A stretch of 56,977 nucleotides of DNA from NCBI GenBank assembly GCA_018660825.1, contig JABJJO010000021.1:1-56977 (forward strand). Reading direction: 5' to 3'. Position 1 is the stretch's first letter. Each line of letters opens with the position of its first letter. The notes under the pieces were generated by a model that had not been told where the DNA came from, did no database searches, and saw only the letters and a program-made list of their open reading frames with translations. A program made the position numbers and the translations under genes. Positions 1 to 56,977 of the stretch are shown one piece after another. The stretch is from Planctomycetaceae bacterium. Its GTDB lineage: Bacteria > Planctomycetota > Planctomycetia > Pirellulales > Pirellulaceae.

Positions 1-1
1 A

Positions 2-109
2 GAAGAAGCCGACACTGCAGAAGAAGCCGACACTGCAGAAGAAGCCGACACTGCAGAAGAAGCCGACACTGCAGAAGAAGCCGACACTGCAGAAGAAGCC
101 GACACTGCA
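2..109 (+). repeat. Six perfect tandem copies of an 18-bp in-frame unit
   Basis: The unit GAAGAAGCCGACACTGCA repeats six times without a mismatch and encodes Glu-Glu-Ala-Asp-Thr-Ala inside the histidine kinase gene. The array touches the window edge, so the copy number may be higher. Because 18 is a multiple of three, gain or loss of units keeps the frame and only changes linker length. A degenerate seventh unit (GAAGCGACACCT) follows. Confidence 0.95.
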
Positions 110-856
110 GAAGCGACACCTGAACTTCAGCAGCAGATAACTATACTACAGCAACAGTTATTCCAAGCACAGAAAATGACGGCCCTAGGAGAACTAGTCG
201 GTACAACAACCCACGAATTCAACAACATTCTCATGACCGTTCTAAACTATGCTCAGATCGGAATGCGTCATCGAGACGATGAAACTCGCGACAAGGCATT
301 TGAGAAGATCTTGGCAGCGAGCCAACGCGCAGCGAAAATCACCAACGCAGTGCTCGGTATGGCACGTAATCGTAGTGACGTTATTGAGCCAACAGACCTC
401 TCAAGAATAATCGATGACGCGCTTGTACTGCTCGAACGAGAGCTATCTAAGTACCGCATCAATTTAGAAACGACCATTGACGAAATTCCAGACACACTAT
501 GCAACGGAAACCAAATCCAACAAGTGCTCCTCAACCTATTAACCAATGCACGACAAGCGATTGATATGGGTGGCACGATCTGGTTGAAACTTCAACACGA
601 CGCTACCGAACAAATGACGGTTCTCACAATACGAGACTCTGGTTGTGGCATTCCGCAAGATCAACTACCTCAGATTCTTGATCCATTCTACAGCACTAAA
701 GCTGGGCCCGATGAAAGCGGTAAAGGGGGTACTGGATTGGGATTATCCTCATGCCACAAAATTATCGCAAACCACGAAGGACGCATGAAAATCGAAAGTG
801 CTGTGGGAGTCGGCACTCAGTTCACAATCCTACTGCCCACAGCGAAAGCAGCGTAA
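2..856 (+). CDS. Sensor histidine kinase, C-terminal part (5' end outside window)
   Basis: The reading frame is open from base 2, so the gene starts before the window; an ATG at 176 is internal. The visible part has a Glu/Ala/Asp/Thr repeat linker, a short Gln-rich probable coiled coil, and a complete transmitter module. The phosphoacceptor histidine sits in THEFNN (codon 212-214). The ATPase domain shows the N-box (NQIQQVLLNLLTNARQAI), G1 (DSGCGIP), FYSTK, and G2 (GKGGTGLGLSS). The family autophosphorylates on His and passes the phosphate to a response regulator. The HEFNN form resembles NtrB/HPK4-like kinases. No receiver domain or regulator gene follows in the window. Input domain and signal are unknown because the N-terminus is missing. 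Confidence 0.9.
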   Translation, partial: EEADTAEEADTAEEADTAEEADTAEEADTAEEADTAEATPELQQQITILQQQLFQAQKMTALGELVGTTTHEFNNILMTVLNYAQIGMRHRDDETRDKAFEKILAASQRAAKITNAVLGMARNRSDVIEPTDLSRIIDDALVLLERELSKYRINLETTIDEIPDTLCNGNQIQQVLLNLLTNARQAIDMGGTIWLKLQHDATEQMTVLTIRDSGCGIPQDQLPQILDPFYSTKAGPDESGKGGTGLGLSSCHKIIANHEGRMKIESAVGVGTQFTILLPTAKAA

Positions 857-944
857 CACACTTCGCCAATCAATAGCGGTGCAGAAAAAACCTTCCGGCC
901 ATGCGTTGTCGCATTAAATTCGTTCATCCAGAATATCCCACACA

Positions 945-1376
945 TTAGGATTTTTCATCAAAGAACTTTTCGGCTTCGACAAGCAACGGGTTAATCGTCT
1001 TTTCTTGTAAATCGTGTGGTGGATACCAATCAACCCAGCGATATCCGATATGCTCCGTTACTTTAATTTTCGCTTTGCTACCTTTCTTGAGCTTAGCCAT
1101 GTAGATCACCAGTCGTTTTTGAACATCTTTACCGCGTCCCTTCCAGTTGGACACTTTATAGGTTTGCTCAAAACGAAACCCTTTTGTCAGTTTGATCGAC
1201 TCCGCAGCAATTCCGGTCTCTTCCGTAAATTCACGCAATGCGCATTCCCGTTTTGTTTCTCCTGGGTCAACATGCCCCTTAGGTAAGTCCCAGCGATTGG
1301 CATGCTCCATAATTAGAAACTGTTTGTGGGGATTTTTACGGAATAATAAAATCCCACAAGACATCACTTCTTTCAT
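945..1376 (-). CDS. Nudix hydrolase (diadenosine polyphosphatase-like)
   Basis: A hydrolase of the Nudix superfamily, which cleaves nucleoside diphosphates linked to another group. The full Nudix box is present, running from GHVDPGE through REFTEETGI, and matches GX5EX7REUXEEXGU. The preceding RWDLPKGH and small size (143 residues) resemble bis(5'-nucleosyl)-tetraphosphatases, so Ap4A is a possible substrate; this is inference. An upstream in-frame start at 1424 would add 16 residues that do not look like the family. The start at 1376 begins MKEVMSCGILLF, which is the usual first strand. It lies 63 bases downstream of the TolB-like gene on the same strand. Confidence 0.85.
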   Translation of the reverse strand: MKEVMSCGILLFRKNPHKQFLIMEHANRWDLPKGHVDPGETKRECALREFTEETGIAAESIKLTKGFRFEQTYKVSNWKGRGKDVQKRLVIYMAKLKKGSKAKIKVTEHIGYRWVDWYPPHDLQEKTINPLLVEAEKFFDEKS

Positions 1377-1439
1377 CGTACAAACTGTTCCTTCGCCAAA
1401 CCAATAATTAACTGCATGCAACACTAACTCACGAAAAAA

Positions 1440-2543
1440 CTAATTCTCAGGAATTACAAAATCCGCAATAAATAACTGACTCTGGTGTTCATCTGTTCGG
1501 GTACTCGTCCACATCAACTGTTTTCCATTTGGTGAAAATACAGGCAACACATCTGCCGCCACATTATCAGTCACTCTCACGGGCTCCTCAATGGTAAACT
1601 CGCCCGAGTCCGATATCGAATACTTTGCCAACCAGAGGTCGTAGTTAGGTCGTCCACCGGTTGAATGATCAGCTCCAGACCAAATCAAATATGGTTTATG
1701 CGGATGCCAGTATGGTCCCCAATTAACACCGGTCGTATCAGTTAATGCGCGTTCATTTTTTCCATCGACGCCAATCACATAGATTTGCAACATATGCTCT
1801 TCTTTGCGATCACTGCGAAAAATAACCCATTTACCACACGGAGACATAAACGGCCCACCGTCATACCCTTTGGCATTCGTCAACTGGCGTACTTTGCGAC
1901 CGTTAGACTTCATGATGTATAAATCCGGATCACCGTCGCGAGTACTGCAAAATGCGATCCATTTACCATCACTGGAGTAAGCTCCTTCGGCATCATACCC
2001 ATCAGCGGTAGTTAGCCGCTTCAAGATATTTCCATCTAAGTCCGCAACATACATATCGGTATATGGATCAAAGGGCCACGAATACCTGCGACGCACTCCG
2101 TTCTTTCGATCCTCTGCCTGCTGCTTAATCTCCGCTTGTTCTGTTTCCGTCATCTGCGGATCAGTATGACTTGAAGAATACATGATCCGTTTTCCATCGA
2201 GCGAGAAGTAACTGCAAGTCGTACGTCCACGTCCAGTACTGAGCATTCGTGGGCGACCACCGGCTAACGGTTGCGTATAAATTTGGTAAAATGGATAATC
2301 CTTGGTAATTGCTTGGTAGACAATCTGAGTCGCATCTGGTGAAAAATAACCCTCGCCCGCTTTGACAAAACCATTGGTGACTTGGCGTATGTTCTTGAGA
2401 TATGTCATTTCAACGCTAACGGCACTGTCACTCACTGCTTGAGCCTCTACTGTACCCACCGTTGCCAGGAGTGCCGCTAATGCCAGAAACCAACTGAGCG
2501 ATGTAACCACAATTGACTTCATGATCGATCTAAACATTTCCAT
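1440..2543 (-). CDS. Secreted TolB-like beta-propeller protein
   Basis: About 367 residues with an N-terminal hydrophobic signal sequence ending near GTVEAQA. It then carries five recognisable PD40/WD40-like blades with the motif S-x-D-G-K-x-I/V: FSPDATQIVYQ, FSLDGKRIMYSS, YSSDGKWIAFCST, MSPCGKWVIFRSD and FSPNGKQLMWTST. Such proteins fold as periplasmic propellers and usually bind proteins or peptides; no catalytic domain is visible. The start at 2543 is chosen because AAGGA lies nine bases upstream. The longer frame to 2624 adds an unlikely leader, and a shorter start at 2522 is possible. Its exact role is not known. Confidence 0.8.
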   Translation of the reverse strand: MEMFRSIMKSIVVTSLSWFLALAALLATVGTVEAQAVSDSAVSVEMTYLKNIRQVTNGFVKAGEGYFSPDATQIVYQAITKDYPFYQIYTQPLAGGRPRMLSTGRGRTTCSYFSLDGKRIMYSSSHTDPQMTETEQAEIKQQAEDRKNGVRRRYSWPFDPYTDMYVADLDGNILKRLTTADGYDAEGAYSSDGKWIAFCSTRDGDPDLYIMKSNGRKVRQLTNAKGYDGGPFMSPCGKWVIFRSDRKEEHMLQIYVIGVDGKNERALTDTTGVNWGPYWHPHKPYLIWSGADHSTGGRPNYDLWLAKYSISDSGEFTIEEPVRVTDNVAADVLPVFSPNGKQLMWTSTRTDEHQSQLFIADFVIPEN

Positions 2544-2701
2544 TACACTCAATCCTTTATAAATAATGCATTTCATTTCACTCTCACCAATGTAACAAAG
2601 TAACAAAGCAATCGCTATAATCAAACCGACTCACAACTCAGCTTGATAGTTCGCACACACATCATAGTGTTTTATTCCGATTAAATATGTAAGGCAGCAA
2701 C

Positions 2702-3238
2702 ATGAAAATATATACCCGTGGAGGCGACCAAGGGGAAACTGGGCTCGTCGGCGGCGGCCGCGTAAGAAAAACGGCCCCACAAATTGCAGCCGTTGGTAGT
2801 TTAGATGAACTTAACGCACAACTCGGTGTTATCCGCAGTTTTACCATTCGCGCCGACCTTGATCAGATGCTGCAAGGGATTCAATCGCGTCTGTTTGATG
2901 TCGGAGCCATTGTAGCGGAGGGACCAACAGGAGCCACCGACATCGAATTATCCGAGCAAGACAGTGTAGCTCTTGAGAGCCTGATTGATATACTACAACA
3001 AGACCTCGTGCCGCTAAAGAAGTTCATTTTACCAGGTGGAAATCCTGTCGCTGCCCAGACCCACTTGGCCCGAGTTGTTTGTCGCCGTGCTGAACGAGAT
3101 GTGTTCATCGGAGCGCCCACTGCAAACCGCAAACTGCCAATGGTCTTTAAATACCTCAACCGATTGTCCGATTTTTTATTCGTGCTCGCGCGCACTTTTA
3201 ACGCATCTCACGACACCACCGAATCGACTTGGCATTAA
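2702..3238 (+). CDS. Cob(I)alamin adenosyltransferase, PduO type
   Basis: Transfers the adenosyl group of ATP to cob(I)alamin to make coenzyme B12. The 178-residue length fits the PduO/MMAB family. The N-terminus has the ATP-binding signature YTRGGDQGETGLVGG followed by RVRK. GSLDELNAQLG is the family's DELN motif, and RVVCRRAERDVF is the conserved arginine-rich helix near the C-terminus. No B12-dependent enzyme sits next to it, so it probably serves enzymes elsewhere. Its stop codon shares TTAA with the stop of the convergent gene, a 4-bp overlap. Confidence 0.92.
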   Translation: MKIYTRGGDQGETGLVGGGRVRKTAPQIAAVGSLDELNAQLGVIRSFTIRADLDQMLQGIQSRLFDVGAIVAEGPTGATDIELSEQDSVALESLIDILQQDLVPLKKFILPGGNPVAAQTHLARVVCRRAERDVFIGAPTANRKLPMVFKYLNRLSDFLFVLARTFNASHDTTESTWH

Positions 3239-3957
3239 TATTCGACTTCGCTCCAAACATCCATTCCTAAGCGACAACAAAGTTTATCAAATCCTCGCTG
3301 TAAAGCTGGACTCGACGCATGCACATGATCCACTTCGGTGAGAAACTGCATATCTTCCATTGGCCACACATCCGCTTCAAAAAGAATTTCTTCAAACCGG
3401 GTCAAGTCATGGGAATACACCATTAACATCTTATGTTCATCAAACTGCACTTCCATTTGTTCCTGAGCATTGACGACTGCCACACCGGTGCAGCCGTCTT
3501 GCATCAATAGGTTTTCGAAATCACAGAACATGCTTTTCAAAACCGGGGAATCGATATGCTCTCGGTATAAATCCACATGACTTCCATCACGCTGTTGATG
3601 ACTAGTTTCGAGGACGACATCGACAACATTTCCAAGCGGATTAAGCAAATCCAAAAACAAATCAAATACGGTTTCCCGTGTCGCCGATGCGAGAATCACC
3701 GGCAACATAACACCCTGCTTGGAATCGGAATACGTATCACGACGATATCCTTGTCGAGGCACAATTTTCGCTCGACTACTCGGGCGAACCGCATTGGTTA
3801 ACTGAAATACTCCCGCTTGTTCCCCAGAAAACAAGCCTGCTGTGGATTGTTCATAGTCTTCAATTTTATGAGCAGAATCCAGCTGATTATTATGCGATTG
3901 ATTACTATTTGCCGTTTTTGGGGATTCGTTGGAATCGTTATATGGCTCCTGATTCAT
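3235..3957 (-). CDS. Hypothetical protein with polar N-terminus
   Basis: 240 residues, not recognised. The first 60 residues are rich in Asn, Gln, Ser and Glu and look disordered. They are followed by a basic stretch (RAKIVPRQGYRRD) and a mixed alpha/beta C-terminal domain from about residue 85 to the end. That domain contains TRETVFDLFLDLLNPLG and a region ending in HVHASSPALQRGFDKL. There is no signal peptide or membrane segment. It has normal coding character and may be a lineage-specific planctomycete protein; this is a guess. It is convergent with the adenosyltransferase gene and divergent from glnB. Confidence 0.7.
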   Translation of the reverse strand: MNQEPYNDSNESPKTANSNQSHNNQLDSAHKIEDYEQSTAGLFSGEQAGVFQLTNAVRPSSRAKIVPRQGYRRDTYSDSKQGVMLPVILASATRETVFDLFLDLLNPLGNVVDVVLETSHQQRDGSHVDLYREHIDSPVLKSMFCDFENLLMQDGCTGVAVVNAQEQMEVQFDEHKMLMVYSHDLTRFEEILFEADVWPMEDMQFLTEVDHVHASSPALQRGFDKLCCRLGMDVWSEVEY

Positions 3958-4730
<773 letters not shown>

Positions 4731-4774
4731 CATATTTTCGCATTTCGTCCGTTTCTACTTGTGACACTTTTACC

Positions 4775-7477
4775 ATGTCGAGCGCCCATTGTTTTAATAA
4801 CGCCGTTAACCAAGCGCGGGAAGATTTAGCGGCGCGGCGCGAGCGACTCAAATCACAGCATGATAAGGGTTCACCGGGCATCCAGGTTTGCGCTGGTTTA
4901 GCTGACATGCTCGACGGCATTATTCTCGATCTATATCAAGCGGCGCTCGACAGTGTCACCAGCAGTGATGCAGAACGCGAAATATTAGAGCATAACATCG
5001 CGGTGGTTCCTCATGGCGGCTACGGCCGTCGTGACGTCGCTCCCTATAGCGACGTGGACTTGATGCTTTTATGCACTTCACCAAGTCAACCTGGCGTGAC
5101 CAAACTAGCTCGAGCGCTCACTCAAAATATCTACGATGTCGGGCTGACACTTGGATTCTCGACGCGCACCAATAACGAAGCAATTAGTTTAGCGCTACAA
5201 GATCCCAAAATATTCACTTCACTTGTTGAATCTCGTTTTTTACATGGCAGTGTACAGCTTTTCACCGATTTCTATTCGCGATTTAAGACCCGTTCCCACC
5301 GCAAATGGAAATCTATCTTGCAGTTAGTCTCTCAGGCTCGGCGAGAAGAACGCGCGACGGTTGGGGCTGCGGTTCACGTATTAAAACCAAATGTCAAACG
5401 GTCACCCGGTTCATTACGAGATTTGCAATATGTACGATGGATTGGCTTCCTCGTGCACGGCGAACAAGAACCCCAAGAACTCTATCGCCGCAACATTCTC
5501 AACAAGCCCGACTATAAAATTATTCGCAGCGGGCGTGACTACCTATTACAACTGCGAAACGAAATGCATTTCTATGCGGGAAAAGCACAAGATGTATTGA
5601 ACCCCAATGAGCAAATGAGGCTAGCGACGCTTAATGGCTTTACGGACCAAGATGATCTACTAGCCGTCGAGCAATTCATGCAACACTATTTCAATTGCAC
5701 GAGCCAAGTTCGATATACAGCGAAGCATTTTTACGCCTCCAGTAAACCGCGGGGCTGGAGGACTCGTCTGGCCGTCCCCGGATTCGTTCGCATCCTACAT
5801 GGAAAATTCCGGCTCGGTCCAAGCAATATCGGCGCCGTTCCAAAACAACTCGATCAGATAAAAACCAACTTAGAAGATGTCTTGCAGTTGATGGAATTGG
5901 CCAGCCACTACAATCGGCGGATTGACCATGCAACTTGGACCGCTATTCGAAACACGATGATCAGTTCCAAAGAAATCGAGTTGTCCCAACCCGTGGCCGA
6001 ACAATTCATGGCATTGCTTTCAAAACCGGTACGCCTGGGCGACCAATTACGTCGCTTACACCGCATGCGCGTATTGGAGAAATGCATCCCCGCTTTCCAT
6101 CACGCGCGCTGCCTACTGCAATTTAATGAATACCATAAGTACACAGTCGACGAACATTCGCTGCAAGCTGTTGAATTTGCCATAGCGTTTGCGCAAGAAG
6201 CATCTACATTAGGCAAAACTTATTCTGGTCTAAAAAACAAAGGCTTAATGCACTTAACGCTGTTGTTGCATGACTTGGGAAAAGGATTCCCAGATGACCA
6301 TAGTGAAGTTGGTGAAACGATCGCTCGCAAAACTGCCAAACGCTTTGGACTTTCGCAACATGACACCGAAGTCCTCGCGTGGCTCGTGTTGAAACACCTC
6401 CGCATGGCACACACCGCATTTCGGTATGACTTGCAAGACGAAAACGTCATTGTCCGTTTTGCGGCTGAAGTCGGCTCAGTTGAAAAGCTTAAGATGCTGT
6501 TCATTTTGACATGTGCCGACTTAGCAGCCGTGGGGCCCAGCGTACTCAACCAGTGGAAGCAGGACTTGATTACCGAACTGTTTCAAAAAACAAAACAACA
6601 ACTCTCCGGTAAATCTACCGATATGTACGCGCAAGATTGGATCAAACTGCAAAGCGAGAAACTATCAACGCAACTCACGTGGACGTCGGACACATCGCAA
6701 CAGTCGGCCTCTGGATCAAGAAAAACCACTAAGCCAACCAATTCATACCAAGCATGTCAACGCTATATCGACATGCTCCCGCCCGCCTTGCTCGTCAACG
6801 AACAACTCTCCACCACAGTGGAATACTTGCGAACGGTTATGCAAATCGAGGATGATCAAATAAAGACATGGGCACGTTTCCATCCCCAACAGAATGTTGT
6901 GGAGTATGCTATCGCCGCAAAATCCGATTCTCTCGCAGGTTGCTTCCATCGCATCACGGGGGTCCTTTCAAGCCAACAAAACTCCATATTGAGTGTTGAA
7001 ATTATTGAACTTCCGAACGGACATGTGCTAGACCGTTTCTTTGTCACAGACTTGGCAAGTAATCAGGAACCATCAGCACACCGTTTGAACGATATTCAAG
7101 AAAAAATCAATCATTCGATTCAAGAACAAAAAGCGAGCAAGCCAAGTTTCCCCGTGGTTTGGTCGGGGACGTCCGAAACAACCGCAGCGGATCTCAATCC
7201 GCTGCCAGCTAAGGTCAACTTGGATAATGTCACCGCCGAAAAATATAGTATCATTACCGTCTTCGCCTACGATCGCATTGGCTTATTGTACAAAATCACC
7301 AAAGCCCTGTATGATTTGAAGTGTGAGATTCATTTAGCAAAAATCGGAACTTACATTGACCAAGTCGTCGATGTTTTCTATGTGACGGATCGCGAGAATA
7401 ATAAAATTGATTCCAAAGAACGTCTGGACAACATTCGGGAAACTTTGCTTGCTAAAATCGAACAAACCAACAAATAA
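4775..7477 (+). CDS. glnD: [Protein-PII] uridylyltransferase / uridylyl-removing enzyme
   Basis: 900-residue bifunctional enzyme that adds UMP to P-II when nitrogen is short and removes it when glutamine is high. Domains in order are: nucleotidyltransferase with GGYGRRDVAPYSDVDL (residues 81-96), a GlnD linker domain, an HD hydrolase domain with His461 and HDLGKG at 499-504, and two C-terminal ACT domains near residues 700-790 and 820-895 that sense glutamine. Length matches the family. A Ser/Thr/Lys-rich stretch around residues 640-660 (SQQSASGSRKTTK) is a likely loop. It lies directly after glnB, which supports a dedicated pair. Confidence 0.95.
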   Translation: MSSAHCFNNAVNQAREDLAARRERLKSQHDKGSPGIQVCAGLADMLDGIILDLYQAALDSVTSSDAEREILEHNIAVVPHGGYGRRDVAPYSDVDLMLLCTSPSQPGVTKLARALTQNIYDVGLTLGFSTRTNNEAISLALQDPKIFTSLVESRFLHGSVQLFTDFYSRFKTRSHRKWKSILQLVSQARREERATVGAAVHVLKPNVKRSPGSLRDLQYVRWIGFLVHGEQEPQELYRRNILNKPDYKIIRSGRDYLLQLRNEMHFYAGKAQDVLNPNEQMRLATLNGFTDQDDLLAVEQFMQHYFNCTSQVRYTAKHFYASSKPRGWRTRLAVPGFVRILHGKFRLGPSNIGAVPKQLDQIKTNLEDVLQLMELASHYNRRIDHATWTAIRNTMISSKEIELSQPVAEQFMALLSKPVRLGDQLRRLHRMRVLEKCIPAFHHARCLLQFNEYHKYTVDEHSLQAVEFAIAFAQEASTLGKTYSGLKNKGLMHLTLLLHDLGKGFPDDHSEVGETIARKTAKRFGLSQHDTEVLAWLVLKHLRMAHTAFRYDLQDENVIVRFAAEVGSVEKLKMLFILTCADLAAVGPSVLNQWKQDLITELFQKTKQQLSGKSTDMYAQDWIKLQSEKLSTQLTWTSDTSQQSASGSRKTTKPTNSYQACQRYIDMLPPALLVNEQLSTTVEYLRTVMQIEDDQIKTWARFHPQQNVVEYAIAAKSDSLAGCFHRITGVLSSQQNSILSVEIIELPNGHVLDRFFVTDLASNQEPSAHRLNDIQEKINHSIQEQKASKPSFPVVWSGTSETTAADLNPLPAKVNLDNVTAEKYSIITVFAYDRIGLLYKITKALYDLKCEIHLAKIGTYIDQVVDVFYVTDRENNKIDSKERLDNIRETLLAKIEQTNK

Positions 7478-7518
7478 CATTTGTCCTTGGACACAACATT
7501 TTTTACGGAGTTTTCCCT

Positions 7519-8265
7519 ATGACTGTCATCGAGACCCTAACCTCAAATCGCACTGCTGCTAGGCTTGCAAAAAACATCCGTACAATTCTGTTAGTCCTAG
7601 CAATGGGGCCAGTGGCAACACTATCAGCCCAAGATGAAAAGCCCACAACGAAAGAAGATACTCCGGCACCAGTGGAAATAGAAAAAACGCCAAGCACTGA
7701 TGACGTTGAAATCCAATCTGCCAAAGCTCAAGCACCCAAAAAATTCAAAGTCATTTTCGAATTGAGTACGGGAGATGTTGAACTCGAAGTTGCTCGAAAA
7801 CTTGCACCGCTTGGCGTCGATCAGTTTTATCAAGCAGTGAACGATGGCTTTTATGATGAATGCCGTTTTTTCCGAGTGGTTAAGGGCTTTGTCGTCCAAT
7901 TTGGAATCAATGGAGACCCCAAGGTTCAACAGCAGTGGAAAGATCAGCCGATCAAAGATGATCCTGTCTTGTTCAGTAACCTCAAAGGCACTATTTGTTT
8001 TGCGACCAGTGGCCCTGACACGCGCACCACACAAATGTTCATCAACCTTAGTGACAATTCACGGTTAAACAATCTCGGGTTTGCGGCGTTTGGTCGAGTG
8101 AATAAGGGAATGAAACACATTGAAGCAATCACAGATGAATATGGCGAACAACCGCAGCAAGACAGAATCCAAACCGAAGGAAACGATTACTTAAAAAAGA
8201 GCTTCCCGAAGATGGACTACATCAAGCGAGCTTACGTTGTCGGTCGTGATTCCGCAGCCAAATAA
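7519..8265 (+). CDS. Exported cyclophilin-type peptidyl-prolyl isomerase
   Basis: Catalyses cis-trans isomerisation of Xaa-Pro bonds. The N-terminus has basic residues and a hydrophobic segment (TILLVLAMGPVATLSAQ), so export to the periplasm is likely. An acidic, Thr/Pro-rich linker to about residue 70 precedes the cyclophilin domain. Family motifs are FFRVVKGFVVQFG, the ATSGPDTRTTQMFINL stretch and LGFAAFGRV. In this bacterial subgroup the usual GG after the Gln is FG. The gene is 41 bases after glnD and 21 bases before mutM, so it may be in the same transcript, although the functions are unrelated. Confidence 0.92.
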   Translation: MTVIETLTSNRTAARLAKNIRTILLVLAMGPVATLSAQDEKPTTKEDTPAPVEIEKTPSTDDVEIQSAKAQAPKKFKVIFELSTGDVELEVARKLAPLGVDQFYQAVNDGFYDECRFFRVVKGFVVQFGINGDPKVQQQWKDQPIKDDPVLFSNLKGTICFATSGPDTRTTQMFINLSDNSRLNNLGFAAFGRVNKGMKHIEAITDEYGEQPQQDRIQTEGNDYLKKSFPKMDYIKRAYVVGRDSAAK

Positions 8266-8286
8266 TCGAATCGCAAAAGCAACGAC

Positions 8287-9129
8287 ATGCCGGAACTACC
8301 TGAAGTTGAGACAATGCGTCGTGGAATTTTAGCGATCCAAGGGGCTACGGTTACGCACGTTGAAAAAGTACGTTGCACCCGTAAACCAATTTCTATTAAG
8401 CCGACTATCAGCACGATTCGCCGTCGTATTGTCGGGCAACAGGTCAAAGCAGTAGAGCGCATCGGCAAACGTGTACTCATTCGATTTGAAAATGATGATC
8501 GCTTGGTATTCGAACCGCGCATGACCGGTCTGGTACTCGTAAGTGACCCGCCCAGTAGTGCTCATCTGCGATTTAGAATTGGATTTTCAAGCGGCATCGA
8601 GGAAGTCTTTTTTTGGGATCGACGTGGACTCGGATTAATCTACTTACTCACTGCCAAACAACTTCATGAACGACTCGGTCCCGACAAACTCGGCCCCGAC
8701 GCCTTGGTCGTTAACGGAGAAGACTTACATAGAATATTCGGTGCGTCGAAACGCCCAATCAAAGTTGCTCTTCTCGATCAAAAGCGGATCGCCGGTGTGG
8801 GAAATCTGTATGCATCGGAACTGCTGCATTTAGCTGGTGTTCATCCCGCTAAAATGTGTCATCGCATTACCCGCCAACAATGGTCGACAATTTGCGAAGC
8901 GATGCAAACGATTTTGCAAACCGCCATTGAACACGAAGGCTCAACGCTTTCCGATGGAACCTACCGCAACGCATTGAATGACCCTGGTGGATATCAAAAC
9001 ATGCACCGCGTGTATGACAAAGAGAACAAAACATGTCCTACCTGCCATACCCAGACTATTGTAAGAATTGTCCAAGCCCAACGCAGCACTTTCTTTTGTA
9101 AAGGCTGCCAAACTCGAGCATCGGGTTAG
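8287..9129 (+). CDS. mutM: Formamidopyrimidine-DNA glycosylase
   Basis: Removes 8-oxoguanine and formamidopyrimidines from DNA and nicks the abasic site. The protein begins MPELPEVETMRRGI, which places the catalytic Pro2 and Glu3 exactly at the N-terminus and fixes the start. RIAGVGNLYASELL is the helix-two-turn-helix region, with the conserved Asn. The C-terminal zinc finger is present as CPTC and, after a 17-residue gap, CKGC. The 280-residue length is normal. It follows the cyclophilin gene by 21 bases. Confidence 0.96.
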   Translation: MPELPEVETMRRGILAIQGATVTHVEKVRCTRKPISIKPTISTIRRRIVGQQVKAVERIGKRVLIRFENDDRLVFEPRMTGLVLVSDPPSSAHLRFRIGFSSGIEEVFFWDRRGLGLIYLLTAKQLHERLGPDKLGPDALVVNGEDLHRIFGASKRPIKVALLDQKRIAGVGNLYASELLHLAGVHPAKMCHRITRQQWSTICEAMQTILQTAIEHEGSTLSDGTYRNALNDPGGYQNMHRVYDKENKTCPTCHTQTIVRIVQAQRSTFFCKGCQTRASG

Positions 9130-9217
9130 ATGACCAAACGCGAACCCCACATTTGTGATACGGCCCCTCCCTGATTCAGGACTAACAGAAAATAGAGTTT
9201 ACGTTTAAACTAAAACA

Positions 9218-9237
9218 AGTGATTTTTAAACATCACT
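9218..9237 (+). promoter_or_regulatory. Small inverted repeat upstream of trpB
   Basis: AGTGAT and ATCACT form a 6-bp stem with an 8-base A+T-rich loop, 33 bases before trpB. A second short pair (AGTTTA/TAAACT) lies just upstream around 9196-9211. Either could be an operator or part of a leader structure. No leader peptide rich in Trp codons was seen, so classic attenuation is not supported. Confidence 0.25.
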
Positions 9238-9270
9238 CACATTTAACTTCACCAAACCCGCAATGACACT

Positions 9271-10506
9271 ATGGCTGACATATCCCCCTCTACATCAAAC
9301 GTCCCAAATGAAGCAGGCCGGTTTGGTCTTTTTGGTGGACGATATGTTCCCGAGACGTTAACCAAAGCGTTAAACGAGTTAACGACGGCCTATACCGAAG
9401 CCAAACAGGATTCTGTCTTCCAGAATCAACTCACAGAACTCTTCAACGACTTTGTAGGACGCCCTTCTCCCCTTTACTTTGCCGAGCGATTAACCGCACA
9501 TTGTGGCGGCGCTGAAATTTGGCTCAAACGTGAAGATACCAATCACACCGGCGCCCATAAAATCAATAATACGCTTGGCCAAGCCTTGCTCACGATGCGG
9601 ATGGGGAAAAAACGAGTTATCGCAGAAACCGGTGCTGGGCAACATGGTGTCGCGACCGCCACCGCCTGTGCTCGCTTTGGACTCGAATGTGTCGTCTATA
9701 TGGGAGCCGAAGATATTCGTCGCCAAGCTCCCAATGTCTTTAGCATGAAACTACTTGGGGCCGAAGTACGAGCCGTGGAAACGGGGTCACGGACATTACG
9801 CGACGCCATCAATGAAGCAATGCGAGAATGGATGAGTTCTGTCGAAAACACGCACTACATCATCGGATCCGTCGTCGGCCCACACCCATTCCCATTGATT
9901 GTCCGTGACTTTCAGTCCATTATTGGACAAGAAGCTCGACAACAAAGTCTCGAACGATTTGACGCGCTTCCCGATCTCCTGATTGCCTGTGTCGGTGGCG
10001 GTAGCAACGCCGCGGGACTGTTCTATCCATTTATAGACGATGCCGATGTAGCCATGCTCGGTGTTGAAGCGGGTGGTCGCGGGTCACAACCGGGTGACCA
10101 TGCTTCGCCCTTGAGCTACGGTGAACACGGCATCCTACACGGTAGTATGAGCTATGTGATGCAAGACGAAGATGGGCAAACATGTGATGTCCATTCCATA
10201 TCGGCCGGACTCGATTATCCCGGCGTAGGACCCGAACATAGTTACTGGAAAGATTCTGGGCGAGTCGAATATACTTCGTGCGAAGATGATGATGCGATGC
10301 ATGCTTTCGATACTCTCACACAGTGTGAAGGCATATTACCAGCCTTGGAAAGCTCACATGCGATTGCGGCCGCCATGCAGCAAGCTTGCAAACTGGGCCC
10401 TAGCAAGCGGATCGTAGTTTGCCTGTCGGGTCGGGGAGACAAAGACAGTAATGAAATCGCTCGTATAAAAAAAGAAATGGCAACCGCTGCAGCGTCAAAT
10501 CAATAA
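9271..10506 (+). CDS. trpB: Tryptophan synthase beta chain
   Basis: PLP enzyme that condenses indole with serine in the last step of tryptophan synthesis. The PLP lysine is Lys97 in [21 protein letters not shown], the glycine-rich phosphate loop [12 protein letters not shown], and EAGGRG are all present. The 411-residue length and N-terminal [15 protein letters not shown] match the standard TrpB1 type that works with TrpA. trpA follows after 32 bases, so the pair is co-transcribed and should form the alpha2-beta2 complex. The other trp genes are not here, except trpE on the opposite strand 6 kb away. Confidence 0.97.
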
Positions 10507-10538
10507 CCGACAACTAATTTTCACCTATCGCAATATTT

Positions 10539-11336
10539 ATGTCCGCTATCGACACCACGTTTGAAGAACTTCGCAGCCTAGGTAAAACCGCCTTTATCCC
10601 GTTTATCACCGCTGGCGATCCCGATCTAGAGTTCACTGGCCAAGTCCTCGCAGAACTTGAAAAATGTGGCGCTAACATTTGTGAATTAGGCATTCCATAC
10701 AGCGATCCCATAGCCGACGGTCCTGTAATTCAAGCCTCATATACACGAGCGCTGAATCAGAGAATCAAACTCAATGCAATTCTTGATAATGCTCAAACTT
10801 GGACTGCTGGGTTATCGACTCCGCTTGTCACCATGGTCAGTTACAGCATCATTCATCGCCAAGGTCTAGAACGCTACGTCGCACAAGCTAAACACGCTGG
10901 GATCGCTGGAGCGATTGTGCCAGACTTACTTGTCGAGGAAGCACCTCAGTTTGCAGCTATCTGCGCACGTGAAGATTTCAGTCTGATTCAACTTGTAACC
11001 CCTACAACACCACATGACCGAGCGCTGCGAATTTGTGAAACTACGAGCGGCTTTCTCTATTATGTTTCCGTTACCGGCATCACCGGCGCTCGACAAGAAT
11101 TGCCGCCGGAAGTCGTTGATCAAGTCAGCTGGCTTAAGTCCAAAACGGAATTACCCGTCTGTATTGGATTCGGAATCAGTCAAGCCGCGCAAGTCAAGAT
11201 GTTATCACAAGTGGCCGATGGAATTATTGTGGGATCTGCCATCGTCAAGCGTGTTGCTTCCGCTGCTGAAATTGGTAAAGCAGCTGCTCTGGAAAATGTC
11301 CGGACTTTCGTGCAAGAGCTCGTTGCGGAACTCTAG
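10539..11336 (+). CDS. trpA: Tryptophan synthase alpha chain
   Basis: TIM-barrel lyase that splits indole-3-glycerol phosphate and channels indole to TrpB. Conserved motifs are FIPFITAGDPD, CELGIPYSDPIADGP with the catalytic Glu and Asp, YYVSVTGITGAR, and VCIGFGISQAAQV plus IIVGSAIVK for phosphate binding. The 265-residue length is typical. It begins 32 bases after trpB on the same strand. Confidence 0.97.
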   Translation: MSAIDTTFEELRSLGKTAFIPFITAGDPDLEFTGQVLAELEKCGANICELGIPYSDPIADGPVIQASYTRALNQRIKLNAILDNAQTWTAGLSTPLVTMVSYSIIHRQGLERYVAQAKHAGIAGAIVPDLLVEEAPQFAAICAREDFSLIQLVTPTTPHDRALRICETTSGFLYYVSVTGITGARQELPPEVVDQVSWLKSKTELPVCIGFGISQAAQVKMLSQVADGIIVGSAIVKRVASAAEIGKAAALENVRTFVQELVAEL

Positions 11337-11407
11337 AGTCAGTTCTTGTATAATACCCTAATACACACCCCCCGTATTCACATTCACTTTCAACACAGGA
11401 CGAAATA

Positions 11408-12325
11408 ATGACATCGACTGAATTCAATGTGGAACAAGCGGTAGCGGGGCGATACTCAGCCGCTTCCAAAAAAACCGAAGCGGCTCTTTGTTGCCCTGTT
11501 GATTATGATGCTCAATGGCTCACAGCGATTCCCGCTGAGCTTATCCGCCGCGATTATGGCTGTGGTGATCCAGCTAAATACGTACAAAGTGGTGATCATG
11601 TGCTCGATTTGGGATCGGGCGGTGGAAAGATCTGTTACATTGCTTCGCAAGTTGTTGGGCCTGAAGGCCAAATCACCGGTGTCGACATGAACGACGATAT
11701 GCTCTCACTAGCACGCCAATTTCAAGGTCAAGTTATCGAGAACATTGGCTGGGATAATGTCTCATTTCGCAAGGGACGCATTCAAGACCTCAAACTTGAT
11801 TTGGAGCAACTAGAAGAATATTTAAAAACGTCGCCAGCGCATGACGCCAACAGTTGGGTGGCCGCGGAACAACAAGCCGACACACTCCGACACACTTCGC
11901 CCATGATTGCAAATGAGGGTGTTGATGTCGTCGTTTCAAATTGCGTGCTGAACTTGGTGAAAAACGAAGATCGTATACAATTATTCAACGAGATTTTTCG
12001 CGTGCTAAAACCAGGTGGTCGCGCAGTCATCAGTGACATCGTTTCCAATGGACCTGTTCCGCAACATCTACAAGACGATGCAACGTTATGGAGCGGCTGT
12101 ATCAGCGGAGCCTTTGAAGAACATGCTTTTGCCAACGCCTTCACCAATGCCGGTTTTGTTTCAGTTGAAATTCTCGTGCGCCAAAACGAACCCTGGCAAA
12201 CTGTTGAAGGAATCGAGTTTCGTAGCATGACTATCCGCGCTTGGAAACATCACAAACCGCAAACACCTGATACCGTCAATCTCAGCGATGATAACTGTTG
12301 TGACCCAAACGGCAACTGCTGCTGA
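11408..12325 (+). CDS. ArsM-like SAM-dependent methyltransferase
   Basis: A class I methyltransferase with SAM motif VLDLGSGGGK and VGPEGQITGVDMN. It has cysteines where arsenite methyltransferases carry their As(III) ligands: Cys179 in SNCVLNL and Cys231 in WSGCISGA. It also has a CC pair near the N-terminus (28-29) and two CC pairs at the very C-terminus. DYGCGDP is typical of one ArsM-like bacterial subgroup. Known ArsM enzymes convert arsenite to methylated arsenicals, so arsenic or another soft metalloid is the likely substrate. No arsR or ars efflux gene is adjacent. Assignment to arsenic is inference from the cysteines. Confidence 0.75.
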   Translation: MTSTEFNVEQAVAGRYSAASKKTEAALCCPVDYDAQWLTAIPAELIRRDYGCGDPAKYVQSGDHVLDLGSGGGKICYIASQVVGPEGQITGVDMNDDMLSLARQFQGQVIENIGWDNVSFRKGRIQDLKLDLEQLEEYLKTSPAHDANSWVAAEQQADTLRHTSPMIANEGVDVVVSNCVLNLVKNEDRIQLFNEIFRVLKPGGRAVISDIVSNGPVPQHLQDDATLWSGCISGAFEEHAFANAFTNAGFVSVEILVRQNEPWQTVEGIEFRSMTIRAWKHHKPQTPDTVNLSDDNCCDPNGNCC

Positions 12326-12400
12326 TACCAGCAGTGAACCGACAAGTAAATTTCAAAACCATTCAACACCAAACAATCATATCACGTTTAGGACAATGCC

Positions 12401-12718
12401 ATGATTCACGTCATTGCCACCGCATACATTGTTAAAGGACAACGGCAAAATTTCCTCCGTGAATTCAACGCTAACATTCCCCATGTCTTAGCGGAAAAAG
12501 GCTGTATCCAATACACACCAACAGTCGACTTCGTAAGCGAGATTGCTCGCCAAATCCCACCGGAAACAGACACTGTTGTCATAATCGAGCAGTGGGAGTC
12601 GATTGAAGATTTAGAAAACCATCTCGTCGCACCACACATGTTGGAATATCGAGAGCGTGTCAAAAACATGGTTCGCTCGGCCGACTTGCGAATAACCACA
12701 TCCCAGTTGAACTCCTAA
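12401..12718 (+). CDS. Antibiotic biosynthesis monooxygenase (ABM) domain protein
   Basis: 105 residues with the ferredoxin-like ABM fold pattern: an N-terminal strand (VIATAYIVKGQ), a helix with FNANIPHVLAEKGCIQY, then the strand TVVIIEQWESIEDLENHLVAPHM. The EQW and H-x-x-x-PH features match YgiN-like quinol monooxygenases and heme or small-molecule-binding relatives. The family is cofactor-free and its substrates vary, so no substrate is claimed. The next gene starts one base after its stop codon, so translation is probably coupled to the XdhC-like gene. Confidence 0.75.
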   Translation: MIHVIATAYIVKGQRQNFLREFNANIPHVLAEKGCIQYTPTVDFVSEIARQIPPETDTVVIIEQWESIEDLENHLVAPHMLEYRERVKNMVRSADLRITTSQLNS

Positions 12719-12719
12719 A

Positions 12720-13802
12720 ATGCGTGATCTTTTACCACAGTTATTGGAAATCGCCGCCGGCAAACGAGACGCCGTTTATTGCCGCTTGGTCGAAACACGT
12801 GGCAGTACCCCGCAAAAACCGGGTGCGACGATGCTGATCTATGCCGATGGTTCACAGGCAGGAACACTCGGAGGTGGATGCGTTGAAGCCGAAGTTAAAC
12901 GCAAAGCACTTGGAATATTGGGCAGTGGCAGTGGTGATGGAGAGATCGCGCTTTTTCAGCTCGATCGTGATTATGGCTGGGATGACGGACTTATTTGCGG
13001 TGGCCGTATGCACATTTTGTTGCAACCGGTGCAAACAACTGAAGTCCGCGAATATCTGATTCAACTTACCGAGTTGATTGTCCAGTCACCCGGTTTTGTA
13101 GAAGCGATCGTATTTGACCAACCCCACAAATCCGAAGCGATCACACTGGTTTTATTTAACGAACAAGCTCAACAAATTGCCTCACTTGGCGTGCTCGATG
13201 AGACACTCGTCGAATCAATTTCTGCCATGATGCCACCACTTACCAACCGACCAAAAGCAATCGCTCAAAACGGCATCGCGATTCTTCCGGTGCTAGAGCA
13301 ATGCCGTTTGTTAATCGTCGGCGGCGGGCATATTGGAAAAGCCGTTGCCGATATTGCCTATAACTTAGATTTTGACGTATGGGTACAGGATGACCGCGAA
13401 TCAATTGTCTCGCAGGATCGATTCCCGCATGCTACCAAGCGTTTGGTTGGCAATGTTGAGCAAGTTCTGCCTGGATTACCGATTGATAGTGATACATATT
13501 GTCTCATTGTGACTCGAGGCCACAACCATGATGAAGAAGCACTTTATTACCTAGCACCTCGTGGCGCGCGATATATTGGTATGATCGGATCCAAACGAAA
13601 AATTCGGATGATCTTTGATGATTTGCGCACACAAGGGATATCCGTCGAAGATTTAGAACAAGTGCACGCACCGGTCGGCATCGAAATTGGATCACAAACC
13701 GTCATCGAAATTGCCGTCAGCATTTGTGCGGAACTCATTTCGCATCGCAATTGCAATGGAACGATTATAGGTCGGCCGGCAAAAATTGAGGTGCAGCGGT
13801 GA
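12720..13802 (+). CDS. XdhC/CoxI family molybdenum-cofactor maturation protein
   Basis: 360 residues. The N-terminal XdhC/CoxI domain shows VETRGSTPQKPGATMLI and LGGGCVEAEV, with the conserved cysteine. The C-terminal Rossmann domain starts at LLIVGGGHIGKAVA and contains TRGHNHDEEAL and YIGMIGSKRK. Family members bind molybdenum cofactor and help sulfurate and insert it into xanthine dehydrogenase or CO dehydrogenase-type enzymes. No such enzyme is encoded in this window, so the client must lie elsewhere. The next gene overlaps by four bases (GTGA) and encodes a MocA-like nucleotidyltransferase, a frequent partner. Confidence 0.88.
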   Translation: MRDLLPQLLEIAAGKRDAVYCRLVETRGSTPQKPGATMLIYADGSQAGTLGGGCVEAEVKRKALGILGSGSGDGEIALFQLDRDYGWDDGLICGGRMHILLQPVQTTEVREYLIQLTELIVQSPGFVEAIVFDQPHKSEAITLVLFNEQAQQIASLGVLDETLVESISAMMPPLTNRPKAIAQNGIAILPVLEQCRLLIVGGGHIGKAVADIAYNLDFDVWVQDDRESIVSQDRFPHATKRLVGNVEQVLPGLPIDSDTYCLIVTRGHNHDEEALYYLAPRGARYIGMIGSKRKIRMIFDDLRTQGISVEDLEQVHAPVGIEIGSQTVIEIAVSICAELISHRNCNGTIIGRPAKIEVQR

Positions 13803-14392
13803 ACAGCTTTGCCATCATACCTGCGGCAGGTTTGAGTCGGCGCATGGGTGAACCTAAGCTGTTAAAAACGTATCGCCACAAACCGCTGATCCAACACACA
13901 CTCGAGGCTTGGTGTCGAAGTAGGGTCGACCACGTGTTGATTGTCATTCGTGTCGATGATCATGCCCTGCAGGCACTGTTACAGAAAATTGGACAGCGTT
14001 TGTCGTTTGAAATCGTACGTGCTGTTGCACCACCGGAAATGAAAGATAGCTTTTGGGCTGGATGGACGCATTTGCAAGCATCGTCTGATTTTTCTGGAAA
14101 TGATGTAATTCTGATGGCGCCTGCAGATATACCCCATTTATCCAGTTCGATCATCAACCAGCTCTTGGATTTCCATCCGCAATACCCTGATTCAATCCTT
14201 GCACCGGAATACCAAGGACGCCGCGGGCATCCAGCACTGTTTCCCGAAACTGTAGCCCAAGCAGTTTCTCAGCTTACAAGCGAACAAGGGCTGAATGCTT
14301 TGTGGGAACAATTCCCCCATCAATCGGTAGCCGTCGATACAGACGATTCATTTGATGATTTTGATACGCCACAAGATTGGCCAGATCGATAG
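13799..14392 (+). CDS. MocA/MobA-like nucleotidyltransferase
   Basis: 197 residues starting at GTG, overlapping the XdhC-like stop by four bases. The nucleotidyltransferase signature AAGLSRRMGEPKLLKTY is at the N-terminus, and VILMAPADIPHLSSSII carries the metal-binding Asp region. GRRGHPALFP is the conserved substrate loop of the MocA/CoxC group. Relatives attach CMP to molybdopterin to form the cytosine dinucleotide cofactor used by xanthine-oxidase-family enzymes. The coupling with the XdhC-like gene supports that role. Confidence 0.85.
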   Translation: MNSFAIIPAAGLSRRMGEPKLLKTYRHKPLIQHTLEAWCRSRVDHVLIVIRVDDHALQALLQKIGQRLSFEIVRAVAPPEMKDSFWAGWTHLQASSDFSGNDVILMAPADIPHLSSSIINQLLDFHPQYPDSILAPEYQGRRGHPALFPETVAQAVSQLTSEQGLNALWEQFPHQSVAVDTDDSFDDFDTPQDWPDR

Positions 14393-14403
14393 TGGTAATA
14401 ATG

Positions 14404-15579
14404 TCAGGCGTTGTTGCGGTCGCTTAACACATTCAATAACCGATCCAAATCATCCTGATTATTGTAAGCATGGGGGCTTATCCGTAGTCGTCCAGCACGA
14501 CAACTCAATACAACACGGTTATCCATGCAACGCTGACGCACTCGTGACAAATCCTCTCCCGGAAAATCAAATGACAGAATGCCTGACTGGTGGGCACGGT
14601 CTTCAGGTCCAAATAATTCGGCGCCCAAGTCAACCAACGCAGTGCGAGCCACGGCGATGTAATCGAGAATATCCTCCGCTAACGGCGATGCTCTCGATGT
14701 TAATCCAAGTTCTTTTAGCCATGACAAACTGGCTCCCAGGCCAATGAGGCCTACCATATTATTTGAGCCACCTTCGAACCGAGTTGCCGTTGGACGAGGT
14801 TGCCAGTTTATTTGATCAAAATCAAATGGCCGTTTCACCGAATTCCAACCCACCATGACAGGTCGTAACAAATCCAAGTGTGATTGTTTCAAATAGAAAA
14901 TGCCCGCTCCTTCTGGTCCTAACATCCACTTGTGACCATCTGCCGCAACAAAATCAACATCCAGTTGTTCAACATCCAATGGAAACACACCTATTCCTTG
15001 AATGGCGTCTAAAAACACGAAAATTCCTCGTGCATGGGCCGCAGCAATTAATTCTTCCAATTGCATGCGATACCCCGTGCAAAATGAGACCCAACTAACC
15101 GTGATCAAACGTGTGCGATCGTCACAAGTATCCAATATCTGTTGGATATCTACAGCAACATCTTTCACTTCCACAACTCGCACCTCAACCCCTTGGTCCC
15201 GCAAATTCATCCACGGATACTGATTCGCTGGAAACTCATTGCTTAACGTGACGATATTATCACGAGAATTCCAAGGAAATCCATGAGCCACGATATTAAT
15301 TCCCATCGACGTATTCGGCACTAACGCTATTTGCTGCGAAGATGTGCCTAACAGCTCTGCCGCTAGATTACGAGTATTCTCAACCTCACTTGCCCATTGA
15401 GGCCATAACGCATCCCCCTGCTCGGCAGCTTGCTGCAGCCACGTGGCCATCGCATTTGCGGCTCGACCAGACAACGGTGCTACTGCAGCGTGATCAAAAT
15501 ATGCGAATTCCTCAGCTATCGGCATGCGTTCTCGCATGGTTTGAGCCAGTTCGCTATTCATGATGTTCGCAGCATTCAT
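14404..15579 (-). CDS. Class V aminotransferase / cysteine desulfurase-like protein
   Basis: 391-residue PLP enzyme. Lys217 in ADGHKWMLGPEG binds PLP and Asp191 in FLDAIQG contacts the cofactor nitrogen. FDHAAVAPLSGRA at the N-terminus and TRFEGGSNN near residue 260 match the class V group that includes isopenicillin N epimerase, selenocysteine lyase and cysteine desulfurases. No obvious catalytic Cys loop is visible, so sulfur transfer is uncertain. The start is supported by GAGG seven bases upstream. It is convergent with the MocA-like gene, with 11 bases between the stops. Confidence 0.82.
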   Translation of the reverse strand: MNAANIMNSELAQTMRERMPIAEEFAYFDHAAVAPLSGRAANAMATWLQQAAEQGDALWPQWASEVENTRNLAAELLGTSSQQIALVPNTSMGINIVAHGFPWNSRDNIVTLSNEFPANQYPWMNLRDQGVEVRVVEVKDVAVDIQQILDTCDDRTRLITVSWVSFCTGYRMQLEELIAAAHARGIFVFLDAIQGIGVFPLDVEQLDVDFVAADGHKWMLGPEGAGIFYLKQSHLDLLRPVMVGWNSVKRPFDFDQINWQPRPTATRFEGGSNNMVGLIGLGASLSWLKELGLTSRASPLAEDILDYIAVARTALVDLGAELFGPEDRAHQSGILSFDFPGEDLSRVRQRCMDNRVVLSCRAGRLRISPHAYNNQDDLDRLLNVLSDRNNA

Positions 15580-15983
15580 ATTTGAACCTCAACGGAAATA
15601 GAGCCCATATAGAAACTTGAAAAGCAGATGACGAGCAAAATATGTCTACGATGCTCACCAAAGTGGCTATCAGTTGTTAGTTAATTTATAATTCATAGGA
15701 GTTTGCTGGTCACAAAAAGACGATTAACATATACATACGGTGGTAAAAACATATCTACCACCACCGATATAGGTGGGAAAACGCTTGTTAACCCAATGTT
15801 TCAAAAAATATTTTCGATAGAATGGTAACATCTACCAAAAATTGTGTGAATTGATGTCGTTTTAGATTAAGCAACTTGATTATACTTTTTGGGTAAGTTG
15901 ATTTCCCATCCGGGGATTTAGTTGAGTTAACAATCGTGCTTCAAGTGTTTCAACGTTGAGTTAGATCGCAAGGAATCCGTCGA
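15580..15983. promoter_or_regulatory. Divergent intergenic region with alternative stems
   Basis: 404 A+T-rich bases between the aminotransferase start and the small membrane protein. GGTGGTA at 15739-15745 pairs with TACCACC at 15756-15762, and the overlapping CCACC at 15761-15765 can instead pair with GGTGG about six bases on. The two stems exclude each other. A further GGTA/TACC pair appears near 15826-15840. It may be an operator or an RNA switch; the sequence gives no family match. Confidence 0.3.
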
Positions 15984-16166
15984 GTGTCAAAGGTATTCTG
16001 TTTTTTTGGGTTAGCCGTTGCTCTATTAATGCTGCTAATTTTTGCATTAGATCTAGCGATCGGCATTCCCTTTTCACGAGCGAGCATCCTCATGGACATT
16101 GGTTCCTGTATTGGCGCTATGGGTCTAGCTGGAATTAGCTACATGACATTACGTGAAGCTACGTAA
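15984..16166 (+). CDS. Small two-helix membrane protein
   Basis: 60 residues from a GTG start with AAGGA nine bases upstream. Two hydrophobic segments are visible: about residues 5-28 (FFGLAVALLMLLIFALDLAIGI) and 38-55 (DIGSCIGAMGLAGISYMTL), ending in a charged tail LREAT. No function is recognised. The good ribosome site and clean two-helix pattern support a real gene, and its last codons end 18 bases before the trpE stop on the other strand. Confidence 0.65.
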   Translation: MSKVFCFFGLAVALLMLLIFALDLAIGIPFSRASILMDIGSCIGAMGLAGISYMTLREAT

Positions 16167-16184
16167 GCTCTTTGACTAGAAGAG

Positions 16185-17684
16185 TTATTGTTGTGCACGC
16201 TTTACCGTTATCTCAACCGCTTTGAGCAATCCTCTAGCTTTGTTGAGCGTCTCTTCGTATTCAGCCAGGGGCTCACTGTCCGCAACAATTCCAGCTCCGG
16301 CTTGAACATAGATTTTATCATCTTTAATGACAAACGTACGTAGTGCAATACAGGTATCCATATTCCCTGCGTAATCAATATACCCCACGGCCCCAGCGTA
16401 AGGCCCTCGACGATGCGGTTCAAGTTCATCAATGATTTGCATCGCGCGCACCTTGGGAGCACCAGAAACCGTTCCAGCGGGTAAGCAGGCTGCTAACGCA
16501 TCAAACGCATCTTTACCCTCTTGCAGTTCACCATTCACATTGGAGGTAATATGCATCACGTGGCTGTATCGCTCAATCACCATAACATCGGATAATTCAA
16601 TGCTGCCGTAACTCGCAATACGTCCGAGATCGTTACGACCTAAATCCACCAACATCACATGTTCTGCTCGTTCTTTAGGATCGGCCAATAACTGTTCTGC
16701 TAACGCTTCGTCTTTCGCAACCGTCGCTCCTCGAGGACGCGTGCCTGCCAACGGCCTGACGGTCACTTGCCCATCCACAACTCGACACATAATCTCTGGT
16801 GAACTGCCTACTAACGTAACTTCAGGGGTCCGCAAGAAAAACATAAAAGGACTAGGATTTACGACACGCAGTGAGCGATACAATTCCAACGGATCGACCT
16901 GCATCGCCAGTTCCAAACGCTGACTGATGACCACTTGAAATATATCACCAGCCTCGATGTACTCGACGCACTTGGCAACAGCATCTTGAAATTTCTCGGG
17001 GGTGAAATTGGATTCATACGGAACGTCAACTTCCGCAGATACCGCCGTGATATCATCCAGTAATAATGCTACCGGAACATCTGCTAAACGCATGACTAAG
17101 CCATCCACTCGCGCGGCAGCAGTGGCGTAGGCGGCTTGAACATCACCGTCATGCATTTCTGGGCGAGCCATGACAATCACGAACAATGTTTTATTGATGT
17201 TATCGAAAACTACCAGCGAATCATAAAACCCAAAAGTCATGTCTGGTATTTGACGATCATCATGTGGTGCATCCGGTAGTGATTCTTCATACCGCACAAC
17301 ATCATAACCGGCGTAGCCGATGACGCCGCCGGAGAACGGAGGAAGGTCATCAATTTCAGCTACTTGGAATCCAGCGACTAAATCACGCAGTTCGTTCAAG
17401 GGATTGTCACAATGATATGTTTTACGCTCTTCGCCGTGGACTAACGTAACCTGTTGACCACTGGCGTGTATTTCCATGAAGGGATCGGTCGCCAGAATGC
17501 TAAAACGTCCAATTTTTTCACCACCGATGACGCTCTCAAACAGGCAAACACTGCCACCTTGGTCTAACCGTTGGAAAGCCGACACGGGCGTCAGGCTATC
17601 GCTGAGCAAGGTGCGATAGACGGGGATTAATTGGTTGTCGGCGGCTAACGCTGAAAACGTTTCAAGGTCGGGACGATGGTTCAT
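16185..17684 (-). CDS. trpE: Anthranilate synthase component I
   Basis: Converts chorismate to anthranilate with ammonia from TrpG, the first step of tryptophan synthesis. The C-terminal chorismate-binding domain shows YIEAGDIFQVVISQRLEL, PLAGTRPRGAT, LVDLGRNDLGRIASYGS, ACLPAGTVSGAPK, TCIALRTF and QAGAGIVADSEP. The N-terminal regulatory half has LFESVIGGEKIGRFS; LLES is the usual Trp-feedback motif and here reads LFES. The start at 17684 (MNHRPDLETF) is chosen because upstream residues to 17777 do not fit the family. There is no TrpG fusion and no trpG nearby. It is isolated from trpBA. Confidence 0.93.
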   Translation of the reverse strand: MNHRPDLETFSALAADNQLIPVYRTLLSDSLTPVSAFQRLDQGGSVCLFESVIGGEKIGRFSILATDPFMEIHASGQQVTLVHGEERKTYHCDNPLNELRDLVAGFQVAEIDDLPPFSGGVIGYAGYDVVRYEESLPDAPHDDRQIPDMTFGFYDSLVVFDNINKTLFVIVMARPEMHDGDVQAAYATAAARVDGLVMRLADVPVALLLDDITAVSAEVDVPYESNFTPEKFQDAVAKCVEYIEAGDIFQVVISQRLELAMQVDPLELYRSLRVVNPSPFMFFLRTPEVTLVGSSPEIMCRVVDGQVTVRPLAGTRPRGATVAKDEALAEQLLADPKERAEHVMLVDLGRNDLGRIASYGSIELSDVMVIERYSHVMHITSNVNGELQEGKDAFDALAACLPAGTVSGAPKVRAMQIIDELEPHRRGPYAGAVGYIDYAGNMDTCIALRTFVIKDDKIYVQAGAGIVADSEPLAEYEETLNKARGLLKAVEITVKRAQQ

Positions 17685-17994
17685 GGACAATTCTTGCATC
17701 AATAATTTAGAACAAATGCGATATCCTAGTAATACATCATAATACATCGTCACTCTCAAACGAGAAACCCTTAACAATCGCCACGAATAAGCTAATTCGG
17801 ATTGAACAAAGCACCATTGCGTTAGCGCTGCTAGGCATTACAAGTTTGCTAATCTTGACAGGTTCGTGGGCATTGATAAAATTCTAACAGTCATCTATTT
17901 TAAATGAGCATCCGGTCAACAAAAACTACGTTAGGTTCACGTACCGCATACAAAACTAGAGCTTAGACAAAGCGCAGGGAAAGGCAGCAGGCCA
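17685..17994. other. Intergenic region between trpE and mcsA
   Basis: 310 bases between divergent genes, expected to hold both promoters. A short hydrophobic frame runs at 17801-17887 (about 28 codons) but lacks an ATG, GTG or TTG start, so it is not called. No clear promoter hexamers or terminator were seen. Confidence 0.4.
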
Positions 17995-18519
17995 ATGAAA
18001 TGTCAACATTGTGAACGCCCAGCGACCTTTCATATTACAGAGTTAACGGACGAGGTTCCCGACGAACTTCACCTGTGCGAAGAGCACGCTCGAGTTTATC
18101 TCATACAAGCGGAAACACCTGAATTGGAGTCACCATCGATAGCGGGAGCTTTAGCCCAGCATCTAAAGATTGGTCAGGCGGCTGAAGAACTCGCTCGGCT
18201 TGATCAACAGGCATGTCCGATCTGCGGCATTACCTTCTACGAATTTCGACATGCTGGGCGTTTAGGCTGCCCGCATGATTACGTCTGTTTCGAAGACAAA
18301 ATCGAACCGATCATCATGAGCATCCAAAATGCTACTCAACATGTTGGCAAACGCCCCAAATCTGGCATGGATGGAACAGACCGTCGTACCGAGTTAATCC
18401 GACTACGGCGCGACATGGAAGCAGCGGTTGGGCGTGAAGATTATGAACTAGCGTCGACACTGCGCGATGAAATACAAAATCTTTCCGCATCCATGGAGGC
18501 CGATAATTCATCGGAATAG
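17995..18519 (+). CDS. mcsA: McsA-like zinc-finger protein with UVR motif
   Basis: 174 residues. It has cysteine pairs typical of McsA: CQHC at residues 3-6, CEEH near 28, CPIC near 74, and GCPHDYVC. The C-terminal UVR motif runs from ELIRLRRDMEAAVGRE to LASTLRDEIQ. In Firmicutes McsA binds and activates the protein arginine kinase McsB, and the complex marks proteins for ClpC-ClpP. mcsB begins two bases after this stop, so the pair is co-translated. ctsR and clpC, the usual neighbours in Firmicutes, are absent from the window. Confidence 0.9.
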   Translation: MKCQHCERPATFHITELTDEVPDELHLCEEHARVYLIQAETPELESPSIAGALAQHLKIGQAAEELARLDQQACPICGITFYEFRHAGRLGCPHDYVCFEDKIEPIIMSIQNATQHVGKRPKSGMDGTDRRTELIRLRRDMEAAVGREDYELASTLRDEIQNLSASMEADNSSE

Positions 18520-18521
18520 CC

Positions 18522-19580
18522 ATGCACTTAAATGAACTAGCTGAAGGTGGCGGGGAATGGTTACGCGGGACTGGACCTGAATCTGATATCGTGATCAGTT
18601 CTCGGATTCGTATTGCCCGCAACCTATCCGATTTTCCCTTCATTCGCAAAGCTTCGGATGCCGACAAGAAACAAATTGAATCTGCAGTTGAACAAGCGGT
18701 CAAATCAGTCACTCAATGGAAAAATCGCGTTTCCTACGTCAACGTCAACGACCTAGCCGATTTAGACCGTCAGTTTCTCATCGAGCGGCAGCTTATTAGT
18801 CGCGAACTCGCTGAATGCAACGGCGTTCGCTCTGTTGCAATCGATCATGACGAGAAGTTTAGTGTCATGGTGAACGAAGAAGATCATATTCGAATCCAAG
18901 TCATGCAAAGTGGATTGGATTTATTCGAAGCTTGGAAACAAATTGATTGGATCGATGATTGTATCGAAGAACACGTCCAATATGCATTTCATAAATCACT
19001 CGGTTACCTAACTGCTTGTCCCACCAATGTCGGCACAGGACTACGGGTTAGTGTCATGTTACATTTACCTGCATTAGTGATGACTCGTGAAGTGGACAAG
19101 GTCTTCCGCAGCTTGCATAAAATCAACCTTGCCGTACGAGGACTCTATGGTGAGGGAAGTGAGGCAATGGGCGATTTCTATCAGATCAGCAATCAAATCA
19201 CGCTCGGAAAAAGCGAGTTGGATTTAGTGCAACAGGTCAATGATGTTATTCCCGTGATGATTGAGTACGAACAAAAAGCCAGAGATTTTCTTGCGCGCGA
19301 AAGCCAGCAAGAACTCAAAGACCGAGTTAGCCGTGCGTACGGCATATTAAGTACAGCACAGACCATCAGCAGTGAAGAAACGATGCATTTATTGTCGAGT
19401 GTACGGATGGGCGTCAACATGGGTTTGATTGACTTAGACATTCCGACCTTAAATCGTTTGTTCATCCATACTCAACCAGCGCATTTACAAAAGATGCATG
19501 GCGCGGCGTTGGATATCGCGGATCGGAATATTCAACGAGCGAGCTATCTACAACAAGAACTACGCAATTACAAGAATTAG
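18522..19580 (+). CDS. mcsB: Protein arginine kinase
   Basis: 352-residue phosphagen-kinase-fold enzyme that phosphorylates arginines in proteins. Motifs are DIVISSRIRIARNL (21-34), GVRSVAI, the catalytic-loop region FSVMVNEEDHIRIQVMQSG, CPTNVGTGLRVSVMLHLPAL, and RGLYGEGSEAMGDFYQISNQ. The typical small-substrate loop of creatine kinases is absent, as expected for McsB. Near the C-terminus the phosphoarginine-binding RDxxRA motif appears as RNIQRA, with Asn in place of Asp. It follows mcsA by two bases, and its stop overlaps the convergent coaD stop by four bases. Confidence 0.93.
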   Translation: MHLNELAEGGGEWLRGTGPESDIVISSRIRIARNLSDFPFIRKASDADKKQIESAVEQAVKSVTQWKNRVSYVNVNDLADLDRQFLIERQLISRELAECNGVRSVAIDHDEKFSVMVNEEDHIRIQVMQSGLDLFEAWKQIDWIDDCIEEHVQYAFHKSLGYLTACPTNVGTGLRVSVMLHLPALVMTREVDKVFRSLHKINLAVRGLYGEGSEAMGDFYQISNQITLGKSELDLVQQVNDVIPVMIEYEQKARDFLARESQQELKDRVSRAYGILSTAQTISSEETMHLLSSVRMGVNMGLIDLDIPTLNRLFIHTQPAHLQKMHGAALDIADRNIQRASYLQQELRNYKN

Positions 19581-20074
19581 CTAGCGGCTGAGGACAGTTT
19601 TTGACGTAATTCTCCGATGATTTCCGCTGGCACAAACCGTATGAGCATTTCATCATCTGAGAATTCAGCGATTTGTTTAATCAGTGTGCTCGAAACATGT
19701 GAGAACTCTTCATCGGCCATGAGGAAAACCGTTTCGATTTCCGGATCCAGTTGGCGATTGGCCATCATGACGGTAAATTCGCCAGCAATATCTGTCAGCG
19801 GTCGAACGCCACGAATCATAACTCGCGCCTCACACTCACGCACAAACGTGACGGCTAGGCCTTCGAATGTTTGCACTTGCACATTGTCCCACTTCACAGT
19901 TACTTGTCGGACTAACTTAAGTCTCTCATCAAGCGTAAACAGGGATTGCTTCTCGACATTCACACCGATTCCGACGATCAGAGTATCCACGAGTTTCCGT
20001 GCTCGTTCGATAATATTCAAATGTCCTAAGGTGATAGGGTCAAACGAACCTGTGTATACGGCAATACGCGACAT
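19577..20074 (-). CDS. coaD: Phosphopantetheine adenylyltransferase
   Basis: Transfers AMP to 4'-phosphopantetheine to make dephospho-CoA, the penultimate step of CoA synthesis. The N-terminus IAVYTGSFDPITLGHLNII has the T/HxGH nucleotide motif. RGVRPLTDIAGEF and SHVSSTLIKQIAEF are the conserved substrate-binding segments. ATG at 20074 is used; the TTG four codons upstream adds nothing. About 165 residues is normal. coaE, the last step of the pathway, is also in this window at 39.7 kb but is not linked. Confidence 0.95.
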   Translation of the reverse strand: MSRIAVYTGSFDPITLGHLNIIERARKLVDTLIVGIGVNVEKQSLFTLDERLKLVRQVTVKWDNVQVQTFEGLAVTFVRECEARVMIRGVRPLTDIAGEFTVMMANRQLDPEIETVFLMADEEFSHVSSTLIKQIAEFSDDEMLIRFVPAEIIGELRQKLSSAAS

Positions 20075-20427
20075 AATAAAATCCAAGCACTAACAAACAT
20101 CTCAACGCTATTCGTATCATAACATCAGTAACTTATCGGGGTAGGCTGAATTGTTGATTCGTCCCAAGATGCTACGGTTTACCACACAAAATCGCCTATC
20201 TCCAGTAGGTACCCGTTTTCCGACATACCGCCCAATATATCAACCGCCATGCATCGGCATTTAAAGACAATATTGTCTTTTATTCAGAGTTATCCAAGAG
20301 TTCCCATTTTTTCGCATTTGTATTAATCCATGAAATTCGAGGTCAAAAATTGCACCGGACATAGAACGCAAAATCACCTATAATCCAAGTAATCAATGCC
20401 CGTAAAACAAAACCTCTTTTCTGTGTT
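20075..20427. promoter_or_regulatory. Divergent intergenic region with an 18-bp perfect palindrome
   Basis: 353 bases between coaD and the vWA gene, with no credible ORF. The palindrome AAAGACAATATTGTCTTT at 20263-20280 is perfect on both strands and lies about 150 bases before the vWA start. It is a good candidate operator for a dimeric regulator. No promoter hexamers can be assigned with confidence. Confidence 0.45.
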
Positions 20428-22443
20428 ATGCATTCAGACCCCAACAACTTGATGCCCGCGCATTTACAATCAGAGGCTGCGGGTTTGGAACCTGATTCTA
20501 CCCAGGTCGAAACTGTCACTGCGCCATACGGATTTTTAACCGACGAACAAATATACAACCGCAAAACACTCAGGCAAGTTCTGCAAAACGTCGGCGCTCT
20601 AGGCATATCCACCTTCATCCACACATTGATCTTCATCGCTCTGGGTATCCTCACTATGACACCGGAAATCCTTGAATCACTCGAAATGGTCGTGGTCAAC
20701 GCCCCCGAAGAAGAAATCGTCCTCGAAGAAGAAATGGTCACCGTCGAACTTGAAGAAGACATGACCCCGTCGGAAGAAATCAATACTGACCCCACCGCTG
20801 CTCCGGCTGCCGGAGTCCCCACTGCTATCGGCGCCGCCATCTTCTCGGAAGCTCAATTCGATGCCGAAGTTAGCGACAGTGAAGTTGAACCCACCGAAAT
20901 GGCTGCGTCCGAAATCAAACTACCAGCGAGCGTTTCTGATTCGTTATTAACGGCCATCCCGCTCGGATCCTATGGTGACCCTCGCGAAGTCGTTGACAAT
21001 ATCCAGCAAGCAATGGATCGCATTACTCAAGAACTCGTTTTTATGCTCGAAGAAAGCGACATCCTCGTCGTCTGGGTCTTTGATCAATCCGAAAGCATGC
21101 GCAACGATCAAAAAGAAATCCGCGAACGGATCAATCAAGTCTATACCGAATTAGGACTGGCCGATGACGCTGCTGGCGATCACTTGCTCACCGCCGTCAC
21201 GAGTTTTGGTTCCGGATATATTCGACACACACGTAAACCAACATCAAATCTCGAACTCATCAAAAAAGCGATTAATGAGGTGCCCATCGATCCCTCTGGT
21301 GCTGAACTAGTCTGTCCAGCAATCGTTCGTGCTATCAGTGATCACACTAGCTATACCTCGCGCGGTCAACGACAAATGGCCTTAATTGTTGTGAGTGATG
21401 AAAGTGGCAATCCGGAAAACAACTTTCAGTTTTTAGAGAACGCAGTGCAAGCAGCTAAAGTGGCTAAGTGCCGTACTTATTTTTTGGGCCGTGAAGCCGT
21501 TTTTGGATATCCCCACGCATACATGCGTTGGCAACATCCACAGACCGGTACCGTACATTGGTTGAAAGTCGACCGCGGACCAGAAACCGCCTTTGTGGAA
21601 CAACTTCAAACCAACGGGTTTCGCCGCCGAACCGATGCCTTTTCCAGTGGCTTCGGACCCTATGAACAATGTCGAGTTGCCCGTGAATCGGGCGGGATCT
21701 TCTTTATGCTGCCCACGGTTGAGAAGAATCTAGTACGGGGCGAAGCAGATAAGCGACGTTACAAACTAAAGGCAATGAAACCCTATTTACCCGACCTCAA
21801 TAGCCGCCAATTTCAGTTTGCCAAACGAGATGAAACTCCGCTGCGAACCTTCATCTGGCAAGTCATCCTGGATCTAAATCCACTCAATGAACAAACCGCT
21901 GAAATTATTGAAATGCGGATGCGGTTTTCGACTGATTCAGTAACTTTTTTACGGCAAGCTCGAGCAGAACAACAAAAAGCAAAAACCTATCTTGTTTATC
22001 TCGCCAATGCCCAGAAAGCTCTCGAAAGCGGCTACGAACTACGCGAATCAGAACTGAACGCTCGCTGGCAAGCTAACTATGACTTGATCTATGCACAACT
22101 TATCGCCTATCAAGCGCGAGTCTATGAATATGGGGCCGCACTCGAAGTCTTTATCCGCAATCCTAAAACCGCACCCTTGATGCAACCTCCCAATCGCACA
22201 CTTGTCGGTTGGGATATTAGCGGGCAATCCAAACTATCTGCGGCTGAAGTCAGCCAACCGTATATTGATCGAGCCATTGAACTATATAACACCGTCATTG
22301 AACTGCACGATGGAACCCCTTGGTCAGAACGAGCGGCTCAAGAAATCAATCGCGGGTTCGGTTTACAACTCGTACCCGTTTATCGGGCACCACCGCGGCG
22401 TGTACCTGCCGGTGTGCCACCTATTCCCATTCCGAAACTGTAG
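20428..22443 (+). CDS. Membrane-anchored von Willebrand factor A domain protein
   Basis: 671 residues. A cytoplasmic N-terminus of about 55 residues is followed by one membrane segment (residues 56-77, LGISTFIHTLIFIALGILTM). Next comes a strongly acidic Glu-rich stretch (residues 90-115) and a vWA domain starting at DILVVWVFDQSESMRND, whose MIDAS motif DxSxS begins at Asp219. The C-terminal third is rich in Ala, Glu and Arg helices and ends with a Pro-rich tail (RVPAGVPPIPIPKL). vWA domains bind protein ligands through a metal ion. The cytochrome gene starts 47 bases downstream. Such proteins are common in planctomycetes; the ligand is unknown. Confidence 0.85.
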   Translation: MHSDPNNLMPAHLQSEAAGLEPDSTQVETVTAPYGFLTDEQIYNRKTLRQVLQNVGALGISTFIHTLIFIALGILTMTPEILESLEMVVVNAPEEEIVLEEEMVTVELEEDMTPSEEINTDPTAAPAAGVPTAIGAAIFSEAQFDAEVSDSEVEPTEMAASEIKLPASVSDSLLTAIPLGSYGDPREVVDNIQQAMDRITQELVFMLEESDILVVWVFDQSESMRNDQKEIRERINQVYTELGLADDAAGDHLLTAVTSFGSGYIRHTRKPTSNLELIKKAINEVPIDPSGAELVCPAIVRAISDHTSYTSRGQRQMALIVVSDESGNPENNFQFLENAVQAAKVAKCRTYFLGREAVFGYPHAYMRWQHPQTGTVHWLKVDRGPETAFVEQLQTNGFRRRTDAFSSGFGPYEQCRVARESGGIFFMLPTVEKNLVRGEADKRRYKLKAMKPYLPDLNSRQFQFAKRDETPLRTFIWQVILDLNPLNEQTAEIIEMRMRFSTDSVTFLRQARAEQQKAKTYLVYLANAQKALESGYELRESELNARWQANYDLIYAQLIAYQARVYEYGAALEVFIRNPKTAPLMQPPNRTLVGWDISGQSKLSAAEVSQPYIDRAIELYNTVIELHDGTPWSERAAQEINRGFGLQLVPVYRAPPRRVPAGVPPIPIPKL

Positions 22444-22490
22444 TCCCTACAAATCCCGACTGCATTACTCTTTACCATAAATTTTTTGCT

Positions 22491-24497
22491 ATGGATCATC
22501 TGCTTGAATACGCCGCGGTCACCATCGTAGTGCTGTTCGGCTTAACACCTTTATGGCTGAACCATCAAAAACGAGGTGCTCCTAATCACTGGTGGGTCAT
22601 CACCACGCTGCTCGGGATAAGCTGGTGTATTACGAGTTTCCTATTGCGCGACAAGACCCATGACGTGCAACTTGCAAGTGCTCTGCCTCGAGTTGTCAAT
22701 CACGATGATTATATCGGTGCACAAACTTGTGTCACCTGTCACCAAGAACAGCATAAATCTTGGTTTACCTCGTATCATCGCACGATGACACAAATGGCCT
22801 CACCAGTTGCAATTCAAGCTGACTTTGATAGTCGAGAACTAAAGGCGGGACAGACCACGTACAAGATCTTTATGCGAGACGATCAGTATTGGGTCAGAAC
22901 CCCCCACCCAAAATGGGCGATCGATCAAGATCCACTGCAAATTCGCAATCACCCAAACCCGCCAATGAGCGACCAACGCATTGTGATGACCACCGGTTCC
23001 CATAAGATGCAAATGTTCTGGATTTCGCTTAATCACTCTGATTCCGAAATTGACAAACCAGTTATCGATTCACAAGATGACGATCTGCAACAAGTAGAAA
23101 ACAATCTGCTCACGTTATTTCCGTGGGTCTATTTGATTGCCGACAAAAAATGGATCCCTTATGAAGATTCATTTATCGTCGATCCTTCATTTGGGCGACC
23201 GCCCACTTTCTGGAATGACAGTTGCATTGTGTGTCACAGTGTCGCTGGACGCCCAACCCTAGTTAACAATACGATTCCGCCGTCGTTCAACACCAAGGTG
23301 GTTGACTTAGGCATTGCCTGTGAAGCTTGTCATGGCCCCGGAAAACAACACGTAGATCACTTTCAGAATCCGCTAACTCGGTACAAATCACATTTATTCG
23401 ACGATGCTGCGCCAACCTATATCACTAATCCTTCACTGCTCAACAAAAAACAACAGGCTCAAGTCTGTGCACAATGTCATAGTTTATTTGAAGCACATTC
23501 GCCAAATAATTTTTCCGCTGACGGCATGGCGTTCAAACCAGGCGCTAACATGGCGATGCATCATGAATTAATCGAATTCGAAGAACTTGATACAAACATG
23601 CTGTATTACAACATGTACTGGAACGATGGTAGCATTCGCATCGGCGGCCGCGAGTTTCAAGGGATGTCCAAATCCGAGTGTTATTTAAACGGTGAAATGA
23701 CATGCCTCAGTTGCCACAGCATTCACTCCATGCAAGAGCAAAATGACCTACTCGGTAAAAAAATGGACACCAACCATGCTTGCGTTCAATGTCATCAGGA
23801 ATCACAGTACACTGAACAGATTGAATCTCATACACATCATCAACAAGGTACCGACGGCAGCCTGTGCTACAACTGTCATATGCCACACACTTCTTATGCC
23901 TTGATGGGTGGAATTCGTAGCCACAAGATCGACATTCCGCGCGTAACAACGATCACACTAAATGAAAAACCCAATGCCTGCAACCTCTGTCACCTCGACA
24001 AACCACTGCAATGGACAGCCGACACATTAACACAATGGTATGGCCATGATGCCATTGAGCTCAATCCAACCTATCAAAACACTGCTGCTGGAATTGTCTG
24101 GATCATGCAAGGAAATGCAATCCACCGCACGCTCGCTGCTTGGCACATGAGTTGGGAACCAACTCAAAAAACCTCGGCGATGTATTGGCGGTTCCCATAT
24201 TTACTGCAATTACTCAACGACAAATATTCCGCCACTCGCTATGTAACGTGGCAATCTCTTAAGCAAATCCCCAGTTTTACCGAACTACAACTCACTGGCA
24301 ATTCTTATGACTTCATTGATCCCCAAGACAAACGTATCAACTATCAACAATCATTAATGAACCGCTGGATCGATTTAATGGGACACCAAGCGGAACAACG
24401 TTCAGAATTGTTTATCAAAGACGGCACGCTCAATAGTGGCGCGATCTTAAAGCTCTATCAAAACCGCGATAACACCAAGATACTCATGACCGAGTGA
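22491..24497 (+). CDS. Membrane-anchored octaheme c-type cytochrome
   Basis: 668 residues with eight CXXCH heme sites: CVTCH, CIVCH, CEACH, CAQCH, CLSCH, CVQCH, CYNCH and CNLCH. Two N-terminal hydrophobic helices (AAVTIVVLFGLTPLWL and WWVITTLLGISWCITSFLL) anchor it, so the heme domain should face the periplasm. The first heme site follows about 55 residues later. The end of the heme region (NACNLCHLDKPLQW, then TLTQWYGHDA) resembles a multiheme family common in planctomycetes and acidobacteria. Substrate or redox partner is unknown. The ATG at 22491 starts right before the first helix; an upstream in-frame start overlapping the vWA gene is rejected. It probably shares a transcript with the vWA gene. 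Confidence 0.88.
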   Translation: MDHLLEYAAVTIVVLFGLTPLWLNHQKRGAPNHWWVITTLLGISWCITSFLLRDKTHDVQLASALPRVVNHDDYIGAQTCVTCHQEQHKSWFTSYHRTMTQMASPVAIQADFDSRELKAGQTTYKIFMRDDQYWVRTPHPKWAIDQDPLQIRNHPNPPMSDQRIVMTTGSHKMQMFWISLNHSDSEIDKPVIDSQDDDLQQVENNLLTLFPWVYLIADKKWIPYEDSFIVDPSFGRPPTFWNDSCIVCHSVAGRPTLVNNTIPPSFNTKVVDLGIACEACHGPGKQHVDHFQNPLTRYKSHLFDDAAPTYITNPSLLNKKQQAQVCAQCHSLFEAHSPNNFSADGMAFKPGANMAMHHELIEFEELDTNMLYYNMYWNDGSIRIGGREFQGMSKSECYLNGEMTCLSCHSIHSMQEQNDLLGKKMDTNHACVQCHQESQYTEQIESHTHHQQGTDGSLCYNCHMPHTSYALMGGIRSHKIDIPRVTTITLNEKPNACNLCHLDKPLQWTADTLTQWYGHDAIELNPTYQNTAAGIVWIMQGNAIHRTLAAWHMSWEPTQKTSAMYWRFPYLLQLLNDKYSATRYVTWQSLKQIPSFTELQLTGNSYDFIDPQDKRINYQQSLMNRWIDLMGHQAEQRSELFIKDGTLNSGAILKLYQNRDNTKILMTE

Positions 24498-24522
24498 TCC
24501 ATTCGTGATTCAAGTTTAACGT

Positions 24523-25593
24523 CTAACGCTGATAAATCGGTACATAAGCTTGGTCGAGTTGCATGATAATTAAATTACAAGCCGTGACGTAAATGGGTCC
24601 GATGTTACCAGTCCAACTACCGTTGTCCGTCTGTTCTTTGGAAATGCGGTCATACAACTGGTCACGAAATGGCAACCATTCTTTTTTGCCTTGGCGATAA
24701 ACAACTTGCGAATAATACAAGTACGTGTAATGCCAGTGGCCAAACGATCTAGCACCCGTGGAAATGTTGTATAAGTTCTTTTTCGTGTACGCCAACATCG
24801 CCGGTACATGCTCGCTTTCGTAATCACCAGCGTTGTACAAGCAAGCAAGCGACGCAGCAGTGATCGCGGGACGAGAAGATCCTCGATTTCGTGAACTGTA
24901 AGAGATACCACCATCTGGATTCTTACACGTGTAAATATATTTACGCGCTTTGTCGATGACTTCCGAGGAAACGGGAATCCCAGCGTTACGACAACCACGC
25001 AGTCCTTGGACTTGAGTGATCGTAGTCGAACCTTCGTCAAAGTTGTTGCCATCTTTCGCACTGACGTAACCCCAACCACCAGAAGGTGTTTGGGCATTGG
25101 CGCTAAACTCAACCGCTTTCTTTAAAATCTGCATCAATTCTTCACGACGTTCTAGATCTTCTTCTTCACCAATAACTTGTGACAAAAACAACATCGAAAA
25201 CCCGTGCCCATAGGTATAACGATTGTCCGATAAGGGATCGCCAATCAGTCCATTGGAACGCGCTTTAGTGGTAATGTAGTCCACACACTTACGGATACCG
25301 CGAGCGTAGGGACCTTGAGTCGTTGTTGAACCGGAACAAATTAGGGCAGTGCCTGCTAAAGCTGTCATGGCTGTAGGATAATTCCCAGCAGTCCAATGCC
25401 CGAGTGATGACTGAGTTCGCATCACCCAATCTAATCCCTTTTTGATCGACGATTTCCAAGCTGGTTTAGTATTAGCCGCCTGAATGACCGCAGGTGCCGC
25501 AATTGGTAAACATGAAGCCGCAGCGAGCGACTGCAGCGCACGGCGACGATTAATCAACAACCTTTCGGTTTGATTTGAATGGCCACTCTTCAT
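24523..25593 (-). CDS. Tat-exported prenyltransferase/squalene-oxidase repeat protein
   Basis: 356 residues. The N-terminus carries a twin-arginine type signal (NRRRALQSLAAASCLP then IAAPAVIQA), so export in folded form is likely. The mature part is built from alpha/alpha-toroid repeats with QW-like motifs: TQSSLGHWTAGNYPTAMTAL, NAQTPSGGWGYVS, CKNPDGGISYSS, and EQTDNGSWTGNIGPIYVTA. The fold is shared with squalene cyclases and protein prenyltransferases, but the DXDD acid motif of squalene-hopene cyclase is not visible. A catalytic role is therefore not claimed. It is convergent with the cytochrome gene, with 25 bases between stops. TatC is encoded 6 kb away. Confidence 0.82.
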   Translation of the reverse strand: MKSGHSNQTERLLINRRRALQSLAAASCLPIAAPAVIQAANTKPAWKSSIKKGLDWVMRTQSSLGHWTAGNYPTAMTALAGTALICSGSTTTQGPYARGIRKCVDYITTKARSNGLIGDPLSDNRYTYGHGFSMLFLSQVIGEEEDLERREELMQILKKAVEFSANAQTPSGGWGYVSAKDGNNFDEGSTTITQVQGLRGCRNAGIPVSSEVIDKARKYIYTCKNPDGGISYSSRNRGSSRPAITAASLACLYNAGDYESEHVPAMLAYTKKNLYNISTGARSFGHWHYTYLYYSQVVYRQGKKEWLPFRDQLYDRISKEQTDNGSWTGNIGPIYVTACNLIIMQLDQAYVPIYQR

Positions 25594-25641
25594 TTGAATG
25601 CATACTCCGTTTTCGTTTGCAATTTGAACATCACTGTGTGT

Positions 25642-25676
25642 CTATCATTCTAACCAACAATTGGTTTGAATGATAG
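25642..25676 (-). promoter_or_regulatory. Long imperfect hairpin between cobA-hemD and the Tat protein gene
   Basis: CTATCATTC and AACCAA pair with TTGGTT and GAATGATAG across a three-base loop, giving 15 of 16 pairs with one T-T mismatch. It begins 21 bases after the cobA-hemD stop and ends about 50 bases before the next gene. No U-run follows on the minus strand, so a simple intrinsic terminator is not supported. It could be a transcript-end or processing structure. Confidence 0.5.
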
Positions 25677-25696
25677 AAAAGGCGTATCCAATCTGA

Positions 25697-27214
25697 TTAC
25701 TTCAAGCTTTCGGTAATCGCTAAAATAAGTCCATCGAGTGAGTGCTCTTGAGCTTCTGCGTCCACCGTCACGTCCAATGCACTCAAAGCGCCACTGGTGA
25801 TAGAACTAATACTGGCAACTTTGGCTTGGCCTAACGATGAACCAAATAATGCGACTAGGCTACGACCAATCGCAGAACTAGTGACAGTAATCCAATCAAC
25901 TTCTCCTGCCGCCAGTGCAGCAGCTACAACTGGATCAATCTCAGTGATATCACGACTCACATAGGCAACGACTTGAGTGACCTCCGCTCCATCGTTTTTC
26001 AACATATCACATAAAGTATCACGACCTCGACTGGCACGCACCAATAACACGGAGCTGCCAGAAGCCTCAACACGCAACGACTCCGCTAATGATTCCGCTC
26101 GATACTCAGCAGGTATTAAATCACAATTCAAGTGTCGTTGTTTCAGCGCCGCCGCAGTGCCAGGTCCAATCGCTGCGATCTTAACACCTGCAAACTGCCG
26201 AGCATCTAACCCCAACGTCGCCAACCGATCCAGAAAATAATGAACCCCATTGCGACTTGAAAAGACAATCCACTCAAAATCAGAAAGCATGTGAATTACT
26301 CGATCCACCTCTTCATAAGATTCCGGCGGACCGATTTCAATCGCCGACTGGACTAGCACGTCAGCGCCCAACTGGGTCAATTTCGCAGTAAACTCCTGAG
26401 CTTGTTCAGCGCTGCGAGTCACTAAGATTCGTTGGCCAAATAAGAGGCGCTTCTCAAACCATGAATTCATATCGGTCGCTCCTACTACCTCACCTACAAT
26501 TACAATCGCTGGGGGGCGAATGCACTGCGTTCCCGTAAAATATTCTTGAACTTCTGAGAGTGTCGATTTTACCGAAAACTGATCCGCACAGCTAATCCGC
26601 CGCACAATCATCACAGGCGTATCCGGCGACTTACCGTTTGTTATTAACGCATTAGTCCATAACTCTGCCGTCGTGACGCCCATGTAAAACACTAATGTCC
26701 CCGGAAACTTTGCCAGCGCTTGAAAATCCAATGAAGAAGATTCTTTGCCAGATTGCTCACTACCGGTTACGAAAGCAACCGCCGAAGCACAATCTCTGTG
26801 CGTCAGCGGAACACCAACGCAACTACCTGCAGCCATTGCCGCTGTGATTCCAGGCACGACCTCGTAATCGATGTTATGCAAGGATAAAGTATGCGTCTCT
26901 TCAGCACAGCGAGCGAAAATTGCTGGATCCCCACCCTTGAGCCTGACAACCTTTAATCCCTGCTGGGCTAACCGTACTAATTCATCGTTGATTTCTTGTT
27001 GCGTCCAGAGTTTGCCAACTCCGTGGCGACCAAGACAAATCCGTCTCGCATCAAAACGTACATGCTGTAAAATCAACGGATTGGCTAGAAAATCATAGAG
27101 CACGACATCCGCCTGCGCGAGACATTCAGCTGCTCGTAACGTAATGTAACTGGGATCACCGGGACCAGCGCCTACGAGATAGACAAAACCGGGCAATATT
27201 GTATCCTGAGTCAT
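25697..27214 (-). CDS. cobA-hemD: Uroporphyrinogen-III C-methyltransferase / uroporphyrinogen-III synthase fusion
   Basis: 505 residues with two domains. The N-terminal half (to about residue 250) is a SAM-dependent methyltransferase with VYLVGAGPGDPSYITL, VVRLKGGDPAIFARCAEE and VPLTHRD, which makes precorrin-2 for siroheme or cobalamin. The C-terminal half has HemD features: ILVTRSAEQAQEF, WIVFSSRNGVHYFLD, VKIAAIGPGTAAAL and WITVTSSAIGRSLV, which closes the uroporphyrinogen III ring. Such fusions are known in many bacteria. The start at 27214 is chosen because the extra leader to 27244 is not family-like. No other tetrapyrrole gene is adjacent. Confidence 0.93.
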   Translation of the reverse strand: MTQDTILPGFVYLVGAGPGDPSYITLRAAECLAQADVVLYDFLANPLILQHVRFDARRICLGRHGVGKLWTQQEINDELVRLAQQGLKVVRLKGGDPAIFARCAEETHTLSLHNIDYEVVPGITAAMAAGSCVGVPLTHRDCASAVAFVTGSEQSGKESSSLDFQALAKFPGTLVFYMGVTTAELWTNALITNGKSPDTPVMIVRRISCADQFSVKSTLSEVQEYFTGTQCIRPPAIVIVGEVVGATDMNSWFEKRLLFGQRILVTRSAEQAQEFTAKLTQLGADVLVQSAIEIGPPESYEEVDRVIHMLSDFEWIVFSSRNGVHYFLDRLATLGLDARQFAGVKIAAIGPGTAAALKQRHLNCDLIPAEYRAESLAESLRVEASGSSVLLVRASRGRDTLCDMLKNDGAEVTQVVAYVSRDITEIDPVVAAALAAGEVDWITVTSSAIGRSLVALFGSSLGQAKVASISSITSGALSALDVTVDAEAQEHSLDGLILAITESLK

Positions 27215-27333
27215 AGTAACCGCTGTGAATCTAACTGTAAGCACCCAAAAATTTTACCCTTGAACCATTTAGCTTGCGCCGCAACTTTTTTACTACATAC
27301 CAACTATTCTAAAATTGATCAGGATATTTTCGA

Positions 27334-28731
27334 TTGGAACCTGCACCCACTAAATCTGCAAGGCATCCGCTAACAAACCAAGCTGATTATCAATCTGGCT
27401 TGTCGCGTGGTGAACGCCAAACGCTGCAACATCTATTCGAAAAAGCACTCGAGTGGCTCCAACACTCCCCACCGAATTATCAACAGACTCTCGCAGGTTT
27501 GGCTCAGTGCATGAAATCGGATCCACAGGCAGCCGTCTACTGCTATGAATATCTACAAACGATTGAAATAGCCTTTACAGCAAACCATCTCCGTTTCAAT
27601 TGGTTCGAGCGACGGAAAAATCGTAAACTCGTCCTAGAAATCGAGCACCTTGTGGAAGCTGAGAATTGGCAAGCAGTTTTTCAGCATGCTCCCAAAGCCA
27701 TTTATCATAATCCGCGACACGCACAGCTATTGACGCTCCTTGCTGCAGCTTGCCAAACAACAGATGCTCCTGACTGTGCCCGAGCGTACTGCCAATTTGC
27801 GTTGAAGTACGATCCTAACTGCCAAGCAACACATAGCCAAATCATCATTAATTACTTGGCGACGGGACAATTTGATGATGCCAAAGAACATTGGTTGCAG
27901 TTGCGCACTCGCAAGACATTTACACTTAACCAATTACAACAACTCGAACAGGCACTTCCAGTTGAAATCCAAACAACCCTCCCCTCTCTAAAACTTGCAA
28001 CCGAAGTTAATCAATTGGATAAGCAATTGTCCCAAGATCCTCAAGATGAAAAGGCTTGGCACCAACTGTGCAAACTTTACCAAGACAATCAACTGTTCTC
28101 TCGTGCACTGGAATGTTGCCAATTAGCGAACCAAGCATTAGGTAAAAATACGGAGTGGGAACAATTGAGTTTACAATTACGCAAACAACAAGCTGAGGAC
28201 AGGATCCGTTTTTACGAACGAACAAACCCAGCTTCTTCGAATTTTGCATCTCCGGGGCTTATGGGTGAATTAACGGATGAATTGGTACGAGTGCGCGCGG
28301 AATATTATCAAGCACGTTGCACAACATTGCCTAACGAAAAAAACAATTTCGTTCGCCTCGCTTGGTGTTTATCTGAAGCGGACAATTCCTACGAGGCGTT
28401 AAAAGTTTTCAATAATATCGACCTCAGTCAACTCACTCCGCGATGGTCGGTTATCGCTTTGCTCGGCCAGGGCGAAACAGAACAACGATTACGCCAGTTC
28501 GACAAAGCACTAGCAGCATTTAAAAACGCACTGAATATCTTCGAACAATCCCTAGAGGCCATACAACAAAGTGATCCTGAATTAGTTGATATCCCTACCT
28601 TGCAACACGAACAAATAGGGCTGAGGCTGCTCAAAAGATCCAAACTATTGGCCCAAGCGATGGATTTACCTGAAATCACTCAACAATGCGCCGTGATCGC
28701 TAAAAAAACCTCGCTATCTATAGATATCTGA
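27334..28731 (+). CDS. Tetratricopeptide repeat protein
   Basis: 465 residues, no signal peptide. Helical repeats with TPR spacing are visible, for example HAQLLTLLAAACQTTDAPDCARAY, KAWHQLCKLYQDNQ plus LFSRALECCQLA, and RLAWCLSEADNSYEALKVF then GQGETEQRLRQFDKALAAF. TPR domains mediate protein contacts; no enzymatic domain is seen. The start is TTG with AGGAT eight bases upstream; the next in-frame ATG is far inside. It is rich in Gln. Function unknown. Confidence 0.78.
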   Translation: MEPAPTKSARHPLTNQADYQSGLSRGERQTLQHLFEKALEWLQHSPPNYQQTLAGLAQCMKSDPQAAVYCYEYLQTIEIAFTANHLRFNWFERRKNRKLVLEIEHLVEAENWQAVFQHAPKAIYHNPRHAQLLTLLAAACQTTDAPDCARAYCQFALKYDPNCQATHSQIIINYLATGQFDDAKEHWLQLRTRKTFTLNQLQQLEQALPVEIQTTLPSLKLATEVNQLDKQLSQDPQDEKAWHQLCKLYQDNQLFSRALECCQLANQALGKNTEWEQLSLQLRKQQAEDRIRFYERTNPASSNFASPGLMGELTDELVRVRAEYYQARCTTLPNEKNNFVRLAWCLSEADNSYEALKVFNNIDLSQLTPRWSVIALLGQGETEQRLRQFDKALAAFKNALNIFEQSLEAIQQSDPELVDIPTLQHEQIGLRLLKRSKLLAQAMDLPEITQQCAVIAKKTSLSIDI

Positions 28732-28820
28732 GCAATTCAGCGCCTAGACAAAACGCAAGTTTTAGTCGATAAATGATGTTTCGACAAAATTCAAAATACG
28801 TCGACATTCGATAAAACATT

Positions 28821-28826
28821 TATAAT
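28821..28826 (+). promoter_or_regulatory. Possible -10 element for rpsT
   Basis: A perfect TATAAT lies 63 bases before the rpsT start. The nearest -35-like hexamer TCGACA at 28801-28806 leaves only 14 bases, shorter than the usual 16-18, so the call is weak. Confidence 0.3.
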
Positions 28827-28888
28827 CACATCGTAAGTACATTTAGAGACCCTGGTCTAAGAACGCTAGTTAGCCCAGTTGGAGAATT

Positions 28889-29197
28889 ATGCCAAATTCA
28901 GCAAGTGCAGAAAAACGACTTCGTCAAAATCACTCACGCCGCGATGCAAACCGAGCGACTCGTTCAAAATTGCGCACATACATTCGCCGCGTACAAGAAG
29001 CAACCGAGGCCTACGAAGCTGCCGTTGCTGAAAATGGTGATACAGATGCTGCATTAGCAACTATCAATGAAGCATATCGTGACGCACAAATAAAAATCGA
29101 TAAAGCTGGTGCTAAGAGCCTGATTCATAAAAACAAAGCCGCACGCACCAAATCTCGCCTACAAAAAATGATTAAAAAGGCCAAAGGCATCGCCTAA
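28889..29197 (+). CDS. rpsT: 30S ribosomal protein S20
   Basis: 102 residues, highly basic, binding 16S rRNA in the small subunit. The N-terminus MPNSASAEKRLRQNHSRRDAN and the end region AGAKSLIHKNKAARTKSRLQ are the family signature. A GGAG site lies four to five bases before the ATG. It is slightly longer than the usual 85-90 residues because of an inserted Ala/Glu/Asp-rich helix in the middle. It is a single-gene unit here, as in many bacteria. Confidence 0.95.
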   Translation: MPNSASAEKRLRQNHSRRDANRATRSKLRTYIRRVQEATEAYEAAVAENGDTDAALATINEAYRDAQIKIDKAGAKSLIHKNKAARTKSRLQKMIKKAKGIA

Positions 29198-29296
29198 GAC
29201 GAGCATCGCGGGATACGCGAAGGCTATTGGTTTCCGTAGAGACGGCATCCGTCAATAAATATCGGATGTCGATTTGTGTGAATTCGTGGACGTAGC

Positions 29297-30208
29297 CTAA
29301 TCCCAGACAATTTGCTCTGCGTCAAATACGGGACCATCAACGCAAGTACGTTTGTAGTCCCACGAACCGTCAGATTCTTTGCACCGCGTGACGCAACTAA
29401 AGCAAATTCCGATGCCACATGCCATGGGCGTCTCGAGCGATACTTGACACGGTACACGCCATTGCTGGGCAACCTTAGCAACTGCCTCCATCATCGGCTC
29501 AGGCCCACAGCAGACCACCTGTACGCCTTGATTACTACCGTGTGCTTCCGCGTCCGTTTGCAACACTTGTTCCAGCACTTCGGTCACCAGTCCTTGCACA
29601 CCCGCGGAACCATTATCCGTGCAAATCTGCGTGTCCACACCGATCTTTTCAAAATCGTCAACTCCAGCCAACAATTCAGCATTCCGTGCACCATAGCAAA
29701 ACGTAACCTGCTGGGCCGGTGGACATTCACGTCCAAATTTTTGCAGTCCAAGGTATTCACGCGCCAAACATAAAAATGGCGTCTGCCCAATACCACCGGC
29801 CACCATAATCAGGTGCCTCGTCTCGATTGGACGGAATCCGTTTCCCAATGGCCCCCAAACTACAAGTTGCTGCCCAGGCTCTACATTGACTAACCGAGTG
29901 GTTAAATTCCCCTTCACCAAATAGACCACATCAATATCGGACCAATTTCCAGCATCATCTTGATGTAAATCATAAACTGCCAATGGACGACCTATCAAAG
30001 GGTCATTGCGATCGGCTAACCGTAACATAATAAACTGACCCGGTTGAACTGTGGCGGCAATCGCTGGACAACGGAATCGTAACCTCCAGGTCCCCTGAGC
30101 CACTTCGACATTTTCGATGACGACAACGGTTTCTTGTGCCGAACCGTCCGCGTAAAAATCTGCCTGCAAGGGATTGGATTTCGTACTACGATCCACATTA
30201 GAACTCAT
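29297..30208 (-). CDS. PyrK-like FAD/[2Fe-2S] electron transfer subunit
   Basis: 303 residues of the ferredoxin-reductase family. The FAD domain has PGQFIMLRLADRNDPLIGRPLAVYD, the NAD domain has MVAGGIGQTPFLCLA and VVCCGPEPMMEAV, and a C-terminal [2Fe-2S] motif reads CGIGICFSCVTRC with a later Cys in KRTC. This layout is that of the dihydroorotate dehydrogenase B electron transfer subunit. pyrD is not in the window, so it could serve PyrD or another oxidoreductase. It lies six bases downstream of the pseudouridine synthase gene, so the two are probably co-transcribed. Confidence 0.85.
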   Translation of the reverse strand: MSSNVDRSTKSNPLQADFYADGSAQETVVVIENVEVAQGTWRLRFRCPAIAATVQPGQFIMLRLADRNDPLIGRPLAVYDLHQDDAGNWSDIDVVYLVKGNLTTRLVNVEPGQQLVVWGPLGNGFRPIETRHLIMVAGGIGQTPFLCLAREYLGLQKFGRECPPAQQVTFCYGARNAELLAGVDDFEKIGVDTQICTDNGSAGVQGLVTEVLEQVLQTDAEAHGSNQGVQVVCCGPEPMMEAVAKVAQQWRVPCQVSLETPMACGIGICFSCVTRCKESDGSWDYKRTCVDGPVFDAEQIVWD

Positions 30209-30214
30209 AATTGG

Positions 30215-31300
30215 TTACCTTCGTCGTCCTCGACCCGCGCCTGATTTGCTTGACTTACCTGATTTGCCTCGGCCTGTGAGAGCAGCATGGCGTCCACGAC
30301 CAGAAGACGTACGTTGCCGATTCCCTTTGCTTTGTGTTCGCGGCTTAGAATTACGTGATGCCTCCGACCTGCTCGAGGATGAGCTATCTTTACGTACTCT
30401 TGCTGTTCGTTTTTTCTTGACCCCAGAGGAACTACGGGATTTGGATTTCGTTAGCTTCTTCAACGTTGAAACTTCGCGATAAGTCAGTTCTCGATATGCA
30501 CCTTCAGGTAAATCGGCCAAACGAATGGGGCCAATCGCAATTCGTTTAAGCATCAACACCTTGTGTCGAACTCGGGCCAGAACTCGCCGAATCTCGCGGT
30601 TCTTGCCTTCACTAAGAACCATCTCTAAATCCGTTGTCTTTTTTTGATGTGATTTAATTCGAATCGACTCGACATGCGCTTTGCCATCTGACAAGTACAC
30701 ACCTTCACGGATCTCGGCCAAATCCTCGCGACGCATATCGCCCGCTACTCGAACTAAATAAACTTTGCTGACCTCATAACTAGGATGAGCAATCCGATTC
30801 GCTAGTTCACCATCGTTGGTAATAATAATCAATCCTTCGCTAGAACGGTCTAACCGACCGATCGTGAAAAGATGATTCGCATCTCCAATTAAATCCAAAA
30901 CTCTCAAGCGACCAGCGGGATCGTTGTTCGTGCACAACACGCCGGCAGGTTTGTTGAGCATATAGTATCGCAGGGTGGGGCGAGCAATTTGTTGTCCGTC
31001 CACTTTGATTTCTTGTTCATCCGGATTTACCTTAGTACCTAGCTTTTTGACCACTTGGCGATCAACTTCAACCCGACCTTCCGATATCAACTCTTCACAA
31101 CTACGGCGGCTTCCTAGTCCTGCAGCCGCAAGCACTTTTTGAAGCCGGACTTCGGTACCACCAGCGGCTAATTTACGAGTTCCCCCAGATTTAGAACGTG
31201 ATGTGGGATTTTTGCTAGGACTTGTTGGTCGAGGCCGAACGGGAGCCTGCTTGGGCTGACGCTTGCTCGTTGATCGATTTGTCTTTTTTGCGGGTGGCAT
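30215..31300 (-). CDS. rluB: RluB-family rRNA pseudouridine synthase
   Basis: Converts a uridine in large-subunit rRNA to pseudouridine. After a Lys/Arg-rich N-terminal extension of about 50 residues comes an S4 RNA-binding domain (LQKVLAAAGLGSRRSCEELI). The catalytic domain follows, with the Asp in GRLDRSSEGLIIITND and the family motif EGKNREIRRVLARV. The last 80 residues are a Ser/Arg/Lys/Gly-rich tail ending in GRGRRR, longer than usual and probably RNA-binding. RluB versus RluE or RluF specificity is not certain from sequence alone. Confidence 0.88.
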   Translation of the reverse strand: MPPAKKTNRSTSKRQPKQAPVRPRPTSPSKNPTSRSKSGGTRKLAAGGTEVRLQKVLAAAGLGSRRSCEELISEGRVEVDRQVVKKLGTKVNPDEQEIKVDGQQIARPTLRYYMLNKPAGVLCTNNDPAGRLRVLDLIGDANHLFTIGRLDRSSEGLIIITNDGELANRIAHPSYEVSKVYLVRVAGDMRREDLAEIREGVYLSDGKAHVESIRIKSHQKKTTDLEMVLSEGKNREIRRVLARVRHKVLMLKRIAIGPIRLADLPEGAYRELTYREVSTLKKLTKSKSRSSSGVKKKRTARVRKDSSSSSRSEASRNSKPRTQSKGNRQRTSSGRGRHAALTGRGKSGKSSKSGAGRGRRR

Positions 31301-31388
31301 GGTTAATTTTCTAATCGCAATAAGGTTAATACTACGTCTTTTGTGTGGGGTGTACTGATTACATCGTCATTTTAAAACGGCTCATAAA

Positions 31389-32876
31389 TTAAGCTGGATC
31401 ATAACCATCCGCATAAGGATTACGGTTGCGAGGCATGAATTTACAAAGGGTAATTCCGAAGAAGTAAAGAATTGTCAGGGGACCGGCAAGCATTAACATG
31501 CTCAGTGGATCAGCAGGTGTCAAAAACATCGATGCAATAAAGATGATTAAGATCGCGACTCTCCACTTTGCCAAGTAAGCTTCGATCGTAAACATCCCAA
31601 TCCGTTGTAGCATCAGCATCACCAACGGTAGTTGAAAAGCAATCCCAAAACCGAGCGGCAAAAACATCACGAACCCTAACCACTCACTAATACGTGGATC
31701 TGGATCAATCTCCATCATGCGGTTGTAGCTGAATAGGAAATCTAATACCGGTTCCATCACCACGTAAAATGCCATGGCCGCACCACCAAAAAACAAAAAT
31801 AAACTAAACGGCAAGTAAATGTATACGTATTTCCGTTCGTGTGGATACAAACCAGCAGCAATGAACTGCCAAATTTGATAGAAAAGCCAAGGGCTCGACA
31901 ATATAATTCCACCAATAAATGCTGCCTTGATCCAAATCATAAATCCCTCGTGAGCGTTAAGAGTCTGCACTCTCACATCTACTTTCTCCCAAATCGGCAC
32001 TGTAATAGTTACAGGGCGAGCAGAACGAAGAAAATCGCTAAACGCATTGGTAATAATGAACTTGTTAACTCGGCGGATAGTATCCTCACGAGCAACAGAC
32101 CCCGCGGGCTCGCGTTGGATATGCTGCTCTAACACAGCATACACGGCTCTCACATCAATCGCATTTTCATCCGCATTCTCTAAGCCGAAATCCATCCAAC
32201 TCGACGTCTTCCGCTCAACCTTCTTTTGCACCAATTCTCGCAATGATTCGTTTTTGAAGAGATCCGGCACGTTGGCCCATATATTGAGAAACTCCACAGC
32301 AGCGACCGCTGATACGACGTCAATATCGACAGGTTCGTCTGCCGATTGTACTAGCTCGTTAAACGAATCGAGTTGTTGCTCCGTTAATTTGTCCAATAAA
32401 TATTTCGCCCACTTCTCCTTAGAATTCGATTGAATATGTCGGAAAAACAACAGGTGATTAGATTCACCGTCTTCCTCAATTAAAAAATCTTGTTCTACAA
32501 ACATGTAGCTTTTATATTGCACCGCCCCGAACAGCTGCGGCATGGATTGACGCAAGTTGATGAACAACTGGTCGATTTCAATTTCCATCGTATCGGCGGA
32601 ATAGCCTTCATCTCCGATCATTCCGGCGGTTTCCGCGAGCCTAAAACTATCCGTTCGAACTAAGTCAAATGACCGCTGCTGATAATATTCACGCAACGCC
32701 TCTTTCAAAGGCATTTGAATCTCTTTCACAATATCTTTGGCCAGAAAAATACCAACTCCGACGCCAATCAGTAAACCAATCATCCCACGAAACAAACATT
32801 GTCGTAATTCTTCTAAGTGATCGCCGAAGGACATCGTGGATTCGGAAAACAAGTCTTCCTTGGGATGCTTTGCCAT
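31389..32876 (-). CDS. tatC: Sec-independent protein translocase TatC with large insert
   Basis: 495 residues, about twice the usual TatC. The N-terminal motif MSFGDHLEELRQCLFRG and first helix (GLLIGVGVGIFLA) are normal. An insert of about 230 residues follows, rich in acidic and polar residues, before the rest of the core resumes at IWIKAAFIGGIILSSPWLFYQ. Then IWQFIAAGLYPHERKYV, FLPLGFGIAFQLPLVMLM and MFLTPADPLSMLMLAGP give the remaining helices. The insert falls in the first periplasmic loop. TatC recognises twin-arginine signals; a Tat-type substrate is encoded at 24.5 kb. tatA is not in the window. Confidence 0.93.
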   Translation of the reverse strand: MAKHPKEDLFSESTMSFGDHLEELRQCLFRGMIGLLIGVGVGIFLAKDIVKEIQMPLKEALREYYQQRSFDLVRTDSFRLAETAGMIGDEGYSADTMEIEIDQLFINLRQSMPQLFGAVQYKSYMFVEQDFLIEEDGESNHLLFFRHIQSNSKEKWAKYLLDKLTEQQLDSFNELVQSADEPVDIDVVSAVAAVEFLNIWANVPDLFKNESLRELVQKKVERKTSSWMDFGLENADENAIDVRAVYAVLEQHIQREPAGSVAREDTIRRVNKFIITNAFSDFLRSARPVTITVPIWEKVDVRVQTLNAHEGFMIWIKAAFIGGIILSSPWLFYQIWQFIAAGLYPHERKYVYIYLPFSLFLFFGGAAMAFYVVMEPVLDFLFSYNRMMEIDPDPRISEWLGFVMFLPLGFGIAFQLPLVMLMLQRIGMFTIEAYLAKWRVAILIIFIASMFLTPADPLSMLMLAGPLTILYFFGITLCKFMPRNRNPYADGYDPA

Positions 32877-33256
32877 GATATTTGCCGCAATAATTGTGTG
32901 GTTGGGGTGTAGGCTGAAACGGATTCGAGGGTTTCCAGTGATGCATTAACTTGAAACAAAAGGAAGCAACCGGAAACAACAACACCCTAAGGGAGATTCT
33001 GAGTAAAGACAGCCAATCCAGAACTTCACAGTTGTGAAAAGGCTACAAATTTAGCATACGGATGGAAACTGCCGCACCAGCTCTATCAAGCAATTAACTT
33101 AACACTTGGATTATAACATGTGCCCCAATAATAGCCAATATGCCAAATAACTCTCGAACGGGTGCCGTTCATGTCGATTCGTGGTTGGATTTGTATTTCC
33201 TCTTTTGCTCAAGATTCGTATACTTCTACGACTGTCAAACAAGATCGCTGGAATTT
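32877..33256. other. Intergenic region between tatC and the lipoprotein gene
   Basis: 380 bases between divergent genes. It should hold both promoters. No strong promoter hexamers, repeats or terminators were seen. Frames entering from upstream of 33257 lack protein-like sequence. Confidence 0.4.
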
Positions 33257-33523
33257 ATGCAACAAAAACGGACCACTATCGCGTTGACCTTCGCCATACT
33301 CGCGAGCACACTGCTCTGCGGTTGTCGTCACGTCCAACAACAAATAACGGATCCTCGAGGCGATATTCGGCAACAGCAATATCGGGCAGCCTTGTTTGAC
33401 CCCTATGCACTACCCGAAATCGGAAACGATCAGGGCGGTATGCGGCCACGGGAGTTTTCGCGACCGTTGCCAGAAATTGTTCGTGAGCAAACTCTAGCAG
33501 AACTGTACAATCCGCGGCAGTAA
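33257..33523 (+). CDS. Small predicted lipoprotein
   Basis: 88 residues. A short basic N-terminus (MQQKRTT) precedes a hydrophobic stretch (IALTFAILASTLLCGC) with a lipobox-like end LCGC. The mature protein would thus start at Cys and be lipid-anchored. The remainder (RHVQQQITDPRGDIR, then FDPYALPEIG and RPREFSRPLPE) is Pro/Arg/Gln-rich. The upstream 39 codons of the open frame are not used because the signal sequence starts at 33257. Function unknown; similar small lipoproteins occur in planctomycetes. Confidence 0.6.
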   Translation: MQQKRTTIALTFAILASTLLCGCRHVQQQITDPRGDIRQQQYRAALFDPYALPEIGNDQGGMRPREFSRPLPEIVREQTLAELYNPRQ

Positions 33524-33550
33524 TAGTTGTAAGCGTATACCGTTAAATCA

Positions 33551-33898
33551 TTAAATAGCCGCTGGACCGCGTTCGCCCGTGCGAATGCGAATGCAATCTT
33601 CCATCGGCAATACAAAGACTTTGCCGTCGCCTATTTCACCAGCTTCCCCAGTGCGGCCACCCTGTAGAACCGCAGCAATAGTCGCTTCGACAAATTCGTC
33701 GTTTACAGCAATCTGCAATTGTACTTTCCGTATCAAATTAACTGCCAAGTCATGACCGCGATACGTCTCTGACTGCCCCTTCTGACGCCCAAAGCCTTGG
33801 CAATCCATAACGGTTAGCCGTGAAACCTCGACGGCCGTTAAAGCTTCCTTCACGTCCTCTAAATGACTTGGTTGAATGATCGCAATAATCAGTTTCAT
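33551..33898 (-). CDS. P-II family protein without Tyr51
   Basis: 115-residue P-II paralogue. The fold motifs are present: MKLIIAIIQPSHLEDVKEAL, GFGRQKGQSETYRG in the T-loop, TGEAGEIGDGKVFVLP in the B-loop, and IRIRTGERG at the end. Tyr46 is kept, but residue 51, the uridylylation tyrosine, is Leu (GHDLAVNL). It therefore should not be a GlnD substrate like GlnB at 4.4 kb. It most resembles GlnK-like proteins in role, perhaps regulating ammonium transport, but no amt gene is in the window. A two-residue insertion sits in the B-loop. Confidence 0.92.
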   Translation of the reverse strand: MKLIIAIIQPSHLEDVKEALTAVEVSRLTVMDCQGFGRQKGQSETYRGHDLAVNLIRKVQLQIAVNDEFVEATIAAVLQGGRTGEAGEIGDGKVFVLPMEDCIRIRTGERGPAAI

Positions 33899-34333
33899 CC
33901 TGAGCTGCCTTCTCGAATCAAAAACGAGTTTAGATTATCTCTCGTAGCACACCACTGGTAATAATAAACCTGTGACTATTGTATGCCGTAACGCAAGAAA
34001 TAATAGGTGACCACACTGAGGCTGGCAGTTTTTAGCTAATTTTAATTCAAGCGAACTGACCTCCTCCTGCGTTTCGTTTTCGCGGACAAGCAACGCTGAA
34101 CGACAAGTCATAAGTGGTGGAGGAAACTTCCGTGGAAAGCAGAGTCCGTTTGATCTGAAATACCGTGTCAGGTCGAAACCCAAAGCCACTCAATTCTGGA
34201 GGTTCGCTAACACCAGATAGGCACATTGACCATTTTTCCCATAGATCGTTTGTAATCAAAAAAAACGTCTGCCCATTTCTGAGCAGACGCTTCTTTGCTT
34301 TTTTCAAACCATGAGGTTTACTAGCTAAGTAGC
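33899..34333. other. Intergenic region between porin and P-II paralogue
   Basis: 435 bases. The distal end holds the porin terminator at 34258-34290; the rest should include the P-II promoter. Short open frames on both strands (for example 33935-34189 minus) look like shadows with odd composition. No sigma-54 site with correct spacing was seen. Confidence 0.45.
34258..34290 (-). terminator. Rho-independent terminator after the porin gene
   Basis: On the minus strand GCAGACG's complement forms a perfect 7-bp stem: CGTCTGC (34266-34272) pairs with GCAGACG (34283-34289) around a 10-base loop. It is followed directly by a run of eight U residues. It begins about 44 bases after the porin stop and separates the porin from the P-II gene. 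Confidence 0.85.
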
Positions 34334-35455
34334 TTAGTAAGTCAGGATTGCATCCATACCGAAAGTAACATCAGTGTTGGTATCTGTTTCGTCCCAGTCT
34401 ATTCGAACTTCTGGACGAAGGGTCAAGTCGAAACGAGTTTGAGGTCGGTAGTTAATACCCGTAGTGAACGAGTATTCGCTGTCCGTACCCAAATTAATTC
34501 CGTTTCTCCACCATTCCAGACGAGCACCAACAGTGACGTCATCAGAAACTGTGTAGAACAGGTATTGGTTAACACCAATTTCATAGCGATTTGTGGTATC
34601 TACGTAATCTGTTTGGAATACGTAATCCATTTTTTCACCAAGATTAACCTGCACAACAACACTATGCGTGTAACCATTTTCAGTATCACTGATGTCACCG
34701 AAAGTTGTTACATAGTTAACAGAAAGATTGTCACCAATCGATTTTCCAAGGCCAAGAATACCGTTGCTTCCATGACTTTGGAAACCAGTATCCCAACCTG
34801 AAGAGTAACCGAAAGACAGGTCGACACCAGCCTCAGTAGTCTTGCTAGCTAGCAAACCAGTGTGAGTAAATGGCTCACTGTTGTTCATCGTCTTAGCATG
34901 ACTATAGAAGAAGTTACCTGGAGCTTGAACTACTTCGTAACCAACGATTGTGTAAAACTTACCAACCATAACGGTCCAATCACCAACGTGACCTTCAACG
35001 TACAATTGAGGCAGAGCCCACCCAAAACCGTTACCAGAATCAGCACTATCTGTGTCCCATCCAGTTGTTTGACCAAAGGCACTGGTATTTACAGCGTCTG
35101 CACCGTACATCAAGTCAAAGTGGTATCCAAGTCCAAGGCCTTCAGCATCAGCATCTGAAGCTTTGTCAAATTCGAACCAAACTTGGTGGATCGTGCCTTT
35201 CTTAGGAGTAGTATTAAACAATTGTGTGCTACGATCGTGGTACCCAAATTGAGTCCAACCATTAATTTCAAGTCCTTCTCCATCGCGGTTGAAGAGACTC
35301 CAAGCTTCACCATCAGATGGCGATGCGGCAACATCATCGTTAAGTGTATATGTAATTGGGCTGAAAACAGGCTGTTGCAATTCTTCGGCGGCTGCTGTTC
35401 CGCCAAAAATTGAGAATGCAAAAGCTGCGAGCAATATAATTTGATTGCGTTTCAT
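34334..35455 (-). CDS. Outer-membrane beta-barrel porin (BBP2-like)
   Basis: 373 residues with a signal peptide (MKRNQIILLAAFAFSIFG to TAAAEE). The mature part is rich in alternating amphipathic strands with Tyr, Trp, Gly and Asp and ends in an aromatic residue (AILTY), as outer-membrane barrels do. Motifs such as GWTQFGYHDRST, GKFYTIVGYEVVQAPGNFFYSH and HTGLLASK fit the putative beta-barrel porin-2 group. Expression looks strong: GGAGGA lies nine bases before the ATG and there is a dedicated terminator. Substrate is unknown; the neighbouring P-II gene hints at nitrogen compounds, but that is inference. Confidence 0.85.
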   Translation of the reverse strand: MKRNQIILLAAFAFSIFGGTAAAEELQQPVFSPITYTLNDDVAASPSDGEAWSLFNRDGEGLEINGWTQFGYHDRSTQLFNTTPKKGTIHQVWFEFDKASDADAEGLGLGYHFDLMYGADAVNTSAFGQTTGWDTDSADSGNGFGWALPQLYVEGHVGDWTVMVGKFYTIVGYEVVQAPGNFFYSHAKTMNNSEPFTHTGLLASKTTEAGVDLSFGYSSGWDTGFQSHGSNGILGLGKSIGDNLSVNYVTTFGDISDTENGYTHSVVVQVNLGEKMDYVFQTDYVDTTNRYEIGVNQYLFYTVSDDVTVGARLEWWRNGINLGTDSEYSFTTGINYRPQTRFDLTLRPEVRIDWDETDTNTDVTFGMDAILTY

Positions 35456-36021
35456 TTCCTACGTTCCTCCGTAAAATTTTTTAGGTAAGAAAAAGTCCCC
35501 AGTGAATAAGGTGGCCTTATTTGGAAAGGGCACTAGTTCGCTTTTCCTGCAACAAACGTCTAAACACTTTTTTGTTGCTTGCGCCAAACACTTTGCGCAT
35601 ATAATCCGTCACAGAGTCCAATTCGGAACGAGTCACTACGTTTATTCATCGTAAAAACAGAAGTTCGAACCAAATTTACAGAAGAAACTGGCGTTTTCGT
35701 TAATCTATCCGGATTGCAGCAATCGGACCGATTTCGCGCCTTAAACTCTAACAAATATACCTATTATGCCGTTTGCGATTTTCACTGAATCTGTCGGTAT
35801 TAGATTGATTTATAACTTTTTAAATTCATGTGAGTTACTTCCCTTTTCCAACCACTAAATAACCGATAAATTGATAATCAGCCCCCGCGGCCTCCCCGTT
35901 TATCAGGGCATATGCACGGGCAATACGGCAGCGCGTGTTATGTTGAACAATCAACAAATGTAGCCTACAACTTCATCTATCACACCACCTCCTAGCTCCT
36001 GAACCGAGGACAGACAATCCA
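35456..36021. other. Divergent intergenic region between porin and ftsY
   Basis: 566 bases, A+T-rich. It should contain the porin promoter and the ftsY promoter. A 69-codon open frame at 35579-35788 is not protein-like and is not called. No repeats or convincing regulatory sites were found apart from the GGAGGA ribosome site of the porin. Confidence 0.4.
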
Positions 36022-37134
36022 ATGGGAATCTTTAAACGATTCAAAAAATCCGATACGACGACCTCACCGAGTGAAAACAGGGACCATGCGGAACAGGCAG
36101 CGCATTCGAACAATACACCTGCAGATAATATTAAAAATAGAGGTGACGAATCTACTTCCGCTGAGCAAAGTAAATCCGCCTCTGGCGGAACCACTGAGCA
36201 ACAAGATTACGATCGAGGCAACCTATGGCAACGCTTACAAAGTGGCTTAAAAAAGACTCGTGATGTACTCAAAACAGACATCCGTGACCTATTCAAAACC
36301 GAAGGCCAACTTGTCGACGATGAATTCCTGAAACGGCTCTTCGCCATCCTTGTCAAAACCGACATGGGGGGTGGACCCGCGGAAAAAATAAAATCTCACA
36401 TTGAATCACAATTCCACGGACGTGTCATCAAATTTGAAGATGTCCTGAAAATCATCCGTGGCGAATTAACCGAACTATTGATTCAGCCCACTCAACCTGT
36501 CCGGTTTGCTCAATCAGGCCCCTCCATAATCTTAGTCGTGGGCGTCAATGGATCAGGTAAAACAACATCCATCGCAAAATTAGCTCACCACTTTCAGGCG
36601 GAAGGTAAAAGCGTTTTACTCGGAGCGGCTGATACATTTCGGGCAGCAGCTGTACAACAGCTAACGATCTGGGCTGAACGACTCGGTGTCGACATCGTCA
36701 AAGGCGACCAAGGTGGCGATCCTGCCGCAGTAGCCCATCGATCGGTTGCACAAGCAATCGAGCAAGATGTTGATGTTTGCATTATCGACACAGCTGGTCG
36801 CTTACAAACTCAAACAAACTTAATGAAACAATTAGAAAAAATATTTCGTGTTATACAGAATCAAATCCCGGCAGCACCTCACGAAGTGTTTCTAGTCCTC
36901 GACGCCACGGCGGGGCAAAATGGCATAAGCCAAGCTCGCGGATTCTCTGAAGCTGCTAACTGCACAGGCATCATCCTGTCCAAACTTGACGGCACTGCCA
37001 AAGGGGGCGTCATCATTCCCATCCGCCAAGAATTTTCCATTCCCGTGCTGTTCGTTGGTCAAGGTGAACAACCGGAAGATCTGGCCGTCTTCAAAGTCGA
37101 CGAATTTGTAGCGGGCCTGTTTGACGAAGTTTGA
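36022..37134 (+). CDS. ftsY: Signal recognition particle receptor
   Basis: SRP-type GTPase that docks ribosome-SRP complexes at the membrane. The N-terminal 70 residues are polar and acidic, then the NG domain follows. G1 is VVGVNGSGKTTSIAKLA, the I-box region is AADTFRAAAVQQL, G3 is IIDTAGRLQTQ, G4 is LSKLDGTAKGG, and FVGQGEQPEDLAVF is the closing motif. The 370-residue length is normal. It is convergent with ribH-nusB. Confidence 0.96.
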   Translation: MGIFKRFKKSDTTTSPSENRDHAEQAAHSNNTPADNIKNRGDESTSAEQSKSASGGTTEQQDYDRGNLWQRLQSGLKKTRDVLKTDIRDLFKTEGQLVDDEFLKRLFAILVKTDMGGGPAEKIKSHIESQFHGRVIKFEDVLKIIRGELTELLIQPTQPVRFAQSGPSIILVVGVNGSGKTTSIAKLAHHFQAEGKSVLLGAADTFRAAAVQQLTIWAERLGVDIVKGDQGGDPAAVAHRSVAQAIEQDVDVCIIDTAGRLQTQTNLMKQLEKIFRVIQNQIPAAPHEVFLVLDATAGQNGISQARGFSEAANCTGIILSKLDGTAKGGVIIPIRQEFSIPVLFVGQGEQPEDLAVFKVDEFVAGLFDEV

Positions 37135-37168
37135 TAAAGATTGGAGTGTCAACTGATCCACAGAACAC

Positions 37169-37615
37169 TTAGGATCGTCCTTGCAATACCTTATCAAGCA
37201 CCCCATTAACAAATGACGGCGAATCGTTTGTACCAAATCGTTTGGCCAACTCTACCGCTTCGTCAATCACAACTTGGCCAGGCGTTGAGGTTTGCGTCAG
37301 TTCGAATGTTGCCAAACGAATAATATTTCGGTCCGTCGGTGCCATGCGAGTAATTGTCCAGTTTTCTGCACAGCCCAAGATTACCTCATCTAACTCGTCG
37401 CGGTGACTCCTAACGCCAAGCACCAATTCTAACGCAAATTCTGACAAACCAGCAGGCTCGGCAGTCAAATGCCTTTGAATATACTCCGTAGGATTTTTTG
37501 CCATCCGTGCTGGATTCAAGTCACATTCGTACAACAACTGTATTGCAATTTCTCGCGCTAAACGCCGTCCGCTCCAGGGTTGAGTATTATCATCTTCGAT
37601 CGCTTCGTCGCTCAC
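37169..37615 (-). CDS. nusB: Transcription antitermination protein NusB
   Basis: 148 residues, all-helical RNA-binding protein that with NusE binds boxA in rRNA transcripts. GRRLAREIAIQLLYECDLN and the C-terminal IDEAVELAKRFGTNDSPSF plus VNGVLDKVL are the family signature. It follows ribH by 68 bases on the same strand, a frequent bacterial arrangement. Confidence 0.94.
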   Translation of the reverse strand: MSDEAIEDDNTQPWSGRRLAREIAIQLLYECDLNPARMAKNPTEYIQRHLTAEPAGLSEFALELVLGVRSHRDELDEVILGCAENWTITRMAPTDRNIIRLATFELTQTSTPGQVVIDEAVELAKRFGTNDSPSFVNGVLDKVLQGRS

Positions 37616-37683
37616 ATTTATACCTTTTAATTAGATGGTCATCTATCACGTTCTAAAAACTAGTCTTTGGGAGAGGGGGAAAT

Positions 37684-38166
37684 TCACTCAGACAGTGCTG
37701 CGGAAATCATTTGCATTACATTCACCATTTCAACAGCAGCTTCTGCTGTTTCCACGCCTTTGTTACCTACGTTACCGCCTGCTCGGTGAATCGCCTGCTC
37801 CATCGTTTCACATGTTAATAACCCAAACAATACTGGCAAATCGTACTGCAAGGATAACTTTCCGAGGCTTCTGGCAACTTGGCTGTTTATATATTGGTCG
37901 TGGGTTGTTTCACCGCGGATGACCGCTCCTAAGCAAATCACCGCGTCGACTTTCTCACAGCAAGCAAATCTAGCTGCAACAACGGGCAATTCCCACGCTC
38001 CCGGCACCCAGGCAACTTGGATGTCATCATCAGCAACTCCGGAAGCTTGCAATGAATCTAACGCACCAGCGAGCAATCGTTGTGTAATGGAATCGTTATA
38101 GCGAGAAACAACAATAGCATATCGGCCATCTGCACTTCCCAGTTTTCCATCAAATGTTGTCGGCAT
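37684..38166 (-). CDS. ribH: 6,7-dimethyl-8-ribityllumazine synthase
   Basis: Makes the last riboflavin precursor from two pathway intermediates; the family forms pentamers or 60-mer capsids. Motifs are YAIVVSRYNDSITQRLL, QVAWVPGAWELPVVA, and VICLGAVIRGETTHDQYI with the catalytic His. GLLTCETMEQAIHRAGG is the C-terminal signature. The 160-residue length is typical. No other rib gene is adjacent; nusB lies downstream. Confidence 0.96.
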   Translation of the reverse strand: MPTTFDGKLGSADGRYAIVVSRYNDSITQRLLAGALDSLQASGVADDDIQVAWVPGAWELPVVAARFACCEKVDAVICLGAVIRGETTHDQYINSQVARSLGKLSLQYDLPVLFGLLTCETMEQAIHRAGGNVGNKGVETAEAAVEMVNVMQMISAALSE

Positions 38167-38221
38167 AGTTATTTCTCTTTAATCTGATTTCGATGATTCG
38201 TGTGGTTCGCAATAAAATGCA

Positions 38222-39712
38222 CTAAGCCTCTGGATTAACACTCATTAAAAATTCAGCATTGGACTTTGTTTCGCTTACCTTTTTAACGAGCATTTCAATG
38301 GCATCAACTTCATTCTGATCCGCTAAAACACGGCGAGTCATTGCGATGCGTCTATATTCCTCAGGGTCCAATAGATTTTCTTCACGGCGAGTCCCACTGG
38401 CATTAATATCAATCGCTGGGAAAATCCGCCGTTCCACAATACGACGATCCAATATGATCTCTAAATTACCCGTACCCTTGAATTCCTCATAGATGACTTC
38501 ATCCATTTTACTACCGGTATCAATCAACGCAGTTGCCAGAATCGTTAATGAACCGCCTTCTTCAACTTTACGAGCTGAACCAAAAAACTTCTTTGGTTTC
38601 TGTAATGCGTTGGCATCGAGCCCGCCAGACAATATTTTACCACTTGGTTCACACTCGGTATTCCATACTCGAGCCAAGCGTGTAATCGAGTCCATGAAAA
38701 TCATGACGTCCATACCACATTCAACCATCCGTTTCGCTTTTTCAATCACCATTTCAGAGACATGCACATGTCGGGCAGGTGATTCGTCAAAAGTCGAACT
38801 TATCACTTCGCAATTCGGACCACGAACTTCGCGCTCCATATCGGTTACTTCTTCAGGACGCTCGTCGATCAACAACATGATCACATACGTTTCGGGGTAG
38901 TTCTTCAGTACGGCTCGCGCCATCTGTTGCAACAGAATCGTCTTACCTGCCCGTGGGGGACTGACGATCAATCCGCGTTGCCCAAAACCAATTGGCGTAA
39001 TCATGTCGACGATTCGAGTACAAACTTCGGTAGAATCGTGCTCCAGTACAATTCGTTGATACGGATGTAATGGTGTTAAATCATCAAAATGGACCCGGCT
39101 AATATTCTCATTTGGGTCAACTCGATTAACCGTTTCGACTCGCAGCAATGCAAAATACCGTTCATTTTCTTTCGGTGGACGAATTTGCCCCGCTACCGTA
39201 ACACCCGTTCGCAAATTGAAACGGCGGATTTGGCTGGGTGAGACGTAAATATCGTCCGGACAAGACAAATAGTGATAATCTGGGCTACGCAAAAATCCAA
39301 AACCATCGGGAAGAATCTCAAGAGTCCCTTCGCCATACATAAGCCCGCTGGTTTTGACCAAGTTCTTTAAAATACGAAAGATTAGTTCTTGTCGTTTAAC
39401 GCCAGCAACATCACCTAGTTCAGCCACTTCTGCTGCCATTAATAACTCAGGCATACTCATTTTCTGCAATTCAATCAGTCGCGTCTGTTCACTCGGGTCG
39501 GTGACCAATTGATCGCCAACTTTTTCGCCTTTGTCTAATTCGCGACTGATTTGTTCAGCGAGCGACAATGTATCCGGCCCGGGCCGATTGTTAATAAATT
39601 CGCCATCCGTGTCTTGGAACTGCGGCGAACTACGCGCTGCAGCATTCGCAGCACTTACGTCCTGCTCATCCACGGGAGAATCATCAATATTAGGATTTTG
39701 TTTTTCTGACAT
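38222..39712 (-). CDS. rho: Transcription termination factor Rho
   Basis: Hexameric RNA helicase that ends transcription. An acidic N-terminal extension of about 80 residues precedes the Rho N domain ([16 protein letters not shown]). Next come the cold-shock-like RNA-binding domain ([21 protein letters not shown]) and the ATPase core with Walker [40 protein letters not shown], and the Q/R-loop [20 protein letters not shown] region. The 496 residues exceed the E. coli length because of the extension. coaE lies four bases upstream, so the two are co-transcribed. Confidence 0.96.
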
Positions 39713-39716
39713 CTTA

Positions 39717-40364
39717 TTAATTCACTGATGCGATTAGGACTGCCCACATTGTCTGTAATTGTTTTTGTGTGTCTTCTCTTGTTCCAGCATTGTCAAGGAT
39801 TAGATCAGATCGACTTCGTTTTTCTTGCAACTTGAGCTGAGATGCTTGACGTTGAATTATTTCTTCATCAGACCAACCACGTTCACGACAACGCTGCCAA
39901 CGAACAGACTCACTGCAATCCACAAAAATTACCTTGTCACAACACTGATCCCACTTGGCTTCAAACAACAACGCTGCATCGACAACAATCGAAGCCGAAT
40001 TCCCAGCGATTTTAAACGTCTTGATAAACTTCTCTAATGCATGTTGAATTCTTGGATGCGAAATCGATTGCAAGAACCGAAGTTCCGTCACAGCATTATC
40101 ATCACGCCCAAAAACAATGCCAGCAACTGCCTGGCGATTCACCTCACCGTGGGAGCCAAAAATTTTATTTCCCCAGCGTTGACGCAACAATTCCTTGATC
40201 TTGCCTTCGCACAATACGTCATGCCCCGCTCGATCTGCATCGAACACTTGTGCACCCCAGTCTTTCAACAAACCAGCAACAAAACTCTTGCCAGATCCAA
40301 TACCGCCACTGAGACCTACAACAATGGTTGGTTTTTGTGAGACCATAGGACTATCTAGTGCCAA
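39717..40364 (-). CDS. coaE: Dephospho-CoA kinase
   Basis: Phosphorylates dephospho-CoA to CoA, the last step of the pathway. The P-loop is [25 protein letters not shown] is the substrate Asp motif, and [22 protein letters not shown] is the conserved lid region. 215 residues is normal. It immediately precedes rho, with four bases between the genes. Confidence 0.94.
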
Positions 40365-40683
40365 TTTTTATTTGGACACGTATCCGAGTGACATCAATGT
40401 CAGCGCATAGCAACATCGCTGCTAAAAAACTACATTGAAAAGGGAAATCGAAATTTACTTATGGAGGGAAATACTCGCCGGAAACGCAATCACAACGGAA
40501 TGTGTGCTGCGACCATTGAGAGAAAAGGAATACTGAGGGGGGGGTAGTAATCGAAATAACAGAAACAATAACCAATTTGAATACTACGGTCGTTATTATA
40601 GACTCACCAGTGACAATAAACCAGACGCTATTTGATACGAATATTTACTATCCTCTTGGTCGATTTGTGATCGTTCGTGGTCT
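40365..40683. other. Intergenic region between polA and coaE
   Basis: 319 bases. It includes a run of eight G residues near 40537-40544 and A+T-rich DNA. It should hold the coaE-rho promoter. No ORF, terminator hairpin with a U-run, or RNA gene was recognised. Confidence 0.4.
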
Positions 40684-43560
40684 TTATTTACATTGAGCCC
40701 AATTATCACCAACACAAATATCCACCTTCAGCGGCACAGATAATTCCACCGCAGACATCATCTCCTCGCGTACCATAACCGTCAGACGTTCGACCTCCTC
40801 TGCCGCTACTTCAAACACTAACTCATCATGAATCTGCAGCAACAGTCGCGCTTGAAAATCGTCCGTTTTAAGACGCTCGAGCACAGATATCATGGCCACT
40901 TTGATAATATCTGCCGCCGATCCTTGAATCACCGTGTTAATCGCTATCCGTTCCGCTAGATTCCGCTGACGCTTATCTTTCAACGACTCTGGGTCTCGCA
41001 CATCAGCCACGTTGCGATGTCTTCCCAAAATCGTACTCACTCGACGATCACGGTGAACTGTCCGCAGAGTATCCAACATAAACGCTTCGACTCCAGGGTA
41101 CTGCCTAAAATAAGAATCAATAAACTCAGCCGCTTCGCCATTTTCAATCCCCAATGCTTTTGCCAACCCAAAAGCAGATTGCCCATAAATCACCCCAAAG
41201 TTTACCGCCTTTGCTCCCCTCCGCATCTCCACTGTAACTTCATCTACTGGCACATCATAAACTTCGGCAGCCACATTTGAGTGTATATCTTCATCATCAA
41301 TAAATGCTTGCTGCAATGTTTCGTCTTGGGAAAAATGCGCTAACACTCGCAATTCAACTTGCGAATAGTCTGCCGCCAACAACTTCCATCCCTCTTCACT
41401 CGGAATAAATGCCGAGCGAATTTCACGTCCTTCTACGGTCCGAATCGGAATATTTTGCAAGTTGGGATCCGTCGAACTCAACCTCCCTGTCGCCGCAACA
41501 TCTTGTTTAAACGCCGAATGCACTTTTCCTGTGATTGTATTTAACAACTCGGGCAAAGCATCAACATAAGTTCGCTTCAATTTGGTAACTTGTCGGTATT
41601 CTAAGATCAATGGCGGTAAATCGCTGACTCCCATCCGAGTCAGTTCATTCAAAACACCAGCGTCGGTACTCATCCCTGTTTTCGTCTTCTTGATAACCGG
41701 CAACCCCATGTCCTCAAACAACACCTTGCTCAACTGTTTAGGCGAATCAATATTAAATTCTTGCTCAGCCACTGCGAAAATTTCACCTGTGAGCTTTACA
41801 ATTCGCGCGGCAAATCGCACACTCATCGTTTTCAACAACTCGACGTTGACACAAATGCCGTTGTATTCCAATTCTGCCAACACATCGATCAACGGCATTT
41901 CAACTTCTTGAAACAGCGTTAATAATTTTTTTTCCTCCAACTGTTGCACTAACGTCTCATATAGTCGCAATGGAATATCTGCATCTTCCGCGGCATAATA
42001 GGCCACTTTTTCTAACGGAACTTGATCCAGTGTGACCTGTTTCTTCCCTTTGCCAGCTAACGTCTCGTAACTGACTGGCTTATGTTGCAGATAATACTCT
42101 GATAAAAAATCTAGGCTGTGATTACGCTGGTCTGGCTCTACCAAATAATGCGCAACCATCGTATCGACAAATAATCCGGCCAGTTGGATACCGTGATTCC
42201 GCAATACGACCATGTCATATTTCAAATTTTGACCAACCTTGCGAATCGCAGGGTCTTCCAAGACACCCCGCATCAATTCACGTACCTCCTCGCCATCCAA
42301 CTGCACGTCTCCATCCATACTGCGGACAGGAACATAATACGCTTTGCCAACTTCCCAAGCGAACGAGTAGCCGACTAAATCCGCACTGCGAGAATCTAAA
42401 CCTGTCGTTTCCGTGTCTATACTCAGAACGTGCTCGCTGGTAATCTTCCCCAATATATTTTCCAATTGTCCCAAGGACGTGATGGTCACGTATTCAACTT
42501 CCCAAACCGCAGCAGTTGGTTTCGTTTGAGCGGACAACAAGCGTTCTCGTAAAGTGCGGAATCCAAATTCATCACACAATAATTCGACTTGCTCTGCATC
42601 AACATCGCTGACGATTGCCGAGGGCCATTCGAATTCGATGGGAACGTGGCGGTCTAAACGCACTAGCTTGCGACTCAACATCGCATCCTCTCGACCATTC
42701 ATTAAGTTCTCACGCCGATTCTTCGCCTTGACCGTTTCCGCATTGTCCAAAACGCCTTCTAACGTGTCAAATTGTTGCAACAAAGCAGTGGCCGTTTTAG
42801 GTCCAATTTGATTGACGCCTGGGACATTATCAACACTATCACCAACCAGTGACTGGAAATCAACCACTTGATCAGGTCGAACTCCCCACACTTCATGCAA
42901 ATCATCCGCAGCAAAATAACTGTCTTTGCGAATGTTATACATCTGCACATTGTCGCTCAACAACTGCCGACAATCCTTGTCGCTTGTTACTAGAAAACAT
43001 TTGTTGCCACGCACATCCGATTGTTCAGCCAACGTTGCCATGATGTCGTCCGCTTCAAAACCGACTCGTTCTAGACACCGAATCCCCATGGCTTCGAGCA
43101 TGCGTTTGATCGGTGGTATCTGCGCCCGTAAATCGTCCGGCATCGGATCACGGTTCTCTTTGTACGCTGGGTACAACTCATGTCGAAAAACATCTCCTGG
43201 AGCATCGAATACCGCAATGATGTGCGTTGGCGTTTTTCGTTTTAACAAATCAGCAATGTCACGCACAAATCCAAAAATGGCATTCACCGGTTGTCCAACC
43301 GGACCTGTCATCGGCGGCATAGCAAAAAACACTTGGTATATCAAAGAAAACGAATCAATGATATATACGACTTCATCTTGTACGCTGTCACACGCCGATG
43401 GCCCCACGGATTCGACTTTTTGTACTTCCCCAACTTCAATGACATTAGCCGGATCGGTGACTTTGGTAACTGCAGTACTCTCCCCATCATCAGACCCTGA
43501 CGCCGCACAAGTGTCATCAAAATCGGAAAATAATTGTTGTTGTTTTTCGACCCCATCCAT
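40684..43560 (-). CDS. polA: DNA polymerase I
   Basis: Replication and repair polymerase with three active domains. The 5' nuclease domain starts at VVYIIDSFSLIYQVFF. The 3'-5' proofreading exonuclease is intact, with LSIDTETTGLD, QNLKYDMVVLRNHG and YYAAEDADIPLRLYE. The polymerase has motif A LAADYSQVELRVLA, motif B MRRGAKAVNFGVIYG and motif C LLQIHDELVFEV. About 60 acidic, low-complexity residues precede the nuclease domain. The start is placed at ATG 43560 (GGAAAAAG upstream); a GTG at 43620 with an AAAGAG site would add 20 residues and is a fair alternative. Confidence 0.96.
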   Translation of the reverse strand: MDGVEKQQQLFSDFDDTCAASGSDDGESTAVTKVTDPANVIEVGEVQKVESVGPSACDSVQDEVVYIIDSFSLIYQVFFAMPPMTGPVGQPVNAIFGFVRDIADLLKRKTPTHIIAVFDAPGDVFRHELYPAYKENRDPMPDDLRAQIPPIKRMLEAMGIRCLERVGFEADDIMATLAEQSDVRGNKCFLVTSDKDCRQLLSDNVQMYNIRKDSYFAADDLHEVWGVRPDQVVDFQSLVGDSVDNVPGVNQIGPKTATALLQQFDTLEGVLDNAETVKAKNRRENLMNGREDAMLSRKLVRLDRHVPIEFEWPSAIVSDVDAEQVELLCDEFGFRTLRERLLSAQTKPTAAVWEVEYVTITSLGQLENILGKITSEHVLSIDTETTGLDSRSADLVGYSFAWEVGKAYYVPVRSMDGDVQLDGEEVRELMRGVLEDPAIRKVGQNLKYDMVVLRNHGIQLAGLFVDTMVAHYLVEPDQRNHSLDFLSEYYLQHKPVSYETLAGKGKKQVTLDQVPLEKVAYYAAEDADIPLRLYETLVQQLEEKKLLTLFQEVEMPLIDVLAELEYNGICVNVELLKTMSVRFAARIVKLTGEIFAVAEQEFNIDSPKQLSKVLFEDMGLPVIKKTKTGMSTDAGVLNELTRMGVSDLPPLILEYRQVTKLKRTYVDALPELLNTITGKVHSAFKQDVAATGRLSSTDPNLQNIPIRTVEGREIRSAFIPSEEGWKLLAADYSQVELRVLAHFSQDETLQQAFIDDEDIHSNVAAEVYDVPVDEVTVEMRRGAKAVNFGVIYGQSAFGLAKALGIENGEAAEFIDSYFRQYPGVEAFMLDTLRTVHRDRRVSTILGRHRNVADVRDPESLKDKRQRNLAERIAINTVIQGSAADIIKVAMISVLERLKTDDFQARLLLQIHDELVFEVAAEEVERLTVMVREEMMSAVELSVPLKVDICVGDNWAQCK

Positions 43561-44044
43561 GACTTTTTCCACTTTGCTTTTAAATGCTTGCTGGGGACAA
43601 ACTCCGCCGACACCCAACACTTCGTCGATCTCTTTTTACACGTGCTTGTAAACGCATTTTGTCTTCGCTGCGACAAAAACTGCTCATATAGCACTGTTTA
43701 GCTTATTTCCACTACCATAAAATACCAAAACCTGATCGCCAAAGAAGGTAACTATCGTAACGATTAGGTAAAAGATAGGGACTAATCTCGAGAAATGCAT
43801 ACCAATACTGTTATAAAGTCGATACAAAAGAAGCATAATAATTGTTTCGATACTCGTGTCGACAAACCTTGCTTGAATTTAACTGATTTCATAGGTAATC
43901 GAAATCGCTTTCTTATATAATAAATATTAATAATACACCGGAAACGGAACAGGCGTTTTAATAAACACCAGACAGTGCACGCTCCTTTTTTTCACCTTTA
44001 AATCTTAGTGGTTCTCCCTTTAGAGGACACAGAATAGGTTCACG
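43561..44044. other. Divergent intergenic region upstream of the coiled-coil gene
   Basis: 484 bases, strongly A+T-rich in the middle (43910-43945). A TATAAT occurs at 43916-43921 on the plus strand, but no matching -35 element is at the right distance. No ORF or stable hairpin was recognised. The first 60 bases may instead belong to polA if the GTG start is used. Confidence 0.35.
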
Positions 44045-45556
44045 ATGGCCCAGCGAAAAAGACAAAACAACGGCGAAAATCAAAAACTCACCATTGCATT
44101 TATCCTCTCCGTCTTAACCTCCCTCGGGTTAATGGTTACGGTTGGGTTGATGTTCCAGAGTCTCGAAACCAAGGAACAAGCCAAGATTGTCGCTGTTAAT
44201 GCCAAGCAAGACGCTGAGAAAATTACGGTAAGCGCCGAATACGTTAATCTAATCGCCCGTCACGTAATCGATTCCTCCGTTTCTAGAGCTGCCATCGAAA
44301 CTTATGACGAAACAAACGGCCCAAACATTCAGGCAAATCAAAAACAAATAGGTGAGGCGATTTTACAGAAGTACGCTGCCTTTCAACAATCCTATCCTGG
44401 TCTCGCTGCCGACGCAGCATCGTTGAATTATGAAAAAGTCCCTGAGCTGTTAACGGCTCGAAATAAAACATTGCTGGGTGAAAAGAAACAACTTGAAAAC
44501 CAAGTTGCTTCCCTGACAAGTCAACTCAAGGTCGTCACGACGACTCAACACACTAACACAACCCAGCAGCTGACCAAGTCGAGTACAGCCGTCGCATCCG
44601 CCCAAAAGGATCTAGCTGACTTTCGAACCGACCGTCAAAAAACGGCTGCCGATTACGATACTGCCATCAAGAAACATAGTGATGAATTAGCTGCCAAGGA
44701 TCAACAAATTGCTGGCAAGGACACCGCAATCCAGAACGCCACTCAGCGACTGAGTGACCAAGAAGAAAAGAACCTTGTCGCCCAGCTCAAAGCACGCCCC
44801 AAAAGCGAACGTTTTGAAATCCCTGACGGAAAGATTACATCTGTTAACGAAGCCTCCGGAATCGTTTGGATTAATATCGGCAGCCGAGATCAACTCAAAC
44901 CTCTAACTAACTTCAGCGTCTACCCTGCCACACAACTTGGAGTGATGCGAGGGCCTGGAGATATCAAAGCCAAAATTGAAGTCATTAAAATTCTCGACGG
45001 ACAATTCGCCCAATGTCGCATCATCGAAGACAGCATTAATGATCCCATTTTGATTGGCGACCAGATCTACTCACCTCTGTGGCAACGAGGGATTCAAGTT
45101 CACTTTGCTCTTGTCGGTTTCTTTGATATCGATGGTGACGGCAAAAGTGATCGTGATAAAGTCAAAAACATAATTCGTTCCGCCGGTGGTATTATTGATG
45201 CTGAATTGTCTATCGAAGACACCGCCGATCCAGAAAAAGCAAATCTGATTCGCACAGGTAACGTTACCGTCGATACTCAATATCTGGTTCGGGGTTCAGT
45301 AGATGCAATCATCAACATCGACCGCACAACCTATAACCGCTTTGAGGAAAAAGCAAAGGATTACAATGTTGAATCCATCACCATTAATTCACTATTGAAT
45401 TATGCTGGCTACAAAAACACTCGCGATGCCGTGGGCCTGAGCCGAGGATTTAGTAACGACGACCCTAAATCGCTTGTTAAACCGGTTTTAAAAGAGCCCA
45501 GTAAAATAAATCAGCTGCGCAAGCCACCAACACGTGGCACCGATGGTGCATTCTAG
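44045..45556 (+). CDS. Membrane-anchored coiled-coil protein of unknown function
   Basis: 503 residues, not recognised by name. One N-terminal membrane segment (about residues 16-38, TIAFILSVLTSLGLMVTVGLM) follows a basic start. A long helical, Gln/Lys/Ala-rich region to about residue 260 has heptad character (ENQVASLTSQLK, DQQIAGKDTAIQNATQRL). A globular C-terminal part follows (VWINIGSRDQLKPLTNFSVYP, FDIDGDGKSDRDK, DTQYLVRGSVD). The DIDGDGKSDRD stretch resembles a single calcium loop. It is likely a periplasmic-facing scaffold; that is inference. Confidence 0.75.
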   Translation: MAQRKRQNNGENQKLTIAFILSVLTSLGLMVTVGLMFQSLETKEQAKIVAVNAKQDAEKITVSAEYVNLIARHVIDSSVSRAAIETYDETNGPNIQANQKQIGEAILQKYAAFQQSYPGLAADAASLNYEKVPELLTARNKTLLGEKKQLENQVASLTSQLKVVTTTQHTNTTQQLTKSSTAVASAQKDLADFRTDRQKTAADYDTAIKKHSDELAAKDQQIAGKDTAIQNATQRLSDQEEKNLVAQLKARPKSERFEIPDGKITSVNEASGIVWINIGSRDQLKPLTNFSVYPATQLGVMRGPGDIKAKIEVIKILDGQFAQCRIIEDSINDPILIGDQIYSPLWQRGIQVHFALVGFFDIDGDGKSDRDKVKNIIRSAGGIIDAELSIEDTADPEKANLIRTGNVTVDTQYLVRGSVDAIINIDRTTYNRFEEKAKDYNVESITINSLLNYAGYKNTRDAVGLSRGFSNDDPKSLVKPVLKEPSKINQLRKPPTRGTDGAF

Positions 45557-45638
45557 AGCACACATAGCGGGAATCACTGGTTGTAAACAGCGGTGCATTA
45601 ATCTTGCGTGAACTGCTGCATTTTCAACGGCGTACCGT

Positions 45639-45644
45639 TATAAT
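45639..45644 (+). promoter_or_regulatory. Possible -10 element of the eboB unit
   Basis: A perfect TATAAT about 75 bases before the small gene at 45719. The -35 region is weak. If used, transcription would start near 45650, so the hairpin at 45659-45687 would be at the very 5' end of the mRNA. Confidence 0.4.
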
Positions 45645-45658
45645 CTCGATTAACTATT

Positions 45659-45687
45659 CGCTTCCCATTGCACTACAATGGGAAGCG
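45659..45687 (+). promoter_or_regulatory. Perfect 12-bp hairpin in the leader of the eboB unit
   Basis: CGCTTCCCATTG pairs perfectly with CAATGGGAAGCG around the loop CACTA. It ends 31 bases before the ATG and about 20 before the GGAGAG ribosome site. No U-run follows, so it is not an intrinsic terminator for the upstream gene. As DNA it could be an operator; as RNA it could protect the 5' end or control translation. Confidence 0.6.
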
Positions 45688-45718
45688 ATTGCTACAGCCA
45701 ATTTCGGAGAGTTATTTA

Positions 45719-45985
45719 ATGTCGATACCTATGAATTCACAACAAGTTCTTGATCGCGAGTACTTGGAAATCCGGGGGAAGATTCTCGAAGTCGCGGCGT
45801 CGCTTGACCGCCTAGAGCGCGCCACTGGCGATGTAGCCCAAGACCCGCGGATGGCACTGATGCACCAAGGGTTACAGATTGCCCTTCAATCCAATGACGC
45901 TCATGGTGATTCACGGGCTAAACAAATTCAACTGCTCTTTTCGCGAGAGTATGCTGATTCTTGGCGACAGGACTTTGATTTATAA
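45719..45985 (+). CDS. Small helical protein upstream of the eboB-like gene
   Basis: 88 residues from the ATG at 45719, chosen for GGAGAG seven bases upstream; an earlier in-frame ATG at 45668 lies inside the leader hairpin region. The protein is acidic and probably helical (DREYLEIRGKILEVAASLD, then DPRMALMHQGLQIAL), ending in FSREYADSWRQDFDL. It lacks signal or membrane segments. It is not recognised. It is 68 bases upstream of the TatD-like gene, so a shared transcript is likely. It is too short to be a full EboA. Confidence 0.7.
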   Translation: MSIPMNSQQVLDREYLEIRGKILEVAASLDRLERATGDVAQDPRMALMHQGLQIALQSNDAHGDSRAKQIQLLFSREYADSWRQDFDL

Positions 45986-46053
45986 GCTAAGAATTATGCA
46001 TTCGTCTATTTGAATCAATTCTCCGTTAATCACAAAATAGAAAAGACATCGTT

Positions 46054-46866
46054 ATGGACTACTTCGATCCTCACATACATATGGTTTCACGGACCACCGA
46101 CGATTACGAAACACTCGCAAAAATGGGATGTGTTGGCATGAGTGAGCCGGCTTTCTGGGCGGGCTTTGACCGTGGAAGCGTGGATAGCTTTCGTGATTAT
46201 TTTCATCAACTAACAGATTTTGAACCGCAACGAGCGGCTCAATACGGAATCCAACATTTTACTTGGCTGTGCATCAATGCTAAAGAAGCCGAAAATGTTG
46301 AACTCTCTCGTGAAGTGATCGCGATGATTCCAGAGTTTCTCGACCGCCCCAATGTTTTGGGCATCGGCGAAATTGGCTTAAACAAAAATACCAAGAATGA
46401 ATCCACTATTTTCCTTGAGCACATGGAATTGGCGATTCAATACAACCAACAAATACTCATTCATACGCCCCACCTTGAAGATAAGTACCAAGGCACGCGG
46501 ATGATTCTCGACATGCTCACTTCCGATTCACGCATCGACCCGACGCGAGTTTTGGTCGACCATGTAGAGGAACATACTGCTACTGAAGTACTCAATCGTG
46601 GATTTTGGGCAGGCATGACGCTCTATCCCATCACAAAATGTACTCCACAACGTGCAGTCGATATCATTGAAATGTGTGGTGGTGAGCGACTATTGGTCAA
46701 TTCGGCTGGCGACTGGGGACCTTCGAAACCGACCGCGGTTCCCGATCTCATCTTAGAAATGCGGCGCCGAGGACATTCCGAAGATTTGATTCGTAAAGTT
46801 GTCTATGACAACCCAATTGAATTTTTCAGTCAAAGTGAAAATTTTAATTTCCAACCGCGAGATTAG
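46054..46866 (+). CDS. eboB: TatD-family metal-dependent hydrolase, EboB-like
   Basis: 270-residue amidohydrolase-fold protein. The metal ligands are His7 and His9 in [23 protein letters not shown] carries the bridging Glu, ILIHTPH and LVDHVEEHT give further His ligands, and [11 protein letters not shown] the final Asp. The N-terminal [10 protein letters not shown] and overall pattern fit the EboB branch rather than housekeeping TatD DNases. In other bacteria ebo genes form a conserved set implicated in producing or moving an unknown metabolite. Its stop is two bases from the stop of the convergent phosphatase gene. EboA, EboD and EboE are not in this window. Confidence 0.8.
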
Positions 46867-46868
46867 CG

Positions 46869-48194
46869 TTAATCTTCTCGGCAAACTTCTGCGATCAACA
46901 TTTCAGCGAGATCCAGATCACACCAACTTTGACCCTGCAAAAGATCCGGCTGATTAGAAATAATCACGCTCTGTTGATCTTGGTCCGCTGAGGGAACTCC
47001 ATGCGAGCCGCAAATCAAAGTCGCATCGAGTGGTGTGCTACGAGTTGCCATATCAAAATACAACTCAACAGGGTCATAACCCGGTTTGCGATGGATATCT
47101 ACCGTCCGTGCGAATGCGGGACAAGCATCATCTTGCAACCACCAATAATAAGCTTGCCAACTATTTTCAGTTGAAATCAACATCAATTCGCCACTGCGTT
47201 GATGCGCTAATCCACGCTCTGCTTGCTCCGCGACCGTCAATACTTCAGCAATCCCAACCACCGACTCAAACAACTGCTTAACACGTTGAATCACCACAGG
47301 ATCCGCATCCTTAATAAAGACATGCGAGAACTGGTGATCGACCAGCGCCCACGCTGAACTATTCAAATCCAGATGTTCACCATCACCTTCAACTCGAACT
47401 TGCAGCAACCCCGCGTCACGTAGCACTCGATTTGGATACGTTACATGGTCAACTTCGCCAATCACATACTCACTAGCAAAAACCCAGGTAACATCCGCTG
47501 GATCCAGTACCGCGTGCACGCCATCAGCTAAAACTTGAATCACTCCGTCCAGTTCCTTGACCGCCGCCAAGGCCTCCGGACTATTGGGTCCTTGTTTTTG
47601 AGCAGCGTAATCGAGATGCGGTAAATACAGAAATGAAAAACGGGGGTGGTTCTTACTTATCGCTTGCACCGCACTACGAATAATCCACTCCGTCGACTGA
47701 ATGTTTGACAGTGGGCCCCAGAAGTGCTTCAGTGGAAAATGGCCAAGGCTTTCAAGCAATTCGCCATAGAGCTGCGTTGGTTTGGTGTAGCACCATAGAG
47801 ATTCGGATCCATCGGGATTGTGCACCGGCGCTGGCATACAAATCCAATCCGCTCCACAGCCTTTACTCAGCATGGGAAACCAAACGGCCGAAGTTAAATC
47901 TGGAGATATCGCGTGCAACCGATCCCAAATCTGAGGTGCCTGGATCTTATCGTTCCAGGCCGTCCACATTTCAACTTTTTGCTCTTCCCGCCAATAAAAT
48001 CCATTGGCAATCACGCCATGCTCCGCCGGAGGTTTCCCCGTTAACATCGTTGCTTGCGCGGGCCAGGTTACGGCTGGAAACGTCGACTTTAAAGGTTGCT
48101 GATCACCCGCAGCGGTTAAGGCCGACAACGCTGGCATTTGTGATAAATCGACCTGTCTCAATCCTGGAATACTGCAATACACCACGTGTCGCAT
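46869..48194 (-). CDS. Alkaline-phosphatase-superfamily phosphodiesterase, EboF-like
   Basis: 441 residues of the type I phosphodiesterase/nucleotide pyrophosphatase group. The catalytic nucleophile is probably Thr43 in FPAVTWPAQATMLTGKPP, followed by EHGVIANGFYWR. Later metal-site residues are likely in FLYLPHLDYAAQKQGP and ATLICGSHGVPS. The first metal-binding Asp of classical members (usually D-G after the first strand) is replaced, as the strand reads VVYCSIPGL. AGGAG eight bases upstream fixes the start. It follows the UbiA gene by 38 bases. Assignment to the ebo letter F is from memory of family organisation and is tentative. Confidence 0.78.
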   Translation of the reverse strand: MRHVVYCSIPGLRQVDLSQMPALSALTAAGDQQPLKSTFPAVTWPAQATMLTGKPPAEHGVIANGFYWREEQKVEMWTAWNDKIQAPQIWDRLHAISPDLTSAVWFPMLSKGCGADWICMPAPVHNPDGSESLWCYTKPTQLYGELLESLGHFPLKHFWGPLSNIQSTEWIIRSAVQAISKNHPRFSFLYLPHLDYAAQKQGPNSPEALAAVKELDGVIQVLADGVHAVLDPADVTWVFASEYVIGEVDHVTYPNRVLRDAGLLQVRVEGDGEHLDLNSSAWALVDHQFSHVFIKDADPVVIQRVKQLFESVVGIAEVLTVAEQAERGLAHQRSGELMLISTENSWQAYYWWLQDDACPAFARTVDIHRKPGYDPVELYFDMATRSTPLDATLICGSHGVPSADQDQQSVIISNQPDLLQGQSWCDLDLAEMLIAEVCRED

Positions 48195-48232
48195 CGATAA
48201 AACTCCTATCCGCTAACCTCAGCCCGAGCACA

Positions 48233-49243
48233 TCAAGTGGCCCGAATCCATTTTGATATAGTCAACATCGGTAACAATAAAGCAATCGTCAATACCGCCA
48301 TGCTAGAGTCACTTACAATAGCCACCACACACGCATCCAAAAAAATCAATGAACGCAAACAATGTACAACTCCAACTTGTACTCGTTCTGGTCGTGGATC
48401 GAAAATCGCGGCTACCGCACGGTAGAGAATTAATATTGCCAGAACACCAAACAGTAATCCAGTACTATCGGGTTTCAATTGCAAACGACCACTTGGGGCT
48501 AGCTCCGTTGGAAAACTAGACAGGCACACAAACCCTAAAGCCATGATGGCAACACCGAAACTCAAGAGCCAGCGGTTACTCGTGCGCGCCTCTGTTCGTG
48601 CAAACCACGTTAAACCTGTGACGAAAACTCCGATCCCACCAGCAATGAATAAATGGTGCTTTTCGAACCCACAAAAGATTGCCTTATCGCTAACGACATA
48701 ACTCATCCCTAACAACACATTTAACGTGCGGCACATCCCCATCATCAGTGGAGCGAGCGGTGTTTTTTTTAACACTCGGTTGTATAACAAAACCGAAACT
48801 GCAATGGCACTTCCAAGCAAGCAACCACGCATGCCTGCCGTACTAGCAAACAGAATTCCAGCAAGCATCAGGCCCATTCCAAACCAAACGGCCACTCTTA
48901 ATGGGATTACTCCCGCAGCCAACGGCCGATTGGACCGCTGCTTTTTATCTTGTTCAATGTCAAATACATCATTGAGCACCATGCCCGAGCTATATAAACA
49001 AAACGTTGCTGCGAGCAACCCTGCCAATGGCCACGCATCGCGGATACGCAATGTTAATATACCTGCATCGCTCAATACAACGAGATACCCCATCAATATA
49101 TTGGCAAACGCCGTGAACACGTTACCGATTCGCAGCAGTTGCATCCAAGGGTGCAACTTGAAACCGCTACTCGTCTGAGTACCGTTTGGGGTCGGTGGTG
49201 CGAGAGATTCAGATGTTTTTTCAGACCGGTCATTACTGTTCAT
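48233..49243 (-). CDS. eboC: UbiA-like prenyltransferase, EboC-like
   Basis: 336-residue membrane protein with about eight to nine hydrophobic helices after a polar 28-residue N-terminus. The first aspartate-rich motif of UbiA enzymes is intact as NDVFDIEQDKKQRSNRP (residues 91-107). The second Asp-rich motif is not seen; the corresponding loop reads TGLTWFARTEARTSNRW. This and the neighbours favour EboC rather than a quinone or chlorophyll prenyltransferase. Its ATG overlaps the stop of the upstream ABC permease gene by four bases, so translation is coupled to the exporter genes. Confidence 0.82.
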   Translation of the reverse strand: MNSNDRSEKTSESLAPPTPNGTQTSSGFKLHPWMQLLRIGNVFTAFANILMGYLVVLSDAGILTLRIRDAWPLAGLLAATFCLYSSGMVLNDVFDIEQDKKQRSNRPLAAGVIPLRVAVWFGMGLMLAGILFASTAGMRGCLLGSAIAVSVLLYNRVLKKTPLAPLMMGMCRTLNVLLGMSYVVSDKAIFCGFEKHHLFIAGGIGVFVTGLTWFARTEARTSNRWLLSFGVAIMALGFVCLSSFPTELAPSGRLQLKPDSTGLLFGVLAILILYRAVAAIFDPRPERVQVGVVHCLRSLIFLDACVVAIVSDSSMAVLTIALLLPMLTISKWIRAT

Positions 49244-50109
49244 GAACTAGCACTCCGATAACTCCGCAGCGCGCGCTTAAATATGCGGCGACTAACAAAT
49301 AGGCTGCCGATGCTGGCACATAGTGCAAACGCAGCAAGTTGCCAATCCGCAGAGGTCATACCGTCTAAAGGTCTCGCTAGGAATCTAGCCGGAATATTTA
49401 CGACTAATAAGACCGGAATAAAAAACGTAAAGGCAATCCATAAGCCCATGCCCCACCCCGTTTTATAAATTTCCATCGGGTAGCGTGAAAAATTGGTTAG
49501 GTAGAACCAAAAATTGTAGAGCGTCTGATTTCGTCCGAACCAAACACTGGTGGCAGCCAAACTGATCATCACGCTATACATAATCGCCACACCGCAAACC
49601 AAATAAAGTGGATACAGAAACAACACCGGCCATGCCAATACCAGCGGAACATCTGCCACGACCATCAATTGATACAGACTATAACTCAACAAACCAATAC
49701 CCATCATGCACGTTGAGAGACTCGACCAGTCGATTCTAGGAAATGAAATAATAAACTGAGTGTCAATTGGTTTGAGCAGTGCGAAGTCAAAATTACCGGT
49801 GCGTATGAGTTCACTGAACTCTTGCGCATTGGGCATGAAGAACGTTTGGATAATACTGTTAATAATCCAAGTTGTTGCCAAAAACACAAAGAACTCATAT
49901 TTTCCCCAACCGGTTTGTGCACCAATCTCGTTGGTAAACTGAAAAATAATTATATAAAACCCAACATTCATAATCGCCCACGACATTGTGGAGATGCTCT
50001 GCAAGATGAAATTTGTGCGAAAAGACATGTCGCGAATTAAACTGTTACGCGCAAATGTCAGAAACACCTTGCCATACCGAGGGCGAAAAGCTGATTGTTG
50101 TTGCCGCAC
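49240..50109 (-). CDS. ABC-2 type permease, second subunit
   Basis: About 289 residues with six membrane helices. LIRTGNFDFALLKPIDTQFI is characteristic of the ABC-2 (DUF990-like) exporter permeases, and RDMSFRTNFILQSIS is the N-terminal pattern. The start is set at GTG 50109, because GGGGGG from the end of the upstream gene then acts as a ribosome site at the right distance. A GTG at 50148 is possible but would overlap the upstream gene by 35 bases. With the next gene it should form a heterodimeric membrane channel powered by the ATPase at 51 kb. Confidence 0.85.
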   Translation of the reverse strand: MRQQQSAFRPRYGKVFLTFARNSLIRDMSFRTNFILQSISTMSWAIMNVGFYIIIFQFTNEIGAQTGWGKYEFFVFLATTWIINSIIQTFFMPNAQEFSELIRTGNFDFALLKPIDTQFIISFPRIDWSSLSTCMMGIGLLSYSLYQLMVVADVPLVLAWPVLFLYPLYLVCGVAIMYSVMISLAATSVWFGRNQTLYNFWFYLTNFSRYPMEIYKTGWGMGLWIAFTFFIPVLLVVNIPARFLARPLDGMTSADWQLAAFALCASIGSLFVSRRIFKRALRSYRSASS

Positions 50110-50113
50110 GACG

Positions 50114-50965
50114 CTACCCCCCGAATCCGCTGTAACGCTGAATACCACGCTGGAACATGATGCGTGCTAAGACAACAAACACGAGGAGCCAGCACGCTTC
50201 ATTTGCTAAACTTGTCCATAATTCTGAACGCGGGATTTTATCTAGGAAAATAGCCGCCGGCATATAAGCCAAATATTGAAAGGGGAGCACTTTCACGATT
50301 TCGTATGCCCAACCGGGTAACAGATTCAAGGGGAACATGTGCCCAGATAAAAAGAAGCTGAGCAAATTATATATAAAGACCAACGAACTCACTTCGAGAA
50401 ACCAAAAAGCAACCAAACCTAAACTCGCCTCGATAAAGAACCCGAGCAAAAACCCCATAAACAGTGACAAACAAAATGCGATGAGCACTTCCACATCGGG
50501 CCAACCATCAAAAAAATCTCGGCACAGAAAAAAAACAAATGCAAAGGGGACAACGGCAATCGTATAATAGGCGGCCTTATGGGCGACGCGACCAAGCAAC
50601 ATAAACCCCAGCATGTCGACTGGTTGAATCAAGAACTTTTTGATTTCACCATTGCGGACTTGCAACGCGATGCCGCCACACAATCCCGGCATGCTCGAAA
50701 AAGCCCTACTTATCATCGTTAACATGTAATAAGCAATAACCGTATTACGTGTGTAGCCAGCGATCTTTGATTCCGGGGAAGCTTGAAAAATCGCTGTCCA
50801 GAGAAATATCTGTGTTATGATCGGCAAAAAACGCATCAGCGTCCCGAGCGCAAAATCCCCGCGATAAACGAACCGTTCTTCCATGGCGATTCGAAAAATA
50901 ACCCACCATGTCGTGAATCGTGCTCGCAGCGGTATTCTATTATCCTCGACGGTGGTAATAGTCAT
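50114..50965 (-). CDS. ABC-2 type permease, first subunit
   Basis: 283 residues with six membrane helices. The N-terminal part (FRIAMEERFVYRGDFALGTL then MRFLPIITQIFLWTAIFQAS) and GGIALQVRNGEIKKFLIQPVD match ABC-2 exporter permeases, including the RxGxxxxxLxxPxD signature. Its ATG overlaps the stop of the ATPase gene by four bases. Substrate unknown. Confidence 0.86.
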   Translation of the reverse strand: MTITTVEDNRIPLRARFTTWWVIFRIAMEERFVYRGDFALGTLMRFLPIITQIFLWTAIFQASPESKIAGYTRNTVIAYYMLTMISRAFSSMPGLCGGIALQVRNGEIKKFLIQPVDMLGFMLLGRVAHKAAYYTIAVVPFAFVFFLCRDFFDGWPDVEVLIAFCLSLFMGFLLGFFIEASLGLVAFWFLEVSSLVFIYNLLSFFLSGHMFPLNLLPGWAYEIVKVLPFQYLAYMPAAIFLDKIPRSELWTSLANEACWLLVFVVLARIMFQRGIQRYSGFGG

Positions 50966-52011
50966 AGTCCCTGCCCGTCGCCGATAGATTCAAATTCATC
51001 ATCGTCGATTTGCTGCACTCGACCCGCTGTTACTTCCGAGAACACAGTTGCAATAACGTCCTCTAGCGGTGGATCCTCTACAACAACATCGTCAACTTGA
51101 TAGCCGTCCAAGATCGTGGACAACATGCGGGGCACAACATCTCGAGTAACCGTTAACTTGATGCGAGGTGTTTCAACATCGGTCACATTGCCGAATTTTT
51201 TCAAAGCAGCCAGCAACGAATCATCAATGGCATCACGAAATTGCAATGTTATCAATTTGCGTTGATCGGTACTTTTAATGATTCCTTCTAGCGAACCATC
51301 GTACTTTATCAATCCGTCCGCGATGATTACCACTCGCTTACATAAGGCGGCAACATCTTTCATATAGTGACTAGTTAACAAAATCGTAATCTTGCGTTTC
51401 TGTTGATAGTATTTGAGGAACTGTTGAATATTATGTTGGGCAACGACGTCCAAACCAATCGTCGGTTCATCTAGGAATAACACCTCTGGACTGTGTAGCA
51501 GAGCTGCCGTCAATTCCATTTTCATTCGCTCCCCAAGTGATAGTTCGCGAACTGGTTGCTGTAACAAATCTTGCAGATCTAGCAAGTCCGTCAATTCATC
51601 CAGCGTGTTCTGAAAGACATCCGCTTCAATACGATAGATCTGTTGATGCAGCCGAAACGATTCTTGTGCTGGCAAATCCCACCACAACTGATTCTTATTT
51701 CCCATCACCAAGGCAAATCGACGTCGATATTCGTTATCACGCTGCCAGGGGGTATACCCTAGGACCGTGGCTGTTCCTGACGTGGGGTGGATCACGCCGG
51801 ACAATAATTTCAGGGTCGTCGTTTTACCAGCTCCATTGGGCCCTAGAAACGCAACAAACTCGCCTTGCTCGATTTGCAGATCAATGCCCTGAACGGCTTT
51901 GACTTGCTTGTATTCGCGACTAAACAACCCACGTAGAGACGACCTGAGGCCCTCTTTCTTCTGATATACCTGATAGGTCTTTTCCAGACCTTTGATTTCG
52001 ATAATCGCCAT
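50962..52011 (-). CDS. ABC transporter ATP-binding protein
   Basis: 349 residues, with an ATPase domain and a 100-residue C-terminal extension. Walker A is GPNGAGKTT (57-65), the signature is LSLGERMKMEL, Walker B is VLFLDEPTIGLD, and the switch His is in LLTSHYMKD. The C-terminal part (ITLQFRDAIDDSLLAALKKFG, then acidic DDDEFESIGDG) resembles regulatory tails of NatA/CcmA-like exporters. It is first in a run of five close or overlapping genes ending with the EboC- and EboF-like genes, so it probably powers export linked to them. Confidence 0.92.
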   Translation of the reverse strand: MAIIEIKGLEKTYQVYQKKEGLRSSLRGLFSREYKQVKAVQGIDLQIEQGEFVAFLGPNGAGKTTTLKLLSGVIHPTSGTATVLGYTPWQRDNEYRRRFALVMGNKNQLWWDLPAQESFRLHQQIYRIEADVFQNTLDELTDLLDLQDLLQQPVRELSLGERMKMELTAALLHSPEVLFLDEPTIGLDVVAQHNIQQFLKYYQQKRKITILLTSHYMKDVAALCKRVVIIADGLIKYDGSLEGIIKSTDQRKLITLQFRDAIDDSLLAALKKFGNVTDVETPRIKLTVTRDVVPRMLSTILDGYQVDDVVVEDPPLEDVIATVFSEVTAGRVQQIDDDEFESIGDGQGL

Positions 52012-52191
52012 GTTGAAATTATAGATGCCGCTGCAAAGACAAGACAGTACTACAACAGCATTGTGTTATCCTTATTTACAGGAAGTTCATGCTAAGTTTG
52101 CTCAACAAACTTTTGGCATCTTTCATCAATTCAACCCACTGCGTAAAATGCAGACTCGATCAACAACGATCACAAACATGGGGACTATATT

Positions 52192-52677
52192 TTGACAACG
52201 GCAGTAAGAATCGGACTAGGGCACGATACGCATCGAGTTGGCTCGGGTGGCAATATGCTGCTAGGAGGAGTTAAAATTGAATGTGACCATCACTTGATTG
52301 GTCATAGCGATGCCGATGTACTATTGCACGCAATTACCGATGCTATTTTAGGAGCCAGTGCACTCGGCGACATAGGTCAGTTATTTCCCGATACGGCCGC
52401 CGAAAACAAAAATCGATGCTCCCAAGAGATGTTACGGACTGCTTATGAACAAATACAGGCAGCGGGTTGGAAAATCAACAATCTAGACTGTGTTATTCTT
52501 GCCACAATTCCTAAAATCAGCCCGCACCGTGAGGCGATAATCAACAATATAGCGCAATTATTGGAAATCAACTCTACACAAGTGTTTGTCAAAGGAAAAA
52601 CTGGCGAACAAGTTGGTCCCGTGGGTCGCGGCGAAGCAGTCGTTGCCCATTGCGTTGTTCTGCTGCAACAACAGTAA
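52192..52677 (+). CDS. ispF: 2-C-methyl-D-erythritol 2,4-cyclodiphosphate synthase
   Basis: Step five of the non-mevalonate isoprenoid pathway, a zinc-dependent trimer. Motifs are RIGLGHDTHRVGSGGNMLLGGV with the Zn ligands Asp and His, and HSDADVLLHAITDAILGA. GDIGQLFPDT and the C-terminal KGKTGEQVGPVGRGEAV are diagnostic. The start is TTG, with GGGGA eight bases upstream. cysS follows after 48 bases. Confidence 0.95.
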   Translation: MTTAVRIGLGHDTHRVGSGGNMLLGGVKIECDHHLIGHSDADVLLHAITDAILGASALGDIGQLFPDTAAENKNRCSQEMLRTAYEQIQAAGWKINNLDCVILATIPKISPHREAIINNIAQLLEINSTQVFVKGKTGEQVGPVGRGEAVVAHCVVLLQQQ

Positions 52678-52725
52678 TAACAAAACAACTATAACAATGA
52701 CCACTAAACCGACTGGGCTTGGAGA

Positions 52726-54270
52726 ATGATACGCGTTTACAACACTCTTACAAAAACCAAAGAAGATTTTGAACCACTACAAGCGGGGAAAGTGGGAATC
52801 TACCTCTGTGGCCCAACAGTTTATGCACAAAGCCATATCGGACATATGGTCGGACCAGTCATCTTCGATTCTATCAAACGCTATCTACAATATTCAGGCT
52901 ATGACGTCACCTGGGTCGTGAATATTACAGACGTAGACGACAAGCTAATTGTGAAGAGTCGCGAACAGGGCATTTCCATGGAGCAGCTCGCGACAGAAAT
53001 GACGGCTGACTATTTAACAAACTTGAAATCGTTGGGGGTCGACCAAATCGATGTGATGCCTCGAGCAACTGAACACATGAAACACATCATTGCTTTCATT
53101 GAATCCTTAGTGGACCAAGGATTTGCCTACGACGTGGATGGCGACGTTTTCTTTGAAGTAGAAAAAGATGCAAACTATGGGCATCTAAGCAACCGCTCAC
53201 TCGATAGCACGCAGGGAGCAGGCGGCGAGGCGGCAGCACGCAAACGATCAGCCAACGACTTTGCTTTGTGGAAATCCGCCAAGCCCACAGAACCAAGTTG
53301 GGACAGTCCCTGGGGAGCTGGTAGACCAGGTTGGCACATTGAGTGTTCTGCTATGAGCCGAGAAATACTTGGCGAAGAATTTGACATCCATGGCGGTGGG
53401 TTAGATCTCGTTTTCCCCCATCACGAGAATGAACTGGCTCAAAGCGCCTGCTGCCATGGAAAACCTATGGTTAAGTATTGGATGCACAATGGGTTGATGC
53501 GAGCCGGTGGCAATGATGGAAAAGTTGGCGGTCGCGCGGAACAGGATGGGGATGACGACGAACAAGCAACTGTCGAGACAAAAATCAGTCGTTCACGAGG
53601 TGCCGGAGGCTTGGCGGATTTAATCGGCCGCCAAGGTGGACAACGCATTCGTTTCTTTCTGTTGAAATCTCATTACCGTAGCACCATTGTTTTTAGTGAA
53701 ACAGGGATTGAAGAAACGGGGAAAGCACTGACTGCGTTCGAACGATTATTCGAGCGGTTTCAAAGGATTAGTGGTAATTCATTTTTCGAATTGCCAATTG
53801 CAGACAATAAATCCACTGGTGATTTTGATGCTGGTGAATGTGACTTTTTGTTGCAAGTACAAGCACATCGGGCTCAGTATCTAGCCAAGATGGATGATGA
53901 CTTTAATACCGGTGGCGCCATTAGCGATCTGTTTGACCTCGTCCGTAGCATCAATCGATTTATCGATCAAACATCACTCGAATCGGCGGATAATGCTGAT
54001 ACTACAAATAATGCTAGCTTGAAACAAGCGCTGCTAACGATGCGGGAACTCACGGCACTGTTAGGTATTTTCATGAGCGAACAGACGGAGGATGATACGA
54101 TGGGTGAAGATCAAGGACTGACCGAGCAACTAATGCAATTGATGTTAGCTTTACGTGAAGAAGCTAGAGCCAATAAAGATTTTGCAACCGCTGACCGTAT
54201 CCGTGACGGACTTCTTGAAGTGGGTATTACCATCGAAGACCGTGCCGACGGCGCACAATGGCATAAATAG
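52726..54270 (+). CDS. cysS: Cysteinyl-tRNA synthetase
   Basis: Class I synthetase, 514 residues. Zinc and ATP motifs are [15 protein letters not shown] (Cys28; HIGH 37-40), WHIECSAMS and [11 protein letters not shown]. The KMSKS loop reads KISRS (residues about 284-288). It is preceded by a Gly/Asp/Glu-rich stretch ([19 protein letters not shown]) that lengthens the connection compared with E. coli CysS. The C-terminal anticodon-binding helical domain ends normally in [10 protein letters not shown]. It is probably co-transcribed with ispF, a common arrangement. Confidence 0.95.
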
Positions 54271-54322
54271 CTCTGCGGTCCATGGATTAATAGTCTGGCA
54301 ATAGCCATGCGTCAATCAGCGA

Positions 54323-54940
54323 TTAGCGAGTCTGTTGATAGACCGCATTTAACAAAGTCTCGACATCTTTGAATTTTTCACCGGATTCAACGGCAGCATC
54401 AATCAAGCGTCTCGCATCGGCATCACTATGGCCAAGGCTACGCAGAACTTCACACGTTTGATCTACTAAATCCGGCTCCACATCCATTACCGCTGCCTGA
54501 TCTCGACCAACAAGCAATGCAAATTTTGCCATCTTTCGACGTAACTTGGCAATGATCCTCTCGGCGGTAGCGGGCCCGACTCCCGGCAACGTCGACAAAC
54601 CTTTCACATCTTGGTTCTCGATCATCAGTGCCACTTCACGCACAGGTCGCACCATACTACGCAATGCTTTCTTGACGCCGACACCATCCACGCTACAGAA
54701 CAATTCAAAGAACTCCAACTCGACCTTGCTTAAAAATCCGACCATGCGGGGGTTCATGCGACCTTGCGGGTTTCCTTCGAAATACAAAATGGTATGTAAG
54801 CTGAGATCTCCGCCAACCAGTGACTGTACGTTGTGACGAACAAAGTCAGGTACGAGTACCTCAAAATGAAAGGGCCCATTTTCCATAATGATCGAACTAT
54901 CAAACACTTCGACCAAACGACCCGTTACGTATTTAATCAC
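54323..54940 (-). CDS. ruvA: Holliday junction DNA helicase subunit RuvA
   Basis: 205-residue tetrameric protein that holds the Holliday junction and loads RuvB. It begins [20 protein letters not shown] with the OB-fold pattern; helix-hairpin-helix motifs include [10 protein letters not shown] and [16 protein letters not shown]. The flexible linker and C-terminal RuvB-binding domain ([20 protein letters not shown]) are present. ruvC lies upstream by 71 bases on the same strand. Confidence 0.94.
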
Positions 54941-55011
54941 GACAATCCACCCTTCTATGCACTTTCGATTTATTGGTCATTGTTTTATGAATGTTCTCCA
55001 CCACCATTGTA

Positions 55012-55515
55012 TTACGACCGACCAATAAACGCGTGACACAATGCTGTTGCTAACGCGTCGGCTACATCCGGAGGTTCGGGGGCTTCCGTCAACTGAAATT
55101 CACGGCAAACCGCCAATTGCATTTGACCCTTGGACGCTCGGCCATTTCCGGTGAGTACTTTTTTAATTTGAGTCGCTGCATAATCCTTAATTGGAATTTC
55201 TCGCTGTTGGGCCGCCAAACACAAAACCCCTCGAGCATGCGCCATAATAATCGCTGTCCGTGGTCGTTGATAATGTGAATATAGTTGCTCAATGGCCATT
55301 TCATCTGGTTTCATCGATTCGAGAACCTCAACCAATCCTTGATACAACCTCAGACATCGTGCGGGTAAGTCGCCCTTGCCACCTCGAAATACCCCCGCCT
55401 CAACTAACTCAAACTGCTGACCCGTCTGATCGATGACGCCATAGCCGGTAATATTGACACCAGGGTCAATTCCCAGAATACGACGTTTCTCATTCGTGGT
55501 TTGTAGCTGATTCAC
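55012..55515 (-). CDS. ruvC: Crossover junction endodeoxyribonuclease RuvC
   Basis: 167-residue resolvase of Holliday junctions. The four catalytic acids fit: Asp in RILGIDPGVNITGYG, Glu in DEMAIEQLYS, and Asp pairs in EPPDVADALATALCHA. MAHARGVLCLAA and YAATQIKKVLTGNGRASKGQ are conserved family segments. ruvA is next on the same strand; ruvB diverges 260 bases away. Confidence 0.94.
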   Translation of the reverse strand: MNQLQTTNEKRRILGIDPGVNITGYGVIDQTGQQFELVEAGVFRGGKGDLPARCLRLYQGLVEVLESMKPDEMAIEQLYSHYQRPRTAIIMAHARGVLCLAAQQREIPIKDYAATQIKKVLTGNGRASKGQMQLAVCREFQLTEAPEPPDVADALATALCHAFIGRS

Positions 55516-55774
55516 GTATCGCTTGTGTTGCTGTTCGCAGTAACAGTTTTAATGACTTTTACTTCCTTAATCGTTTTGGAAAGCATACTGATTACCGTCA
55601 TCTGAATACAGAGCTAAATCATATTTTGAAATTCCCACGGCTCGCGTTTGCCTGTTCAGCAGCCCAAGTCGAAAGCCGACATTCACTCAGCATAGATTAG
55701 CATGTCCGGTTTTGATATACTTTTGCTCACGTAGACTATCTATCCGCTATCCGCCAAACTTTCGAGAGTTAACT

Positions 55775-56824
55775 ATGAATCGGGAAAAAATCCTAGGACC
55801 CGTCGGTTCTGCGGAAAATGATGACCGTTCATTGCGGCCACAACGGATGTCCGAGATGGTGGGTCAGCGGGAAGTATTTGAGCGACTCGAAATCGCAGTT
55901 CAAGCCGCTCGACAACGCGAAGAACCGTTAGGACATATCCTATTTGACGGTCCGCCCGGATTAGGAAAAACTACCTTTGCCACTTGTATCCCGCACGAGT
56001 TAGGAGTCCCGATTGAGATGACATCGGGAGCGGCGCTGCGCGCACCAAAAGATCTAATCCCCTACCTGACCAATATCCAAGATCGAGCGATCCTGTTTAT
56101 TGATGAAATTCATCGCATTCCCGCAAATGTCGAAGAATACCTTTATACCGCGATGGAAGATTTTCGCATTGATCTGGTCCTCGGCGATGGCCTTAACGCG
56201 CGAACCATCAATATGACAATTAGACCTTTTACACTCATCGGTGCAACAACCCGAGCAGGTATGCTGACGGGACCGCTGCGAGATCGCTTCCAAATGCGCG
56301 AGCACCTTGATTTTTACTCGGACGAAGAATTAACGCAAATTATCAAGGGGAATGCAAAAAAACTACAGCTGGAAATTGATGATGAGTCAGCCAATATAAT
56401 TGCAATTCGTAGCCGTAGCACGCCCCGCATTGCAAACAACCGCTTGCGGTGTGTGAGAGATTATGTAACTGCTAGGGCCGATGGAAATATCGACCCCGAT
56501 ATAACCCGCGCAGCACTCTTAAAATGGGAAATCGATACTCTCGGACTCGATAAAATGGACCGCAAGTACCTTGAAACTCTCATTGATGTCTTTGGCGGTG
56601 GCCCAGCTGGGGTTGAAGCAATTGCACATACTATTAATACGGCGAGTGATACCCTCGTTGATGAAGTTGAGCCCTTTTTATTGAGGACAGCAATGGTAGT
56701 TCGTACTCCTCGAGGACGAATTGCGACTCAAAGAGCATTCGATCACATGGGAATGGCAGGCGAACCTGTCGATATTGACGTCGAATCAGCAAGGGATGAC
56801 CAAGATACCTTGTTTACGGAATAA
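55775..56824 (+). CDS. ruvB: Holliday junction branch migration helicase RuvB
   Basis: 349-residue AAA+ motor that drives branch migration with RuvA. LRPQRMSEMVGQREVFERL is the N-terminal family signature; Walker A is FDGPPGLGKTTFA, Walker B ILFIDEIHRIP, sensor 1 is around TLIGATTRAGML, and GPLRDRFQMREHLDFY holds the arginine finger. The winged-helix C-terminus ends RTPRGRIATQRAFDHMG. The ATG at 55775 is chosen; 21 upstream codons are not conserved. It diverges from ruvC-ruvA. The last 153 bases of the window show no gene. Confidence 0.95.
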   Translation: MNREKILGPVGSAENDDRSLRPQRMSEMVGQREVFERLEIAVQAARQREEPLGHILFDGPPGLGKTTFATCIPHELGVPIEMTSGAALRAPKDLIPYLTNIQDRAILFIDEIHRIPANVEEYLYTAMEDFRIDLVLGDGLNARTINMTIRPFTLIGATTRAGMLTGPLRDRFQMREHLDFYSDEELTQIIKGNAKKLQLEIDDESANIIAIRSRSTPRIANNRLRCVRDYVTARADGNIDPDITRAALLKWEIDTLGLDKMDRKYLETLIDVFGGGPAGVEAIAHTINTASDTLVDEVEPFLLRTAMVVRTPRGRIATQRAFDHMGMAGEPVDIDVESARDDQDTLFTE

Positions 56825-56977
56825 TCTACAACTTAACGCGACTCAATCCAATTCCACCAGCCTTCCAAGTCATTCATCCCGCAGTGGCGATCGCATTTCT
56901 AACAATTAGCCTGTTGACAGAGCTTAAGGGCACTTCTAGGATTGGTCTTTTGCTGATAATATTAGTTAATAACACCA

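Follow-up and report, generated by a model that had tools for sequence, protein, structure and literature searches.

The 88-residue open reading frame (ORF) in front of eboB probably encodes EboG, which we regard, with somewhat better than even confidence, as a small all-helical dedicated partner subunit of the adjacent TatD-like hydrolase EboB. It lies in a stretch of 56,977 nucleotides from a Planctomycetaceae bacterium, here called the window. We add that EboG is widespread in Planctomycetota and in other phyla, that it is coupled to one EboB clade even where the two genes are unlinked, and that there is a case in which the pair was apparently swapped. Within the widespread ebo pathway, EboA and EboG belong to the components understood least; with EboG tied to EboB, what was a variant of an operon becomes a protein pair that can be tested.

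The gene and its surroundings

The features discussed are collected in Table 1. The gene is the first of a two-gene unit: eboB starts 68 nt after its stop codon on the same strand, no terminator-like site was seen in this gap, and the next gene lies on the opposite strand. An earlier sequence-only reading had described an 88-residue frame with a strong ribosome site at the head of the eboB unit, and this description stands, with GGAGAG placed 7 nt before the ATG. With the TTG at 45668 as an alternative start the protein would have 105 aa; the conservation among eboG homologues starts around the ATG. Against the nearest copy (locus L031), the window gene shows 5, 0 and 13 changes at codon positions 1, 2 and 3 (dN 0.040, dS 0.185), and because the changes fall mostly at third codon positions, eboG is a selected protein gene. 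The ORF is a real, conserved protein gene, more than a chance ORF.

Table 1. Coordinates of the features in the window and in related sequences
Feature	Sequence	Position	Strand	Remarks
503-residue protein	window	44045-45556		no Pfam match over cut-off
Ribosome-binding site of eboG, GGAGAG	window	45706..45711	+	7 nt 5' of ATG
eboG	window	45719..45985	+	ATG 45719, TAA 45985, 88 residues
EboB, TatD-like metal hydrolase, 270 aa	window	46054..46866	+	Pfam TatD_DNase, E 2.9e-9
EboF-like type I phosphodiesterase / nucleotide pyrophosphatase	window	46869..48194	-	Pfam Phosphodiest, E 2.7e-42
EboC-like UbiA prenyltransferase	window	48233..49243	-	best NCBIfam NF035940 (EboC), 168.6 bits, below cut-off of 250
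ABC-2 type transporter, two permeases and ATPase	window	49240..52011 (49240-50148, 50114-50965, 50962-52011)	-	
EboE	G000:C196, window's genome	1188-2315		over cut-off
EboD-like	G000:C196, window's genome	89764-90870		
Two ORFs between eboG and eboB	L052	8019-8902		
Two ORFs between eboG and eboB	L043	10126-11547		
Remnant eboG-eboB	L078, G006	8194-8490		
eboA-eboB pair	L079, G006	7212-8918		

The EboE and EboD-like genes of the window's genome share a different contig, where about 87 kb separates them. The ABC-2 transporter adjoins the EboC-like gene in several relatives too, and in the window it fits the published idea of an ABC exporter for an ebo lipid carrier (PMC6282210). The gene of the 503-residue protein is found upstream of eboG in many relatives; in L035 it is downstream of eboB on the other strand. 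For 16 relatives the EboE model gave a weak match only, and in 14 of them (G009, G011, G014, G022, G023, G025, G026, G028, G030, G031, G034, G036, G037 and G039) this match lies, as judged by eye, on the same contig and strand as the EboC-like gene and 220-419 nt upstream of it, where it is possibly a substitute for EboE.

Identification as EboG

The name eboG was given provisionally by Yurchenko et al. in 2016 (PMC5133447) to a short uncharacterised gene of ebo operons, which is reported there in place of eboA in Deinococcus, Truepera, Herpetosiphon, Thermithiobacillus and one acidobacterium. Among annotated plasmids, the closest EboBs pointed to loci of Deinococcus and Gemmatirosa, where the gene before eboB is labeled "hypothetical protein" in two Deinococcus records and the Gemmatirosa record is unannotated. 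A Deinococcus protein shares 33% identity with the window EboG (E 6e-8) and the Gemmatirosa protein 34% with the EboG of a relative (E 1e-12), both being E-values of a single comparison. With a profile that included the Deinococcus and Gemmatirosa rows, three Herpetosiphon loci were matched at E 1.9e-23 to 4.0e-23, and in all three the member of the window family sits between eboD and eboB. Since these genera are ones named in 2016, and the slot between eboD and eboB is filled by this short gene without annotation, we identified the window protein as a putative EboG. It has 88 aa and stands 68 nt before eboB, and an EboC-like and an EboF-like gene lie less than 4 kb away.

The sequence-only reading had also held that the protein was not EboA, that it was no known ebo member, and that, given a conserved linkage, it would be a new component of the system. 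The first point is borne out: the EboA model NF035938 had no match in the window's genome, while it was positive in G006 and G029, it did not match the window EboG at E 10, and an hhalign comparison of 63 EboG with 18 EboA sequences gave a probability of 0.2%. The other two have to be given up, since the protein matches eboG, which was named as a component already in 2016 (PMC5133447). Beyond that paper, our literature search found no paper on the gene, judged by title and abstract. The passages of the 2016 account considered here do not mention EboG from Planctomycetota, a tie that is to EboB and not to the operon as a whole, or a swap. The EboG sequences gathered here are material for a profile of the protein called hypothetical in the two Deinococcus records.

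Coupling of EboG to EboB

For the 40 close genomes, EboG homologues were found in 34, the window's own included, and a diverged copy recognised by eye in G031 raises this to 35. In 33 of 34 loci (33 relatives) eboB follows eboG on the same strand; the sole locus without it is that of G034, in which EboG and EboC are present and the assembly has no EboB. The distance between the two genes in the relatives is at most 270 nt, apart from 1482 and 933 nt in two loci where genes are inserted. Two ORFs lie between eboG and eboB in each of L052 and L043; one of the L052 insert ORFs resembles a HEPN domain (E 0.0014, below the cut-off), and the remaining insert ORFs had no Pfam family at E 0.01. EboB is present in 37 of the 40 genomes, and the ones that have it without EboG are G001, where EboB is cut at the contig start, G006 and G029. 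EboA occurs in G006 and G029 only.

We then turned to 392 genomes sampled from the phylum of the window, with 69 EboG matches, 97 EboA matches (95 over the cut-off) and at least 287 EboB matches. Every one of the 67 genomes that encode an EboB with 50% or more identity to that of the window also has EboG; this boundary falls at E 1.5e-96, with the next group at 46% and E 2e-82. In 57 of these 67 it is upstream of eboB on the same strand, 55 times within 200 nt and twice at 872 and 881 nt, and in the other 10 it is elsewhere in the genome. These 10 belong to three family groups (f18, f50 and f81), seven of them to one group, so that they may stand for few events, maybe about three. No ebo genes were found within about 6 kb of the unlinked EboG genes, and no common partner appeared among their neighbours; the recurrent ones, named by eye, are hisF-like (three genomes) and homoserine dehydrogenase-like (two). 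None of the 69 EboG genomes has EboA, and the two never occur together in the 392. The 69 include two genomes without an EboB at or above 50%: G388, with EboG and no EboB in an assembly that is 55% complete, and G373, whose EboG match (E 8e-5, within a 296-residue frame) is probably due to chance.

Besides this sample, we looked at 80 named loci, the best of at least 531 EboB relatives when ranked by closeness to an EboG-type EboB, a choice that makes them silent on other EboBs. EboG lies at most 600 nt upstream of eboB in 77 of these 80; as for the rest, no EboG was found in L249, it is 2.3 kb away in L292, and L271 is at a contig start. Judged by title, the loci include Gemmatimonadetes, Chloroflexi (e.g. 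Herpetosiphon), Armatimonadetes, Acidobacteria, Verrucomicrobia, Planctomycetes and Rhodothermales, and in two Deinococcus plasmids eboG and eboB overlap by 4 nt. No EboA was found in the 47 genomes behind 48 of the 80 loci, mostly those not titled planctomycete, in a run whose own controls were silent and whose search was positive elsewhere. Homologues thus do adjoin eboB in related genomes, and the conserved linkage on which the sequence-only reading had staked its proposal is seen in 33 of 34 loci of relatives as well as in these best-ranked named loci. For linked, vertically inherited genes, co-occurrence is weak evidence of a partnership between EboG and EboB.

Two clades of EboB

We built a tree of 74 EboBs, made up of 26 with EboG in the same locus, 28 of the EboA type and 20 solo EboB-like rows. 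The 26, among them the window EboB, fall on one side of a branch with SH-aLRT 99, and the 28 on one side of another branch, again with SH-aLRT 99. A first tree of 79 rows, in which EboG-type was defined as identity above 50% and which took in L249 and L271, gave the same picture. The two-sided tree agrees with the bipartition of EboB reported in 2016 (PMC5133447). A set of 150 distinct EboBs with more than 50% identity to the window EboB includes 138 whose examined locus also contains EboG; ten of the other 12 come from genomes with an unlinked EboG, and the last two are L249 and L271.

The EboB residues H7, H9, E106, H137, H170 and D220 are conserved in these 150 and in the 28 EboA-type proteins, and among them are metal ligand positions of the superfamily. 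D39, W71, L102, G103, N115, E172 and H174, among others, are found in at least 97% of the 150 and in none of the 28; of these clade-marking residues, E172 and H174 adjoin H170.

The solo EboB-like proteins (L174-L193) have 43-48% identity, and the 20 examined come from genomes without an EboA or EboG match. No shared small gene that might be a third partner in place of EboA or EboG was seen by eye upstream of the 20 genes and their neighbours varied, for which reason they look solo; a thioredoxin-reductase-like ORF is near four of them. Since EboB-like proteins exist without either, not every EboB relative has an EboA- or EboG-like partner.

A possible natural swap in G006

G006, a 99% complete draft genome of the window's genus, retains EboC, EboF (phosphodiesterase), EboE, EboD-like and ABC transporter genes. 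In place of an intact eboG-eboB pair it has a stretch where the first part of eboG, up to about residue 15, is joined directly to the last third of eboB, from about residue 175-185 on. Both the spacer upstream and the eboB portion align to three genus mates. The eboG part is short and weak (15 residues, E 0.29; about 37-44 nt, E 0.24-0.83 against the three genus mates) and was recognised by its place. On another contig G006 has an eboA-eboB pair, with 43% identity for EboB; the 7 kb preceding the pair and the 0.7 kb between it and the end of the contig showed no other ebo gene. The G+C contents of the two stretches match (0.485 and 0.479).

The sequence suggests that the G006 eboG-eboB stretch is a deletion remnant, and the swap would rest on one draft genome, in which mis-binning is possible. 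With a remnant eboG-eboB and a separate eboA-eboB in one genome, G006 suggests that two-gene units can replace each other, and it is a natural case bearing on whether EboA and EboG share a job. We give even chances to a wider reading, in which EboG and EboA would be unrelated, interchangeable dedicated subunits of two EboB clades and the ebo pathway would evolve by swapping a subunit-enzyme cassette.

The EboG protein

R19, D30 and R31 are invariant among 63 EboG sequences, and A26, A27, R34, R66, A67, F74 and S75 are nearly so. The AlphaFold model (mean pLDDT 89.9, pTM 0.68) has helices at 7-34, 43-56 and 66-74, with the three invariant residues in the first one. No Pfam or NCBIfam family matched EboG over its curated cut-off; the TBCA_PH family (PF25541) was rejected at 13 bits against a gathering cut-off of 27.8. 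A PDB sequence match to a C-type lectin (3jqh, E 5.6e-6, 39 query positions), in what is presumably its helical neck repeat, was taken as chance. Comparison of the fold with solved structures gave four Foldseek matches (best E 1.3) and a best VIA Z of 2.1, none convincing, and a missing match does not speak for a new fold. The Pfam, NCBIfam, PDB and fold searches found no enzyme signature. Among the open-frame lengths of the EboG matches in the phylum sample no natural EboG-EboB fusion was seen.

For comparison, EboA is 234-315 residues long in 18 sequences. A 294-residue EboA was predicted with many helices (pLDDT 96.5), and its fold search returned 629 matches, all weak, with a best E of 0.07 and with many helical-repeat proteins among them. 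A near full-length EboB lies within 1.5 kb in 26 of 30 EboA loci.

Proposed role and alternatives

The assumption of the 2016 paper was that EboA and EboG either regulate some Ebo protein as its subunits or serve a terminal step (PMC5133447), and in 2018 EboA was proposed to help form an EboC-EboA-EboB complex (PMC6282210). The distribution of EboG and EboB found here favours EboB as the target of EboG. In the model we prefer, EboG would bind EboB and would fix its active form or substrate choice, or place it with the membrane-bound EboC; EboA, with a different fold, would do the same job for another EboB clade. The EboG-EboB pair would then be one modification step in the proposed ebo pathway, for which an isoprenoid-cyclitol product (PMC5133447) and, in Nostoc, the export of a scytonemin precursor (PMC6282210) have been put forward.

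It is also possible, and in our view unlikely, that EboG is a general ebo accessory, a scaffold or regulator acting on EboC, EboE or the product, so that its place beside eboB would reflect operon order only. The larger clusters ordered D-G-B-E-C-F or C-D-G-B-E-F in loci titled Chloroflexi, Armatimonadetes and Acidobacteria speak for this, as do the EboC-like and EboF-like genes of 37 and 38 of the 40 relatives and the genome G034, which keeps EboG and EboC without EboB. However, EboG stays beside EboB in many planctomycete loci where C and F are elsewhere, EboE passes its cut-off in only 22 of the 40 relatives, and G006 lost EboG and EboB together but kept the other ebo genes.

A dedicated EboB partner also accounts for the data better than two readings of the ORF itself. 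Descent of EboG from EboA by strong reduction or divergence would explain the same slot before eboB, the mutually exclusive distribution and the all-helical prediction of both, but we consider it very improbable: the profile comparison was negative, like the homology test of EboG against EboA in 2016 (PMC5133447), three predicted helices stand against a multi-helix protein of 294 residues, and each is associated with an EboB clade of its own. A peptide that acts on eboB expression as a leader or regulator might be short, directly upstream and sometimes overlapping with eboB, as this ORF is; yet its amino-acid motif is conserved across phyla, 10 of 67 genomes retain it far from eboB, and its folded model is confident (pLDDT 89.9), which makes this reading hardly credible.

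Comparison with known systems

EboB is like the TatD family DNases (PF01026) in its conserved residues, among which are metal ligands of the superfamily, and differs in that the window EboB matches the family weakly (37.1 bits). It has been argued that EboB forms a separate cluster from the TatD DNases (PMC5133447). EboA (NF035938), like EboG, is predicted to be all-helical and its gene is often directly upstream of eboB, but it is longer, has no profile similarity to EboG and belongs with a different EboB clade. A C-terminal tail like YxxxWRxxF, present in most rows of the window's order, was not seen in the Deinococcus proteins. As for the EboG described in 2016 (PMC5133447), the window protein resembles it in being short and uncharacterised, in coming from a genome without eboA and in being mutually exclusive with EboA, and it is homologous to the gene at the same position in the Deinococcus and Herpetosiphon loci; the difference is that in many planctomycete loci eboG and eboB form a pair, which stands by itself or has EboC-like and phosphodiesterase genes nearby, and not the six-gene operon of that account.
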